Assembly: GCA_029266575.1 (NCBI GenBank)
Contig: JAQSWP010000003.1
Location: forward strand, 1 to 47,639
DNA: 47,639 nt
Source of the DNA: Alphaproteobacteria bacterium
GTDB taxonomy: Bacteria > Pseudomonadota > Alphaproteobacteria > Reyranellales > JAQSWP01
Direction of reading: 5' to 3'
Shown: positions 1-47,639 of the stretch, piece after piece
Position numbering within the stretch: the first letter of the stretch is position 1
How the letters are laid out: every line of letters begins with the position of its first letter
Position numbers and translations under genes: made by a program
The notes under the pieces: model-generated
The model's database searches: none
Seen by the model: the letters and a program-made list of their open reading frames with translations, nothing else
Told to the model about the DNA's origin: nothing

Positions 1-185
1 GCAAGCGCATAAGGCACCGCCCGTATTGGGGGCGCGAGCAGAAAATCAAACCCCATGACGGCAGCGCGCTCCATGAGGGCTGTCGTTATCCAGTCGCGAC
101 CGCCCGCTCGCGTCGAATCACCCGGAATCGTTATTCCAAGCAGAGGCCGTTCGCCCTTAAGGAGCGATGAACCGCAATATGGCAT
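1..185 (-). CDS. LLM-class (luciferase-like) flavin-dependent oxidoreductase, N-terminal part, truncated by window edge
   Basis: Not in ORF track. Manual reverse-strand translation from ATG at 185: MPYCGSSLLKGERPLLGITIPGDSTRAGGRDWITTALMERAAVMGFDFLLAPPIRAVPYALA, with no stop to the window edge. The layout (short N-term, W..TALMERAA.MGFDFLL) resembles LLM N-termini, and it follows two LLM genes on the same strand. Confidence 0.5.
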   Translation of the reverse strand, partial: MPYCGSSLLKGERPLLGITIPGDSTRAGGRDWITTALMERAAVMGFDFLLAPPIRAVPYAL

Positions 186-285
186 TACAGTAGCCGATGA
201 AGATTGATCTAATATTGATATAATATTGTTCTATTTCGGAGAAACAAGGGAAAAAGCGGCTGTTGCTGCAGTTTCTGTCGTGCGT

Positions 286-1440
286 TTACCACGACCATCC
301 GCGCTCGTGCGGGCTGATCCAAATTCCGGCCTCGGCCAGCAGCGGCATAATCGACAACAGGCTACGGCGAACTTCTTTCGGGCTCCAGATCGGGAAGGAG
401 AAGGCCAGACCGCGACAGCCATATTCGCGGTGCAGGCGCACGATATCGGCAACGACAGTGCGCGGCGAGCCGTGCAGGAGCTGACCGCCACCGCGGCTGC
501 CGACCCGGATCAGCCGGTCGCGCTCGCTCTGAGCGCCCAGCATGCGGCGGAACGTGTCCATGCCGCCCATCAGCTCGGCGGCGAATTCGCGTGCTGCATC
601 GAGATCGACTTTCTCGCGAATACTCGCGCCCAGCGCCTGCGCCTCGTCGTCGCTGTCGCGCACGATCAGGTTTGCATGCATCATGGCCCGGATCGCAGTT
701 TCGGGACGGCCAATGTCGCGGGCAATGGCGTTGACCTTAGACATCTTGCCGGTGACTTCTGCCGCATTCGTGCCGGTAAGGAAAATCCAGTCGGCCTGCT
801 TTGCGGCGAAGTCCAGTCCCGCCGCACTGGCACCGGCGTTGATCATCAGCGGATCGCGCTGCAGCGGCGGCAGCGAGGTAGCGCGGGCATCGACCTTGTA
901 AAAGCGGCCGTCAAAGCCACCCGATTTGCCGGTCCACAGATACTTCAGCGCCTCGATGAAATCCTCCGCCATGGCATAGCGGTCGTCATGGCCGATATTA
1001 GCCATACCAAACATCGCCGCCTCGTTGGGGCTGAAGCCGGTGACGATGTTCATGCCCCAGCGACCGCCGCTCAACTGGTCGAGCATGGCGCCAAGATTGG
1101 CGACCTGTTCGGGGCGGTGATAAGTGGTGTGCACTGTGCTAACCAGGCCGATGCGGCGGGTGGCGCTGGCCAGAGCGGCGCTTAGCAGAGGCGCGTACCA
1201 GAAGGGATCCTGGAATCCCGCCGCCGTGCAGCGCTCGCCGAACGGCGCCCAGCGATCGGCTAAGAAGATGTAGTCCAGCCCCGCCTCCTCGCAGGCCGCG
1301 GCAAGACGACACTGCACTTGCGGATCGAACGGATTGGGATTTCCCGCCGACACTTCGGGCGAGATGACGTGAATGCCGGTTGAGGACGGATAGAAGATGC
1401 CCAGCCTGAGCAGCGAATCTTCGGAGCGACGCATGATCAT
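286..1440 (-). CDS. LLM-class flavin-dependent monooxygenase (alkanesulfonate/dimethylsulfone/RutA-like group)
   Basis: ORF 384 aa; LRLGIFYP...EEAGLDYIFLADRW...LDQLSGGRWGMNIVTGFSPNEAAMFG, typical of the bacterial luciferase-like fold. Confidence 0.88.
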   Translation of the reverse strand: MIMRRSEDSLLRLGIFYPSSTGIHVISPEVSAGNPNPFDPQVQCRLAAACEEAGLDYIFLADRWAPFGERCTAAGFQDPFWYAPLLSAALASATRRIGLVSTVHTTYHRPEQVANLGAMLDQLSGGRWGMNIVTGFSPNEAAMFGMANIGHDDRYAMAEDFIEALKYLWTGKSGGFDGRFYKVDARATSLPPLQRDPLMINAGASAAGLDFAAKQADWIFLTGTNAAEVTGKMSKVNAIARDIGRPETAIRAMMHANLIVRDSDDEAQALGASIREKVDLDAAREFAAELMGGMDTFRRMLGAQSERDRLIRVGSRGGGQLLHGSPRTVVADIVRLHREYGCRGLAFSFPIWSPKEVRRSLLSIMPLLAEAGIWISPHERGWSW

Positions 1441-1449
1441 GGCGGCCCC

Positions 1450-2334
1450 CTATCCGAGCGCCGCGCGCAGCGCCGGCACCAGTCGGTCGCGCAACAGGCT
1501 GCACTCGATGGCGCGCAAGGTCGGCAGGCCAATCGCGAGGCGATCGACACGCCGGTGCCGCAACGCCTCGACGATGGCGCCGGCGACGGTGTCGACATCG
1601 CCGATGGCGCAATCGGCGCGTGGCAGGGCGCGGTATTCGCCGGCAATCGCCTGGGCCTCGGCTTCGGTGCGGCCGAGCACGATGGCGCAGGTCAGCAGCG
1701 ATTCGCGAGCGTCACCATCGCCCGGCGCGTCGCGCCAACCATAGACCACGCCATCGGCTTTCAGCCCACCGGCCGGTGCGGCACGCTCGGCGACGGCGTC
1801 CAGCCACAGTTTCGGCCGCGCACCGACGGGACGCGGACCGACCATGCGGCCGGTCGAGGACAGAAACTTCCCAGCGTGCTCGGCGCGGCCCTGCCAGTGC
1901 TGCAATACGATGTCGAGCAGCTCCTGCGAGCGGGCGGCGATGGTTTGCGGCGACTGGCCGGCGCTGGCCTCGGGCCAGAAGGCTGGATCGGAATCGAGGC
2001 AGAGCCCCCAGCGATGGCTGGACAGGGCCCACAGATTGGCTCCCAGCCGCGCGATATGGGCGGGCTCGAAGGCCCAGGCATTGAGGCGGGTGATGATCTC
2101 TGTTTCGGGTGCAGCGATGCAGAGCGCCGCCGCTCCCCAGGGCACGATGAGCTGCGAGGCGCGGCCCAGATCGGAAGCCGCTTCCGCCGGCCCGCCACCG
2201 ATCAGTAGAAAGTCGCTGCCCATGCCCTCGCGCACCAGTCGGTAAACATCGGCCCCGACATTGTCGATGGCAGCGCCGGCGGTGCCGGCCGCCGGCGGCA
2301 GCTGCGTGCCGTATATGTGGAAGCCGATCTTCAC
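1450..2334 (-). CDS. LLM-class oxidoreductase, divergent subfamily
   Basis: ORF track 1450..2436. Likely GTG start at 2334 (VKIGFHIYGTQLPPAAG...), just downstream of the preceding ACAD-like gene. LLM-like pattern (FEPAHIARLGANLWALSSHRWGLCLDSD). Confidence 0.68.
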   Translation of the reverse strand: MKIGFHIYGTQLPPAAGTAGAAIDNVGADVYRLVREGMGSDFLLIGGGPAEAASDLGRASQLIVPWGAAALCIAAPETEIITRLNAWAFEPAHIARLGANLWALSSHRWGLCLDSDPAFWPEASAGQSPQTIAARSQELLDIVLQHWQGRAEHAGKFLSSTGRMVGPRPVGARPKLWLDAVAERAAPAGGLKADGVVYGWRDAPGDGDARESLLTCAIVLGRTEAEAQAIAGEYRALPRADCAIGDVDTVAGAIVEALRHRRVDRLAIGLPTLRAIECSLLRDRLVPALRAALG

Positions 2335-2350
2335 GCGCCCGCTGCCACGC

Positions 2351-3559
2351 TTAGTCCGCGGCCCGCGCCGCACGTGCCTGATGGTCGGAGCGGGCGAAAT
2401 TGGGATCGTAGTCGATGCCCAGGCAGCCCTTGCCAATGGCGGTCAGGATGCGGTCGATGCTCTCGTGGCGGACATAAGTCTGCAGATCGCGCTGAATGCG
2501 GCCCAGCGGAAACTGCTCCAGGAGCGCCGTGGCGCCGCAGACGCGCACCGCCATCGCCACCGCTTCCATCGAAAGCTGTTCGCCGGCGGCGCGGCAGATA
2601 TTGGAGCGCAAGGCGGCTTCGTCGCGATTGCCCGCGGTCCAGGAGTGCGCCGTCGCCACCAGATGCGCGTCGAGCAGATCGATCGCCACCCGCGCCTGCG
2701 CGATGAGATTCTGCAGCACCGGATCGTCGGCCTTCTTGCGCTGGCGCAGGTAGCCGCAGGCGAATTCGTAGGCCGCCGTCGCGGCACCAAGGAAGCTGGC
2801 CGAGAAATGCGGGATGAATTTTGCCTGCCACAACCGGCCCAGATACTGCTCGGTCGAGAACAGTCGGTAGCGGTCGGCGACGAAGACGTCTTTTAGCCCA
2901 ACCTTGTGGCTCACCGTCGCGCGCATGCCCAGCGAATGCCACCACGATTCGTCGATCGAAATGCCCGGCGAGGCGGCATCGGCCAGAAACCATTGCTGCT
3001 GTTCCAGCGCCGACAGCGTGACGTCTTCGAGGGCGGCAGTGATGACGACATGCGTGGCGCCGCCGGCGCTGGTCGCAAACGCCTTGACGCCATTCAGCAG
3101 CCAGCCGCCATCGACTTTTTTGGCCGTAGTCTGGCCCGACAGGCGCTGGTAGAGGTCCTGAGTATCCTGGCGGATCGGCTCGGAGCCCCAGATGACGAAG
3201 CGCATGTCGCCCGCCACGATCTTCGGATAGAGCTCTTTCTTCAACTCATCGCTGGCGAAATCGTTGACCAGGTCAATGGTGTTGATATGGCCCTCATAGC
3301 AGCGCCCCAGCGACAGATCGCCGGCCGCCACCGCGGAAGTAATGCGCCATTGCGTCAGCGGATCGCCGTTGCTGATGGAGACGCCATGCCCACCATGTGC
3401 CTTCGGCACCGAAGTGGCGAGCAGGCCGGCGGCTTTCAGATCTGCAAAATCCTCGTGCGGGAAGCTGTTGTCTTTGTCGTAGCCGGCGGCGCGCGCGGCG
3501 AACTTCGCCGTCAGCTTGCGGGCCGATGCAATCAATGCGTCGGGCTGTTCACTTTTCAT
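2351..3559 (-). CDS. Acyl-CoA dehydrogenase-fold flavoprotein, probable flavin-dependent monooxygenase (SfnB/DszC/HsaA-like)
   Basis: ORF track 2351..3592; likely start MKSEQPDAL at 3559. ACAD fold with SWWHSLGMRATVSHKVGLKDVFV. No YEGT active-site Glu motif; C-terminus RDLQTYVRHESIDRILTAIGKGCLG. Confidence 0.78.
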   Translation of the reverse strand: MKSEQPDALIASARKLTAKFAARAAGYDKDNSFPHEDFADLKAAGLLATSVPKAHGGHGVSISNGDPLTQWRITSAVAAGDLSLGRCYEGHINTIDLVNDFASDELKKELYPKIVAGDMRFVIWGSEPIRQDTQDLYQRLSGQTTAKKVDGGWLLNGVKAFATSAGGATHVVITAALEDVTLSALEQQQWFLADAASPGISIDESWWHSLGMRATVSHKVGLKDVFVADRYRLFSTEQYLGRLWQAKFIPHFSASFLGAATAAYEFACGYLRQRKKADDPVLQNLIAQARVAIDLLDAHLVATAHSWTAGNRDEAALRSNICRAAGEQLSMEAVAMAVRVCGATALLEQFPLGRIQRDLQTYVRHESIDRILTAIGKGCLGIDYDPNFARSDHQARAARAAD

Positions 3560-3592
3560 GCCGGCTGTACTCCTTCCAACTTTGCCGCCCAA

Positions 3593-4345
<753 letters not shown>

Positions 4346-4370
4346 CGGCGCTCCTTCGCCCCGGGCAAAG

Positions 4371-5252
4371 CTACTTGCTGGCAATTTTTCTCTCCGGGAA
4401 CATGCCGCTCGGCCGCAGCATAATCACCAGGATCATGACCGCGCCGAACAGGATCTGCTGCAGCGCCGCCGCCGCACCTTCGCCAATGTTCATTTCGATC
4501 AGCAGCGCCGGCAGAACCGAGATGACGAAGCCGCCGGCCAGCGCGCCATAAGGATTGCCCATGCCGCCGATCACCACCATGGCCAGGAGCTGGACCGAGG
4601 TATGGATGGTGAAGCTCGAGGGATCGATGAAGCCGATGACGCCGGCGTAGACGCAGCCGGCGACAGCCGCCAGCGAGGCGCCGACGGCGAAGAACGATAC
4701 CTGGATCAGCCGCACCGGCACGCCCAGCGACAAGGCGGCGGCCGGCTCCTCGCGTACCGCCCGCGCGCGCAGGCCGATGTTGCTGCGCAGGATGGCAATC
4801 GCGATCAGCAGCGATACCAGCGCCAGCCCGGCCGTAAGAATGAAGTTCTGCGTCCGTGAGGCGAACTCGTAGGGACCGATGATGGGGGCGGGAATGCCGG
4901 CCAGGCCCTGCACGCCATTGGTGATGCCGGCAGTGTTGATCAGCAAAGTGGTGAAGATCACCTGCAGAGCGAAGGTGCCCATGACCACGAAATTCTCGGG
5001 CAGCAAGGTGATGATGGCGCCGATCGTGATCGAGATCGCCAGCGCGATGAGAATAGCCAACCCAACGGCCGGCAGGAACATTTCGCCGCCGCCCAGCTTG
5101 GTGCCGAGATAGCCGTAGGTGTAGGCGCCGACCGAGAAGAACGCGGCATGGGCGATCGACAGCATGCCGACATAGCCGACCGAGATGTTGTAGGACACCG
5201 ACAGCGAGGCGAAGATCAGCGCGAAGGTGAGAACGGTGATCCAATATTCCAT
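4371..5252 (-). CDS. livM: Branched-chain amino acid-type ABC transporter permease (LivM-like)
   Basis: Within ORF 4371..5735; real start MEYWITVLTFALIFASLSVSYNISVGYVGMLSIAHAAFFSVGAYTYGYL at 5252. LivM motifs S.AHAAFFSVGAY and GG.GNPYGALAG. Confidence 0.9.
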   Translation of the reverse strand: MEYWITVLTFALIFASLSVSYNISVGYVGMLSIAHAAFFSVGAYTYGYLGTKLGGGEMFLPAVGLAILIALAISITIGAIITLLPENFVVMGTFALQVIFTTLLINTAGITNGVQGLAGIPAPIIGPYEFASRTQNFILTAGLALVSLLIAIAILRSNIGLRARAVREEPAAALSLGVPVRLIQVSFFAVGASLAAVAGCVYAGVIGFIDPSSFTIHTSVQLLAMVVIGGMGNPYGALAGGFVISVLPALLIEMNIGEGAAAALQQILFGAVMILVIMLRPSGMFPERKIASK

Positions 5253-5254
5253 TG

Positions 5255-6202
5255 CTAGCTCCCTGCCGGCTTGGCGGCGGCGCTGGTCGCGGCGAGCGTT
5301 GCGGCGGCGGCGCGCAGCTTGGCGCGACGCTGCATCCAGGGGATGAGAATGCGCGAGACGACGATGCCGCCCATCAGCACCGACTGCAGGATGGTGTCCT
5401 GCCAGCCGCCGCCGATCGAGGCGATGGACTGGGCGTAGATGAAGGCAGCGCCGACCGAGGCGATCCACCACGTCATGATGCCGGCCTTGGGCATGATCAG
5501 CGAGATCAGCGCGCCGTAGAGGACGATCGGGAAGCCGTCGCCGGGCAGGGTCGGATGGCTGAGGATGGCGAGGCTGCCGCCCAGCCCGGCCAACATTCCG
5601 GTGGCGAAGAAGATCTGGAAGCGCACCGAGATCTCGCTGACGCCGACGACGCTGGCGCCTTCGGCGTTCTGGCCCAACGCCACGGCGCTGGCGCCGGTGC
5701 GGGTGCGGCTGAGCCAGAAGGCGAATAGCCCGCAAGCCGCCAGCGACATGGCAGCCTTCAGCAGGTTCCAGGTCAGCACGCGCGATTGGCCGATCTGCGT
5801 CACGCCCAAATCCGGCGGCTGCACGTAAAGCGGCGAGGCGCCGAACCAGATCTGGATCACGTTCTGGATCACGATCAGGATGCCGAGCGAGGTGACGAAC
5901 GGCGCCAAATGGTTGACCTTGCGCTGGCCATAGAGGCCGGTCACCGGCTGGTAGATGAAGCGGTCGATGATCGAGCCGACCAGGCCCGCCAGCACGGCGC
6001 CGATGACGATGCCCAGCGGGATCGGCAAGCCGTTACGCACCGACAGCAGATAGACGCTGTAGCCGCCGACGCTGAACAGCGCGCCGAGCGCCAGATGGAA
6101 GATGTTGGTGGTGCGCGCGATGAAGCCGAAGCCGACGGCGATCAACGCCCATTCAGCGCCGGTGTAGAAGGCCTGGATCAGAATCTCGAGAAAATGCGTC
6201 AT
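5255..6202 (-). CDS. livH: Branched-chain amino acid-type ABC transporter permease (LivH-like)
   Basis: 315 aa hydrophobic protein, MTHFLEILIQAFYTGAEWALIAVGFGFIARTTNIFHLALGALFSVGGY. Confidence 0.9.
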   Translation of the reverse strand: MTHFLEILIQAFYTGAEWALIAVGFGFIARTTNIFHLALGALFSVGGYSVYLLSVRNGLPIPLGIVIGAVLAGLVGSIIDRFIYQPVTGLYGQRKVNHLAPFVTSLGILIVIQNVIQIWFGASPLYVQPPDLGVTQIGQSRVLTWNLLKAAMSLAACGLFAFWLSRTRTGASAVALGQNAEGASVVGVSEISVRFQIFFATGMLAGLGGSLAILSHPTLPGDGFPIVLYGALISLIMPKAGIMTWWIASVGAAFIYAQSIASIGGGWQDTILQSVLMGGIVVSRILIPWMQRRAKLRAAAATLAATSAAAKPAGS

Positions 6203-6230
6203 GACCTCGACACCATGCTCCGGCTTGGGC

Positions 6231-6947
6231 TCAGAAGAGTGACCAAAGCTGCTCCTTGGGGAAGGCGTCCTTCTCGTAGACGCCGATCAGCGAACCGCCC
6301 TTCAGCACCGCGAAGCGATCGCAGGCATTCATCGCCAGCCCGACATTCTGTTCGACCAACACCGTGGTCATGCCCGAAGCCTTCAGCCCCTGCAGGAACT
6401 GCAACAGCGCCGAAACGGCCAGGCCAGACAGGCCGAGCGACGGCTCGTCGACCATCAGCACCGAGGGTCGCGACGCCAGGCCGCGCGAATTGGCGACGAT
6501 CTGCTGCTGCCCGCCGCTCAAGCGACCGACGATTTCGTTCGGCCGCTTGGCCAAGAGTTCCTCGCTGCCCGAAAGCTGCTCCCAGGACTGAGCGGCCTCT
6601 TCGCGGGTGCGGGTGAAAGCGCCCAGCGTCACGTTCTCCTTGATGCTCATCTCGGAAAATAGCGCCCGGCCTTGTGGCACCAGCGCCAGGCCTTTCTTGA
6701 CCCGCGACGGCACCGAGGCAGAAGTAATGTCGGCGCCTTGAAACATCACCTTGCCCTGTGACGCCGGCACCAGGCCGGCGATGCAACGCAGCAGCGTGGT
6801 CTTGCCGGCGCCGTTATGGCCCAGGATGCCAACGGTCTCGCCGCGGTAGAAACGCAGGTCGATGCCGCGCAGGACTTCCCAGCCGCGATAGCCGGCGGAA
6901 AGCTGGCGCACTTCGAGCACGGCTTCCCGCGTTTCCTGCTGACTCAT
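6231..6947 (-). CDS. livF: Branched-chain amino acid-type ABC transporter ATP-binding protein (LivF-like)
   Basis: Walker A GHNGAGKTT, LSGGQQQIVANSRGLA, VLMVDEPSLGLS; VEQNVGLAMNACDR typical of LivF. Confidence 0.92.
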   Translation of the reverse strand: MSQQETREAVLEVRQLSAGYRGWEVLRGIDLRFYRGETVGILGHNGAGKTTLLRCIAGLVPASQGKVMFQGADITSASVPSRVKKGLALVPQGRALFSEMSIKENVTLGAFTRTREEAAQSWEQLSGSEELLAKRPNEIVGRLSGGQQQIVANSRGLASRPSVLMVDEPSLGLSGLAVSALLQFLQGLKASGMTTVLVEQNVGLAMNACDRFAVLKGGSLIGVYEKDAFPKEQLWSLF

Positions 6948-6975
6948 GGCATCGGCTCTCCAGGTGGCGGCACTC

Positions 6976-7013
6976 CCCGCCCTCCCGCTCCGAATCAGGA
7001 GCGGGAGGGCGGG
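6976..7013. repeat. Perfect inverted repeat (16-bp arms, 6-nt loop) between livK and livF
   Basis: CCCGCCCTCCCGCTCC-GAATCA-GGAGCGGGAGGGCGGG read directly; lies in the 102-bp gap between the livK stop (7050) and livF start (6947). Confidence 0.9.
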
Positions 7014-7049
7014 CGCGCATACGACCGAAGGTTTGTGGTCTTAAGGCCG

Positions 7050-8213
7050 TTAGTCGGCCAGGCTGATACGCTTGGTCTGCGTCGGCTTGCCGTCCTTGAT
7101 CTCGACCAGCATCATCGGTTCGACGATGCGGCCGTCTTTCAGGAAGGTGACGGGGCCGGCGATGGTCGGCAGCGGGCCGCCCTTCTGAGCTTCGACGAAA
7201 TTGACGCCGCTCCAGCCTTTGCCCGCGGCTTTCATCGCCTTGAGCGCCGCGGCGATAATCTGGCCGCCCTGGTAGCCCATGGCGACGTATTGCGACAGCT
7301 CCTTGCCGTGCTTGGCCTTGTAGCCTTCACGCAGAGCCTTGTAGTCGGCGTCGGCGTCATCGAAGGCGAAGCTGGTGTAGAAGGCGCCTTCGATCAGATT
7401 GCCGTTGTTGGTCGAGGCGACGCCGCCCATGTCGCTGATGCCGAAGATCTTTCCCTTGTAGCTGCGGGTGTGCAGCTCGCGCACAACCGGCACGATCTGG
7501 GTGGCGATGGCGATGGGGAACACGGCGTCCGGCTTGGCGGCAAGGGCTGCGGTCACCTGGGCAGCGACATCAGTGCTGCCGGCGGGGATCTGCTCGGAGG
7601 CCACCACTTTGCAGCCCAGGCGCGGACAGACGTCGTTCTCGATCGCCTTGGCCTGCACGACGAAGGCTTCGGAATTCTCGTACAGCAGCGCGATCGTCTT
7701 GACGCCCCGGCGCATCGCTTCCTTGACGATGATTTCGCCCTGGATCGAATAGGCCGGCAGCATCGATGTGAAGAGTGGGCCGAGCTTGGTGACTTCGCCC
7801 TGCGTCACGTTGAACATCGCGACCTGATCGCGATTGGCCTGCGGCGCTGCAGCGATGGCGACGCTGGTATAGGTCAGGTAGATGAGCTGCGCCTCATGGC
7901 GCGAGCGCAGCAGCTGATAGCCTTGGAAGCCGACGCGCGGATCGGCCTGCGAATCGACGTAGACCACGTTGATCTCGGGCAGGCCGGCGGCGGCACGGGT
8001 CTTGGCGTATTCGACCAGATAGCTGTCGAGGCCCTGGCGGATTTCCTCGCCAATGAACCCGGCATTACCGGTCAGCGGCAGCAGGCCGCCAACGGTGAGC
8101 TTGGCGGGAAGGCCTTGCGCCTGCGCGCCCGTCGCTGCCACGCCCAGAGCCAGCGCCAAGCCGCATGTCGCGGTCAGGCCTCGGCCGAATTTCGTCCATA
8201 GCGATTTGATCAT
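7050..8213 (-). CDS. livK: ABC transporter periplasmic substrate-binding protein (LivK-like)
   Basis: 387 aa with signal peptide (LTATCGLALALGVAATGAQAQG) then LTVGGLLPLTGNAGFIGEEIRQGLD; periplasmic binding protein type I. Confidence 0.9.
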   Translation of the reverse strand: MIKSLWTKFGRGLTATCGLALALGVAATGAQAQGLPAKLTVGGLLPLTGNAGFIGEEIRQGLDSYLVEYAKTRAAAGLPEINVVYVDSQADPRVGFQGYQLLRSRHEAQLIYLTYTSVAIAAAPQANRDQVAMFNVTQGEVTKLGPLFTSMLPAYSIQGEIIVKEAMRRGVKTIALLYENSEAFVVQAKAIENDVCPRLGCKVVASEQIPAGSTDVAAQVTAALAAKPDAVFPIAIATQIVPVVRELHTRSYKGKIFGISDMGGVASTNNGNLIEGAFYTSFAFDDADADYKALREGYKAKHGKELSQYVAMGYQGGQIIAAALKAMKAAGKGWSGVNFVEAQKGGPLPTIAGPVTFLKDGRIVEPMMLVEIKDGKPTQTKRISLAD

Positions 8214-8310
8214 TGTTCCCTCTCCATGCGCCCGTTTTGCGGTTGGGTCAGCGTTTTGAAAAAATTACCCTAAAAGCGTCCTAATTGCCTAGTCAATTTG
8301 CTATAATTTT

Positions 8311-8329
8311 ACATCAATCTGTATCAAAT
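8311..8329. promoter_or_regulatory. Tandem ATCAA-core motifs (ACATCAATCT / GTATCAAATT, 10-bp period) upstream of livK operon
   Basis: Read directly; 98-116 bp upstream of the livK start. Same core as sites at 203-220, 11297-11338, 14478-14487 and 37753-37812. Confidence 0.45.
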
Positions 8330-8421
8330 TCGGCGGAATTGCCGCCTTTTCGGTGATAACAATTCTGTCACGCGCAACACCATATCCCCAAAACCCACGA
8401 TCCGGCCGGAAAGCCGACCGG

Positions 8422-9570
8422 TCAGGCCTTCTTCCACTGGCTGTTGCTGCGGCCCAACAGGTGGCCGGCAATCATGTTCTTGTGAATCTGGGTTGTGCCG
8501 CCGTAGAGCCCGCCGCCGCGGGTCTCGCGCAGGCGATGCTCGATCGGGTATTCCATCATGTAGCCATAGCCGCCCAAGAGCTGCAGCGCGTCGTCGCAGA
8601 TTTCCTTGGTCGCTTGCGCGACATAGACCTTGGAGATCGAAGTCTCCAGCGCGTCGGCTTCTTCGCCATGGGCATTGGCGGCGGCGCGCCAGGTCAAAAG
8701 CTGCGCCGCATCCAGCTTCACCTTCATGTCGGCGATCATCCATTGCAGGCCCTGGAAATCGGCCAGCTCGCGACCGAATTGCTGGCGCTCCTTGATGTAG
8801 TCGATGGCGTAGTTGAGGCAGAACTCGGCATTGCCGAGCTGGCGCGCCACGCTGCCCAGCCGCTCACCGTTGTAGTGCTTAATCAGCTTGCCGAAAGCGT
8901 TGCTCTGCACCACCACGTGATCGGCCGGCAAGCGGCAATCGTCCATGAAGAGCTCGTATTGCAGCTCGCCGGCCATGTTGCGCGTGCCGGCGCTGAGCGA
9001 GAAGCCAGGCGCGTCATGCGGCAGGATCACCGCACCGATGTCGCCCGGCGTGCCGGTGTTACCAAAGCGGCAATAGAGCAGCGTGCAGTCCGATTCGTCG
9101 GCGAAGCTGACGAAGATCTTGCTGCCGTTCAGCACCACCTTGTCGCCTTCGATGCGGGCGCGGGTCGTCATCGCCGTCGCGGCCGAGCCGGCGTGCGGTT
9201 CGCTGATGCCGATTGACATGGTGATCTCGCCGCGGCACAGCGCGGTGACGTAACGCTGGCGCAGCGCTTCCGGCGCCAGGGCGGCGACCGCGCCCATCGG
9301 ACCGGTGTTGAAACGGTGCGACAGGCCGCCCAGGCGCATGTCGCAAACCTGGAACGCCTGCGTCACGCGCAGCACGGTCAGCAGCGGCAGCTCCATGCCG
9401 CCATAGGCGCGCGGCAGGGTCATACCGCAGAACCCATCCTCGCCCATCTGGCGCTTGAGCCGCATCGTCGCTTCGTGCGAGCCCTCCTCCAGAAGCGCGC
9501 GATAGCGGCGCTCATAGGCGAGTTTGGCGGCGTCGACGAAATCCCGTGCGGCTTCGGTCAGCTTGTCCAT
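8422..9570 (-). CDS. Acyl-CoA dehydrogenase
   Basis: 382 aa; SIGISEPHAGS (FAD), FGRELADFQGLQWMIADM, DDALQLLGGYGYMMEYPIEHRLRE. Confidence 0.9.
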   Translation of the reverse strand: MDKLTEAARDFVDAAKLAYERRYRALLEEGSHEATMRLKRQMGEDGFCGMTLPRAYGGMELPLLTVLRVTQAFQVCDMRLGGLSHRFNTGPMGAVAALAPEALRQRYVTALCRGEITMSIGISEPHAGSAATAMTTRARIEGDKVVLNGSKIFVSFADESDCTLLYCRFGNTGTPGDIGAVILPHDAPGFSLSAGTRNMAGELQYELFMDDCRLPADHVVVQSNAFGKLIKHYNGERLGSVARQLGNAEFCLNYAIDYIKERQQFGRELADFQGLQWMIADMKVKLDAAQLLTWRAAANAHGEEADALETSISKVYVAQATKEICDDALQLLGGYGYMMEYPIEHRLRETRGGGLYGGTTQIHKNMIAGHLLGRSNSQWKKA

Positions 9571-9642
9571 AGGGGTGTACTCCGACTGAAATTCGTGGTG
9601 CAGCGAGGCAGGCGCCAGTGCCTGCCAGCGTTGCAGAAAGCA

Positions 9643-11241
9643 TCAGCCGCGCGCGGCTTGTTCGGTGAAGAAGGCCTTGAGCTCGACTTTGCGCACCTTG
9701 CCGCTGGCGGTCTTGGGCAAATGCTCGCGCACGAAGACGTGGCCCGGGATTTTGTAGGAGGCAATCCGACCAGAGCAGAACTTGCCGATCTCCGCCTTGT
9801 CGATCACGGCCCCCGGCTTGGCGACGATAAAGGCCGCGCCGACTTCGCCCTTGCCGGCATCGGGTACGCCCAGCACCGCGACCTCGGCGACGTCGGGATG
9901 GCGGCCGAGGAACGCCTCGACTTCCTGCGAGGCGACGTTGAAGCCGGAGCATTTGTACATGTCGGTGTAACGGCCGAGCCAGGTCAGCCGCTTCTTCTCG
10001 TCGAAGAAGCCGACATCACCGGTGTGCAACCAGCCATTCTTGTCGATCGCCTTGGCCGTCGCTTCGGGCAGGTTGAAATAGCCCAGCATGACCTGGCGGC
10101 CCTTGACGATGATGGCGCCTTCCTGCCCCGGCGCCGCGTCGGTGCCGTCCGGCAGGATCGTGCGCACCGCGACGCCGTCCCAGGCTACGCCTTCGCTGGT
10201 CATGCTGTTGGGATCGAGATCGACGGCGAACACCACCGGCCCACAGGTTTCGGTCATGCCGTAACCGGTCGCCGCGACCTTGATGTTGAATTTCGCCAGG
10301 AGCTCGCGATGGTGCGGCCGGCGCGGAAAGACGTTGGCCAGACGCAGGCTGGAAACCCGCTCCGGCGAAAATCCCGGCGCATTCACCATCTCGTCGAGAA
10401 TGTAAATGATGCAGCCGATCACCGCGCAGCGGTGCTTTTCGATCAGGTCCAGCGCCTCGGCCGGATCGAAGCGCTCCTGCATCACGATCGAGCCGCCCAC
10501 CATCAAGGTCGGCAGCATCGCATTGTGGCAGCCGGTGATAGCGAACATGGGATAGATCAGGAAAGTCGAGTCGCCGTCCAGGTAATCGTGCGCCATGCGC
10601 AGGGAATTGTTCAGGTTGGCGTGCGAGAGCATCACGCCCTTGGGCCGCGAGGTGGTGCCCGAGGTGTAGAGGATATAGGCCATCTCGTTGGGATCGGTGG
10701 CAGGCTGCGGCGTGCGCCGTTGCGTACCGCCGCGAGTGAGGAACGCATCCCAGCCGATGAACGGCGCGGCAAGCGGGCCTGTCGGCCGGGCGACAACGAC
10801 ATGCCGCAGGTCGGGCACGGAGGCCGGATCCTGGACGATCTCGCGGATCACCTCGACATAGGAGAATTCCTGCGACGCCGCCTGCGTCAGCAACACTCGG
10901 GCGCCGGAATCCTTAAGAGTGTGGCGCAAATCTTCGACGCGCAGTCGGGTGTTAAGCGGGGCCAGCACTGCACCGACGCGCGTGACGGCGAATTGAACCG
11001 CCACCCATTCCCAGATGTTCGACATCCAGACCGCCACGCGATCGCCCGGCGCCACGCCCAGCGCCAGCAGGCTTTGGGCCACCTGGTCGACCAGTGCGTT
11101 CATCTCGCGGTAGGTGAGGGAAACGCCGTCGGCGACGATGAAAATTCGGTCAGGCCACCGGTCCACGGCGCGCGAGAAAATCTGGTCCATGGTGGCTTCG
11201 AACAGGACCAGGTCCTGAAACCCGTTTCTTGCGCCCAGCAC
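9643..11241 (-). CDS. AMP-dependent acyl-CoA synthetase/ligase
   Basis: ORF to 11298; likely alternative start near 11241 (VLGARNGFQDLVLFEATMDQIF). Motifs YILYTSGTTSRPKGVMLSHANL, TGYGMTETCGPV, GWLHTGDVGFFDE, PKTASGKVRKVEL. Confidence 0.92.
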   Translation of the reverse strand: MLGARNGFQDLVLFEATMDQIFSRAVDRWPDRIFIVADGVSLTYREMNALVDQVAQSLLALGVAPGDRVAVWMSNIWEWVAVQFAVTRVGAVLAPLNTRLRVEDLRHTLKDSGARVLLTQAASQEFSYVEVIREIVQDPASVPDLRHVVVARPTGPLAAPFIGWDAFLTRGGTQRRTPQPATDPNEMAYILYTSGTTSRPKGVMLSHANLNNSLRMAHDYLDGDSTFLIYPMFAITGCHNAMLPTLMVGGSIVMQERFDPAEALDLIEKHRCAVIGCIIYILDEMVNAPGFSPERVSSLRLANVFPRRPHHRELLAKFNIKVAATGYGMTETCGPVVFAVDLDPNSMTSEGVAWDGVAVRTILPDGTDAAPGQEGAIIVKGRQVMLGYFNLPEATAKAIDKNGWLHTGDVGFFDEKKRLTWLGRYTDMYKCSGFNVASQEVEAFLGRHPDVAEVAVLGVPDAGKGEVGAAFIVAKPGAVIDKAEIGKFCSGRIASYKIPGHVFVREHLPKTASGKVRKVELKAFFTEQAARG

Positions 11242-11296
11242 GACGTTTCCCCTTTGATTGCATCTTTGTGTCGGCGAATTACAGCACTTTTTCCCC

Positions 11297-11338
11297 AAAT
11301 TGTATCAATTTTCGGCCGGCCGGCGGCAAATTGATACA
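11297..11338. promoter_or_regulatory. Mirror-image TGTATCAATTT / AAATTGATACA pair upstream of acyl-CoA synthetase
   Basis: TGTATCAATTT (11301-11311) and its exact reverse complement AAATTGATACA (11328-11338). The left copy is itself palindromic: AAATTG-TAT-CAATTT (11297-11311). Confidence 0.55.
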
Positions 11339-11367
11339 TTCCTGCCGACAACGGGCCTGCCCGGCGG

Positions 11368-12831
11368 CTATATGATGACGCCAGCGCTGACACTGTCGGC
11401 ATTCATCAGGCTGCCCAGGCGGGTGACGCCGTCGATGAAGACGGCATCGCTGGGCGCACCCAGCAGTGAGAGCCGCACCGCCGACAGGCGCATGGTCATG
11501 CCAACAGCGAAGTTCGCCGCCGCCGCGACGGTGAAACCGTTCAGCGCTGCGGCTGACGCGAAATCAGCCGAGTGCCAGTTCGGTGGCAGGCGCAGCCAGA
11601 CGAAGAAGGAGCGCGGATCAGAGGTGAAGTCGGCCTGCGGCAGGTGGGTGCGCAGCAATCCCAGACGGGCGGCAATGGCGGCGCGATAGGCGCGCGCCAC
11701 ATCGGCCATGGCGCCGCTTTCGATCAGATGGCTGACGATCTCCGGCCCCAGCGGACTGATCTGGAAATAGCGGTCGCGGACCTGCTGCTCAAAGCGCTCG
11801 CCCCAGCCCGGCGGCGTCACGACATAGCCGGCCGGCACGCTTACGCTTACCGACTTGCCGACGCTGATGATGGCGAAGGTCCGTTCCGGCGCCAGCGCGG
11901 TCAGCGGCGCGATCGAGGACGTCAGTTCGCACAGCGCCGCAAGATCGTCGATCAGCACCAGATCGTAGCGGCGGGCGATCTCGGCGATGATGCGGCGGCG
12001 GTCCAGCCGCATCACCGCCGCGGTCGGATTGTGCAGCTCGCTTTGCAGATAGACGATGCGGCCGTGGCCCTCAAGCGCCCCCCGCTCCAGCGCGTCGGGC
12101 AGGATACCCTCCTCGTCGCGCTCCAGCGGCTCCAGCCGCCAGCCGTAATTGAAGGCCAGCACTTTGAGACCGGGATAGGTCAGCGAGTCGGTCAGGATCG
12201 ACTCGCCGCGCAAGATATTGCTGAGAATGGTGGCGGCGAGTCCCTGATTGGCATTGGCCACGACGGCGATGCGGCTGGCATCGGCTTCGATTCCCAGCCC
12301 CGCAATCCAGCGCGCGGCGGTCTGCAAATGGCGCGGCGGCGCGCGATAGGTGACGTATCTGCGCAGCGACAGCAGGCGGTCGCCGTCGGCCAGCTCGCGC
12401 AGCGCGTCACGAATGATGGCGGAAACTTCCGACGAGGGAACCGCCGGCAGCGCCAGATCGATCATCTGTCGCTCGGGCGGGCTGACCGCCAGCTCGGCGC
12501 GCAGCCGACTAACATCGGCCAAAGCTCCGCGCAGCGGGCTGATGGCCCCTTCGCCACCGAAAGGACTGTCGCTGACAAAGGTGCCGCGACCGGTCGCGCC
12601 GGTGATCAGCCCGCGCTCGGCAGCGATGGCATAGGCGCGTCCAGCAGTGCCGACCGTCAGGCCGAGCAGCGTGGCGAGCTGGCGCTGCGGCGGCAGCCGC
12701 GTTTGCGACGGCAATTCGCCGGTTCTGATCGCATCCTCGAGACAGGCGAGAATCGCCAGGTAGCGCGGCCCGCGCAACGTCTCGACCCGGCCGATCCATG
12801 CGGTGGCATCGCGACTGCCGTTACCGTTCAT
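11368..12831 (-). CDS. MocR-type GntR transcriptional regulator with aminotransferase class I-like domain
   Basis: N-term wHTH (RLPPQRQLATLLGLTVGTAGRAYAIAAERGLITGATGRGTFV) plus PLP-fold domain with VGKSVSVSVPAGYV Lys; 487 aa. Confidence 0.9.
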   Translation of the reverse strand: MNGNGSRDATAWIGRVETLRGPRYLAILACLEDAIRTGELPSQTRLPPQRQLATLLGLTVGTAGRAYAIAAERGLITGATGRGTFVSDSPFGGEGAISPLRGALADVSRLRAELAVSPPERQMIDLALPAVPSSEVSAIIRDALRELADGDRLLSLRRYVTYRAPPRHLQTAARWIAGLGIEADASRIAVVANANQGLAATILSNILRGESILTDSLTYPGLKVLAFNYGWRLEPLERDEEGILPDALERGALEGHGRIVYLQSELHNPTAAVMRLDRRRIIAEIARRYDLVLIDDLAALCELTSSIAPLTALAPERTFAIISVGKSVSVSVPAGYVVTPPGWGERFEQQVRDRYFQISPLGPEIVSHLIESGAMADVARAYRAAIAARLGLLRTHLPQADFTSDPRSFFVWLRLPPNWHSADFASAAALNGFTVAAAANFAVGMTMRLSAVRLSLLGAPSDAVFIDGVTRLGSLMNADSVSAGVII

Positions 12832-12923
12832 GCGCGATCACTCATGGCAAACAGCTCTTCCCTGGAAAGTTCTAAGTGAACTCATGGCCCACCTTTGCGG
12901 CACGCGAATCCCCATGCCCAGCA

Positions 12924-13154
12924 TCACCTGGGCATAGGTCTTGCCCTGGGTATCCGGTCGCGGTCCAGTGACAGCGCCAGCCACTCGCACGGCAGCAGCT
13001 GATTGCGGGCGACGAACTGGGCACGCTTGGCGGCGGACAGGTCGCGAATGCGCTGTTCCAGCGTGCGGAACCCGGCAATCAGGTCTAGCATCGCGGCGCG
13101 ATTGGCCGCGAATTCCGGACTGCCGGCGTCAATGCGCGAGTCAAATACCGGCAT
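12924..13154 (-). pseudogene. Remnant of acyl-CoA carboxylase beta (geranyl-/methylcrotonyl-CoA carboxylase-type carboxyltransferase), N-terminus only
   Basis: 76-aa ORF MPVFDSRIDAGSPEFAANRAAMLDLIAGFRTLEQRIRDLSAAKRAQFVARNQLLPCEWLALSLDRD matches the layout of carboxyltransferase beta N-termini (...F..NRAAM...LLPRERLALLLDPG), degenerate at the RER and DPG positions and then lost. Confidence 0.7.
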
Positions 13155-13189
13155 GCTGCGATCATCCTCCCCGCCGCAGGCATAGCCTG

Positions 13190-14434
13190 CTAGCGCGTCG
13201 AGATCGACGGATTTTCGATTCCCAGGACGAAACGCCCGATGGTGCCGCGCTGCCGGTCGAGATTGTCGTGCAGCGACAGGGTCCGGGCGTCGCGCCAGAA
13301 ACGGTCGGCGCCGTAGCGCCGGCTGGTGGACTTGGCGCCGCAGATCTGGAACAGCTTGGTCCCGGCGGCGACCGACATCTCGGTGGCGAAGGTCTTAGCT
13401 TGGTAGATGGCGTTCATCGTGTCGAACGGCGATACTGTGCCGGCGTCGACGCCTTGCAGCATGGTCGCGGCGCGATACACCAGCGCGCGCGAAGCCTCGA
13501 CCGAAGTCGCCATTTCGGCGACATGGATCTGCACGTTCAGTTCCTTGGCGGCGTTGTCGTAGCCGACCGTGGGCTGCAGCGTGTTCTTGACGTAGTCGAC
13601 GGTGAAGTTCAGCGCCCCCTGGGCGAAGCCGGTCAATAGCGCGGCGAAGCCAAGCTGGTAAATGGCGCCCAGCACCTTGCTGTCGTAGAACGAGCCTTCC
13701 TTGCCCATCACCATGTCGTCGGGCACGAAGCAATTGTGGAGTTCCAGCATGCCGGAGGAGGTGGCACGCTGGCCCATGTTGTTCCAGCTATCGACCACTT
13801 TCAGCCCTGGCGCGTCGATCGGCAGCACCATGACCATCATCTGCTGCGAATCCTCGGAGCCCTTGGGCATGCAGTAGAAGATGGCGAAGCTGGCGCCCAT
13901 CGAGCCGGTGGCGAAAGCCTTGCGGCCGTTGACGATCCAGCCGCCCTCGGTCTTTTCCGCCACGGTCTCCGAGAAGATGCGCTTGCCATCCTTGGTGAAG
14001 CGCTCTGTCGGCTCGGCGCCGACATAGCAGAAGGTGGCGCCCTTCTCCTTCACGGCATCGGCGAAGATCTTCATCTGCGCATCGCCGGCCATCAGTCCCA
14101 AGGTCACCAGCGAGGCGTTCTGCACGAAGAACACCTGCGCAGTGCTGCTGCAGGCTGAGCCCAGCCGGTCGTTGATCTCGAAGAAGGTGCGGAAATCGCC
14201 GCCCGGCCCGATGCCCAGCCCGCCGAATTTCTTCGGCAGGCAGATGCCCAGCAGCCCCGCTTCTCGCAGCGTCTTGATGTTCTCGTGCGGATAAGTGCCC
14301 CGGCTGTCGACCTCGATCGCCCGTTCCTTCAGCACCACCGTCACTTCGGTCAGCGCCTTGTCCAGATCCTTCATATTTTCGATGCGTGCCACGATCCTGC
14401 TTCTCCGCCCGGCGCCCTCGAACTCTGCCGGCAT
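13190..14434 (-). CDS. ACAD-fold flavin-dependent monooxygenase (DszC/SfnB-like)
   Basis: ORF to 14464; start may be 14434 or 14374. SWNNMGQRATSSGMLELHNCFVP and C-term RYGADRFWRDARTLSLHDNLDRQRGTIGRFVLG resemble DszC-type proteins; no YEGT motif. Confidence 0.8.
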   Translation of the reverse strand: MPAEFEGAGRRSRIVARIENMKDLDKALTEVTVVLKERAIEVDSRGTYPHENIKTLREAGLLGICLPKKFGGLGIGPGGDFRTFFEINDRLGSACSSTAQVFFVQNASLVTLGLMAGDAQMKIFADAVKEKGATFCYVGAEPTERFTKDGKRIFSETVAEKTEGGWIVNGRKAFATGSMGASFAIFYCMPKGSEDSQQMMVMVLPIDAPGLKVVDSWNNMGQRATSSGMLELHNCFVPDDMVMGKEGSFYDSKVLGAIYQLGFAALLTGFAQGALNFTVDYVKNTLQPTVGYDNAAKELNVQIHVAEMATSVEASRALVYRAATMLQGVDAGTVSPFDTMNAIYQAKTFATEMSVAAGTKLFQICGAKSTSRRYGADRFWRDARTLSLHDNLDRQRGTIGRFVLGIENPSISTR

Positions 14435-14477
14435 CGTCACAATGCGTCGGTTCGATTGCCCCAATTCTTACTTAAAA

Positions 14478-14487
14478 TACATCAATT
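14478..14487. promoter_or_regulatory. Single TACATCAATT motif in divergent ACAD-like/ACAD intergenic region
   Basis: Shares the ATCAAT core with the other sites; between divergent genes starting at about 14434 (-) and 14581 (+). Confidence 0.35.
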
Positions 14488-14580
14488 GCAACAGTCTTGA
14501 GTAGACAATACCGTCGCTTTGTACCAAATGCACTCATTACGGTGCTGCGGCATAGAATAGAGAGCGAGGAGGCCGGCGCC

Positions 14581-15705
14581 ATGCTGCTTGAGACGGAACA
14601 GGAGATAGCCTTTCGCGAGACCTGCCGCCGCTTCGCCGAGCGGGAAATCCGCCCGCTGGTCGATGGCGCCGAACAATCGGGCAAATTTCCCAAGGTGCTC
14701 CTAGAGAAAGCCGCAGCGGCCGGGCTACTCGCCATAACGGCAGCGGAGGAACATGGCGGCGCCGGCGCCGGGCTGATCTACCAGTGCATTCTGGTCGAGG
14801 AAAGCGCCAGGGTCTGCGCCGGGCTTGGCACCGGCTTCATCAGCCTCGGCAACCGCCTGTTGCCGCGCGTCGGCACGGCAGCGCAGATCGAACGCTATTA
14901 TTTGCCGTTGCTGCGCGGCGAGAAAACGGCCGCCTTTGCCATGACCGAGCCGGATGCCGGTTCCGACGTGCTGGCCATGCGCGGCACCGCCGAGCGCAGC
15001 AACGGCGGCTGGCGCATCCGCGCCAGCAAGATGTACATCACCGGCGCGCCATTCAGCGACTACATGCTGGTCGTGGTCTACACCGACAAAAAAGCCCGTC
15101 GCGGCGGGCTCAGCGTGTTCCTGGTCGACAGCGATCTGCCCGGCATCGAGATCCGCAAGCTCGACAAGCTGGGCCATCGCTCGATGGAAACCGGCGCCGT
15201 GTTCTTCGACTGCGAAGCGCCTGACCAAGCGCTGATCGGCGAACCCGGACGCGGCATGGACTATGTGATGTCGGTGCTCGAGGACGGACGCATCCTGCAT
15301 GCCGCGCGGAGCCTCGGCGTGGCGCGCGCAGCGCTGGAAGATGCCGAAAGCTATGCGCGACTGCGCACCACCTTCGGCAAGAGCATCAACCAGTACCAGG
15401 CGATCCAGCACAAGCTGGCGCATATGCTGATCGAGGTCAGCAATGCGCAACTGCAGGTGCGCCAGGCGGCGCTGAAATTCGATGCCGGCCTGCCCTGCCA
15501 GCTCGACGCCTCGGTCGCCAAGGTGGTTGCCAGCGAAGCCGCCGTCAGCGTCACCGACCAGGCAATGCGCATCGTGGCCGGCGCCGGCTATCTCAACGAA
15601 TTACCGATCCAGCGCTATTTCCGCGATGCCCGCCTCTATCCCATCACTGAGGGCACGACGGAAATCCAGCTGCGCAACATTGCCCGTATTGCCGGCTTCG
15701 CCTAA
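14581..15705 (+). CDS. Acyl-CoA dehydrogenase
   Basis: Start MLLETEQEIAFRETCRRFAEREI at 14581 (ORF from 14497). AFAMTEPDAGSD; YPITEGTTEIQLRNIAR with canonical Glu. Confidence 0.92.
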   Translation: MLLETEQEIAFRETCRRFAEREIRPLVDGAEQSGKFPKVLLEKAAAAGLLAITAAEEHGGAGAGLIYQCILVEESARVCAGLGTGFISLGNRLLPRVGTAAQIERYYLPLLRGEKTAAFAMTEPDAGSDVLAMRGTAERSNGGWRIRASKMYITGAPFSDYMLVVVYTDKKARRGGLSVFLVDSDLPGIEIRKLDKLGHRSMETGAVFFDCEAPDQALIGEPGRGMDYVMSVLEDGRILHAARSLGVARAALEDAESYARLRTTFGKSINQYQAIQHKLAHMLIEVSNAQLQVRQAALKFDAGLPCQLDASVAKVVASEAAVSVTDQAMRIVAGAGYLNELPIQRYFRDARLYPITEGTTEIQLRNIARIAGFA

Positions 15706-15770
15706 ATCGGGGGCGCGGTCGCCATTAAACAATTGAATCACAGCGATTGCCCGACAGGAGTGGTTGAAAA

Positions 15771-15782
15771 CCGGTCGGTCGG
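15771..15782. promoter_or_regulatory. Candidate TetR operator CCGGTCGGTCGG upstream of TetR gene
   Basis: Imperfect match to the CYGACYRGTYGG sites at 26977 and 30954; 108 bp upstream of the TetR start. Confidence 0.35.
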
Positions 15783-15889
15783 CTTGTATAAACAGAACAG
15801 ACCGTATCCATCGTTTCCTGCCCTCACCGCACGGAAGTGCCCGCGTTTGCAGCGGCGGAAAAGGGTAAGCCCACCGGTGCCCCGCCGAC

Positions 15890-16600
15890 ATGCCGTCACC
15901 TTCCAACCAGCGTAGCCGCCCCCAGCGTACCCCCAACAAGGTCCGCCGCGCCGAAACCCGCGAGGCGGTGCTGGTGGCGGCAAGAAGCCTGTTCGTGCGG
16001 CAAGGATATCTCCGCACCAGCGTCGACGAGATCGCCCGTCAGGCCGGCATTTCCAAGGGCGGCATCTATTTCCATTTTCCCGACAAGGCCGACATCGTCC
16101 ACGAGCTGCTGATGAATACGATCGAGCTCTACCGCGATCTGCTGGGCGAGCTACGCGATCGATCGAAGCCGCCGCTCGAGCGGCTGCGCTCGTACATGAA
16201 CTGGACCTCCAATCTCGGCGCGCGCGAGCCGGAAGCCATGCTGCTGCCGATTCTGATCTCGCTGGAATTCCTGCATACCGGCCACGAAATCGAATCGCTG
16301 ACGCGCAGCCATTACGATGCCATCCATCGCGGCCTGCAGCTGACCATCTTCGACGGTCGCAAGGCAGGCGTCTTCAACAAGCGCTCCGGCGCGCGCGAGC
16401 AGGCAGCGAACATCATCCTCATGGGCGACGGCGCGCTGCTGGAATGGCTGCGACGCAGCGACGTTCTCAGCGGCACCAAGCTTGCCCGCGCCTTGCAACA
16501 GTTCATTCTCGACGCCCTGCTCGTTCCCGACGCGCAGCAAGCGGCCGTCGCCCTGCCGGCGGTGCAGACAGCCGCGCCCCCGCCCGCCAAGCGGCGCTAA
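15890..16600 (+). CDS. TetR/AcrR family regulator
   Basis: HTH ARSLFVRQGYLRTSVDEIARQAGISKGGIYFHFPDKADIVHELL. Confidence 0.92.
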   Translation: MPSPSNQRSRPQRTPNKVRRAETREAVLVAARSLFVRQGYLRTSVDEIARQAGISKGGIYFHFPDKADIVHELLMNTIELYRDLLGELRDRSKPPLERLRSYMNWTSNLGAREPEAMLLPILISLEFLHTGHEIESLTRSHYDAIHRGLQLTIFDGRKAGVFNKRSGAREQAANIILMGDGALLEWLRRSDVLSGTKLARALQQFILDALLVPDAQQAAVALPAVQTAAPPPAKRR

Positions 16601-17328
16601 AGCAAATCCAGCACCGACATCGCGCTGCCCAGTTCCTGCGGCGCGCCGGCAAAGATCACCGAGCCGCTGCGCAAGGCGACGACCTGATCGCAGATCTTCA
16701 AGGCGGCTTCGACGTTCTGCTCGATCAGCAGTACGGTCACGCCGAGCTGCCGGCAGATCAGGCGAATTTGCGCCATGACCTCGTCGACCAACTTTGGCGC
16801 CAGGCCGATGGAGGGCTCGTCCAGGATCAGGAAACGCGGTTGGGTCATCATGCTCATGCCGATCGCCAACATGCGTTGCTGGCCGCCGCTGAGACTGGTG
16901 GCGGTACGGCCGCGAAATTCCTTCAGGATCGGGAACAGCTCGTAAACCATATCGCAGGCTTGGGCGAAGCCGTCGCCGCCGACACCACTCGTTCTGCCGC
17001 CGACGCGCAAATTCTCCAGCACGGTGAGGTCGGCGAACACCGCATGCTCCTGCAGCACCAGCGCCATGCCGCGCTTCAGCCGCTGCGCCGTCGACAGGCC
17101 TTTTACATCCTCGCCGTCGACGGCGATGCCGCCGGCATCGACCGTCACCAGCCCCATCAGCGCCTTGGCCAACGTCGATTTGCCGGCTCCGTTATGGCCG
17201 AGCAGAACCGCGACCGTGCCGCCCTTGATATCGAGCGAAACCTCGCGCAAAACCGGCAGCGAGCCATAGCCGGCGACCAAGCCGGATATCGCGACCGAGG
17301 CCGCTTTATTGGCGATCGGGCCGCTCAT
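16597..17328 (-). CDS. livF: LIV-type ABC transporter ATP-binding protein (LivF-like)
   Basis: GHNGAGKST, SLSGGQQRMLAIGMSMM, FLILDEPSIGLAP, IEQNVEAALKICD. Confidence 0.92.
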   Translation of the reverse strand: MSGPIANKAASVAISGLVAGYGSLPVLREVSLDIKGGTVAVLLGHNGAGKSTLAKALMGLVTVDAGGIAVDGEDVKGLSTAQRLKRGMALVLQEHAVFADLTVLENLRVGGRTSGVGGDGFAQACDMVYELFPILKEFRGRTATSLSGGQQRMLAIGMSMMTQPRFLILDEPSIGLAPKLVDEVMAQIRLICRQLGVTVLLIEQNVEAALKICDQVVALRSGSVIFAGAPQELGSAMSVLDLL

Positions 17329-18128
17329 GGGTGACTGCCTTTGGCAGCGGTGACGCCCAGATAAAGCCGTGCCAGGTCTTCACGCGCCAGCACCTCTCCG
17401 GTCGTGCCGGAGGCCTGAACCGTGCCGTCGGCCATGAAGATCACGCGATCGGTCATGCGGCGGACTGCATTGAGATTGTGCTCGACCACGCACACGGTAC
17501 GGCCGCGCTCAACCAGCGAGTGAATGCGGGCGATGAAACCGTCAATGCCGTTGGGATCGAGCCCGCCCAGCGGCTCATCGAGCAGCACCATGTCGACATC
17601 GGCCATCATCAGCCGACCGATCGCCAGCAGCTTCTGCTCAGCATAGCTCAGCGAGCCCGCCAGCCGGTTGGCGGCCTCGGTGAGGCCAAGCTCGTCGAGC
17701 AGCTGCCAGGCCTTGGGCACCGCCGCCTCGTCGGCCTTGCGGGTGACGAACGGCAGCCAGACCCGCGACAGCGCCTTCGCCGCCGTGGCGCCCAGCAGCA
17801 GATTTTCCAGCACCGAGAGATTGCGCAGCGTACGCACGCCCTGGAAGGAACGCGCAATGCCGCGGCGGAACACTTGCGGCGGCGAGAGGCCGGCGATGTT
17901 CTCGCCGCGATAGACGATGCGGCCGGCATCGGGCGCCACGAAGCCGCAGATCAGGTTGAAGACCGTTGACTTACCCGCCCCGTTGGGGCCGACGATGCCG
18001 GTGATGCAGCCGAACGGGATCTCCGCGGTGCAGTCGCGCACCGCCGCCACACCGCCAAACGACTTGGCAACGCCGATCAGGCTGATGCCGCTCGATGCGG
18101 CTTCCATGGCAGAAGCTGCCTGCGCCAT
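17325..18128 (-). CDS. livG: LIV-type ABC transporter ATP-binding protein (LivG-like)
   Basis: GPNGAGKSTVFNLICGF, LSYAEQKLLAIGRLMM, MVLLDEPLGGLDP. Confidence 0.92.
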   Translation of the reverse strand: MAQAASAMEAASSGISLIGVAKSFGGVAAVRDCTAEIPFGCITGIVGPNGAGKSTVFNLICGFVAPDAGRIVYRGENIAGLSPPQVFRRGIARSFQGVRTLRNLSVLENLLLGATAAKALSRVWLPFVTRKADEAAVPKAWQLLDELGLTEAANRLAGSLSYAEQKLLAIGRLMMADVDMVLLDEPLGGLDPNGIDGFIARIHSLVERGRTVCVVEHNLNAVRRMTDRVIFMADGTVQASGTTGEVLAREDLARLYLGVTAAKGSHP

Positions 18129-18130
18129 GG

Positions 18131-19033
18131 TCAGCGCTCTGCGCCCGGTTGGGCCGGCGGATGAAAGCCGCGCAGCTGCTCGGGCACCATACCGCTTGGC
18201 CGGATGAAGAGCACGAAGATCAGCACCAGGCCGTAGATGAGCTGAGTGATGGCCGAAACCTTGACGCTCTCGATGCCCAGGAAATCGATCACATAGGGGA
18301 GCCAGACCACGACCAGCGCGCCCACTATGGCGCCCAACAGGGAATACTGGCCGCCCAACACCGAGATGGTGACTATCAGGATCGCGACCTCGAACGAGAA
18401 CGAGACCGGGTTTATGTAGGAAGCATGGTGGGCAAAGACGGCGCCGGCAAATCCGGCCAGTCCCGCCGACGCCACGAAGGCGAACATCTTGGCGGCAAAG
18501 ACGTCGGCGCCCAGCGCCTCGGCAGCGTATTCGTCCTCACGAATGGCCCGCAACAACCGGCCCAGGCTGGAGCGTTCGATGTAGCGCAGCAGGAAATAGA
18601 TGGCGACCACCAGTGCCAGGACCACGACCATCGCCGCAATCGGGTGTTTGGCCGTCAGCCCACCGATACCCAGAGGTGCTATGCCGCCGATGCCGTTGTC
18701 ACCGCCGGTGAACGGCAGGTTGAGCGCGGCAACGGAAAAGATGATCTGCACCGAGAAGGTCACCAGCATCAGGTATTGCCCGCGCTCGCGCAGGGCGGCG
18801 AGGCCGATGATGGCGGCGAAAGCAGCAGCCAGCAGCGAGCCGGCGACGATACCGACCGGCACGAAACCGGGCCCCAGCAAAGGCGTCAGCAACGCTGTGC
18901 CATAGGCGCCGATGCCGAAGAAGGCGGCATGGGCGACGGTGAACATGCCGGCAGTGCCGTGCACCAGCGTGAACGACATGGCAAGGATGCCGTAGATGCC
19001 GACGTAGGAGATGACGCTGACATAGAAGCTCAT
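18131..19033 (-). CDS. livM: LIV-type ABC transporter permease (LivM-like)
   Basis: 300 aa; YGILAMSFTLVHGTAGMFTVAHAAFFGIGAYGTALL and VLGGQYSLLGAIVGA. Confidence 0.9.
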   Translation of the reverse strand: MSFYVSVISYVGIYGILAMSFTLVHGTAGMFTVAHAAFFGIGAYGTALLTPLLGPGFVPVGIVAGSLLAAAFAAIIGLAALRERGQYLMLVTFSVQIIFSVAALNLPFTGGDNGIGGIAPLGIGGLTAKHPIAAMVVVLALVVAIYFLLRYIERSSLGRLLRAIREDEYAAEALGADVFAAKMFAFVASAGLAGFAGAVFAHHASYINPVSFSFEVAILIVTISVLGGQYSLLGAIVGALVVVWLPYVIDFLGIESVKVSAITQLIYGLVLIFVLFIRPSGMVPEQLRGFHPPAQPGAER

Positions 19034-19052
19034 TGGCAGTGCCCCTGTGCGT

Positions 19053-19919
19053 TCATACGCTGCGCTGTACGGTTCGCTGCCGGCGCACGACGCTGACCAG
19101 CAGCATTGTGACGAACGGCACCGCGAGCTGCCATTGCGAGGGAATGACCAGCAGGCTCATCCCCGTCAGCAGCCCAAGGCCCAGCCCGGCCAGCATATGC
19201 GGCCCGACCCCGACCCCGACCTTGACCGAAGCGATGACCAAAGCGGCGAAGCCGAACAGCAGCGGATTGAACCCGGCCGTCGGCGTGATCGGATCGAACA
19301 CCGCGGTCAGCAGTGCGGGAATGGCGACCAGAAATCCGGAGAGGCCGAAAATCGCCATGCGCACATGCTCGAGATTGACGCCGAAGACCTGCGCCAGATC
19401 GGGATTGGACGCCGCCGCGCGCAGCGCCAGGCCGACGCCGGTGAAGCGGAACAGCAGCTGCATGGCAATTGCGATGGCGATCAGGATAAGCGGGCTCAGC
19501 ACGTCGATGATCGACAGGCTGATGGTGCCGATGTCGATCCTGGGTGGCGCCGAGGTAAGGACGAGCTGGCCGGCGCTGCCGAACGAGAGCGCGATAATGT
19601 TTTCGCACACATAAAGCACCGCCAGCCCGAGCAGCACCAGCACGGCCAGCGGCTTCTTGGTGCGCAGGAAATGGGCGTAGACGAAGCGATAAAATCCGAC
19701 CTGGCAGATCGGCCCCAGCGTCAGCGCAGCGACGATGGCCAGCCATAGCGGCGCCTTGAGAACGACGTGCAGCAGCACCAGCGTGTAGCCTACCACCGCA
19801 TAGACGCCGGCCAGCCCGAAATCGAGCATGCCGAGGATGCGCCAGGTGGTGCCCAGCGCCACGGCGGTGAAGCTGACCGAGACGCCCCAGATCAGCCCGA
19901 AAACCATCAGGTCGATCAT
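19053..19919 (-). CDS. livH: LIV-type ABC transporter permease (LivH-like)
   Basis: ORF to 19988; likely start MIDLMVFGLIWGVSVSFTAVALGTTWRILGMLDFGLAGVYAVVGY at 19919. Confidence 0.88.
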   Translation of the reverse strand: MIDLMVFGLIWGVSVSFTAVALGTTWRILGMLDFGLAGVYAVVGYTLVLLHVVLKAPLWLAIVAALTLGPICQVGFYRFVYAHFLRTKKPLAVLVLLGLAVLYVCENIIALSFGSAGQLVLTSAPPRIDIGTISLSIIDVLSPLILIAIAIAMQLLFRFTGVGLALRAAASNPDLAQVFGVNLEHVRMAIFGLSGFLVAIPALLTAVFDPITPTAGFNPLLFGFAALVIASVKVGVGVGPHMLAGLGLGLLTGMSLLVIPSQWQLAVPFVTMLLVSVVRRQRTVQRSV

Positions 19920-19947
19920 GGCGCGCAGCGCTCCAAGGCCGCACCGT

Positions 19948-20796
19948 TCAATCGAAAAGCGTCGGACGTCGCAGCCACAATCCACCATCCTGAACGAAAC
20001 AGGCGCCGGTCACGAAGCCGGCATAGTCGCTGACCAGATAGGAAGCGAGATCCGCCACCTCTTCGGGCTCGCCAAAGCGACCCACCGAAATATTCTCCCG
20101 CATGCGCCGCTCGATCGTCGGGTCAGCCCATAGTTTGTCGGCAGCCCCGGTGCCATTGATCGGTCCGGGCGCGATGGCATTGAGCCGGATGCCATGCCGG
20201 CCCCATTCGATCGACAGCGACTTGGTCAGGGCCAGTACGCCTGCCTTGGCGGCGGCGGAGTGCACCGTCATCGGATTGCCAGTCATGGCGTAGGTGGCGA
20301 CGATGTTGAGGATGGCGCCCTTGCGGCCGGCATCGATCATGTGCTTGCCCACGGCCTGGGTGCAGTTCCAGGTGCCATTGAGCACGATGTCGATGACGGT
20401 GTTCCACGCATTGGGCGACATCGCGGCCGATTCGACGACGAAATTGCCGGCGGCGTTGTTGACCAGGATATCGATGCCACCGAAGCGTTCGGCGGTGAAT
20501 TCGACCAGCGCCGCGACGCTGGCGCGATTGCGCACGTCGGCCACGAACGGCACCACCTCACGCCCCTCGCCCGACAGCGCCTCTGCCGTCCTTTGCAGCA
20601 CCTCGAGCTTGCGGCTGGCGATGACCACACGGGCGCCGAGCGCCGCGAAGGTCTCCGCCATGCCCCGGCCCAGCCCGGTGCCGCCGCCGGTGACGATCGC
20701 CACCCGCCCTTCAAGCGCCCCGGCATGCAGCATCGGCGGCCTGGCGGCGGGCGTCGTGGCCGCAGCTTTGGCCTGCATCTGCGCTGCGGTGCTCAT
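19948..20796 (-). CDS. SDR family, 2,4-dienoyl-CoA reductase (DECR)-like
   Basis: TGGGTGLGRGMAETFA cofactor motif and NNAAGNF. HSAAAKAGVLALTKSLSIEWGRHGIRLNAIAPGPINGTGAADKL lacks the classical YxxxK Tyr and resembles DECR-type SDRs. Confidence 0.82.
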   Translation of the reverse strand: MSTAAQMQAKAAATTPAARPPMLHAGALEGRVAIVTGGGTGLGRGMAETFAALGARVVIASRKLEVLQRTAEALSGEGREVVPFVADVRNRASVAALVEFTAERFGGIDILVNNAAGNFVVESAAMSPNAWNTVIDIVLNGTWNCTQAVGKHMIDAGRKGAILNIVATYAMTGNPMTVHSAAAKAGVLALTKSLSIEWGRHGIRLNAIAPGPINGTGAADKLWADPTIERRMRENISVGRFGEPEEVADLASYLVSDYAGFVTGACFVQDGGLWLRRPTLFD

Positions 20797-21965
20797 TGCT
20801 GGTTGGCCGGATCGAAATCGAGGCCCATGCGAGCGCGGCCGATGGATTGGGCTGTATTATCCAGGTTGGCGTGAGTGCTCTGGACATGGATGTTGCGGAT
20901 CTGCCGGCTGAGCGGATGCTCCTCGAACAAGGCGCTGGAGCCGGCGACGCGGACCGCTTCGTTGATGATCCACTCCGCCGTCGCCATCGCATAAAGCTTG
21001 CCCATCAACGCGTAACGTTCGGCCGCGGGGATATCGCTGCCGCCCCAGAAGCGCGCCGCCTTGTAGAGCAGCCCGCGCGCGGCCTCGATCCGCATCACCA
21101 TTTCGCCTACTGCGCGCTGAGCGTGCGGATTGCCGCCGGTGCCACGCTTGGGCAGGTAGTCGCAGATGAAATCGAGAATGCCCTGCGCTGCCCCCAAATG
21201 CGTGGCGCCGAAGGCCAGGTGCCAGCGCGAGCCATAATTGTCGCGGGCGTAGAATCCGCCATCCTGGATGATGTCGCGCTTCGGCACTTTCACCTGGTGG
21301 AGATTGACCCGCGGGCTGACCGCTGCCCGCATGCCCACTGGATTCCACCAGTCGAGGTCGATCTCGAAACCCTCGGCGCTTTTGGGCACCATGAACATGA
21401 TCATGTTCTGCGGCGCCGGCAGATCGGGCAAAGCAGCATGCAGCAACGTCCAGGCCGCGATGCTGGCCAGGGTGCCGTAAGTCTTCTCGCCCGTGACCTC
21501 AAGCCCGTCGGGCGTCGGCCGCGCTTCGGTCACCATGCCGTAATGGCCACGCGCGGTGCCGCCGGGTTCGGTGGCAGTCCAGGAAATCACCTCGCCGCCA
21601 TCGACGATCGGCGCGAAGTAGCGCTTCTGCTGCTCAGGCGTCGCCGCCACCGCCAGCATCTGCACGGCATGGGCGTGCACCTGGAAGCAATGGGTCGAGG
21701 CCATATCGACTTTGCCCAACTCCTCGAGGACCACGAGATAGGAAATCGGGTCATGGCCCAGCACGATGTTGACACCGTCGCCACCCAGTTCCTTGGGCAC
21801 GCACAAAGACAGCAAGCCCTGCTCGTGCAGCGCCTTCAACATTTCGACCGGCAGCGTGATGTCGCGATCATGCCGCCCGGCGGTCGGCGCCACGACGCTG
21901 CGCGCGATCTCCGCCGCCTTGGCACGCAGAACCTCGTGCCTGGTTTCCGTTGCCATGCCATCCAT
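20793..21965 (-). CDS. ACAD-fold flavoprotein, probable monooxygenase (SfnB/DszC/HsaA-like)
   Basis: DLDWWNPVGMRAAVSPRVNLHQVKVP parallels the 2351..3559 protein; C-term IRNIHVQSTHANLDNTAQSIGRARMGLDFDP; no YEGT. Confidence 0.8.
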   Translation of the reverse strand: MDGMATETRHEVLRAKAAEIARSVVAPTAGRHDRDITLPVEMLKALHEQGLLSLCVPKELGGDGVNIVLGHDPISYLVVLEELGKVDMASTHCFQVHAHAVQMLAVAATPEQQKRYFAPIVDGGEVISWTATEPGGTARGHYGMVTEARPTPDGLEVTGEKTYGTLASIAAWTLLHAALPDLPAPQNMIMFMVPKSAEGFEIDLDWWNPVGMRAAVSPRVNLHQVKVPKRDIIQDGGFYARDNYGSRWHLAFGATHLGAAQGILDFICDYLPKRGTGGNPHAQRAVGEMVMRIEAARGLLYKAARFWGGSDIPAAERYALMGKLYAMATAEWIINEAVRVAGSSALFEEHPLSRQIRNIHVQSTHANLDNTAQSIGRARMGLDFDPANQQ

Positions 21966-21996
21966 CAGCCAAACTCCACTACGGGATCAACGCCTG

Positions 21997-23136
21997 TCAC
22001 AGACCCAACATGTGCCGTGCTATCTGCAGGCGGTGAATCTCGTTGGTGCCTTCAACGATCTGCCCGACCTTGCCTTCGCGGAAATGCCGCTCGACCTTGT
22101 AGTCGCGCAAGATGCCGTAGCCGCCCAGGATCTGCACCGCTTCACCCGCGACATACATGCTGACGTCGGTGCCGAAAACCTTGGCCATCGAGCACTCGGC
22201 GCGCGACGGCAGGCCCTGGTCGAGCCGGCGCGCAGCGTCGTGCACTAGCAGCTTGGCGGCGCGGATGCGGATGGCCATCTCCGCCAGCTTGAGCTGGATG
22301 GCTTGGAACTCGCCGATGCGCTGGCCGAACTGCTTGCGCTCCCGCGCGTAGTTCGTGGCGATCTCGAGGCACGCTTCGGCTGCGCCCACTGCCATGCTGC
22401 CGACATTGACCCGACTGCGATTGAGCGTCGACAGCATCATCATCATGCCGTCGCCGCGATTGCCGACCAGCCGGCTTTCGTCGACCGCGCAGTCGACGAA
22501 ATCGACCTGGCAGGTGTGATGGGCGCTGTAGGACATCTTCTTTTCCCAGCGCGGGATCTGCACGCCAGGCGTGGTGCGGTCGACTAGGAAGACGCTGCGC
22601 GAGCGCTTGCCGGCGTCGCGGTCCTCGGTGCGCACGGCAACGGCGATGACGTCGGCGCGATCGGCGTTGGAGATGAAAACCTTGGTGCCGTTGAGCACCC
22701 AGCGTCCGTTCTTGAACACGGCATTGGCCGTCCCCGCTAGCACGTCGGAACCGGCGCCGGGCTCGGTCAGCGCGAACACCGCCCACCAGTCGCCGCCGAT
22801 CAGCTTGGGGAGCCAATTCGCGCGCTGTTCGGGCCTGGCGTAGTGTGCAATGAGGCTGACCACCATGTTGTGCACGCTTATGAAGCTCAGCGGCCGGTAA
22901 ACGCGGCCTAGCTCCTCGAACAGCAATGACTGGGAGAAATGGTCGAGGCCGATACCGCCGAATTCCGGCGGCCCCTCGATGCCGGCATAGCCCGCGCGCG
23001 CCAGCTTGGTGAAGATGTCGCGCGGCAAGTGTTCCTTTTCCTCCCACTCGTCGATGTTGGGCGCCACTTCGCGCTGCATGAAAGCGCGCATCGCATCGCG
23101 CACCGCTACCTGTTCGCCCGTCAGATCACCGTCCAT
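21997..23136 (-). CDS. Acyl-CoA dehydrogenase
   Basis: Within ORF 21997..23673; start MDGDLTGEQVAVRDAMRAFMQREVAPN at 23136. FALTEPGAGSD; GQIVEGTNEIHRLQIARHMLGL. Confidence 0.93.
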   Translation of the reverse strand: MDGDLTGEQVAVRDAMRAFMQREVAPNIDEWEEKEHLPRDIFTKLARAGYAGIEGPPEFGGIGLDHFSQSLLFEELGRVYRPLSFISVHNMVVSLIAHYARPEQRANWLPKLIGGDWWAVFALTEPGAGSDVLAGTANAVFKNGRWVLNGTKVFISNADRADVIAVAVRTEDRDAGKRSRSVFLVDRTTPGVQIPRWEKKMSYSAHHTCQVDFVDCAVDESRLVGNRGDGMMMMLSTLNRSRVNVGSMAVGAAEACLEIATNYARERKQFGQRIGEFQAIQLKLAEMAIRIRAAKLLVHDAARRLDQGLPSRAECSMAKVFGTDVSMYVAGEAVQILGGYGILRDYKVERHFREGKVGQIVEGTNEIHRLQIARHMLGL

Positions 23137-23150
23137 GGTACCCTCCAACT

Positions 23151-24326
23151 CTAGTTCTTCTGTTCCGTATGCGCGCGATGCGTGGCGTATTCGCCGCCGA
23201 ACATTTCCGTGCCGATAACAATCTTGTGGATGTCCTGGCCGCCGCCGGCGGCCTTCCAGCCCATGATGTCGAGATGCTTGCGGAACACCGAATGTTCCTC
23301 GTTGAAGGCGGCGCCGCCCCATATTTCCAGGCAGTCGGCCAGCGCGGCGGTGGCGACTTCGGCGATGTAGTATTTCAGCATCGACGCGTACTGCGTCACG
23401 CGCTGGTGGTTGTCGGCCATCCATGCCGCTTTGTAGGCCAACAATCGCGCCGCCTCGATCTTGGTGTAGTGCTCGACCAGCTTGAATTGGATCGACTGCC
23501 ACTTCAGCAGCGGACGGCCGAAAGTCTGCTTGGCCTTGGCGCGCGCCACCGTGTCGTCGAGCGCCTGCAGCACCGCGCCGGTGATCATCGTCGGGCCGAC
23601 GCCGCGGGTGTAGTCCCAGCGCTCGCGCATCATGTAGAAGCCGCGGTTTTCCTCGCCGATCAGATTGCTGCAAGGCACGGTGACGTTGTCGAACTTGATG
23701 GTGCCCAGCATGTGCGCCTGCACGCCCGGCTCGGGAATCGCGGTGATGTTCAGGCCCGGCCGATCGGCCTCGACCAGGATCATGCTCATGCCGCGCTTGC
23801 CGCCGGCGGCGGGATCGGTCAGCGCCGTGACCACCAGCAGGTCCGAGCCCGGAACCAGGCTGACGAATGTCTTCAACCCGTTGATGACGTAATTGCCGTT
23901 GCGTCGCTCGGCTGTGGTTTTGATGTTGGCCGCATCGCCGCCGGCATGGGGCTCGGTCTCGGCGAAGGCCAGCAATCGGCGACCGGCGATGATCTCGCGC
24001 AAGATCGCCTCGTCGTTGAGCAGCTTGGGGTAGGAATTGCCCATCAGCGCGATCCAGGCGCAGCTGAGATCGGCGCGCCCGATCTCCTCGACCGCAATCG
24101 ACAGATCGACCCAGCTGCGCTCGCCGCCGCCCACCGATTTGGGAAAGGTCATGCCCAGCAGCCCGAAATCGCCCATCGCCTTCAGCGCCTGGAAGGGAAA
24201 TTTCTCCGCTTTGGCCCAGCGCAGGGAATTGGGCGCTAGCTCCTTCATCGCAAAATTGCGATAGGCTTGGCGCAGCTTTTCCTGCTCTTCGGTGAATTCG
24301 AAGGAAAGACCGGCAAGTTGCGACAT
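23151..24326 (-). CDS. Acyl-CoA dehydrogenase
   Basis: 391 aa; AFAETEPHAGGDAANIKTTAERRNGNYVINGLKTFVS, FGRPLLKWQSIQFKLVEHYTKIEAARLLAYKAAW; C-term GGGQDIHKIVIGTEMFG. Confidence 0.92.
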   Translation of the reverse strand: MSQLAGLSFEFTEEQEKLRQAYRNFAMKELAPNSLRWAKAEKFPFQALKAMGDFGLLGMTFPKSVGGGERSWVDLSIAVEEIGRADLSCAWIALMGNSYPKLLNDEAILREIIAGRRLLAFAETEPHAGGDAANIKTTAERRNGNYVINGLKTFVSLVPGSDLLVVTALTDPAAGGKRGMSMILVEADRPGLNITAIPEPGVQAHMLGTIKFDNVTVPCSNLIGEENRGFYMMRERWDYTRGVGPTMITGAVLQALDDTVARAKAKQTFGRPLLKWQSIQFKLVEHYTKIEAARLLAYKAAWMADNHQRVTQYASMLKYYIAEVATAALADCLEIWGGAAFNEEHSVFRKHLDIMGWKAAGGGQDIHKIVIGTEMFGGEYATHRAHTEQKN

Positions 24327-24340
24327 TTCTGGTTCTCCTT

Positions 24341-25708
24341 CTAGATTTCCATGTCGATGAGTTTGGTCTTGCCGGTGGAACGCGGCAGCGACATGGGCGG
24401 CACGAGCGAGATAGTCGCGCGCACGCGCAGGATTTCGAATATCCGATGTTCTATGGCGCCGCGCAGCCGCGTGGCGGCTTCCTCGCCAAGCTCGCCCGCC
24501 TGCTCCACGCGCACGACCAGCGGTGGCGTAATGCGCGGCGGCTTTTCCTTCAGCACGATCCTGATTTCGCCCGTGACCTGCGGCATGAAGCCGGCAACCA
24601 CGTCCTTTATCGAAGATGGATAAACGTTGACGCCGCGCACGATCAGCATGTCGTCGGCCCGACCCAGCACCTTGATGCGCAGATGGGCATGGCCGCAGCT
24701 GGGACAGGACGTGTTGTCGACCTGGAAAATGTCGCCGGCATCGAGTTTGAAGGCCGGGCGGGCCTGATGCTGCAGCGACGTCATCAATAGCCGGCCGACC
24801 GTGGGGCCGTTGATGGCGATCGGCTTGAGCGTGTCGGGATCGATCAGCTCGTGCAGGACCAGATCCGGCGTCAGCGTGTGCAGGCCGTGATAGTCGTCGG
24901 ATACGCAGGAAAGCTGCGCCACGCCATAGGCGCCGAGCATTGCGTCATGCACCGTGGCGTTGAACGACCGCTCGAGATGGCGGCGCACTTCCGGCAGGCC
25001 GGCGCCCGGCTCGCCGCAGCACAAAATGGCCTTGATGCCGAGGCTGGAGACGTCGGCGCCCAGCACTTGCGGCGCCTGCTCGACCAGCCGCTGCGCCATG
25101 GACGGCGTCGCCAGCAGCGCCTTGGGCCGCAGCAATGCGGCCAATTGCAGAATGCGCGGCACGCCGGCTTCGGCGCCGACGGGAATGGCGCGGATGCCGA
25201 GCTGGATCAGCGAGCTGACGGCGATGGCGCCGACCACCCACATGCTCAAGCCCAGCGCGTTCATCACCATGTCGCCGCGACCGACGCCCATCCAGGTCAA
25301 CGCCCGCGCCCAGCCCAGGCTGTTGACGCGCATATCCGCGTCGGTGAAGAGATAGGTGAAGGTCGGCCGGCCGGTGGTGCCGCTGGTGGCGGAAATGCCG
25401 ACCACATCGGCCGGATCGGCGCAGAGATGCATGCCGAGATAGTCGCCACGCTCGCGAAACGACTGCTCCTCCGATTCGCGCTCGTCCTGCTTGTTGAAGG
25501 TGAAACGCAGGCGGCCGAAATCGGCGAGCGATTTGATGTCGCCGGGCGCCGCACCACAGGCGTCCATCTTGCTACGGTAGAACGGCGAGGCGTCGTAGCA
25601 ATAGCGCACTTGGGCTTGCAGCCGCGACAGGCGCAAGGATTCCAGCGCCTCGCCCGCCTGCGGCGGATGCGCCGGCCATATGCCGTGCAAATCGATCTCG
25701 CTCTTCAT
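24341..25708 (-). CDS. Phenylacetate-CoA ligase-type (PaaK-like) adenylate-forming CoA ligase
   Basis: YCYDASPFYRSKMD, ISATSGTTGRPTFTYLFTDAD, GDIFQVDNTSCPSCGHAHLRIKVLGRADDMLIVRGVNVYPSSIKDV. Confidence 0.92.
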   Translation of the reverse strand: MKSEIDLHGIWPAHPPQAGEALESLRLSRLQAQVRYCYDASPFYRSKMDACGAAPGDIKSLADFGRLRFTFNKQDERESEEQSFRERGDYLGMHLCADPADVVGISATSGTTGRPTFTYLFTDADMRVNSLGWARALTWMGVGRGDMVMNALGLSMWVVGAIAVSSLIQLGIRAIPVGAEAGVPRILQLAALLRPKALLATPSMAQRLVEQAPQVLGADVSSLGIKAILCCGEPGAGLPEVRRHLERSFNATVHDAMLGAYGVAQLSCVSDDYHGLHTLTPDLVLHELIDPDTLKPIAINGPTVGRLLMTSLQHQARPAFKLDAGDIFQVDNTSCPSCGHAHLRIKVLGRADDMLIVRGVNVYPSSIKDVVAGFMPQVTGEIRIVLKEKPPRITPPLVVRVEQAGELGEEAATRLRGAIEHRIFEILRVRATISLVPPMSLPRSTGKTKLIDMEI

Positions 25709-25746
25709 CGCACTCTATCCACGAAAGACGACATTGGAAAAAGCAG

Positions 25747-25776
25747 CGGCCGCCCGCCGCGAAGGACGGGCGGCCG
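25747..25776. repeat. Inverted repeat (10-bp perfect arms) after second LivK-like gene
   Basis: CGGCCGCCCG-CCGCGAAGGA-CGGGCGGCCG read directly; lies between the binding-protein stop (25783) and paaK-like start (25708). Confidence 0.85.
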
Positions 25777-25782
25777 AAGGTT

Positions 25783-26913
25783 TCAGCAGGCTCGTGACGA
25801 AGGAACGAGCTGCAGCTGGACCGGCTTCTTGTTCTTCACCTCCCACACTGCCAGCGGCAGGCGGGTATGGCCGTCCTCCTGGAAGCAGAAACTTCCCGAC
25901 GCCGTCTCGAACTTCCTGACCTTGAGCAGCGTGTCGCGGAAAGTCTCGCGCGTGATCTTGGCACCCGAGGCCTGCGCCGCCTCGATAACCTTGGTCACCA
26001 CGGTGGCGAAATTGTAGCCATAGAGCACCAGCGGCCCGATCTTGGTGTTGGCGGCGGCGATTTCCGCCGGCAGCCCGTCGCCAATGGCAAAGCCGGTGTA
26101 GACGAAGCCTTCGCCGGCATCTACGTCGAACAGCGCGCCTTCGGGCGAGGCGAGATAGCCGATCAGCTGCGACTTGATGCCGAGCTGGCGGGCCTGCACC
26201 ACCACGGCGGTGTTTTCCGAGGTGCCGATAGTGCCGAGATAGATGGCGTCCGGTTCAGCCTGCTTGATGGCGGCAAGCTGCGGCCGGAAGCTGGCGGTCG
26301 GCACCGGATAGCGCTGCACCGACACCACCTTGATGCCGCATTTGGTGAAGCGATCCTCGACGGTATTGACGGCGGTGTCGCCGAAGGCGCCGTTGACGGC
26401 CAGCACGGCGATGGTCTTGATCGACTTCTTGGCGCAGTAATAGTCCGCCGCCGCATTCACTTCGTCGCCGAGCAACGGCACGATCTGCTGCAGGTAATTG
26501 TTTTCCTTCACCAGCGCCGTGGCTTCGGCGGTGCTGAAGATCACCGTCTTGCTTTCCTCGAGAAACGGCCGCGCCGCCAGCAGGATCGGGCTGCCCGCAC
26601 CCAGCATGGTCAGCACGTTGTCGACTTCGATCGACTTCTTGATCGAGTTCAGACCCATGGTCGGGTCGTAGGAGCCGACATTGACCGAGACGCGCTCGAT
26701 CTTAACGCCGCTGTTCTTCTTGTTGAACGCCTCGATCACCGGTGCCGCGCCGACGGCGAAGCCCTCACCGAGATTGGCGAACGGGCCGGTGCCGCCGAAG
26801 ATGCCGACCTTGATCGTTTCCTGGGCCTGGGCCGGAACCTGCAAGAACGCCGCCAGGACCAGCGCCGCAGCGACGCCACCCGATCGCGCGAATATCGCAT
26901 TCGAAAACTTCAT
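25783..26913 (-). CDS. livK: ABC transporter periplasmic substrate-binding protein (LivK-like)
   Basis: Signal peptide (AALVLAAFLQVPAQAQ) then ETIKVGIFGGTGPFANLGEGFAVGAAPVIEAFN; 376 aa, binding-protein type I. Confidence 0.9.
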   Translation of the reverse strand: MKFSNAIFARSGGVAAALVLAAFLQVPAQAQETIKVGIFGGTGPFANLGEGFAVGAAPVIEAFNKKNSGVKIERVSVNVGSYDPTMGLNSIKKSIEVDNVLTMLGAGSPILLAARPFLEESKTVIFSTAEATALVKENNYLQQIVPLLGDEVNAAADYYCAKKSIKTIAVLAVNGAFGDTAVNTVEDRFTKCGIKVVSVQRYPVPTASFRPQLAAIKQAEPDAIYLGTIGTSENTAVVVQARQLGIKSQLIGYLASPEGALFDVDAGEGFVYTGFAIGDGLPAEIAAANTKIGPLVLYGYNFATVVTKVIEAAQASGAKITRETFRDTLLKVRKFETASGSFCFQEDGHTRLPLAVWEVKNKKPVQLQLVPSSRAC

Positions 26914-26976
26914 CGTTCCCTCCTCAACGCTTCACGACGGTTCATGCCGTCTTGGTTTGCCTATGATAATAACAAA

Positions 26977-26988
26977 CTGACTAGTCGG
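26977..26988. promoter_or_regulatory. Candidate TetR operator CTGACTAGTCGG in livK/tetR divergent region
   Basis: Near-perfect palindrome around GACTAGTC; 64 bp upstream of livK and 110 bp upstream of tetR. Confidence 0.5.
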
Positions 26989-27097
26989 AATTGTTCTCAC
27001 ACTCGCCGCGCCCGGTCAAGGACGCGACACGTCCGCCGGCCGGCGTTGTGTTGGCTGGCTATTTCGCGCCATATTCGCGACCGGGGGAGCACAACTC

Positions 27098-27844
27098 ATG
27101 GCACGCCAGAAACCGAGCGCCCGCGTCGCAAAGCCAGCCGCCGCGGCCAAACGCGGAGCAAAAGCGAAAGCTGGACCGCAAGCGAAGGCTGGGCCGGTGG
27201 GCAAGCGGACGCGCACACCCAACCGGGTGCGCCGCGCCGTCAGCCGCGAAGCGGTGCTGAAATCGGCGCGCAGCCTGTTCGTGGCGCAGGGCTATCTGGC
27301 GACCTCGGTCGACGACATCGCGCGCAAGGCCGGCTATTCGAAGGGCGGCGTGTATTTCTACTTTCTCGACAAGTCGCAGATTCTGCACGAACTGCTGGTG
27401 CAGAGCTGCGCGCTCTATGCCGAGATCATCGCCACGCTGAAGAACGAGAAGCTCGATCCGATCGACCGCCTGGTCAGCTGGGTCAACAACGTCTCGCGCC
27501 TCGGCGCCGAGGCCGGCGACGAGATCCTGCTGCCGATCCTGATATCGCTGGAATTCCTCGGCGTCGGCGACGACATCGAGCATTTGGTCAAGGCGCATCA
27601 CCAGGCGCAACTCGACGCGCTGGTCGCAGCGCTGCGCGACGGCCGCAAGGCCGGCATCATCCGCGACAGCGGACCGATTCGCGAACAGGCGGCCAGCCTG
27701 TCGGCGCTCGCCAATGGCGCGCTGCTGGAATGGTTTCGCCGCAAAGACGAGCTCAACGGCCGCGCTTTCGTGCGCGCGCTGCGCGAGATCGTGATCGTCG
27801 CGACCTGCGTCGACGAACGACGGGGCGGCAACGCGGGCCGCTAA
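27098..27844 (+). CDS. TetR/AcrR family regulator
   Basis: ARSLFVAQGYLATSVDDIARKAGYSKGGVYFYFLDKSQILHELL; paralogous to the 15890..16600 protein (shared ILLPILISLEFL, GALLEWxRR). Confidence 0.92.
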   Translation: MARQKPSARVAKPAAAAKRGAKAKAGPQAKAGPVGKRTRTPNRVRRAVSREAVLKSARSLFVAQGYLATSVDDIARKAGYSKGGVYFYFLDKSQILHELLVQSCALYAEIIATLKNEKLDPIDRLVSWVNNVSRLGAEAGDEILLPILISLEFLGVGDDIEHLVKAHHQAQLDALVAALRDGRKAGIIRDSGPIREQAASLSALANGALLEWFRRKDELNGRAFVRALREIVIVATCVDERRGGNAGR

Positions 27845-29154
27845 TTGCCCATCTGCGCCGGCAGCCATGTCGATATCTCCGGAACGGCGACCAGCACCGC
27901 CAGCACGCACAGCTCCATGATGATGAAAGGCATCACGCCGCGTATCAGCTCGCCCGCCTTGACCGTGTTGTCGGAGGCGCTCATGACGGCGAACAGGTTC
28001 AGTCCGACGGGTGGTGTGATGGTAGCGATCTCGATCATCTTGACCACGATGATGGCGAACCAGACGACATCGACGCCGATATGCTTGGCGACCGGCCACA
28101 GGAAGGGAATGGTGATCAGCATGATCGACATCGTGTCGATGAACATGCCCAGGATCAGGTACAGAACGCAGATGGCGATGATGAATTGAACCGGCGTCAG
28201 GTCCCAGCCAGCCACGAGCTGCGACAGGCCGGTAATGAAGCCGCCATAGGTCAGCAGGCGGGAGAACACCAGACCGCCGATGACGATGAAGAACAGCGCG
28301 GCAGTCGCCGTGGCGGTGCGCTGCAGGGCGGTCCACAGATTGGCCCAGTCCAGTCGCCGCCGCAGCAAAGCGATGGCCAGCGCGCCGGTGGCGCCGATTG
28401 CGCCGGCCGATGAGGGGAACAGCAAGCCGGTGTAGATGCCGCCCAGGACGATCCCGATCAAGGCGAGGGCCGGACCGATCTCGAGCAGTCCGCGCAGTTG
28501 TTCGGCCAGCGTGTAATGCTGGCCTTGGCGCGGCGCCAAATGGGGTCGAATGCGGACGATGACGGCGATGCCGATCAGGTAGACGACGGCGGTGAAAATG
28601 CCTGGGACGATGCCGGCGATCAGCAGCGAGCCGATCGAGGCTTCGGTCAGGATGGCGACGATGACCAGGCTGATCGAAGGCGGAATGAGGGCGGCAAACG
28701 TGCCCGACGCGGCGATGCAGCCCGCGCTGATGCCACGCTCGTAGCCGAACTTCAGCATTTCCGGCAGGGCGATGCGGGTGAACACCGTGGCATTGACGAT
28801 TGTGGAGCCCGAAATCGCGCCGAAAATCGCCGACGCCAGTGTCGTCGCCATCAACAGGCCGCCGCGGACGCGGCCGAACAGGCGATTGGTGACGGCATAA
28901 AGCTCACTTGTAAGACCGGCCACCGAGGCCAGTGCGCCCATGAGGATAAACATCGGAATGACAGCAAAGGCGTATTCGCTCAAGACCTGGTAGGGCAGGG
29001 TCTTCAGCGTGCTCGCCATGAAGCCAAAGCCGCCGACATACCACAGCCCGACGACGCCGACGCTGATCATGGAGAACGCTACCGGCACACCCAACGCGCC
29101 GACGGCCAACAGCGCGCCGATCGCCAGTACTCCGACCAGGAGCGCTTCGCTCAT
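27841..29154 (-). CDS. dctM: TRAP transporter large permease (DctM-like)
   Basis: ORF to 29223; start MSEALLVGVLAIGALLAVGALGVPVAFSM at 29154. GAISGSTIVNATVFTRIALPEMLKFGYERGISAGCIAASGTFAALIPPSISLVI. Confidence 0.92.
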   Translation of the reverse strand: MSEALLVGVLAIGALLAVGALGVPVAFSMISVGVVGLWYVGGFGFMASTLKTLPYQVLSEYAFAVIPMFILMGALASVAGLTSELYAVTNRLFGRVRGGLLMATTLASAIFGAISGSTIVNATVFTRIALPEMLKFGYERGISAGCIAASGTFAALIPPSISLVIVAILTEASIGSLLIAGIVPGIFTAVVYLIGIAVIVRIRPHLAPRQGQHYTLAEQLRGLLEIGPALALIGIVLGGIYTGLLFPSSAGAIGATGALAIALLRRRLDWANLWTALQRTATATAALFFIVIGGLVFSRLLTYGGFITGLSQLVAGWDLTPVQFIIAICVLYLILGMFIDTMSIMLITIPFLWPVAKHIGVDVVWFAIIVVKMIEIATITPPVGLNLFAVMSASDNTVKAGELIRGVMPFIIMELCVLAVLVAVPEISTWLPAQMGN

Positions 29155-29693
29155 AGCAATTCCTCGGGTTTTCCAGCAGCCGGTTGGCGCTCCACTTCCC
29201 GCCAGACGCCGCAACTGATCCATGCCAGCTGCCGGACGAATTCGACCATGGCCAAGCTAAGGCCGATGGCGAAGAGGATTTTCCAGGGATAGATCGGAAA
29301 CGAGTACAGGCTCGATGCCGTCTCGCGCATTTTGGTGCTTTCGAGTGCCAGTTCCCAGGCCCGCCAGGTGATCAGGAACATGCAAACCAGGCCGACGACG
29401 AGCTCGATGACCAGAGAGATCCGCTTGCCGACGCGAGAAAAATTCTGCACCACAACGTCGACGACGATGTGTTCGCGCTTGTATTGGGTATAGGCCAGCG
29501 TCATGGCGATGCTCACCGCCAGCGCCACCTCGACCGATTCGTTGGCGCCGGAAAACGGCCGGCCCAGCACCAGATAGAAAAGGACGTCGGCCGTGCTGAT
29601 CATGGCGATGAAGAACATGCCGATGCCGGCAATCCCCAGCGCGACGCCGTTCATAGTCCGCAGTGCCTTATCCAGTCGAAGCAGGGAATTCAT
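29151..29693 (-). CDS. dctQ: TRAP transporter small permease (DctQ-like)
   Basis: Four-TM small protein, likely start MNSLLRLDKALRTMNGVALG; VVQNFSRVGKRI; adjacent to dctM. Confidence 0.88.
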   Translation of the reverse strand: MNSLLRLDKALRTMNGVALGIAGIGMFFIAMISTADVLFYLVLGRPFSGANESVEVALAVSIAMTLAYTQYKREHIVVDVVVQNFSRVGKRISLVIELVVGLVCMFLITWRAWELALESTKMRETASSLYSFPIYPWKILFAIGLSLAMVEFVRQLAWISCGVWREVERQPAAGKPEELL

Positions 29694-29720
29694 CGGAGTG
29701 ACCGGCGTTCGTTGATCGAG

Positions 29721-29763
29721 TCCGGCCCGATCCTGCCCGTGGCGGGACAAGGATCAGGCCGGA
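29721..29763. repeat. Inverted repeat after dctP (14-bp arms, one mismatch that is a G-U wobble in the minus-strand transcript)
   Basis: TCCGGCCCGATCCT ... AGGATCAGGCCGGA with inner CCCG-TGG-CGGG; between the dctP stop (29801) and dctQ start (29693). Confidence 0.85.
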
Positions 29764-29800
29764 AGGCTGTCGCAACAGCAACGTGCACGATGCGTCGCTG

Positions 29801-30859
29801 TTATTTCAGTTCGGTACGCCGCTTCTTGATGTACTCGCCGATCTCCGCCGCGACGGCAGCCCGGTCGGTGCCCTTTTGCTGCTCGACCCAGACGTCGATG
29901 AAGTTCGGCACCATGGCTTCCAGCTTCTTCTGCTCGGCGGCCGGGAAATCGACGATGATGGCGCCCTGCTTCTTCATCTCGACCAGCGCTTCCTCAGCGG
30001 CCGCGGTGTCGGCCTCGCCGCTGCGCTTTTCAGCTTCGCGGCCCAGTTCGGTGATCAGCTTGCGCACGCTCTCCGGCCACTTGTTGAAGAACAGATCGTA
30101 ATTGACGACCACCGGCCAGGTCGCGCCGGCGCCGAAATTGGCGGTGCTGACGTATTTGCCCTGCTCGTAGATCTTCTGGCTCTGCAGCGCCGGGTAGGAA
30201 TAGAAAGCGCAGTCCAGGCGATTGCGCTGCAGGCCTTCGTAGATTTCAGCCGGCAGCACGGTGACACCGACCGCGCCGACCGATTCCCACAGGCGCGGAT
30301 GATAGGCGCTGAACTGGCGGATCTTCTTGTTCTTCAGGTCTTCGACCGTGGCAACCGGCTTGGTGCAGGAGACGCGGAACGAGGTCGCCGAGTTGAAGTA
30401 GATCGGCCAGATGCCCAGCGCCTTGAACTCCGCCTGCATGGCGGGGAACTTGTCGAAAATCTCACGTGTGATCTGCGACGCCTGGCCGGCGCTGGCGAAA
30501 GTCAGCGTCCCTAGCAGCGCGTTCGGCATGGTGTTGAGCGGCAGCTGCGACGGATAATAGCCTTGCGCGTCGCCGCCGAAGGCAACGCCGCCCTTGCCGA
30601 CCATGTCGAACACTTCCTTGGGCCGCGCCAGCGAGCCGTTCCAGAAAATCTGCGTCTTGATCTTGCCGCCGCTGCGCTTCTCCAGCTCCTCGAAGAACCA
30701 CTTGTCGGCCTTCTGCGACTGCACGTAGGTCTCCGGCAGCGAATGCGCCATCTTCAGCGACATTTCCGGATAGTCTTGGGCAGCGGCGACGCCAACGCCA
30801 AGACCGAAGGCGACCGCCCCAAGAGCGCTCGCACGAATTGCCATCATCATCTTCGACAT
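29801..30859 (-). CDS. dctP: TRAP transporter substrate-binding protein (DctP/TAXI-type)
   Basis: Signal peptide (GLGVGVAAAQDYP); MAHSLPETYVQSQKADKWFFEELEKRSGGKIKTQIFWNGSLARPKEVFDMV. Confidence 0.92.
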   Translation of the reverse strand: MSKMMMAIRASALGAVAFGLGVGVAAAQDYPEMSLKMAHSLPETYVQSQKADKWFFEELEKRSGGKIKTQIFWNGSLARPKEVFDMVGKGGVAFGGDAQGYYPSQLPLNTMPNALLGTLTFASAGQASQITREIFDKFPAMQAEFKALGIWPIYFNSATSFRVSCTKPVATVEDLKNKKIRQFSAYHPRLWESVGAVGVTVLPAEIYEGLQRNRLDCAFYSYPALQSQKIYEQGKYVSTANFGAGATWPVVVNYDLFFNKWPESVRKLITELGREAEKRSGEADTAAAEEALVEMKKQGAIIVDFPAAEQKKLEAMVPNFIDVWVEQQKGTDRAAVAAEIGEYIKKRRTELK

Positions 30860-30953
30860 GACTTGTTATCCTCCCTGCTTGTTTTCAAATAGGTTTTTGT
30901 GCCTGTCCGATTTGCCGGTGGCGCGCCGACCGCTGTCAGCGACAAAGAAAAAA

Positions 30954-30965
30954 CCGACCAGTTGG
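30954..30965. promoter_or_regulatory. Candidate TetR operator CCGACCAGTTGG upstream of dctP
   Basis: Matches the 26977 site at 9 of 12 positions, all differences C/T or purine/purine; 95 bp upstream of dctP. Confidence 0.45.
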
Positions 30966-31037
30966 ATTGTAGTATCGAGACGTCCGGAGTCAATCGGCAT
31001 GGGCGGTTGGCGGGTCGCAATTCGAACCGGCGGTGGC

Positions 31038-32576
31038 TCATGGCTCGATCCGCCGTTTGAAACCGAGGCTGCTGCTGTTGGCGGCGCGCCGGATCGTGCG
31101 GGAGATCAGCTGACGGGTTTCCTCCGGCGCGATCACATCGTCGATCAAGCCCAGCCCGGCGGTGGCGTAGGCGCTTGCCGCGATCTCGAATTCGGCAAGG
31201 ATTTCCTGTTTGCGCGCCACGGGATCGGCCGCCGCCAGAATGTCCTTCTCGTGCGCCAGCATGACGCCGGCCTCCGGCCCCATGACGTCGAAGAAGGCGG
31301 TCGGCCAGGCGACGATGGCGTTGGGCCGGCAGGCGCGCCCGCACATGGCGATATATGCCATGCCCACCGCTTTCCTGACCACGATCTGGATCTTCGGCAC
31401 GCTGGCGGAGATCAGCGACATCATCAGCCGGCCGCACAGGCTGACCATGCGCTGCTTTTCGATTTCCGGCCCGACCAGGAACCCCGGCGTGTCGCAGAAG
31501 AATGCGAGCGGGATATGGAAAGCGTCGCAGATGTCGATGAAGCGGCGCGCCTTGATCGCCGCCTTCTCGTCCAGCACGCCAGCGCGCTGCGAAGGGTTGT
31601 TGGCCACAAGCCCGACCGGCTGGCCGTCGATGCGCGCCAGCGCAGTGATCAGGTTGCGGCCATAGGCGCTGTGCAACTCGAACAGGCTATCCTCGTCAAC
31701 GACGAGCTGCAGCAGCCGGTGCATGGAGTAGGCCTGCCGGTGCCCTTGCGGCACCAGCTTACGCAACGAGGCGGCGCCCTGCTCCGTCTCGCACAACGCC
31801 GCGCGTGCCGGTGTCGCCGGCGGACGCTCGTGGCAGCTCGACGGTAGATAAGAGAGGTAGCGGCGCACGGCGCGCAGCGCTTCGGCTTCGTCGGCGCCGA
31901 GATAGTCGATCTGGCCGGTGGCGCGCATCGCCATATCCGGCCCGCCGATCTCGTCGAAGGTGTGGTCGACGCCGATACCGACCTTGACGATGGGCGGCCC
32001 GGACATGCCCATGAAGCCGGTGTCCTTCACCATGGCGACGAAGTCGCACATCGAGCCGACGAAGGACGGGCCGCCGAACGAAGCGCCCATATGGACCGAG
32101 ATCTGCGGCACGACACCACTCAACTCGAAATGCTGCGCGAAGCCGCCGCCCAGTCCGGCCGAATAAGCGCCGTTGGTTTCCTGCACCCGGGCAGCACCAG
32201 CCTCGTTCAGCATCACCAAAGGCAACCGCTCGCGCACCGCGAGCGATCTAAGCCGCATCAGCTTTTCTTCGGCCACACGCCCTCTGGTGCCGGCAAGCAC
32301 CGAGGGATCGTCCGCCATGACGAAGACGCGCCGGCCTTCAATGGCCCCGCAGCCGGTAATGACGCCGTCCGCCGGCGTGCGGTGTTCGAGGCCCGGATAA
32401 TTGCTGCGCGCCAGCAGGCCCATCTCGTCGAACGAGCCGGGGTCGAACAGGATGTCGAGCCGCTCGCGCACCGGCAGCTTGCCGGCGGCGCGCACCTTCT
32501 GGAGCCGCTCCGCGCCGCCCATCTTCTCCGCCTCGCAGCGGCGGGCAGCGAGCTCTTCGAGCAGACGATCTTCCAT
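31038..32576 (-). CDS. Acyl-CoA carboxylase carboxyltransferase (beta) subunit
   Basis: ORF to 32825; start MEDRLLEELAARRCEAEKMGGAERLQKVRAAGKLPVRERLDILFDPGSFDEMG at 32576. GASFGGPSFVGSMCDFV, FFCDTPGFLVG, KAVGMAYIAMCG. Confidence 0.9.
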   Translation of the reverse strand: MEDRLLEELAARRCEAEKMGGAERLQKVRAAGKLPVRERLDILFDPGSFDEMGLLARSNYPGLEHRTPADGVITGCGAIEGRRVFVMADDPSVLAGTRGRVAEEKLMRLRSLAVRERLPLVMLNEAGAARVQETNGAYSAGLGGGFAQHFELSGVVPQISVHMGASFGGPSFVGSMCDFVAMVKDTGFMGMSGPPIVKVGIGVDHTFDEIGGPDMAMRATGQIDYLGADEAEALRAVRRYLSYLPSSCHERPPATPARAALCETEQGAASLRKLVPQGHRQAYSMHRLLQLVVDEDSLFELHSAYGRNLITALARIDGQPVGLVANNPSQRAGVLDEKAAIKARRFIDICDAFHIPLAFFCDTPGFLVGPEIEKQRMVSLCGRLMMSLISASVPKIQIVVRKAVGMAYIAMCGRACRPNAIVAWPTAFFDVMGPEAGVMLAHEKDILAAADPVARKQEILAEFEIAASAYATAGLGLIDDVIAPEETRQLISRTIRRAANSSSLGFKRRIEP

Positions 32577-32593
32577 TTTCCGGGCGTCCTGCT

Positions 32594-33355
32594 CTAAGTA
32601 ATCGTAGCGCCGCCATCGGCGACGATGACCTGGCCGGTGACGAAACGTCCCGCCGGCGCCGCCAGCATGACGGCGATGCCGCCGATGTCGTCCGGTTCGG
32701 CCAGCCGCTTGATCGACTGGCTGCCCAGGAAGTAGTCGGAGTTCTCTTTTGAATCCCAAAGCGGCTTTGCGAAGTCGGTCTTGATCAAGCCCGGCGCGAT
32801 AGCATTGACGCGGATATTGTCGCACCCCAGTTCGATGGCGAGATTGCGCACAAGCGCCATGTCAGCGGCCTTGGAGACGCCATAGGCGCCCAGTGTCTCG
32901 CTGCCCTTGATGCCGGCGATGGAGGAGATGAGGATGACCGCGCCATCCTTTTTCGCCTGCATGTCCGGCAGAGCCAGCTTCACCAACCACAGGCTGGAGA
33001 GGATGTTGTTGCGCATAATCTTGTCGAACATGTCGTCAGGCAGGCTCATCATCGGCCCGTAATGCGGATTGGACGCGGCATTGCACACAACGATGTCAAC
33101 GGGGCCGAGCTGGCGGCGGGTTTCGGCCACCAGATTTTCCATATGAGCCTTCTCGGAGATATTGGCCGGCACTGCGATCGCCGTGCCGCCTTGCCGCGTG
33201 ATCTCAGCGGCGACCTCTTCGCACGGAGCGGCCTTGCGGCTGGAGATGACAACTTTGGCGCCGTGCCGGGCGATTTGGGCTGCGATCGAGCGGCCGATGC
33301 CTTTGCTGGAGCCGGTGACGATGGCGACTTTGCCGCTAAGATCGAACAAATTCAT
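32594..33355 (-). CDS. SDR family oxidoreductase
   Basis: TGSSKGIGRSIAAQIA; YGVSKAADMALVRNLAIELG; FVTGQVIVADGGATIT. Confidence 0.92.
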   Translation of the reverse strand: MNLFDLSGKVAIVTGSSKGIGRSIAAQIARHGAKVVISSRKAAPCEEVAAEITRQGGTAIAVPANISEKAHMENLVAETRRQLGPVDIVVCNAASNPHYGPMMSLPDDMFDKIMRNNILSSLWLVKLALPDMQAKKDGAVILISSIAGIKGSETLGAYGVSKAADMALVRNLAIELGCDNIRVNAIAPGLIKTDFAKPLWDSKENSDYFLGSQSIKRLAEPDDIGGIAVMLAAPAGRFVTGQVIVADGGATIT

Positions 33356-33372
33356 TTCTTCTTAGCCTCCGC

Positions 33373-34065
33373 CTAGCGACGCAACGACATCGGAATGCGC
33401 GATACGCTCTGCCAGCGATCGGCCGCGCGCACCGCCGACTTCAGCGCCACGATGGAATTCTTCGGCACGTCCTTGAGATCGGCCGCCAGCTCGTCGGCGA
33501 ATTTGCGCCGGTCAGCGTCCTCGACCGCATGCGTCGCCAGCCCCAGCTCCAGTGCCTCCGTCACGGCGACCTTGCGATTGCGCAGCACAAGGTCGAAGGC
33601 CTGGTGATCGCCGACGATGCGGGCCAGCCGGCCGGTGCCCAAGGTCACGCCCGACAGGCGGAAGCCCGGAAAGCGCAGCCAAGTCGATGCGGCGCAGGCG
33701 CGATAGTCGCAATTGACGGCGAGATCGGCGCCCGCCCCGATCGCTGCGCCCTGCACCATGGCGACCGAAACATAGGGGGCGTTCCAGATCAGCTGCAGCA
33801 ACGATTCGATCGCCAGGATGCGGTTGTTGCGCTCCTTCTTATTGGCAAAACCGCCCTGCCCGGTATCGAAGCCGGAGCAGAAATTTTTGCCCGCACCGCT
33901 TAAGATCAGCAGGCGAGTCTCGTCCTCGTAGGCTTCCAGCACCACATCGGTCAGCGCCGCGACGGTCGGCGTGTCGAGCGAGTTTGACCGCTCCGGCCGG
34001 TCGATCTGCACGTCCAACTGAAATTCGTCGACGCGGGTGATGAGAAGGCCGTTCTGGCTGGTCAT
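33373..34065 (-). CDS. Crotonase-fold protein (enoyl-CoA hydratase/isomerase family)
   Basis: Likely start MTSQNGLLITRVDEFQLDVQIDRPERSNSLD at 34065. GAGKNFCSGFDTG, VQGAAIGAGADLAVNCDYR. Confidence 0.88.
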   Translation of the reverse strand: MTSQNGLLITRVDEFQLDVQIDRPERSNSLDTPTVAALTDVVLEAYEDETRLLILSGAGKNFCSGFDTGQGGFANKKERNNRILAIESLLQLIWNAPYVSVAMVQGAAIGAGADLAVNCDYRACAASTWLRFPGFRLSGVTLGTGRLARIVGDHQAFDLVLRNRKVAVTEALELGLATHAVEDADRRKFADELAADLKDVPKNSIVALKSAVRAADRWQSVSRIPMSLRR

Positions 34066-34082
34066 GTACGCTTGCCTGTTTG

Positions 34083-35303
34083 CTATTTGCGACCAGTAGC
34101 GGCGGCGCCGAGCCATTCGGCGTCGACGATGCCGTTGTGTTCACCGGCGATGGGTGGACGGTTGAAGATCTCGAACTCGTAACCGGTCATGCGGATGGGA
34201 TTGGCGACGGTGCGCGTGGTGCTGCCATTGGGTAGCTCCATCTCCTGCACCAGGCCGATGGCGCGGACATGTTCGCTGTCGAGCGATTCGGAATAGTCGC
34301 AGATCGGCGCGCATGGCACGCCCGCCACTTCCAGCGCATCCAGCCACTCCTCGGCGTCGCGCTGGCGGAAGGTCGGAGCAAGGATTTCGGCCAGCAGCTT
34401 GCGATTGCGCGCACGGTCGGCCTGGATCGCGAAGCGCGGATCCTCGGCCAGATGGTCCACGCCCATGCATTTGCACAGCCGCCGCCAGAGCTGTTCGTTG
34501 CCGGCGGCGACCACGACCCATTTGTCGTCCTGGGCGAGAAACCCTTCATAGGGCGCGTTGCGCGGATGGCCCGAGCCCAGCCGCTTGGGCGCAATGCCGG
34601 TGCCCCAGAATTCGCTGGTCTGCAGAGCCGAGATCGCCAACATGCACGACAGCATCGAGCAGTCGACATTGGCGCCCTTGCCGGTTTTTTCGGCCTGGCG
34701 CAGCGCCACCACCGAGGAGCAGGCGGCGAAGACAGCAGTGCAGAAATCGGCCAGCGGCACGCCGCACTTGGCCGGCGGTCCGTCCTCGTCGCCGGTCACG
34801 CTCATGATGCCGGAGATGGCCTGGATGGCGACGTCGAAGGCGCCCTTGCCGCTGAAGGGGCCGATCTGGCCGTAGCCCGACACCGAGCAATAGACCAGAC
34901 GCGGATTGAGTTTCGACAGCGTGTCGAAGCCCAAGCCCAGCCGCGGCAGCACGCCCGGGCGAAAATTCTCGATGACGATGTCGGCCTGTGTCGCAAGCTT
35001 GCGCAAGCGTTCCAGATCGGCCGGGTTCTTCAGATCGGCGGTGATGCTGCGCTTGTTGCGGCTGACCGAGGCGAAGTTCAGGCTGTAGTCGGACTGCCCC
35101 TCTTCGCCCTTGGCGAAAGGCGGCCAGGCGCGCAGGCCCTCGCCGCCCGGCGGTTCGACCTTGACCACGTCGGCGCCCCAATCCGCCAGCACCAGACCGG
35201 CGAACGGCCCGGCCGCGAAATGGCCGAACTCCAGAACCTTTACGCCCTCAAGCGGCCGCCGCTTCTCGCTTTCGGTCGTGGTTTGATTGCGTTCCTCGGA
35301 CAT
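34083..35303 (-). CDS. Family III CoA-transferase (CaiB/BaiF-like)
   Basis: RPLEGVKVLEFGHFAAGPFAGLVLADWGADVVKVEPPGGEGLRAWPPF; KGAFDVAIQAISGIMS catalytic Asp region. Confidence 0.93.
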   Translation of the reverse strand: MSEERNQTTTESEKRRPLEGVKVLEFGHFAAGPFAGLVLADWGADVVKVEPPGGEGLRAWPPFAKGEEGQSDYSLNFASVSRNKRSITADLKNPADLERLRKLATQADIVIENFRPGVLPRLGLGFDTLSKLNPRLVYCSVSGYGQIGPFSGKGAFDVAIQAISGIMSVTGDEDGPPAKCGVPLADFCTAVFAACSSVVALRQAEKTGKGANVDCSMLSCMLAISALQTSEFWGTGIAPKRLGSGHPRNAPYEGFLAQDDKWVVVAAGNEQLWRRLCKCMGVDHLAEDPRFAIQADRARNRKLLAEILAPTFRQRDAEEWLDALEVAGVPCAPICDYSESLDSEHVRAIGLVQEMELPNGSTTRTVANPIRMTGYEFEIFNRPPIAGEHNGIVDAEWLGAAATGRK

Positions 35304-35324
35304 GCTTCCTCCCATCGCCCGCGT

Positions 35325-36713
35325 TCAGGCCGTCTTCGCCGTCCGGCCGGCGTCGCGCCGCGCGGGCGTGTACACTGCTTGCATCAGTTCGCTGAGATCG
35401 TCGACTTGCTCGAGGTTGGACAGACCGTCGAACAGCCGCGCCGCATCGATCGCCTTGCCCGCCGCCGCGCCATAGGACATGCAGTCCTGAAACTTCTCGG
35501 CCACGTCGCGATCGCTCAGGGGCGCCGAGGTCGAGCCGGGAATGGCCGCGATGGTCCGCTGTAGCTGACCGTTGCCGGTCTCGATCAGCACAGTAGCGGG
35601 CGACAGGAATCCGGGATTGCCTTCGTCGATTTCGATTTCGATCCGCTCGAGCAGCGACTGCACCTTCCGCTCCAGCACGCGTGCCGGCAACAGATCGCGC
35701 AGCTTCAATTCGCGCCGCAGCAGCGCGCAGGCAACGGAGTATTTGACGCTGAACTGGGCGGCGACCTGCAGATTGCCGCTGGGATCGAACTCGCCGCCCA
35801 CGACTTGCTGCATGTAGGGCGTGATCCGCACCCGCACCCGCTTCAGATCGGCGGCGGCGATTTCATGCTCGCGCGCCAGGTCGATGGCGGCCTGGATGGC
35901 GGCGTGATTGCAGGCGCAGCTGGGGAATTTCTTGATGCCGGTGTTGAGAACCTCGTAACGCTCGCCCAGCCCGTCCATCAGCACTTCGGGATCCCCGGCT
36001 TCAAAAGCGGCGTAGTAGCCGGCCTGGCCCTCGAAAGCGCCAGCCGGACCTGTGACGCCGCGCCGCGCGAGCTCGGCGGCCAGCACACCGCTGCGGGCGG
36101 CGAAGGCCGACTGCATGCGCTTGGCGAGCGTGCGCTCCAGCACCGCCTGAATCGTGCCGCTGGCCTGGCACAGCGCCAGGCCGAGCGCGTTGCGCACCTG
36201 CTCCTGATTGAGGCCCAGCATAATCGCAGCGGCAGCGGCAGCGCCGAAGGTGCCGTTGGTCGACGTCACGAACCACGCCGCGTTGCGCCCTGTCGACATC
36301 GCCATCCGGCACATCAGATCGCCGCCGACGATAATTGCCGTGATCAGGTCGCGGCCGGAGCGCTTCTCGCGCTCGCCCAGCGCCATCGCCGCCGGCAAGG
36401 TGACGATCTCGGGATGGATGACGCCATCGAAATGCAGGCTGTCGTAATCCAGCGCGGCGGCGAAAGTGCCGTTGGCCAGCGCCGCACCCATGGCGGACGT
36501 GCGTTCGCCGGTCGACCACAGCGTAGCGTGCGGGGCGGCGCCGTCGGCCAGCACCGTGTCGGCGATCTCCGTGCAGCCCGGTTCAGCAGCGCCGGCATAG
36601 CCGGTGCCGATCGTGTCCATGATCAGCCGCTTGGCAGCAGCGATCGCGGGCGCGGGCAGATCCTCGTAGCCGATCGAAGCGACATGGCGCGCCAGCTGGT
36701 CGGAAATCGACAT
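35325..36713 (-). CDS. MmgE/PrpD family protein
   Basis: 462 aa; AAKRLIMDTIGTGYAGA, GAALANGTFAAALDYDSLHFDGVIHPEIVTLPAAMALGE, KKFPSCACNHAAIQAAIDLA. Confidence 0.92.
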   Translation of the reverse strand: MSISDQLARHVASIGYEDLPAPAIAAAKRLIMDTIGTGYAGAAEPGCTEIADTVLADGAAPHATLWSTGERTSAMGAALANGTFAAALDYDSLHFDGVIHPEIVTLPAAMALGEREKRSGRDLITAIIVGGDLMCRMAMSTGRNAAWFVTSTNGTFGAAAAAAIMLGLNQEQVRNALGLALCQASGTIQAVLERTLAKRMQSAFAARSGVLAAELARRGVTGPAGAFEGQAGYYAAFEAGDPEVLMDGLGERYEVLNTGIKKFPSCACNHAAIQAAIDLAREHEIAAADLKRVRVRITPYMQQVVGGEFDPSGNLQVAAQFSVKYSVACALLRRELKLRDLLPARVLERKVQSLLERIEIEIDEGNPGFLSPATVLIETGNGQLQRTIAAIPGSTSAPLSDRDVAEKFQDCMSYGAAAGKAIDAARLFDGLSNLEQVDDLSELMQAVYTPARRDAGRTAKTA

Positions 36714-36761
36714 TACCGCCCTCCTCCTATTGGCCGGACCGAAGCCGCGTCGTGTATCGGC

Positions 36762-37622
36762 TCAGAACGGCGCATCGCCGTCGATCTGTACCCGCCGCAT
36801 GCGGCGCAGCTCCGAATAGTCGTCGAGCGCGTAATGCTGGGTGCAGCGATTGTCCCAGATCGCCAGCGACCCCGCCTCCCAGCGGAAACGGCATTGAAAT
36901 TCAGGACGGCCCAGATGCTCGAACAGACCCTGCAGGATGCTGCGGCTCTCCACCTCCGGCACGCCGACGATGGACTGGGTATAGCCGGAATTGACGAAGA
37001 TCAGCTTGCGGCCAGTGACCGGGTGGGTGCGGATGACGGGATGCATCACCGCCTTGTCGACAACCACGCCTTCGTTGCGCAGCGTGCCGTCGGCGGCGTA
37101 GAGCTTGCGCACCAGCGAATTGTCGTGCATCGCCTTGAGGCCGGAGAGATACGACTTCATCGCCTCGGACAAGCCATCGTAGGCGGCGTACATGCTGGCC
37201 CACATCGTGTCGCCGCCAACCGACGGCACTATCTCGGCATAGAGCAGCGAACCCAGTGGCGGGCGCTCGTAGTCGGTATTGTCGGCATGCCATAGCGCGC
37301 CGATCGCCTTCTTGCTGCCGTCGTTCTCCAGCAGCGAGACGTCCTCGTAGCCGTCGTACATTTTCAGCTTCTTCGAATAGGCCGGCGTGCCGAAGCGCAG
37401 CGCCAGATCGCGATGCTGCTCGGTGGAAAGTTTCTGGTCGCGGAAGAAGATCACCTGCCAGGTGAGGAAGGTTTCCTCAATGGCGGCGAACAGCGCATCG
37501 TCGACGCCGCGCGACAGATCGACATCGAGGATCTCCGCGCCGATCACGGGGGTGAGCGGCCTGATAGCAAGCGCGCGGGTTTGCGGCCGCAGTGCAAGCG
37601 ACGTCGTTGCATGAATACCCAT
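36762..37622 (-). CDS. TauD/TfdA-family 2-oxoglutarate/Fe(II)-dependent dioxygenase
   Basis: GAEILDVDLSRGVDDALFAAIEETFLTWQVIFFRDQ; HxD in LWHADNTDYERPPLGS; distal His WDNRCTQHYALDDYSELRRMRRVQIDGD. Confidence 0.93.
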   Translation of the reverse strand: MGIHATTSLALRPQTRALAIRPLTPVIGAEILDVDLSRGVDDALFAAIEETFLTWQVIFFRDQKLSTEQHRDLALRFGTPAYSKKLKMYDGYEDVSLLENDGSKKAIGALWHADNTDYERPPLGSLLYAEIVPSVGGDTMWASMYAAYDGLSEAMKSYLSGLKAMHDNSLVRKLYAADGTLRNEGVVVDKAVMHPVIRTHPVTGRKLIFVNSGYTQSIVGVPEVESRSILQGLFEHLGRPEFQCRFRWEAGSLAIWDNRCTQHYALDDYSELRRMRRVQIDGDAPF

Positions 37623-37651
37623 CGCGCCCTCCCTCAAGCGTCGTATCGCCG

Positions 37652-37670
37652 GGGGCCGAAAAGCGGCCCC
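37652..37670. repeat. Short hairpin GGGGCCG-AAAAG-CGGCCCC in leader of tauD-like gene
   Basis: 7-bp perfect arms read directly, 30-48 bp upstream of the start at 37622. Confidence 0.5.
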
Positions 37671-37752
37671 TGCAGGCCTTTTCTTACTGCGCTTCCGGTG
37701 GCCTATTTCCGGAGCGCTGAACGTCAGTACTGCGACAATAGATAGTAAATTA

Positions 37753-37812
37753 TATCAATACCAGAGGCTCCGGCACCAAATTGTATCAATATATGGGCGG
37801 TAAAGTATCAAT
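37753..37812. promoter_or_regulatory. Triple TATCAAT direct-repeat array upstream of tauD-like operon
   Basis: TATCAAT at 37753-37759, 37784-37790 and 37806-37812; offsets 31 and 22 bp, all on the same strand. Confidence 0.6.
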
Positions 37813-37851
37813 TGGCATATCCCAGGCGGCCACCCGATGGTGCGACAGCGC

Positions 37852-39162
37852 CTACTGCGCGCCGGCGCCGAACAGCTTCTCGCGCATGACGCCCGGCTCG
37901 TATTGCGTGCGGAAGACGCCGCGCTTCTGCAGTTCAGGAACCACCAGATCGACGAACTCGTCGACGCTGCCCGGCAGATAGTCGGTCGTCAGCATCATGA
38001 AGCCGTCGCCGGCCTCGGCGAACGCCGCTTCCATCTGGTCGGCGATCTGCCGCGGGTTGCCGAAAATGCGCATGCCGGCCAGGCCGCAGCCATAGCGGCG
38101 TCCGGCATCGGCCAGCGTCACTTCCGGCCCGAAATCGCTGATTACCGAATCGAGAATGCCGCGGACGCCGGAGATCGCGATGTTCTCGAGCGGCTTGTCC
38201 ATCGGCAGCGAAGAGAGATCGTAGCCCAGATGCCCCGACATTAGCGACAGCCCGGCTTCGGGCGCCACGCGCGCCATCATGGCTTGCTCGCGCGCGCGTG
38301 CCGATGCCTCGTCGTCGCCTAAGATTGCGGTCAGGCCCCACAGGACCTTGACGCTTTCGGGTTTGCGCCCCGCCGCCGCCAGCGCCGCGTCGAGGCGCGC
38401 GCGATGGCTCTTCATGCCGTCGACCGAAGCGCGCACGGCGAAATGGATTTCGGTGTGCCGGGCAGCGAAAGCGGTGCCTTCGGCCGAGGCGCCGGCTTGA
38501 ATGATGGTGGGTCGGCCCTGCGGCGTGCGCGGCACGCTGAGCGGGCCGGCGCAGCGGAAATATTTGCCGACGTGATTGATGCGATGGACCTTGTCGGGAT
38601 CGGCGAAGACGCCGGTCTCGCGGTCCATGACCACGGCGTCCGGCTCCCAGCTGTTCCACAGCTTGTTGCAGACTTCCATGTACTCCTCGGCGCGCTCGTA
38701 GCGCGCCTTGTGGTCGAGCACATCGTCGCGGCCGAAATTCGCCGCTTCGCTGCGGCTGAACCCGGCGACGACGTTCCAGCCAATGCGCCCGTCGGTCAAA
38801 TCGTCGAGCGTGGCGAACAGGCGCGCCAGGTAATAAGGCTCCATGTAGCTGGTGTTGGCGGTCAGGCCGAAGCAGAGATTGGTCGTCACCCGGCTCATGA
38901 TCGGAATCAGCAGCGACGCATCGCTGCGGGGAAACTGCAGTCCGTACTTGATCGCCATCGACGGGCTGCCCTTGTACACGTCATGCAGATTGAACGTGTC
39001 GGCCAGGAACAGCATGTCGAAGCAGCCCCGCTCCAGGGTGCGGGCCAGATGCTCCCAGTACTGAGGCTTGTTGTAGCGAAAGCCGTTGAACGATTTGGGA
39101 TGCCGCCAGACCCCGATCGAATGCGGCGCCGGGGCGTGGGCGATGATTGTGGCAAGATGCAT
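37852..39162 (-). CDS. LLM-class FMN-dependent monooxygenase (NtaA/SnaA/DszA-like)
   Basis: MHLATIIAHAPAPHSIGVWRHPKSFNGFRYNKPQYWEHLARTLERGCFDMLFLADTFNLHD... GWNVVAGFSRSEAANFGRDDVLDHKARYERAEEYMEV. Confidence 0.92.
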   Translation of the reverse strand: MHLATIIAHAPAPHSIGVWRHPKSFNGFRYNKPQYWEHLARTLERGCFDMLFLADTFNLHDVYKGSPSMAIKYGLQFPRSDASLLIPIMSRVTTNLCFGLTANTSYMEPYYLARLFATLDDLTDGRIGWNVVAGFSRSEAANFGRDDVLDHKARYERAEEYMEVCNKLWNSWEPDAVVMDRETGVFADPDKVHRINHVGKYFRCAGPLSVPRTPQGRPTIIQAGASAEGTAFAARHTEIHFAVRASVDGMKSHRARLDAALAAAGRKPESVKVLWGLTAILGDDEASARAREQAMMARVAPEAGLSLMSGHLGYDLSSLPMDKPLENIAISGVRGILDSVISDFGPEVTLADAGRRYGCGLAGMRIFGNPRQIADQMEAAFAEAGDGFMMLTTDYLPGSVDEFVDLVVPELQKRGVFRTQYEPGVMREKLFGAGAQ

Positions 39163-39342
39163 CTGGGGAGGCACTGCAAGACTCCGATTATAGCAATGCC
39201 GGATAAAAACATAGGGTATGGATTGTTGCAATTAAATCATTTGGGGCAATTCGAGCCCCAAACCCGCTTTAGAAGGCGGGATTCCGGGCCGGGCCGGGCG
39301 ATCCTGGCGACCGGCCGGTTGGTTTCTGACAGGAGGCGGTCT

Positions 39343-40812
39343 CTAGATCGAGGTGCCGACCCGGGCGCCCTCGGCATGGAGCAGGCTGCGGATCGTGCCG
39401 AGATAGCGGGTGAAGGCCTCGTCCGAGGAGGGTGAGGTCAGGGCCAGACGCACGCCGTTCATGTCCGGGCTGACGCCTGAGATGACGAAGTTCTGCGATC
39501 CGCCGAGCGCCACGCCCTGCACCCGTGCGGCGGTGGTGAAGGCTTCCGACGTCCACATACTGGGCAGTTCGAGCCAGGCAAGCCAGCTCAAGGGGTGCGC
39601 CCTGAGTGAATAGGGCGCCAGCAACTCGCGCGCGATGGCCATGCGGCGGGCGACCAGCGCCTTCGATTCGTCGCAGATCCGCTCCAGCGCGCCGGAATCG
39701 AGCAGAGCTTTGATGACCTCGACGTTGAACATCGAGGCGTAGACGTGATGCGTCTTGATCGCCGTGTTGAGCTGCGAAGCCCAGCCGCGCGGCACCGCTA
39801 GGAACCCGACATTGACGCTGGGGCTGATCGATTTGGCGCCGCTGGTGATCAGCAGGGTCCGTTCCGGCGCCAAGGTTGCTGCCATCACGCGGCCTTTGTC
39901 GAAGGCCAAGGGCGCGGCATTGTCCTCGATGATGATCAGATCGTATTTGCGCGCGATTTCCACGATCTCGCGCAAGCGCGCTTCGCTGGTAGAGAAGCAG
40001 GTCGGATTGTGGACGATCGACTGCAAATAGAGCACGCGCCCGCCCGACTGCTTGCAGCCGAGCTCGATCGATTTCGCGATCGGGCCTTCCTCGTCGACTT
40101 CGATCGGCACCAGCGGATGGTCGTGGGCAATGGCGATATTGCGCAGACCTGCGAAGGTCAGCACCGGCGTCATCACCGGCAGCCGCCGCAGGTTTTCAGA
40201 AAACAGGATGAGATAGAGCGCCGCATGCGCGCCGCTGGTCAGCACCACGTTGTCGATATCGACCTGCAGGCCGAGGCGCGCGAACCAGTCGACGCCGACC
40301 TGGCGGAAGCGTTCGCCGACCTGCGCGCCATGCGGATGGTAGCGGCCGAGGGTGAAGTTGAAATCCTCGCTCGCCCGGCGGATTGCGTCATGCAATTCGG
40401 GCGCGAGGTTGCCGGCGCCGACATTGGGCACCGCCAGATCACCCAGCAATCCCGGCTCGACCTGCGGCTGAGCCCCGCGCGCGATCGGGCTGGCGCGGTC
40501 TTCGACATATTCGGCATCGCGCGGCAGGCGCGGCGCGGAAGCGCCACGGCGTACGAACGTGCCGCGCCCGGTTTCGCCGGAGATCAGCCCGCGCTCGGCG
40601 GCGATGGCGTAGGCGCGCGCGGTCGTGCCCGGCGTCAGCCCCAGCATCTTGGCCAGTTCGCGCTGGGTGGGAATCTGCTGCTTCTCGCGCAGCTGGCCGG
40701 ACTCGATCATCTCGACCAGGGCTTCGACGATGGCGATATAACGCGGGCCGAACTGACGGCCGATTGCCGCCACCCACTGTTCCTTATTCACCATCCGATC
40801 CTCGCCAAGCAT
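39343..40812 (-). CDS. MocR-type GntR transcriptional regulator
   Basis: IPTQRELAKMLGLTPGTTARAYAIAAERGLISGETGRGTFV; aminotransferase-like domain with SGAKSISPSVNVGF Lys. Confidence 0.9.
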   Translation of the reverse strand: MLGEDRMVNKEQWVAAIGRQFGPRYIAIVEALVEMIESGQLREKQQIPTQRELAKMLGLTPGTTARAYAIAAERGLISGETGRGTFVRRGASAPRLPRDAEYVEDRASPIARGAQPQVEPGLLGDLAVPNVGAGNLAPELHDAIRRASEDFNFTLGRYHPHGAQVGERFRQVGVDWFARLGLQVDIDNVVLTSGAHAALYLILFSENLRRLPVMTPVLTFAGLRNIAIAHDHPLVPIEVDEEGPIAKSIELGCKQSGGRVLYLQSIVHNPTCFSTSEARLREIVEIARKYDLIIIEDNAAPLAFDKGRVMAATLAPERTLLITSGAKSISPSVNVGFLAVPRGWASQLNTAIKTHHVYASMFNVEVIKALLDSGALERICDESKALVARRMAIARELLAPYSLRAHPLSWLAWLELPSMWTSEAFTTAARVQGVALGGSQNFVISGVSPDMNGVRLALTSPSSDEAFTRYLGTIRSLLHAEGARVGTSI

Positions 40813-40928
40813 CCTGCGCGTTCGGAACGGCGGCTCTGTCGTTTCAAAAGACGGACGATCTCGCTCATGGGCGCCTCAGGTATCGCGGACATCGCCTGAT
40901 ATCAAGCCTTGCCAAAAGCAATGGTACA

Positions 40929-40961
40929 ATTGCTTTATTATTGGATTAATTGCTGTATTTT
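40929..40961. promoter_or_regulatory. 20-bp-spaced direct repeat AATTGCTTTATTA / AATTGCTGTATTT between mocR and divergent LLM gene
   Basis: Repeat starts at 40929 and 40949; lies between MocR (start 40812, -) and LLM (start 40985, +). Confidence 0.55.
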
Positions 40962-40984
40962 AGCGCGGACGGGAGGGAGCGGCG

Positions 40985-42118
40985 ATGAGTGTTCGACTTG
41001 GACTATTCTACCCCAACGCGAGAGCCATCCATACGATTTCCGGGCAGGTTGCCGCCAGGAACCCCGATGTGCTCGACATCAAGAGCCATGTGGCGGTGGC
41101 GCAGGCCTGCGAGCGGATCGGGCTGGACTACCTGTTCGTGGCCGATGCCTGGGGCGCCTACGGCCCGCTTATGTCCTCGTTCGGCCTGCAAGATCCCATG
41201 CTGCTGCCGCCGATTCTCGCCGCCTCCCTGATTGCGGTGACGGAGAAGATCCGCCTCATAACCACGCTGCACACCTCGTGGTTCGATCCACTGCAATACG
41301 TGCGCATCGGCGGCACGCTCGATCAGTTGAGCGGCGGGCGCTGGGGCATGAACATGGTCTCCGGTGCGGGCTTCGCCACCTCGATCACGGGCGGACCGGT
41401 CGATCTCTCGCATGACGGGCGCTACGATCGGGCGCGCGAATTCGTCGAGGTCATGACGCAAGCCTGGTCGACGGGCAAAGTCGATTTCGACGGCGAGCAT
41501 TTCCGCATCCATGGCGCCATCGTCGGTCCAGGCACGGTGCAGCAGCCGCGCCCGTTTTTGGTGAGCGCCGGCGCCTCCGATGCCGGGCGCGATTTCGCCG
41601 GCCATTATGCCGACTGCATCTTCATGCCCGGACGCACGCCCAAGGAGGAGCTCAAGACGCGCGTCGCCGACATTCGCCGCATCGCCACCGCGGCCGGCCG
41701 ACCGGCAGACGCGATCAAGGTGCAGATGCATGCCAGCGTCGCGCTGCGCGACACCGCTGCGGAGGCGAAGGAATATTCCGAGTGGATCGCCCAGTCGATC
41801 GACCTGCCTGCCGTCGCCGAGTATCTCAACGCCGTGCGGGCCAATATCTCGACCTATGACGATATCTACAGCTCGCTGGGCGAGCTGCAAATGCGCGCCA
41901 TCGGCATGGTGTCCGGCGCCCGCAAGATCCATGGCGGGCCAAGCGAAGTAGCCGACGGCATCGCCCAGCTCGTCAACGAGTTCGGCTGCGATGGCGTCGC
42001 CATCAGCCTGCCCATATGGCAGCCGGAAGAGATCGAGCGCTTCGGCCGGAAGGTGCTGCCGATCCTGGAAGAGCGAGGCCTGTGGTCACATCCGAAGACG
42101 CGCGATTTCGGCTGGTAG
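40985..42118 (+). CDS. LLM-class flavin-dependent monooxygenase
   Basis: VRLGLFYPNARAIHTISGQVAARNP... LDYLFVADAWGAYG... LDQLSGGRWGMNMVSG; paralogous to 286..1440. Confidence 0.9.
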   Translation: MSVRLGLFYPNARAIHTISGQVAARNPDVLDIKSHVAVAQACERIGLDYLFVADAWGAYGPLMSSFGLQDPMLLPPILAASLIAVTEKIRLITTLHTSWFDPLQYVRIGGTLDQLSGGRWGMNMVSGAGFATSITGGPVDLSHDGRYDRAREFVEVMTQAWSTGKVDFDGEHFRIHGAIVGPGTVQQPRPFLVSAGASDAGRDFAGHYADCIFMPGRTPKEELKTRVADIRRIATAAGRPADAIKVQMHASVALRDTAAEAKEYSEWIAQSIDLPAVAEYLNAVRANISTYDDIYSSLGELQMRAIGMVSGARKIHGGPSEVADGIAQLVNEFGCDGVAISLPIWQPEEIERFGRKVLPILEERGLWSHPKTRDFGW

Positions 42119-42272
42119 GCGAGATCGCGCGATCGATCCGAACCGCATGCGGGCGAGGAAGAAGCATTGAATCTGCAGGCCGGTCCCCTTTAGCGTGATC
42201 CGGGCCGGTTATCCGGCTTCCGGCCCGCCTGGCAGATCCCATTCGACCACCGCCAGCTCTGCGCGTGACTTG

Positions 42273-42425
42273 GGCAACGATTACAGACGTCTTTCCGCTA
42301 CCTGCGGCAGCCACAACAAGATTTCGGTCTTCGTCGACCACGACTGCTCGCCGCTGTTTGTCCGTTAATGGTTTGGTTTCGCCGCTGTCAAAGAGGCCTT
42401 TTGACCAAATCGTCTCTTGTTCGAT
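42273..42425 (-). pseudogene. Remnant of UvrD/HelD-like superfamily 1 DNA helicase (Q-motif plus Walker A segment)
   Basis: Within ORF 42003..42629: FIEQETIWSKGLFDSGETKPLTDKQRRAVVVDEDRNLVVAAAGSGKTSVIVA, then sequence with no further helicase motifs. Confidence 0.68.
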
Positions 42426-42674
42426 AAACCTAATATATGCTGCCTTTCGGATTTCGGACGCTCTCTCATGAAAGCGAGAAACCCCACCGATCATTCTTGC
42501 TTCGCGAGTTTCGTCAGAGAACTCGGCCAGTAAGGTGGTACAACTTTTACGAGGGCTTGGGCACCGACTTCCAAAGCGAGGTGCATGCTCATGCAGATAT
42601 AACGTGGGGATCACTGAGGGCGCGGACACCAGCCATCAAGCAATCAAAACGCGTGTGAGCTACATAGCTAGCGA

Positions 42675-43472
42675 TTATCGTGAAAAGATCTCGCCATTGG
42701 CGACCGGAATGGCCTGCCCGGTGATTGCCTCTGCGCCCTGACTGGCCAGCCAGGCGACCGCAGCGGCAACTTCTGCCGGCTTGATTAGCTTGCCAGCTGG
42801 ATTACCTTTCGCCAGATCGTCCCTAATATCGGCTTCGGATCGGCCCGTTAGACGCACCATCTTGTCGACCGCGCCCTGCAGCAGTGGCGTCTCGGTGTAT
42901 CCTGGGCAAACCGCGTTGATCGTCACGCCGGTGCCGATCGTTTCCAGCGCCAGGGATCGGGTAAACCCCAGAACCGCATGCTTGGATGCGCAATAACCGC
43001 TTACATAGGGATAACCGGCGAGAGCTGCGGTCGACGCAATGTTGATCACGCGCCCAAAGCCTGCGCCTATCATCGCCGGCAGAACTTGTTGTGTGCAGGC
43101 AAAGAGTTGCACCAAGTTGACGTCGAGCATCTGACGCACACTCGCCAGGGACGTGCGCAGAAAGGGCGCGCTTTCCGCCCGCCCGGCATTGTTCACCAAC
43201 ACGTCGATGCGGCCGAGTTGGGCCGCTGCCTGCGCGAAGCCTTTCTTTACAGCGCCGTCGTCCGTCACATCGAAGGCAATGACGCTGATCGGCGCGCCAG
43301 ATTGGCGCAGCGTATCGGCTTGCTCATCCAAAATCGACCGGCGGCGGCCGACCAGTGTTACCCGGGCGCCTTCTTCCGCGAATACTCTAGCGATCGCCGC
43401 GCCGATTCCCGTGCCACCGCCTGTTATAAGAACATGCCTGGTCGTCGCATCGGGAAGCGGGTCGGAAGCCAT
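42675..43472 (-). CDS. SDR family oxidoreductase
   Basis: TGGGTGIGAAIARVFAEEGARVTLVGRR; NNAGRAES; YCASKHAVLGFTRSLALE. Confidence 0.92.
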   Translation of the reverse strand: MASDPLPDATTRHVLITGGGTGIGAAIARVFAEEGARVTLVGRRRSILDEQADTLRQSGAPISVIAFDVTDDGAVKKGFAQAAAQLGRIDVLVNNAGRAESAPFLRTSLASVRQMLDVNLVQLFACTQQVLPAMIGAGFGRVINIASTAALAGYPYVSGYCASKHAVLGFTRSLALETIGTGVTINAVCPGYTETPLLQGAVDKMVRLTGRSEADIRDDLAKGNPAGKLIKPAEVAAAVAWLASQGAEAITGQAIPVANGEIFSR

Positions 43473-43474
43473 CG

Positions 43475-44185
43475 TTATTCCTCTTCAGCTCCGCCGAGCG
43501 AGGGCCTGGCATCGACCATCTCTGCCGTCAGAATGCCGACTAGGCAGTCGATCAGATTTCCAATCTCGACCGAGTTGCGCGCCTTGGCTCCGACGGGCCG
43601 CACAGCGGCCAGTTCGCGCTCGATGTCGGCCAGGCCCTGTCCCAGCGTCTTCAGGACGATTTCCATGCGCAGATTGGCGATCTTGCGCGGCAACTGCGGA
43701 CACAGGTAGCGATAATGAGCGGCACAACCCAGCACGCTGGAATAATGGCGGCGACGCACCAGTACGTTGACATGCTCGGGCGAGCTTTGCGCCCGTTCGA
43801 GAAAGCGGCAATAGAAACTGCGTCCGACGGCCTGCAACAGCGTTCCAGCCAGAGGCTCGACGAGGATCCGGGCGATGTCTCGCATCGCCGGCGGCTTGCC
43901 GCTTTGATCGAGCTCAGTCAGCAGGTGCAAGCGACGCTCGTTGATCGGCGACATGCGCATTTCAAAGATGGCATCCACCAAGGCGGAGCGCGTGCCGAAA
44001 TGATATTGTAATGCTGATTCGTTGCCGACTTTCGCCGCCTGGATGATCTGTTTGGAACTAACACCGTCGATTCCATGCTGCGCGAACAATCGTTCGGCCG
44101 CCTCGATCAGACGCATTCGGGTGTTGGTGCGTCGAACTGTCTTGGCCGGCGCCCGCCGCTTCCTTGTGCTTTTTTTCAAGGCCAT
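43475..44185 (-). CDS. TetR/AcrR family regulator
   Basis: TRMRLIEAAERLFAQHGIDGVSSKQIIQAAKVGNESALQYHFGTRSALVDAIFEMR. Confidence 0.9.
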   Translation of the reverse strand: MALKKSTRKRRAPAKTVRRTNTRMRLIEAAERLFAQHGIDGVSSKQIIQAAKVGNESALQYHFGTRSALVDAIFEMRMSPINERRLHLLTELDQSGKPPAMRDIARILVEPLAGTLLQAVGRSFYCRFLERAQSSPEHVNVLVRRRHYSSVLGCAAHYRYLCPQLPRKIANLRMEIVLKTLGQGLADIERELAAVRPVGAKARNSVEIGNLIDCLVGILTAEMVDARPSLGGAEEE

Positions 44186-44272
44186 GTGGAATTCCCGCTT
44201 TGATCTTCTGGTAACTCAAGGTTGCGCGGGTGACAAGCGGCAAACATCGTCGTCACGACTGACGCAAACTGT

Positions 44273-44290
44273 TTAATGAGTTGACATTAA
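44273..44290. promoter_or_regulatory. Palindrome TTAATG-N6-CATTAA between TetR and tctB; overlaps TTGACA-like -35
   Basis: TTAATGAGTTGACATTAA read directly; same arms and spacer length as 47508-47525. Confidence 0.65.
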
Positions 44291-44405
44291 AATAGGATTA
44301 TGCGCTGATTTTTAACGGGAAGGAGGCAGTGGCACCGCCATTGCCGTCGTAGACAAATGACCGCGCGCCCGACGCCGGGAACGCACGGCGAAACGGGCCT
44401 GAGCG

Positions 44406-44849
44406 ATGGCGATACGCAATTTGAAGGATTTTCTGTCAGGCGCGATGTTCATCACCTTCGGCGCTCTCGGCCTATGGTTCGGCCGCGGGTATACCGTGGG
44501 CACGACGTTCCAGATGGGACCGGGCTATTTCCCCCTAGTTCTTTCGATCGGTTTGATCGCCATCGGACTGATCGTAGTGGTTCGCTCCCTGGCGCAGACA
44601 GGCGATGCGCCTGAAAGAGGATCGCTGCGGCCGCTGGCAGTCGTGCTGTGCGCTGTGACGGCGTTCGGATTGCTGGTCGAATTCGCCGGCCTGATCGCCG
44701 CCGTTGCCGTCACCGTCTTGGTGGGCGGACTGGCCTCTCTCGAGAGCCGCAGACTAGAACTCGCCATATTGGCGGTTGGGACCGCCGTCTTCTGCGCCGC
44801 GTTGTTCGTATATGGGCTGGGACTACCGATTCCGCTCTGGCCACGCTGA
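44406..44849 (+). CDS. tctB: Tripartite tricarboxylate transporter small membrane protein (TctB-like)
   Basis: 147 aa, four predicted TM; RNLKDFLSGAMFITFGALGLWFGRGYTVGTTFQMGPGYFPLVLSIGLIAIGL. Confidence 0.9.
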   Translation: MAIRNLKDFLSGAMFITFGALGLWFGRGYTVGTTFQMGPGYFPLVLSIGLIAIGLIVVVRSLAQTGDAPERGSLRPLAVVLCAVTAFGLLVEFAGLIAAVAVTVLVGGLASLESRRLELAILAVGTAVFCAALFVYGLGLPIPLWPR

Positions 44850-46348
44850 TGGAAGTTCTGAACAATCTGGGGACCGGATTTTCCGCAGCGCTGACGCTGA
44901 GCGACCTTGGTTTCTGCCTGCTTGGCGTGCTGCTGGGAACATTGGTCGGCGTACTACCGGGCGTTGGGCCGCTCGCCACCATCGCCATGCTCCTGCCGAT
45001 CACTTTCGGGCTCGATCCCCTGCCCGCGCTGATCATGCTGTCGGGCATCTATTACGGTTCGCAATACGGTGGATCGACCACTGCCATCCTGGTCAACATG
45101 CCAGGCGAATCCTCATCGGTCGTTACCTGCATCGACGGCTATCAGATGGCACGCCAGGGCCGCGCCGGGCCGGCGCTCGCGGTTGCCGCCATTGGCTCTT
45201 TCATCGCTGGCTGCATCGCCACCCTGGCGATCGCCGTGTTCGGCCCGGTCCTAGCCGCCTTTTCGCAGCGTTTCAGCGCCCCCGAATACTTCTCGCTGAT
45301 GCTGTTTGGCCTGATCTCCGCCGTCGTCCTGGCGCGCGGTTCGGTAATCAAGGCCGTAGGCATGATCCTGCTCGGCCTGCTGCTGGGCCAGATCGGCACC
45401 GATATCAGTTCAGGCGTGGTGCGCTACACCATGGGAGTGCCGGAACTCTCCGATGGCATCGGCTTTGTACCGCTGGCACTGGGGCTGTTCGGCCTGTCAG
45501 AGATCATCGCCAATCTGGAGAAGCCCGCGCGGCGCAGCATCCTCAGCACCTCGGTGTCCGGACTATGGCTGCGCTGGGTTGAGTTCAAGAGCGCCCTGCC
45601 CGCGATCCTGCGCGGCACCGCGTTAGGGTCGGTGCTGGGAATTCTGCCTGGCGGCGGTGCCGTATTGAGCGCCTTCGCTGCCTACACGCTGGAAAAGAAA
45701 CTGGCCAAGGATCCCTCGCGTTTCGGACGAGGCGCTATCGAGGGCGTGGCCGCTCCCGAGGCAGCCAATAATGCCGGCTCGCAGACCAGCTTCATTCCGC
45801 TGCTGACGCTTGGCATTCCCTCCAACGCCATCATGGCGTTGATGATGGGAGCCATGATGATCCAGGGAATCGCGCCCGGCGCACGGGTGATGGAAGCCCG
45901 ACCCGAACTGTTCTGGGGCCTGGTCGCCAGCATGTGGATCGGTAATCTGCTGCTGCTGATCATCAACCTTCCTCTGATCGGAGTCTGGGTGTGGGTGCTT
46001 CGCATCCCATATCGCCTGTTGTTCCCCGCCGTCATCGTCTTCTGCTGCATTGGAGTCTACAGCCTCAACAACAGCGCCTTCGAGGTCCTTCTGACGGTTA
46101 TGCTGACGTTGTTAGGCTATGCCTGTCTCAAGCTCGACTGCGAACCTGCGCCGCTGTTGCTCGGTTTCGTTCTTGGCGGGCCGCTGGAAGAGAATCTCAG
46201 GCGCGCCATGCTGTTCTCCAAGGGCGACCCGATTATCTTCGTCGAACGGCCGATCAGCGCCGTCATCCTCGCCTTCGCCGCGTTGCTCCTGCTTATGGTG
46301 ATCCTTCCTGCCGTGAGACGTGGACGCGAACGGGCTTTTGTGGAATAG
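44849..46348 (+). CDS. tctA: Tripartite tricarboxylate transporter large permease (TctA-like)
   Basis: Within ORF 44648..46348; start MEVLNNLGTGFSAALTLSDLGFCLLGVLLGTLVGVLPGVGPLATIAMLLPITF overlapping the tctB stop. YYGSQYGGSTTAILVNMPGESSSVVT. Confidence 0.93.
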   Translation: MEVLNNLGTGFSAALTLSDLGFCLLGVLLGTLVGVLPGVGPLATIAMLLPITFGLDPLPALIMLSGIYYGSQYGGSTTAILVNMPGESSSVVTCIDGYQMARQGRAGPALAVAAIGSFIAGCIATLAIAVFGPVLAAFSQRFSAPEYFSLMLFGLISAVVLARGSVIKAVGMILLGLLLGQIGTDISSGVVRYTMGVPELSDGIGFVPLALGLFGLSEIIANLEKPARRSILSTSVSGLWLRWVEFKSALPAILRGTALGSVLGILPGGGAVLSAFAAYTLEKKLAKDPSRFGRGAIEGVAAPEAANNAGSQTSFIPLLTLGIPSNAIMALMMGAMMIQGIAPGARVMEARPELFWGLVASMWIGNLLLLIINLPLIGVWVWVLRIPYRLLFPAVIVFCCIGVYSLNNSAFEVLLTVMLTLLGYACLKLDCEPAPLLLGFVLGGPLEENLRRAMLFSKGDPIIFVERPISAVILAFAALLLLMVILPAVRRGRERAFVE

Positions 46349-46351
46349 GCC

Positions 46352-47500
46352 ATGGGCGCGCTAGCTGGATTCTCGATCGTCGAATTCGCCGGCATCGGCC
46401 CAGTGCCGTTCTGCGGCATGCTGCTGGCCGACATGGGAGCCGACATCGTCCGCATCGACCCGGTCGATGATGCCGGCCGCGGCATTGGTCTGCCGCCGCG
46501 CTACCAGGTGATGGCCCGCGGCAGACACACCATCGCCATCGACCTCAAGCAGCCGCGCGGCCGGGAGATCGCGCTAGCGTTGACCGAGCGGGCCGACGCG
46601 CTGATCGAAGGATTCCGCCCCGGAGTGATGGAACGATTGGGGCTCGGACCGGAAATCTGCCTGGCGCGCAACGAGAAGCTTGTCTACGGGCGCATGACTG
46701 GATGGGGCCAGGAAGGTCCTTGGGCACAGAAGGCGGGACACGATATCAACTACATCGCGCTGGCGGGCGCACTGTTCGCCATCGGGGAGAACGAAGGCGA
46801 TCCGGTGCCACCGCTCAATCTCGTTGGCGATTTTGGCGGTGGCGCGCTTTATCTCTGTATAGGCGTGCTGTCGGCACTGCTTGAAACCTCCCGTTCCGGC
46901 CGGGGACAGGTCGTCGACGCCGCAATCGTTGACGGTGCGGCTTCGCTTATGGGGCCGCTGCTGGGACGCATCTCCCACGGATCCTGGGTCGAACGGCGTG
47001 GCAGCAACCCCTTCGATTCGGGCTCGCATTTCTACGGCACGTACAAAACGTCCGACGGCGCACATATAGCGTTAGGCGCCGTCGAACCGAAATTCTACCG
47101 CGAACTTCTCGACGTCCTTGGTCTGGCGGACGACGCCGACTTCCGCGACCGACAGATGGATCGCAGTGCCTGGCCTGGCCTGAAAGCGCGATTGGCCAAG
47201 ATCTTCGCCCAGCGCTCAATGGCGCAATGGTGCGAAGCTTTCGGCGACCGCGACGCGTGTTTTGCCCCGGTGCTGCCTCCAAGCGCGGCACGAGAGCATC
47301 CGCATCTCCGCGCCCGCGGCACCATCGTCGAACGCGACGGCGTGCTCGAACCCGCCCCTGCGCCGCGCTTCAGCCGGACGCCGTCCAACCGCGGCGACCG
47401 GCCGAAGGATCGCGGCGCCGATACCGATGCAGTGCTGCGGCAGCTGGGATTGGAGGCTGCCGAAATTGCGACGCTGCGCCATAAAGGTATCGTCGCATAA
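46352..47500 (+). CDS. Family III CoA-transferase superfamily, alpha-methylacyl-CoA racemase (AMACR)-like
   Basis: VEFAGIGPVPFCGMLLADMGADIVRID; AGHDINYIALAGALFAIGE (His/Asp signature of AMACR); YGTYKTSDGAHIALGAVEPKFYRELL. Confidence 0.9.
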   Translation: MGALAGFSIVEFAGIGPVPFCGMLLADMGADIVRIDPVDDAGRGIGLPPRYQVMARGRHTIAIDLKQPRGREIALALTERADALIEGFRPGVMERLGLGPEICLARNEKLVYGRMTGWGQEGPWAQKAGHDINYIALAGALFAIGENEGDPVPPLNLVGDFGGGALYLCIGVLSALLETSRSGRGQVVDAAIVDGAASLMGPLLGRISHGSWVERRGSNPFDSGSHFYGTYKTSDGAHIALGAVEPKFYRELLDVLGLADDADFRDRQMDRSAWPGLKARLAKIFAQRSMAQWCEAFGDRDACFAPVLPPSAAREHPHLRARGTIVERDGVLEPAPAPRFSRTPSNRGDRPKDRGADTDAVLRQLGLEAAEIATLRHKGIVA

Positions 47501-47507
47501 CCCTCAG

Positions 47508-47525
47508 TTAATGCTTTGACATTAA
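47508..47525. promoter_or_regulatory. Palindrome TTAATG-N6-CATTAA upstream of right-edge gene
   Basis: TTAATGCTTTGACATTAA read directly; identical arms, spacer length and xxTTGA spacer end to 44273-44290. Confidence 0.6.
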
Positions 47526-47581
47526 AAAAATAATGTGGAAGCGTTGATCATGACTTTCGCCGAAGCCAGGGGATATCCGGG

Positions 47582-47639
47582 ATGATTCGCGACCAGAAGC
47601 GCCTCGACAGGGCGCTGGAAAATATCCGCGACGTGGTGC
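47582..47639 (+). CDS. Acyl-CoA dehydrogenase N-terminus, truncated by window edge
   Basis: ATG at 47582: MIRDQKRLDRALENIRDVV..., resembling ACAD starts of the MIRD..tLd.lLd.iR.fV type. Confidence 0.45.
   Translation, partial: MIRDQKRLDRALENIRDVV

Follow-up and report, generated by a model that had tools for sequence, protein, structure and literature searches.

Three exact copies of the palindrome TTAATG-N6-CATTAA, designated S1 to S3, are very probably the operators of the adjacent TetR-family regulator, which would place a local catabolic cluster under one repressor. Two of them lie in the window, i.e. the whole stretch of 47,639 nucleotides analysed, which is the whole of contig C173. 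S1 (TTAATG-AGTTGA-CATTAA, 44273..44290, no strand assigned) matches exactly within the 220-bp divergent intergenic region of tetR and tctB, its centre being 96.5 bp from the tetR ATG and 124.5 bp from the tctB ATG. S2 (TTAATG-CTTTGA-CATTAA, 47508..47525, no strand assigned), also an exact match, occupies the gap between a CoA-transferase gene and an acyl-CoA dehydrogenase (ACAD) gene, with its centre 65.5 bp from the ATG of the latter. An earlier note on this DNA had described both 18-mers at these positions, with equal 6-bp arms, 6-bp spacing and a common NNTTGA spacer, and had predicted a further copy downstream of the window. The genome search located that copy, S3, on contig C286 (C286:6002-6019), where the genes for TctC and an enoyl-CoA hydratase lead away from it in opposite directions. 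Read toward tctB, ACAD and tctC, respectively, S1, S2 and S3 all correspond to TTAATGNNTTGACATTAAAA; the arms are invariant and the first two spacer positions differ.

The rarity of the palindrome bears on whether the repeats arose by chance, or stem from a mobile or structural element and have no regulatory meaning. The A-rich, partly similar flanks found downstream of S1 to S3 would fit such an origin. However, under a first-order Markov model built on the window, exact TTAATG-N6-CATTAA sites are expected 0.0002 times in its 47.6 kb and 0.015 times in the 3.66-Mb draft genome. The genome has three, each at a different promoter region of a single cluster, and the arms stay constant while the first two spacer positions vary; this explanation is extremely improbable. 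Throughout the whole draft genome, the only exact matches are S1, S2 (seen twice because of a contig overlap, see below) and S3, and no further site appears at up to one mismatch. Six two-mismatch sites occur elsewhere in the genome and are no commoner than those of a reversed-pattern control. Outside the source genome, the stricter pattern TTAATGNNNTGACATTAA is found once in each of two out of 385 genomes of the class; no TetR-like gene was recognised beside either match, one of which lies in a locus of 33% GC.

Organization of the cluster and joining of two contigs

As the earlier note claimed, S1 separates the TetR gene from the divergent tctBA-CoA transferase genes. The regulator (43475..44185, minus strand; 236 aa) carries a TetR_N domain (PF00440, E 2.4e-9, 37.3 bits vs a cut-off of 24) with the recognition region NESALQYHFG, and is followed downstream on the same strand by a short-chain dehydrogenase/reductase (SDR) gene (42675..43472; PF00106, E 2.6e-59). 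On the plus strand, S1 is followed by the genes for the small membrane subunit TctB of a tripartite tricarboxylate transporter (44406..44849; PF07331, E 6.8e-18), the large membrane subunit TctA (44849..46348; PF01970, E 9.5e-154) and a family III CoA-transferase of the CaiB/AMACR superfamily (46352..47500; PF02515, E 3e-83). The right-edge gene (47582..47639, plus strand), cut by the end of the window and previously called ACAD-like, is a genuine acyl-CoA dehydrogenase (PF00441, E 2.6e-39), complete on C286 (locus L011, 319-1476).

Positions 47264-47639 of the window overlap positions 1-376 of C286 (L011) over 376 bp with 7 mismatches. Because of these mismatches, the assembly break between C173 and C286 is read as probable strain variation, and the cluster probably runs on into C286. 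The identical palindrome at C286:245-262 is S2 again and not a new site, since the contig ends overlap.

The joined cluster spans about 13 kb. Leftward SDR and TetR genes, S1 and rightward TctB, TctA and CoA-transferase genes lead to S2; then come rightward genes for the acyl-CoA dehydrogenase and an ADP-forming acyl-CoA synthetase, leftward genes for an MBL-fold hydrolase and TctC, S3, and finally rightward genes for an enoyl-CoA hydratase, a thiolase-like protein and a ChsH2-type OB-fold protein. Each of the three apparent promoter regions thus carries one copy of the palindrome, and all flanking genes code for transporter components, CoA-ester or related enzymes, or TetR. Joining the two draft-genome contigs completes the cluster, bringing a full TctABC transporter and CoA-ester enzymes under one predicted switch. 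The predicted co-regulation by TetR, already proposed in the earlier note, is well supported, the three exact sites being all intergenic, all in one cluster and found nowhere else in the genome.

The last two products, encoded at L011 6892-8462, are a thiolase-like protein and then a ChsH2-type zinc ribbon/OB-fold protein. This pair presumably resembles the Ltp2-ChsH2 aldolase arrangement known from the degradation of steroid side chains.

The palindrome upstream of TetR homologues

The 300 bp upstream of 24 non-redundant, distant TetR homologues from other families, picked by protein similarity alone, were scanned for the palindrome. With arms cut from TTAATG to TAATG after the first results were seen, TAATG-N6-CATTA precedes its own gene exactly in 4/24 cases, with at most one mismatch in 6/24 and with at most two in 12/24, as compared with shuffle means of 0.01, 0.21 and 2.08; none of 100 shuffles reached the observed counts. 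The full TTAATG arms gave two exact sites and five within one mismatch among the 24. The excess is specific to the 6-bp spacer (0-2 sites at one mismatch for other spacers), TAATG outscores the others in a set of 60 five-base arms with comparable base composition, and downstream control regions yielded 1/24 at one mismatch. Sites of this kind include TTTAATGTATATGCATTAA (G257), TTAATGGATCTTCATTAA (G414) and TTTAATGCGTTCGCATTAG (G169), as well as a tandem pair in G278. Since the palindrome is far above chance upstream of distant homologues, it appears tied to TetR itself rather than to mere proximity, and the link between TetR and palindrome drawn in the earlier note is strongly supported by these sequence comparisons.

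A search with the G257 TetR recovered a family of seven homologues (57-100% protein identity) in which TTAATG-N6-CATTAA is exact in six and altered by one change in the seventh; the spacer letters vary and the palindrome is kept in all seven genomes. On a tree of 39 homologues, where near-copies add to the clustering of the operator and deep forks are weak, the operator requires 5 changes vs 10.4 in shuffles (reached in 0/500). Among 12 plasmid-borne homologues, mostly more distant, none had the motif at up to one mismatch. The operator-bearing TetRs have in common N-x-S-A-[LIM]-[HQ]-YHFG in the recognition region, which is not a sufficient code because several homologues without the operator have it too. 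Variant palindromes, TTAAAT-N6-ACTTAA, were observed upstream of related TetR genes at three loci (L042, L013 and L015), which suggests that the operator has drifted in sequence there.

TTAATG-N6-CATTAA may, somewhat more probably than otherwise, be the conserved operator of an undescribed NxSAxxYHFG subfamily of TetR regulators, present in several families that are alphaproteobacterial by inference and reused for unrelated neighbouring pathways. If so, regulon members could be read straight from genomes; with the motif, targets of this poorly studied subfamily could be predicted across many members of the class.

The homologues also bear on the identity of the regulator. Further regulators are encoded in the window, and the palindromes could be bound by one of them, for instance a MocR-like protein (39343-40812) or a second TetR (15890-16600). 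Against this, genes for homologues of the adjacent TetR in other families have this palindrome upstream, and the MocR-like and second TetR genes are both without an exact copy in their vicinity; binding by another regulator is accordingly quite unlikely.

Search for orthologues

No close orthologue of TetR, only one weak match, was found in a set of 84,980 species represented by one genome each, and none among the 385 class genomes or in a phylum sample. Relatives of the same order encode no close orthologue, only paralogues of about 36% identity with other neighbours. A locus keeping the TetR-tctBA arrangement was found in none of these four sets (the 84,980 species, the order, the 385 class genomes and the phylum sample). 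The three-site arrangement rests on one genome, as no close orthologue with the same neighbourhood was found. The nearest homologue (G359, 37%) is encoded beside a divergent CoA transferase gene and is without the motif.

G034, a genome from the order to which the source genome belongs, has TTAATGAGATGACATTAA at L034 1501-1518 (G034:C111:47956-47973). The TetR-like gene that follows about 30 bp downstream is clearly of another kind. The one-mismatch sites of G034 were rejected as comparable loci, no similar catabolic genes being nearby.

Predicted mode of regulation

The TetR-operator interpretation is supported, the more so now that S3 has been located and homologues have been seen to keep the palindrome. 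A repeat spotted by hand thereby becomes a predicted regulon whose operator can be tested. Computation established where S1 to S3 lie, how they are laid out, that the genome has no other exact copies, and that the palindrome is tied to homologous TetR genes; from the sequence we infer that TetR binds S1 to S3, whereas repression and a CoA-ester ligand are proposed from family knowledge and gene content. A TetR dimer would bind TTAATG-N6-CATTAA at the three promoter regions of the cluster. Its targets would be the divergent tetR-SDR and tctBA-CoA transferase genes at S1, the ACAD and ADP-forming acyl-CoA synthetase genes at S2 and, on C286, the divergent tctC-MBL hydrolase and enoyl-CoA hydratase-thiolase-OB fold genes at S3. 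TetR would most likely repress them for as long as no pathway intermediate is bound. Binding of such a compound, probably a CoA thioester, would release it, and the genes for taking up one organic acid, activating it and degrading it in a beta-oxidation-like manner would be switched on together.

It had also been argued that each palindrome of the window overlaps a -35-like TTGACA hexamer, which would suit repression. The hexamer is indeed present in S1 (44281..44286, plus strand, facing tctB) and S2 (47516..47521, plus strand, facing the ACAD gene), and also within S3, but no matching -10 partner was found. The best TATAAT match 14-20 nt from TTGACA reaches only 3/6 at each of the three sites, and a promoter scan identified no sigma-70 site built on these hexamers. 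The argument from the '-35' overlap is therefore weak.

TetR could also bind S1 to S3 as an activator, or only tune its own gene at S1. Most characterised TetR regulators are repressors, which speaks against these readings. No sigma-70 -10 element was seen that would place the sites relative to a transcription start, which leaves room for them. Streptomyces TetRs encoded more than 200 bp from a divergent gene often regulate only themselves, one being an activator, and the 220-bp tetR-tctB gap is slightly above the 200-bp range of reliable neighbour repression in that genus (PMC3511530). Nevertheless, the catabolic genes are argued to be targets because S2 and S3 stand away from tetR and can only serve those genes. 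Activation or autoregulation alone is thus a minor possibility beside repression of the whole cluster.

Comparison with known regulators

A TetR regulator acting with local operators is a well-known kind of system. FadR of Bacillus subtilis is a TetR-family, acyl-CoA responsive repressor of beta-oxidation whose operator is TGAATGA-n-TCATTCA. We take this operator to have the same 6-6-6 layout as TTAATG-N6-CATTAA, with similar arms.

By analogy, the best-supported reading is a local regulon of the type that MbdR or the FadR of Sulfolobus controls. MbdR of Azoarcus sp. CIB belongs to the TetR family and responds to 3-methylbenzoyl-CoA, and the substrate's CoA ester releases it (PMC4424350). As predicted for the present TetR, MbdR acts through one 18-bp palindrome that recurs at multiple promoters of a single catabolic cluster; in both cases the targets include transporter and CoA-ligase genes, the gene of the regulator itself and an operon-internal promoter (PMC4424350). 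MbdR differs by its operator (ATAC-N10-GTAT), its anaerobic aromatic pathway and its ABC transporter, and its ligand is proved, that of the present TetR predicted (PMC4424350). MbdR was absent from the sequence matches of TetR in a PDB search. The acyl-CoA-binding FadR of Sulfolobus acidocaldarius likewise has few genomic sites (four bound), tied to an acyl-CoA gene cluster; it differs in being archaeal, in its 16-bp motif and in governing a lipid degradation cluster (PMC6449355).

The best NCBIfam match of TetR is PsrA, a TetR-family regulator that governs fatty-acid degradation in Pseudomonas and Vibrio. Identity with PsrA was rejected: the match scores 54.4 bits vs a cut-off of 300, below the equivalog threshold, and S1 to S3 read TTAATGNNTTGACATTAA, unlike the PsrA operator G/CAAAC-N2-4-GTTTG/C (PMC13104628). 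A literature search for the exact TTAATG-N6-CATTAA operator returned nothing relevant, which is weak evidence as most subscription papers lie outside its coverage.

Other genes in the window

The second TetR gene, with no exact palindrome nearby, adjoins an acyl-CoA dehydrogenase gene (14497-15705). Closer to the TetR cluster, a TauD-type dioxygenase gene (36762-37637) and two luciferase-like monooxygenase genes (37852-39231 and 40985-42118) accompany the MocR-like regulator gene. The region 36762-42118 is possibly a second cluster, related to sulfonates or heterocycles, that adjoins the TetR cluster.
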